NCBI GenBank assembly: GCA_030630935.1
Contig: DAOVMD010000100.1
Coordinates: 1 to 8,854, forward strand
Reading direction: 5' to 3'
DNA from: Candidatus Mcinerneyibacteriota bacterium
GTDB taxonomy: Bacteria > AUK180 > JAQVHJ01
Length of the DNA stretch: 8,854 nt
Within the stretch, counting starts at the first letter, position 1; the number at the start of each line of letters is the position of its first letter. Position numbers and translations under genes: made by a program. The notes under the pieces were generated by a model. The model worked only from the letters and a program-made list of their open reading frames with translations. It ran no database searches and had not been told where the DNA came from. Below, one piece after another: positions 1 to 8,854 of this stretch.

Positions 1-325
1 AAATGCTGTATACTTTATCTCCCATACTCCCTTCAATAACAAGCCTGTTGATATCATATACATTGTCTGTTTTATAAGTAAACTTTTCAACTACCTCTTT
101 ACCTTCTGCATCTTTTCTTTCTTCCTCAACTGTCATCACGCCATCCTTATGAAAACAAATAGTTGATTTCTGAGACTCATCCGCTGAAACATCAGTATCA
201 CCTGTTTTTATTACTTTCCAGTTTCCTACAAGCGATGGACCCTTACCCGCGGTACCACCACAGGATGAGAATAGAAAAATAAGGCAGAAAAATAACCCGG
301 TAACTATTAAACGTCTCTTCTTCAT
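1..325 (-). CDS. Small lipoprotein, lipocalin-like fold suspected (C-terminus cut by window edge)
   Basis: The visible 108 codons start at ATG 325 and stay open to the left edge, so the C-terminus is missing. Residues 1-21 form a lipoprotein signal: MKKRR, a hydrophobic stretch, then a lipobox ending FSSC with the lipidated cysteine at C22, followed by GGTAGKG. The mature part begins SLVGNWKVI (W36) and has an alternating polar/hydrophobic pattern (DGVMTVEEE, EKFTYKTDN) suggesting a small beta-rich domain, as in lipocalin-like secreted proteins. It closely matches the lipoprotein at the other end of the window: same C22, same G34-x-W36, same FTY-x-T motif, so the two are paralogues. A GGAG at 331-334 lies 5 bases before the ATG. 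The gene begins 13 bases after the hypF stop and has no room for its own promoter there, so it is probably co-transcribed with hypF. Function unknown; membrane anchoring is well supported. Confidence 0.85.
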   Translation of the reverse strand, partial: MKKRRLIVTGLFFCLIFLFSSCGGTAGKGPSLVGNWKVIKTGDTDVSADESQKSTICFHKDGVMTVEEERKDAEGKEVVEKFTYKTDNVYDINRLVIEGSMGDKVYSI

Positions 326-338
326 TAAAACTCCATTG

Positions 339-2606
339 CTACGAATTGAATATTCCAAAGACTGCTTGACCCAATGAAATACCACCATCATTACATGGCA
401 CATTATCATGTATTATAACATTAAAATTACAAGATTTCAACTTAATAATTAATTTTTTTAAAAAAATCATATTCTGAAATACTCCACCTGAAAGAGCAAC
501 TTGGTTAATATTTGAATAATTCCTTGCTTCTAAAATACCCTTTGCAAAAATCTCAACTATAGTATTATGGAATTTTGATGAGATTCTATTCTTACTCATT
601 CCATTAAGAAGATCATTAACAACACCAATTATAATCTGCTCAATTAATAATAACTGAGTCCCCACATCCTTTTTTAAATCAAAAGGATACTGCCCGGTAT
701 CATCCTCATCTGCAATCATTTCAAGTTCAATCGCGGCTTGACCTTCATAATTGATTTTTCGTTTCACCCCGATTATTGATGAGACTCCGTCAAATAACCT
801 GCCAAGACTCGAGGTCTTAACCGTATTTAATTCCTTGCTTATCATGTTCTTTATAATTTTAAATTCACTTTTTAAGTCAGGGAAAAGTTTTGTAAGGATC
901 ACATCATCTGAAATTCCCGACTTCAATAAAAGTGAAATCGCAGTCTTGTACGGATTAATAATCGCAGAATCTCCTCCGGGTAAATCAAAATAATCAATAT
1001 GCCCAAATCTCTCAAAACCATTATAATCGGCAATTAAAATCTCCCCACCCCAGATATTCCCATCATCTCCATAACCCGTACCGTCACATGCAACTCCGAT
1101 AACCTTTTCATTGGAAAGTTTATTATCTGCCATGCAGGAAAGAACATGAGCATAATGATGCTGAACTGCGAGCTTATTTTTTATAGGGGAGTCCAATGCA
1201 TATTGTGTTGAAAGATACTCAGGATGCAGATCCGAAACTATTAATTCAGGGGTAATTGAAAATAATCTCTTGAAATGTTCTATCCCGTCTTCAAATGATT
1301 TATAAGTCTCGAGATTCTCAAGGTCTCCAATATGATGTGAAATAAAAGCGTAATTATTCAGGGTTAAACAAAAGGTGTTTTTTAACATTCCTCCACAACC
1401 CAGAACCGAAATATCCGATTGCCCTGGTAAAATAATTGGAAATGGAACATAACCCCTTGCCCGGCGAAGCGGATATTCTTTCCCATTAAAAATACGTGAA
1501 ACCGAATCATCACAACGCATAAAAATCTCCCGATTATGAAGAAGAAAATAATCCGCAATATCTTTTAACCGGTGTTTGGCTTCATTATCTAAAAAGGAAA
1601 TCGGCTCATCAGAAATATTTCCGCTTGTCATTACAAGGGGACCATTGAACTCTGTAAGAAGAATATAGTGAAGCGGTGTATAGGGAAGCATTACACCTAA
1701 ATATTTCTGCTTGGGAGCAACGGTCTCAGGTAATTTCGTACCGGGTTTTTTCTTCAAAAGAACAATCGGTCGAACATTTCCAGTCAACAAATTCTCTTCT
1801 TCCCGGTTAACTTCACAGAATTCTTTTACCCGGGTAATAGAAGGAAACATAACTGCAAAAGGCTTTTCTTCCCGATACTTTCTGCTGCGAAGTTTACTAA
1901 CCGCAGCATCACACAATGCATCACACGCAAGATGATATCCGCCTAACCCCTTGATCGCAATTACCTTTTCTGATTGCAATAACTGAATCGTTTCATTTAT
2001 AATATTATCTGTGTGCTTTTCAGTTCCATCTGAACTTAACAAAGTTAATCCCGGACCACAATCAAAACAAGCATCTGGCTGGGCATGAAATCGTCTGTCA
2101 CCCGGATCTTCATATTCTGCTTGACAAATATTACACATCTTGAAGGGAAGCATCGTCGTGTTTCCACGGTCATAAGGGATATCTTTTATTATTGTAAATC
2201 TAGGACCGCAGTTTGTACAATTAATAAAAGGATAAAAATATCTTCTGTCTTGTTTATTAAATAACTCAGCTCGGCAGTCATTACAGATCGCAAGATCAGG
2301 CGAGATTAAAACAAATTGACCAGGTTCTCTTTTTGAATGCTTAATTATAAAACCCTCTTCATTCTTAATTATGGAAATATCGATATTGTCTAATGTTTCA
2401 ATTACTGAAATTGATGGCTTTTTTATTCTGAGATCTTTTCTGAATTTTTCCAGGTCAGCAACTGAACCTTGAACTTCAACCTCAACTCCACTCGAATCAT
2501 TAAAAACCCAACCGGTAAAAGCAAATGACTTCGCAAGGTTATATATGAATGGCCGAAAACCTACGCCCTGGACTATGCCGGTAATTCGAATTCTATTTCG
2601 CTTCAC
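339..2606 (-). CDS. hypF: Carbamoyltransferase HypF, [NiFe] hydrogenase maturation
   Basis: HypF uses carbamoyl phosphate and ATP to make carbamoyl-adenylate and passes the carbamoyl group to the C-terminal cysteine of HypE, the source of the cyanide ligands of [NiFe] hydrogenases; it is cytosolic. All family domains are present in order (755 aa, numbered from the GTG): acylphosphatase, residues 3-90, with VQGVGFRPF (R18) and N36; two zinc fingers with CX2C pairs at 108/111, 130/133, 158/161 and 180/183; a YrdC-like domain, about 205-380, with KGLGGYHLACDA; and a Kae1-like domain with metal motif HHYAH (H483, H484, H487), CDGTGYGDDGNIWGGE (D508) and LSGGVFQN near 705. Length is normal and nothing looks broken. 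I chose GTG 2606 over an in-frame TTG at 2633 because that TTG overlaps the -10 box of a strong promoter, while AGGAG (2611-2615) precedes the GTG. No other hyp gene is in the window. The stop is TAG. Confidence 0.96.
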   Translation of the reverse strand: MKRNRIRITGIVQGVGFRPFIYNLAKSFAFTGWVFNDSSGVEVEVQGSVADLEKFRKDLRIKKPSISVIETLDNIDISIIKNEEGFIIKHSKREPGQFVLISPDLAICNDCRAELFNKQDRRYFYPFINCTNCGPRFTIIKDIPYDRGNTTMLPFKMCNICQAEYEDPGDRRFHAQPDACFDCGPGLTLLSSDGTEKHTDNIINETIQLLQSEKVIAIKGLGGYHLACDALCDAAVSKLRSRKYREEKPFAVMFPSITRVKEFCEVNREEENLLTGNVRPIVLLKKKPGTKLPETVAPKQKYLGVMLPYTPLHYILLTEFNGPLVMTSGNISDEPISFLDNEAKHRLKDIADYFLLHNREIFMRCDDSVSRIFNGKEYPLRRARGYVPFPIILPGQSDISVLGCGGMLKNTFCLTLNNYAFISHHIGDLENLETYKSFEDGIEHFKRLFSITPELIVSDLHPEYLSTQYALDSPIKNKLAVQHHYAHVLSCMADNKLSNEKVIGVACDGTGYGDDGNIWGGEILIADYNGFERFGHIDYFDLPGGDSAIINPYKTAISLLLKSGISDDVILTKLFPDLKSEFKIIKNMISKELNTVKTSSLGRLFDGVSSIIGVKRKINYEGQAAIELEMIADEDDTGQYPFDLKKDVGTQLLLIEQIIIGVVNDLLNGMSKNRISSKFHNTIVEIFAKGILEARNYSNINQVALSGGVFQNMIFLKKLIIKLKSCNFNVIIHDNVPCNDGGISLGQAVFGIFNS

Positions 2607-2610
2607 ACTG

Positions 2611-2615
2611 CTCCT
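2611..2615 (-). promoter_or_regulatory. Ribosome binding site deciding the hypF GTG start
   Basis: AGGAG lies 4 bases before GTG 2606. The spacing is slightly short but usable. Starting here gives the protein N-terminus MKRNRIRITGIVQGVGF, which places the acylphosphatase motif where HypF proteins normally have it. Confidence 0.7.
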
Positions 2616-2632
2616 GCTGTTTATGAACAACA

Positions 2633-2661
2633 ATTATAACATATAAAAATTACCTAGTCAA
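2633..2661 (-). promoter_or_regulatory. Sigma70-type promoter of hypF
   Basis: On the minus strand, TTGACT (2661-2656) and TATAAT (2638-2633) are separated by exactly 17 bases: a perfect -10 and a five-of-six -35. Transcription would start near 2624-2628, giving a leader of about 20 bases that contains AGGAG and then the GTG start. It would drive hypF and probably the lipoprotein behind it. Confidence 0.8.
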
Positions 2662-2671
2662 GAAAAGAATA

Positions 2672-2700
2672 CTACTCAAGCAACTCTGTTGCTTGAGTAG
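2672..2700 (-). terminator. Perfect 13-bp hairpin, candidate terminator upstream of the hypF promoter
   Basis: CTACTCAAGCAAC (2672-2684) and its exact reverse complement (2688-2700) enclose a 3-base loop. On the minus strand the stem is followed by a T-rich stretch, TATTCTTTTCTT, that runs straight into the -35 box of hypF. This fits a Rho-independent terminator insulating hypF from upstream transcription, although the T run is broken and the hairpin lies about 400 bases beyond the hemerythrin-like gene. It could instead be another intergenic palindrome. Confidence 0.5.
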
Positions 2701-2728
2701 AGAGCAGAGAACAGAGAACAGAAAACAG
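2701..2728. repeat. Heptamer tandem repeat, AGAACAG type, four units
   Basis: Four head-to-tail 7-mers follow each other: AGAGCAG, AGAACAG, AGAACAG, AAAACAG. The two middle units are identical and the outer ones differ by one base. The array directly abuts the 13-bp hairpin. Confidence 0.75.
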
Positions 2729-2745
2729 TCGTTCTATAGAAAGGA

Positions 2746-2772
2746 GTAGGGGTTAACGGCGTTAACCCTGAC
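2746..2772. repeat. GTAGGGG palindrome, copy 1
   Basis: GTAGGGGTTAAC (2746-2757) faces GTTAACCCTGAC (2761-2772) across a GGC loop. It forms a 12-position stem with one G-T pair at position 4 and one A-G mismatch at position 3. Its ends and architecture match a second palindrome at 3588-3615, but the five core bases differ. Confidence 0.7.
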
Positions 2773-2856
2773 CGAGTTTTATAATCCTCCCGATTGAATT
2801 TAAAAAAGGAACAATGGATCCCCCGCCCGCCTTTCTATTTTTTTCTTTGTTTTTTA

Positions 2857-2882
2857 GTTCTCGTCCGTTCTCATCAGTTCTC
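2857..2882. repeat. Three GTTCTC words at 10-base period
   Basis: GTTCTC occurs at 2857-2862, 2867-2872 and 2877-2882, exactly one helical turn apart. The reverse complement GAGAAC occurs on the plus strand at 2707-2712 and 2714-2719 inside the heptamer array, so the same word is present in both orientations. The longer word CAGAGAAC is also shared: plus strand 2705-2712 and 2712-2719, minus strand 2884-2877. Confidence 0.6.
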
Positions 2883-2966
2883 TGTTAAAATAAAAAAGTT
2901 TGAGCGAAGCGAGTTATATTTAATTTTCTCTTTTTTTATTTTGTTTTTCCTTCATGTTCGGAATTT

Positions 2967-2987
2967 ACCCCGAATTTACTTCGGGGT
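2967..2987. repeat. Short hairpin, ACCCCGAA / TTCGGGGT
   Basis: An 8-bp perfect stem (2967-2974 with 2980-2987) encloses the loop TTTAC. No T run follows it on the minus strand, so it is not a convincing terminator. It lies about 110 bases past the end of the hemerythrin-like gene. Confidence 0.55.
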
Positions 2988-3063
2988 GGTTAAAAATGCA
3001 TTCAATCGAACCCTTAAGCATCACTCTACCTAAACAAATGCTTTGTATTCTCTAAAGCAAAAA

Positions 3064-3098
3064 CATTATTCATTGTTCATTGTTCATTCTTAATTCTT
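3064..3098. repeat. Heptamer tandem repeat, CATTGTT type, five units
   Basis: Five consecutive 7-mers: CATTATT, CATTGTT, CATTGTT, CATTCTT, AATTCTT. The last unit overlaps the TAA stop codon (3099-3097) of the hemerythrin-like gene, so the array begins right at the end of that gene. Confidence 0.75.
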
Positions 3099-3501
3099 AC
3101 TTATTTAATATGTACTTCTGGAATTCCCGATAAAGAATGTTCTCCTCGCGCCTGATCAGAACACCCATATCTGCAAGTATCCGACCAAATGCTTCCGCAA
3201 AATCTAATGAATAATCTCCGCATTTATTATTGTTAAAAAAACTGAGGATATCTTTTTTCATGTCTTGCATTTGGGGTACAAAAACCTCAAGTGTAAGCTT
3301 AATGTTATCATTATTCTTTGAAGCTTCTTTTAAAATAGTATATACCTTCTCTTCTTTTTCCATGTGATCTAAAAATAAGTCCTTAAAAGAAAAAAGTAAG
3401 GTTTGACCTTCTTCTGTTGTCACCCCAAGCTTCATTGTCTTCTTTAATATACCAAGCATCTCCTTGTGTTCTCTCTTAAGCTCATCAATTAAACCTTCCA
3501 A
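3097..3501 (-). CDS. Hemerythrin-like (HHE) four-helix protein with an incomplete metal site
   Basis: A 134-aa, all-helical, highly charged cytosolic protein without signal peptide. It resembles bacterial hemerythrin-like HHE proteins, which bind a di-iron centre and sense or carry O2 or NO. Visible landmarks: REHKEM with H12 in helix 1, DHMEKEE with H46 and E50 in helix 2, and the typical family ending IRREENILYREF (117-127) in helix 4. Full hemerythrins use five histidines plus two acids; here the second half has no histidine, so a classical di-iron site cannot form, although E119/E120 could act as ligands. C94 is the only cysteine. The start is TTG 3501, supported by AAAGGA 7 bases upstream and a near-consensus promoter at 3551-3579; no ATG fits that spacing in frame. 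It is a single-gene unit between two repeat-bearing gaps. Fold moderately sure; function unknown. Confidence 0.78.
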   Translation of the reverse strand: MEGLIDELKREHKEMLGILKKTMKLGVTTEEGQTLLFSFKDLFLDHMEKEEKVYTILKEASKNNDNIKLTLEVFVPQMQDMKKDILSFFNNNKCGDYSLDFAEAFGRILADMGVLIRREENILYREFQKYILNK

Positions 3502-3518
3502 AAATCAATCCTTTCCAG

Positions 3519-3539
3519 GGGATATTATATTTTTATCCC
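3519..3539. promoter_or_regulatory. Inverted repeat in the leader of the hemerythrin-like gene, possible operator
   Basis: GGGATA (3519-3524) and TATCCC (3534-3539) flank a 9-base AT-only spacer. The element lies just downstream of the predicted transcription start (about 3542-3549) and upstream of the AAAGGA ribosome binding site. A repressor site here would block initiation; in RNA the same bases could form a weak 6-bp hairpin. Confidence 0.4.
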
Positions 3540-3550
3540 TCTAGAAGATT

Positions 3551-3579
3551 ATTATACCCTATTTTATGCAAAAAGTCAA
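3551..3579 (-). promoter_or_regulatory. Sigma70-type promoter of the hemerythrin-like gene
   Basis: TTGACT (3579-3574) and TATAAT (3556-3551) on the minus strand are separated by exactly 17 bases, the same hexamers and spacing as the hypF promoter. The leader to the TTG start would be about 40-48 bases. A second TATAAT at 3529-3524 has no matching -35. Confidence 0.8.
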
Positions 3580-3587
3580 GTTTCAGA

Positions 3588-3615
3588 GTAGGGGCACGGT
3601 ATGCCGTGCCCTTAC
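3588..3615. repeat. GTAGGGG palindrome, copy 2
   Basis: GTAGGGGCACGG (3588-3599) pairs over its full 12 positions with CCGTGCCCTTAC (3604-3615) across a TATG loop; the only non-Watson-Crick pair is G-T at position 4, as in copy 1. It lies 8 bases upstream of the -35 box of the hemerythrin-like promoter and about 210 bases beyond the exporter genes. Confidence 0.75.
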
Positions 3616-3823
3616 AATCTTTTTGCTTTATTATATCGTGTTACGATAATTCATATAAACAGATCCGGTCGAAAGCTTTGCTCTTATAAAAACATACTCG
3701 CTTCTAATCCCAAAATCCTAAATATTCACTATAGAAACCCAAATAAACAATCGCAATACGATAAGTAATTCAATAAGAGATTTTAAGTTAATTTAAGGTG
3801 GTGAATAAATGGTCTGGATATTC

Positions 3824-5632
3824 TTAATTTGCTTTTTGTTGATTCCACTGAAGTTGATAAAGTTTCCAATAAATGCCTTTCTTTGATAGCAGGTGCTGGT
3901 GATTACCTTTCTCGATAATTTTTCCTTTATGTAAAACTATTATTCTATCAACGTTCTGGATAGTTGAAAGTCTGTGAGCAATTATTAATGAAGTCCGTTC
4001 CTGAGTAAGTTTTTCCAGGGCATCCTGAATCAAGTATTCCGTTTCTGAATCGATATTAGAAGTTGCTTCGTCGAGGATCAAGATATTCGGGGAGTACGCA
4101 AGGGCACGTGCGAACGATATCAGTTGTTTCTGTCCTGTCGACATATTGGCCCCACCCTCTTTAATTATTTCATTGATCCCATTTTTAAATTTACTAATAA
4201 ACTTACTTACATTTGTAATTTCTGCGGCTTTTGTTACATCTGCATCTGATATTTTTTTATTCCACAATTTAATATTATCTTTAATTGTCCCTGAAAAGAG
4301 GAAAACATCCTGTAAGACAATCGCTATAGTCTTTCGTAATTCAGTTTTTGAAATTTGTTTTATATCCTTTCCATCCAGGAGAATCGTACCTTTCTGAATA
4401 TCAAAGAACCTATCAATTAACATCGCAATCGTAGTTTTACCTGACCCGGTCGCGCCGACTAATGCAATTTTTTCTCCGGGATTTACAATAAATGAGACAT
4501 CTTTTAACACCCACTGATCCTCATTATATGCAAACCATACATTTTTGAATTCAATTTTTCCTAATACATTTTCCAATTTCTCAGGCAACTCTGTCTCCAC
4601 AATTTTATCATCCATATCCAATAATTTAAAAATCCTTTCTGATGATGCCATAGAATTCTGTAATATATTATACTTTTGGCTCAGGTCTCTAATTGGTCTA
4701 AAGAATCTTTGGACATAAGACGTAAAAGCAATCAATGTCCCAAGGGTAAGAACATCTTTAAAATGCTGAATTCCCCCAAACCAAAGAACAAGTCCTAGTG
4801 CAAATGCGCTTAATGCATTAACAAACGGGAAGAAAACTGAATATACTTTTACAGATTTCATACTTTTCTCAAAGTACTGGTCTACTTCTTTGTCAAACTG
4901 CTTAGTGTGTTTTTTCTGCCTATTAAAGATCTGAACGATTTTCATTCCGGAAATATTTTCTGCAAAGAAGGCGTTAATCTTTGCCAGAATTTTTCTAAGA
5001 TCCCGATAAACAGGGCGGATGAATTTTCTAAATATTGCAGAAACAAAAAACAGTATGGGAATAATTGTATATGAAACAAGAGCTAATTTCCAATTTAATA
5101 CAAGCATAAAAATTACTATTCCCAGGAGAACGAATACATCCGCAAGAACTCCAACTAACCCTGCAGTAAAGAATTCATTTAAAACCTCAATGTCATTTAT
5201 GACCCTTGTCACAAGCCTTCCGACCGGTTGTTTTTGAAAAAACGAAAGAGATAATTTCTTCAAGTGAACAAAAAGTTTTTCTCTAATATCAACTAAAATT
5301 CTTTGTGATACATAAAACATCAAGTTAATCTGAGCATACCTGATCAATGAAAACAGAAACAATAAGCAGAAGAAAATAATGCTAAAGCTTACAAGCCCGT
5401 TAAACCTCGCATCAAGTAACAATTGTATTTCAGCTTTTATAAACCTATCCACCATTATTTTAGTTAAAATCGGCACAAATAATTCTGAAACCGTTGCAAA
5501 CAATAGAAGTATCAATGAAACCACAATCAATAAAAAATATGGTTTCGCAAAGAGAAATAGGCGCTTATACAGCTTTGCATCATAAACTTTACCCATTGCA
5601 TCGTCATCCAGCATAAAGTGATGTTTACTCAT
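3824..5632 (-). CDS. ABC exporter half-transporter, catalytically competent subunit of a heterodimer
   Basis: A 602-aa half-transporter of the multidrug/lipid exporter type, membrane domain first (six segments, residues about 30-312) then an ATPase domain. ATPase motifs: Walker A GATGSGKTT (393-401), Q-loop Q441, Walker B ILIL-D521 with catalytic E522, D-loop SNID, H-loop H553. The signature reads MSTGQ (497-501) rather than LSGGQ. With the partner's canonical LSGGQ and its own Walker B Glu it should complete the active ATP site. The ATG lies inside the end of the preceding exporter gene (ATGAGTAA, 8-base overlap) with only a weak upstream ribosome binding site, so translation is probably coupled. 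Family relatives include TM288, LmrD and BmrD-type subunits. Substrate not deducible: drugs, lipids and peptides are all possible. The stop is TAA. Confidence 0.93.
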   Translation of the reverse strand: MSKHHFMLDDDAMGKVYDAKLYKRLFLFAKPYFLLIVVSLILLLFATVSELFVPILTKIMVDRFIKAEIQLLLDARFNGLVSFSIIFFCLLFLFSLIRYAQINLMFYVSQRILVDIREKLFVHLKKLSLSFFQKQPVGRLVTRVINDIEVLNEFFTAGLVGVLADVFVLLGIVIFMLVLNWKLALVSYTIIPILFFVSAIFRKFIRPVYRDLRKILAKINAFFAENISGMKIVQIFNRQKKHTKQFDKEVDQYFEKSMKSVKVYSVFFPFVNALSAFALGLVLWFGGIQHFKDVLTLGTLIAFTSYVQRFFRPIRDLSQKYNILQNSMASSERIFKLLDMDDKIVETELPEKLENVLGKIEFKNVWFAYNEDQWVLKDVSFIVNPGEKIALVGATGSGKTTIAMLIDRFFDIQKGTILLDGKDIKQISKTELRKTIAIVLQDVFLFSGTIKDNIKLWNKKISDADVTKAAEITNVSKFISKFKNGINEIIKEGGANMSTGQKQLISFARALAYSPNILILDEATSNIDSETEYLIQDALEKLTQERTSLIIAHRLSTIQNVDRIIVLHKGKIIEKGNHQHLLSKKGIYWKLYQLQWNQQKAN

Positions 5633-7382
5633 TTGTCGTTTCCAAAAATTCTTTTAATTGTTGCTGCTCAAAAATCCGTTTATATAGCTTACATTTTTCA
5701 ATCAATTCGCTATGTGTTCCAACCTGAATTATCTCGCCTTCGCCCATTACAACTATTCTATCAGCCGTTTTTATTGTTGAAATTCTATGTGCGATTATTA
5801 ATGTTGTTTTATGAAGTATTACACTATCAAGTTTTTTTAATATCCTCTCTTCTGTATCAACATCAACACTCGATAATGCATCATCAAGAATTAAAATTTG
5901 AGGATCAATCATTACAGCCCTGGAAATTGCAGTTCTTTGTTTTTGCCCACCTGACAATGAAACGCCGCGCTCACCCAGTTGAGTTTCAAATTGCTGAGGG
6001 AACTCCATGATGTTTTCCTTTATTTGTGAAATCTCAGAGACCAAGATTAAATCTTCTTCGGAATAATCATCAACACCAAATGCAATGTTCTCCTTAATTG
6101 AATTAGAGAATAGGAACGTCTCCTGTGGAACAACACCAATAAACTTTCTCAAGTTCTCCAATTTATATGATTTTATATCAATCCCATCAATCAGGACAGT
6201 ACCCTTAACCGGGTCGTATAATCGATTAATCAGATTGATCAGAGAAGTTTTACCTGAGCCTATCTTCCCAACAAAAGCAATTGTCTCACCAACGTTTATC
6301 TTTAAGTTAATATTCCTTAGAATATAATCATCATCATCTTGATACTTGAACCATACATCTTTAAATTCGAGTGAGCCTTCTATATTATCTTTAACGATCG
6401 GGTTCTCAATATCCCGAACCTCAGGAACTGTGAAGAAAATTTTGTTCAATCTCTTTAGAGAGCCCAGACCTCGCTGGAGCATATTAATTACCCAACTTAT
6501 TGCGAGAACAGGCCAGATTAAATAAATTAAATATTCCAGGAACGCCACAAAAGAACCAAAATCAAGTTCGCCTGTGATGATAAGTCTCCCACCAAATAAA
6601 TATAAAATGATTATACTGATATAAACAAAAAGATGAATGACCGGCTCAAATGCCGCGTCAACCCGCACAATCTTTAAACTTTTTTTGAAGTGTTCATAAT
6701 TCTTCTTTTTGAAATCTTTTGTATCACTCTCTTCCTGTACAAATGCCTTTATCACCTGTATCCCGCTAAAGGTCTCCCTGGCTTTCTCGGTTAAAATTGA
6801 TATCTTCTCCTGTTTCTCCAGGAAAAACTTATGAATCAATGACCCAAAAATCTTAAAGAAAATTGTTAAAAACGGCAGTGGAGCCAAAGCTATTAATAAC
6901 AATCTCCAGTTAATAGTAGCCATAATAATAATTGATGGCACTGCAACAACAATCGTATCAATGCTCGCGAGCAGACCAAACCCAACTAACATCCTGATAT
7001 GCCGCATATCTTCCGTTTGCCTTGCCATAATATCACCGGTAGTCATAGACATATAAAAACGTGGCGATAACTTTACAAGATGCCTAAAAAGGTCCTTCCT
7101 TAAATCAGCTTCAATATGAAATGCTGCACCAATTATATTAATTCTCCAAAAGTACCTGGAAATAACTGCGAGTAGAATTATAAAGAAAACAAGAAATGAA
7201 TATAGAGTGATTTCATTAATACTCGTTCTAAATTCAATTGCGTTAATTGCTCTTTTTAAAAACTGGGGCTTTATCAGAACCAGGGTATCTGTAATTAAGA
7301 GACAGAATATTCCAATGAAATATCTATATTTATAACGTTTAATGTATTTAATTAATAATTTAAGATGCTTAAATTTCTTCAT
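5625..7382 (-). CDS. ABC exporter half-transporter, subunit with degenerate ATP site
   Basis: A 585-aa half-transporter: N-terminal membrane domain with six predicted segments (about 20-45, 58-78, 132-152, 155-178, 243-265, 272-297), then the ATPase domain. Motifs: Walker A GKIGSGKTS (372-380), Q-loop Q420, canonical signature LSGGQ (476-480), Walker B ILIL-D500 followed by D501 where the catalytic Glu is expected, D-loop SSVD, H-loop H532. The Glu-to-Asp change marks the non-hydrolysing site in heterodimeric exporters such as TM287/288, so this is the regulatory half paired with the next gene. Its ATG shares four bases (ATGA) with the stop of the upstream beta-barrel gene and follows a GGAG only 3 bases away, consistent with translational coupling. 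Substrate unknown. Confidence 0.93.
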   Translation of the reverse strand: MKKFKHLKLLIKYIKRYKYRYFIGIFCLLITDTLVLIKPQFLKRAINAIEFRTSINEITLYSFLVFFIILLAVISRYFWRINIIGAAFHIEADLRKDLFRHLVKLSPRFYMSMTTGDIMARQTEDMRHIRMLVGFGLLASIDTIVVAVPSIIIMATINWRLLLIALAPLPFLTIFFKIFGSLIHKFFLEKQEKISILTEKARETFSGIQVIKAFVQEESDTKDFKKKNYEHFKKSLKIVRVDAAFEPVIHLFVYISIIILYLFGGRLIITGELDFGSFVAFLEYLIYLIWPVLAISWVINMLQRGLGSLKRLNKIFFTVPEVRDIENPIVKDNIEGSLEFKDVWFKYQDDDDYILRNINLKINVGETIAFVGKIGSGKTSLINLINRLYDPVKGTVLIDGIDIKSYKLENLRKFIGVVPQETFLFSNSIKENIAFGVDDYSEEDLILVSEISQIKENIMEFPQQFETQLGERGVSLSGGQKQRTAISRAVMIDPQILILDDALSSVDVDTEERILKKLDSVILHKTTLIIAHRISTIKTADRIVVMGEGEIIQVGTHSELIEKCKLYKRIFEQQQLKEFLETTNE

Positions 7383-8242
7383 CGTCTCCAGACATTAAAT
7401 AATATGGAATAGCCAAATGTGAATTTAGGTTGAAAAGCAACATCTTTAAACCAATGTTCAATTTTTGCTGCACCTACATGAAAAAGATGTGTGCTATTAT
7501 CTGCTTTAAGTTTAAACGCTGTATCGATATTCCAATCCCTTCCATCTGCATCCATTGATAAAATGAAGGTTTTGTCTGGATCTTTTAATATAGGTAAGTT
7601 ATAAGATAATCCATAAAAGATAGCAATATCGCTATCATTAAACGACTGGACACCTGACCATCCGGAATGACCAACGAATCTTCCGAGACCTATACCGAAA
7701 TGAAGTAATAAGATATTATTGAAATTTTTACTACTGACTATGTAAAATGAATTGTTTTCGAATTGATCTTCTTCCCAGGTTTGAAGTTCTCCATCCTTTG
7801 TCCAACTGTAAAAATGATCAAATTCCGGCTGCTTACCTTCCGGGGAAATGTGCTTTTCTCCTGATATGTTTTGTGCACCAATTGCAATACCCGGGATAAA
7901 TTTCTTCTCCGGGTCTTCTTTTAAAACTAAAACTTGGAGATTCCCAACAATGTTTTTTTCATTATAGAAAAGTAATCCTATCTCGATAAAATCAAATAGG
8001 CCTAAATTAACCTTTAAATCTCCATCTGAATAAATGCTGCCATCTTCTCTTTCCGGGTTAAATTTCTCAAATTTCCCAACTGCAAAACCTTGAGTTATGT
8101 TAACCTGTCCATTATTTAAAATATAAGCAGTAGGAATATCGATACCATAATATTCGCCTGTTGTCCTTGTATATGATGCTCCAAAAACAGAGACAGACAA
8201 GATAACAAGAAAAAAAACAAGCGAGGGTTTAAAATATTTCAT
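7379..8242 (-). CDS. Predicted outer-membrane beta-barrel protein, unknown function
   Basis: A 287-aa exported protein. Residues 1-22 are a signal peptide (MKYFK, hydrophobic core, cleavage probably after G21 or A22) with no lipobox cysteine. The mature part is rich in alternating hydrophobic/polar strands and aromatic residues (FDFIEIGLLF 83-92, PGIAIGAQNI 117-126, LLLHFGIGLGRF around 178-189, SDIAIFYGLSYNL around 204-216), ending in a strand FTFGYSILFNVWRR, as expected for an outer-membrane barrel of roughly ten to twelve strands. IPTAYILNNGQ (36-46) near the start of the mature protein resembles openings seen in uncharacterised barrel proteins. I recognise no named family. Start ATG 8242 has GAGGAG 5 bases upstream. 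Its TGA overlaps the ATG of the ABC half-transporter, placing it in the same operon and suggesting a role in transport across the outer membrane or a linked envelope function. Confidence 0.75.
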   Translation of the reverse strand: MKYFKPSLVFFLVILSVSVFGASYTRTTGEYYGIDIPTAYILNNGQVNITQGFAVGKFEKFNPEREDGSIYSDGDLKVNLGLFDFIEIGLLFYNEKNIVGNLQVLVLKEDPEKKFIPGIAIGAQNISGEKHISPEGKQPEFDHFYSWTKDGELQTWEEDQFENNSFYIVSSKNFNNILLLHFGIGLGRFVGHSGWSGVQSFNDSDIAIFYGLSYNLPILKDPDKTFILSMDADGRDWNIDTAFKLKADNSTHLFHVGAAKIEHWFKDVAFQPKFTFGYSILFNVWRR

Positions 8243-8308
8243 TAAATCTCCTCATGGCTTAATTCAGAGAGAAATCTTTCTCGGTTCCTTAAAGTCTTGT
8301 GATTTGAT

Positions 8309-8340
8309 AAATTCCCGGAGAATAAAATCTCCGGGAATTT
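8309..8340. terminator. 12-bp hairpin between the lipoprotein and barrel genes, candidate terminator or attenuator
   Basis: AAATTCCCGGAG (8309-8320) and CTCCGGGAATTT (8329-8340) pair perfectly around an 8-base AT loop. The stem is strong, but on the minus strand only the TTT at the stem end is followed by ATCAAATC, so the T run is weak. It probably ends or reduces transcription from the upstream lipoprotein gene. No convincing promoter is visible between it and the barrel gene, so partial read-through may feed the exporter operon. Confidence 0.5.
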
Positions 8341-8379
8341 GATTTACAAAAAATAATTAAACTGCAGTCTACTTATACC

Positions 8380-8814
8380 TTACTCAGTTGCTGCTGGTTT
8401 ATATTTTTCAATTGTGTAGCCTTCTTCTGCATCCATTTTAGTCGGGTAGGTCTGATCCTTATCATTTGTTTTAAGGATTAAGACTTTACCACCATCTTCA
8501 AATGAGAATGCACCATAAATGGTATCACCATCTTTTGTTTTAATTATTATATGAGTGAAACCGGTAGCTTTTTCTGTTGTGTAAGTAAAATCTCCCATTG
8601 CTTCACCACCCATAGAAATAATAATTTTACCATCGGCTGTAAAATCAAAGACTGTGTTTTTTGAAAATTCATCATCAGAGACTTTTCCGTTTTTCTCGAA
8701 AATGACCCACTTACCAACAATTGATCCCTTCGGTGCTCCACCGCCACCGCATGAAGCGAGCAACAGTGAAATGAGCAGCATAGCTGCAACTGTAATGGTT
8801 AAAAACTTTTTCAT
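8380..8814 (-). CDS. Small lipoprotein, lipocalin-like fold suspected
   Basis: A complete 144-aa lipoprotein. The signal MKKFLTITVAAMLLISLLLASC has a textbook lipobox (LASC) with lipidated C22; the next residues, GGGGAPKG, form a flexible tether. The mature domain starts SIVGKWVIF (W36) and alternates strands and turns (TVFDFTADGKIIISM, GDFTYTTE, HIIIKTKDGDTIYGAFSFEDGGKVLIL), resembling small lipocalin-like secreted domains; no catalytic motif is visible. It is paralogous to the lipoprotein at the left end of the window. The start ATG 8814 has an exceptionally strong AAAGGAGG 5 bases upstream, suggesting high expression, and a TATAAT at 8845-8840. The residues after C22 include no Asp at position +2, so export to the outer membrane is plausible under the enterobacterial rule, which may not apply here. 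Function unknown. Confidence 0.85.
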   Translation of the reverse strand: MKKFLTITVAAMLLISLLLASCGGGGAPKGSIVGKWVIFEKNGKVSDDEFSKNTVFDFTADGKIIISMGGEAMGDFTYTTEKATGFTHIIIKTKDGDTIYGAFSFEDGGKVLILKTNDKDQTYPTKMDAEEGYTIEKYKPAATE

Positions 8815-8815
8815 A

Positions 8816-8834
8816 AAAACCTCCTTTAGGTTTT
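8816..8834 (-). promoter_or_regulatory. Strong ribosome binding site within a small inverted repeat
   Basis: On the minus strand AAAACCT (8834-8828) and AGGTTTT (8822-8816) flank AAAGG, so the AAAGGAGG ribosome binding site (8827-8820) lies in the loop and one arm of a possible 7-bp hairpin. Part of the site would be paired and part exposed. Confidence 0.45.
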
Positions 8835-8839
8835 GGTTT

Positions 8840-8845
8840 ATTATA
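8840..8845 (-). promoter_or_regulatory. Candidate -10 box for the right-hand lipoprotein gene
   Basis: TATAAT reads on the minus strand 25 bases before the start codon. The matching -35 would fall just outside the window, so only half of the promoter can be seen. The leader would be about 20 bases. Confidence 0.5.
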
Positions 8846-8854
8846 TTCTCGTAA

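Follow-up and report, generated by a model that had tools for sequence, protein, structure and literature searches.

The window considered here is the whole 8,854-nucleotide stretch of the Candidatus Mcinerneyibacteriota contig DAOVMD010000100.1, in which two short palindromes that begin with GTAGGGG lie on either side of a hemerythrin-like gene. The features are as follows, the two palindromes having been read directly.

2672-2740 (wider span 2672-2745), plus strand: a separate repeat directly upstream of copy 1, an inverted repeat made of the hairpin CTACTCAAGCAAC-TCT-GTTGCTTGAGTAG and then AGAGCAGAGAACAGAGAACAG..GTCGTTCTATAGA.
2746-2772, plus strand: REP copy 1, 27 nt, GTAGGGGTTAACGGCGTTAACCCTGAC, with a GTAG foot, a GGG-TTAAC / GTTAA-CCC stem, a GGC loop and a TGAC 3' end.
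2773-2792, plus strand: tail of copy 1, cgagttttataatcctcccg, a diverged version of the tail CATAAGAACTTAATCCTCCCG that is conserved 3' of the TGAC-ended copies, as judged from a tail listing and column counts across copies.
3097-3501, minus strand: hemerythrin-like gene between both copies, an ORF of 134 aa that matches Pfam PF01814 at E 1.5e-6.
3588-3615, plus strand: REP copy 2, 28 nt, GTAGGGGCACGGTATGCCGTGCCCTTAC, near the double-foot type, with a GGG-CACGG / CCGTG-CCC stem, a TATG loop and a TTAC 3' end, and without the conserved tail.

Both palindromes are thus present where an earlier note on this DNA had placed them. The 12-position stem that the note gave to each applies to copy 2 (12 of 12 paired) and has to be corrected for copy 1, where 11 of 12 positions pair and position 3 is an A.G mismatch. 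In the predicted fold of copy 1 the foot stays unpaired, and both copies fold better than shuffled sequence (DNA folding z-scores of -2.7 for copy 1 and -5.8 for copy 2). The 27-mer of copy 1 recurs identically elsewhere in the source genome, at C13:5377, and the core of copy 2 is also found in double-foot copies of contigs C72, C188 and C210, a type that copy 2 resembles. The hemerythrin-like gene does lie between the copies, as described, but it shows no sign of belonging to the repeat, and its placement there looks incidental. Taken alone, the window makes a weak case, as GTAGGGG occurs in it twice, only in these hairpins, where 0.36 occurrences are expected, and at least two occurrences are seen in 14 of 200 shuffles, so that the sharing of this word is mildly unusual.

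The repeat directly upstream of copy 1 is itself dispersed, with 47 places in ~0.52 Mb of sampled contigs. It is a hairpin with an apex like AAC-TCT-GTT, after which come runs such as AGAGCAGAGAACAGAGAACAG and GTCGTTTTATAGATA; here the apex stays constant and the arms vary, opposite to the GTAGGGG family. Its 3' part was found 30 times in these contigs; GTAGGGG lies at most 14 nt downstream in seven of the 30 and is absent there in the other 23, a split that fits insertion of the REP beside some copies of this second repeat. The split is only suggestive, since REP-bearing and REP-free copies aligned too poorly for the insertion boundaries to be drawn.

The source genome (3.16 Mb in 471 contigs, 80% complete) provides a far larger sample of the palindrome. 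A strict GTAGGGG-footed palindrome pattern gave 69 strand matches versus 0 for the reversed pattern, and the loose pattern GTAGGGG-N12..15-CCC gave 132 versus 2, leaving ~125 sites once symmetric sites matched on both strands were merged; copy 1 is one of the 132. The earlier note, which proposed a dispersed palindromic family with conserved ends, would have been refuted by a mere two copies genome-wide or by the lack of an excess, and the counts uphold the proposal. The palindromes measure 27-28 nt, and all copies that the pattern found have a GTAG foot, in keeping with the size and foot of REPs, although the foot was required by the search pattern and its constancy is therefore not independent evidence. 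From 60 contigs and the window, the contigs mostly picked for carrying the repeat, 75 good copies were collected, representing 37 distinct sequences and 22 distinct core-arm pairs. None of the 75 falls within an ORF of 120 aa or longer in a sample that is 77% coding, which shows the intergenic bias that the earlier note proposed to test. At a cut-off of at least 80 aa, 12 copies lie inside short ORFs, which are probably spurious because no copies remain inside ORFs at the higher cut-off. High copy number and extragenic placement, both marks of GTAG-type REPs, are thus found here. The exact TTAA-type core pattern had 0 matches in named genomes, where records of the source genome may be absent. 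Genome-wide, the palindromes are confirmed as a dispersed family, real and far beyond chance.

The cores of these copies vary and remain self-complementary. Core arms are paired at 89% of positions in the 75 copies, versus 54% with the right arms shuffled, and 0 of 10,000 shuffles reach the observed value, which is raised to some extent by a sample gathered with a test favouring paired stems. A pair-count test on 23 copies, drawn from strict-pattern matches without a paired-core requirement, gave a covariation of 0.258 versus 0.095, a level that none of 500 shuffles reached; the signal is lost when the partner is slid. Kinship among copies inflates such tests, whereas the two-sided changes seen at five pairs are direct. 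The stem is kept by complementary changes, as in GTAG-type REPs, and the earlier suggestion of a covarying core selected for hairpin shape is supported. Many TGAC copies carry one core mismatch; in the Escherichia coli REP system, a stem bulge is needed (PMC8266576).

The 3' end is mostly TGAC, and otherwise chiefly TTAC, TGAT or CTAC, with the conserved tail CATAAGAACTTAATCCTCCCG present on most TGAC copies. Some copies form inverted pairs (REPINs) of ~118 nt, with GTAG outside and most often 70-71 nt between the stems, joined by a conserved linker that ends in the same tail as the TGAC copies. For the opposite inverted orientation, with GTAG inside, no pair was found within 250 nt among the sampled copies. 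Of four pairs that were folded, three form one long hairpin (z -4.7 to -10.5) and the fourth forms separate hairpins; the paired copies are thus two inverted REPs with a spacer, able to form a long hairpin, as REPINs are. The repeat unit of the earlier note, a single hairpin, stands as a hairpin family and is refined in that some copies are inverted pairs and many single copies look like halves of them. Both window copies are singles, neither being in an inverted pair, and copy 1 looks like the TGAC half of one because its tail is a diverged form of the tail that ends the inverted-pair linker. Of 60 copies, 49 have an A immediately before GTAG and 34 have a C one base further out, and the first two bases past the 3' foot are usually C, then A. 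These flanking bases would be compatible with a CA cutting site, and are only suggestive of one.

One group-4-like RAYT was detected in the source genome, at C326:206-838(-), by means of a protein query from the distant genome G015. Its motifs, NHLH, FWQRNYYDH and YIRDNP, together with a long variable stretch, correspond to those of RAYT group 4 / subclass 2.4 (NH[IFV]H, WQ, YIxNNP and a long stretch between HUH and Y); its L and D depart from the published consensus, which aligned relatives fit. The best solved-structure match of the RAYT profile is TnpAREP 4ER8 (E 2e-7). Upstream of the gene are GTAGGGG hairpins at 941(+) and 1111-1137(-), inverted and with CTTCC left arms, and another GTAGGGG repeat lies just downstream, at ~174(-). 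The HUH transposase gene that the earlier note suggested looking for beside the same hairpin therefore exists, and cognate REPs adjoin it as in group 4 / subclass 2.4. By its motifs and REP type, the C326 protein resembles RAYT group 4 / TnpAREP subclass 2.4. A Pfam search of the source genome with Y1_Tnp missed this gene and found three other Y1 genes, which have no GTAGGGG hairpins nearby. Many core types coexist with the one detected RAYT, and a second RAYT may be missed in a genome that is 80% complete. As a separate observation, an IS200-type transposase at L027:740-1207 (G000:C247) has a C-terminus that continues into a short peptide repeat around LQRYRSYRVTKISPLQSCKDIAPTELQRYRSYGA; a repeat may have grown into the end of the gene.

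The association extends to other genomes. Eighty RAYT loci in named genomes, found by protein profile alone and covering about twenty phyla as judged from record titles, were searched for the hairpin. A GTAGGGG-footed hairpin is present in 55 of the 80 loci, and a GT[AG]GGG hairpin in 61, versus 0 or 1 of 80 for each of seven scrambled feet. In the DNA examined, 19 loci are without a GT[AG]GGG hairpin, of which 12 have other GT[AG]G hairpins. GTAGGGG hairpins are thus widely associated with group-4-like RAYTs. For instance, in Nitrosomonas halophila (L195), a 28-mer inside the RAYT match is identical to three double-foot copies of the source genome, and its core arms are those of window copy 2. 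In the case of G015, GTAGGGG hairpins lie upstream of the RAYT and two more lie in frame between HUH and Y. The nearest relative, G001, of the same family, has 0 strict-pattern matches despite a similar RAYT; on either side of its RAYT (L143, G001:C179), at 1-480 and 1210-1710, a related palindrome whose ends are altered is repeated both in tandem and in inverted orientation. At L143 this palindrome reads, for example, GTACAGCGAACGGTGTTCGCCCGTATC, beside a few GTAGGGGCGAACGGC forms.

Other GTAG-footed hairpins were also encountered. The family GTAGAGACGTGCCATGGCACGTCT has 39 matches in the source genome versus 0 reversed (for instance, C152:5610-5633 and C187:5714-5737), and similar GTAGAGACG hairpins occur in RAYT loci of Bacteroidales and Falkowbacteria (L170, L192). 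Further hairpins of the forms GTAGCCTGGGGCTTCAGCCCTAGG, GTAGGCCATGTCTTTAGACATGG and GTAGCCCCGCAATTTATTGCGGGG were seen at L061:5813, L077:1729, L064:4410, L045 and L069:17732, some of them following a same-strand GTAGGGG copy at a distance of ~95-125 nt.

The window palindromes are very probably REPs of the GTAG superfamily, of the type paired with group-4 RAYTs (TnpAREP subclass 2.4), and spread by a RAYT. In published work, RAYTs bind the REP as a folded single strand, make contact with its GTAG and cut next to that, at CT or CA (PMC8266576). By analogy, the GGG-N5/N5-CCC stem would fold behind the GTAG foot in single-stranded DNA, and the RAYT, an HUH-Y1 single-strand endonuclease, would recognise the foot and stem, cut beside them and join the ends elsewhere. 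Copies would spread in this manner through intergenic DNA, partly as ~118 nt REPINs that decay to single hairpins, and the cores would drift yet remain self-complementary because the hairpin, and not its sequence, must form. Recognition, cutting and dispersal by the C326 RAYT would be the simplest reading, given the published biochemistry of other RAYTs and the family to which the elements belong. Counting against this reading are the many core types beside a single detected RAYT, the lack of strict-pattern matches in G001 despite its similar RAYT, and the 19 RAYT loci without a GT[AG]GGG hairpin. Of the movement by a REP-associated transposase proposed in the earlier note, a resident RAYT is found and the assignment is refined to a group 4 / subclass 2.4 likeness, while transposition itself we infer from family membership.

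An improbable alternative is that the hairpins owe their upkeep and multiplication not to a transposase but to a role in ending transcription or in stabilising mRNA 3' ends. The copies are indeed intergenic hairpins, and published REPs are able to affect transcript ends, but no T run follows either window copy on the strand of the flanking genes (all minus), and the orientations of flanking genes occur as often as expected from the intergenic DNA that each accounts for, convergent spacers not being in excess. Selection for termination would not call for a common foot, tail and linker, nor for a location in and around the RAYT genes of many phyla. Somewhat less probable still is that the palindromes are non-mobile sites, bound by a nucleoid or replication protein, which selection has produced repeatedly. 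Fixed-end palindromes are common as protein sites, and REPs elsewhere bind host proteins; however, widely varied but complementary cores suit recognition of a hairpin better than binding of a duplex, and the conserved linkers and tails point to copying. A chance likeness of two palindromes in an AT-rich window, for which the 14 window shuffles with two GTAGGGG words might be cited, has a negligible probability, being refuted by the genome counts (132 versus 2) and by a core complementarity that no shuffle reached.

The repeat resembles elements already described. Subclass 2.4 includes long REPs with a stem starting in three G-C pairs, double-foot REPs, and REPs inside the RAYT gene (Quentin et al. 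2018, PMC6006769). The present family is like the REPs of subclass 2.4 / RAYT group 4 in its GTAG foot, three-G-C stem base, and canonical long and double-foot forms, and in having REPs both beside the RAYT gene and within it, in the HUH-to-Y stretch, in many phyla (PMC6006769). Unlike those REPs, the source-genome copies mostly end in TGAC and not CTAC and carry a conserved tail, and many cores accompany one detected RAYT (PMC6006769); these differences are matters of detail. Di Nocera et al. (2013, PMC3733652) likewise describe GTAG REPs whose stems take alternative but complementary forms, which make inverted dimers and are linked to RAYTs. Compared by their published descriptions, these GTAG-tagged families share with the present one a terminal GTAG, stem bases that alternate but remain complementary, intergenic placement, and homo- and heterodimers with GTAG outside (HH) and conserved spacers (PMC3733652). 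The REPINs of Pseudomonas (Bertels and Rainey 2011, PMC3116915), which go with different RAYT groups and differ in foot and core, are comparable in outline only, in their inverted hairpin pairs with a spacer, singles beside pairs and a resident RAYT. A literature search for GTAGGGG itself found no relevant paper. The repeat is thus a previously unrecorded example of a known, ordinary class, the REP elements, and is filed there because the family fits the published GTAG and subclass 2.4 descriptions.

A more tentative idea, possible though on balance doubtful, is that one RAYT serves at least 10 unrelated cores, reading only the GTAGGGG foot and the stem base, and that template switching, inside one hairpin or from one half of a pair to the other, restores the match between core arms. 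If this were true, the pairs with different cores (C71, C66) and the copies with mixed arms, such as CTTCC/GGACG, would be intermediates.

With this family, REP/RAYT systems extend to a bacterial lineage that has been sampled little. The seven-base foot GTAGGGG recurs with group-4-like RAYTs in about twenty phyla while the cores differ, and this constancy of the foot beside differing cores makes the RAYT group well suited to asking what a RAYT reads and how the arms of a hairpin change together.
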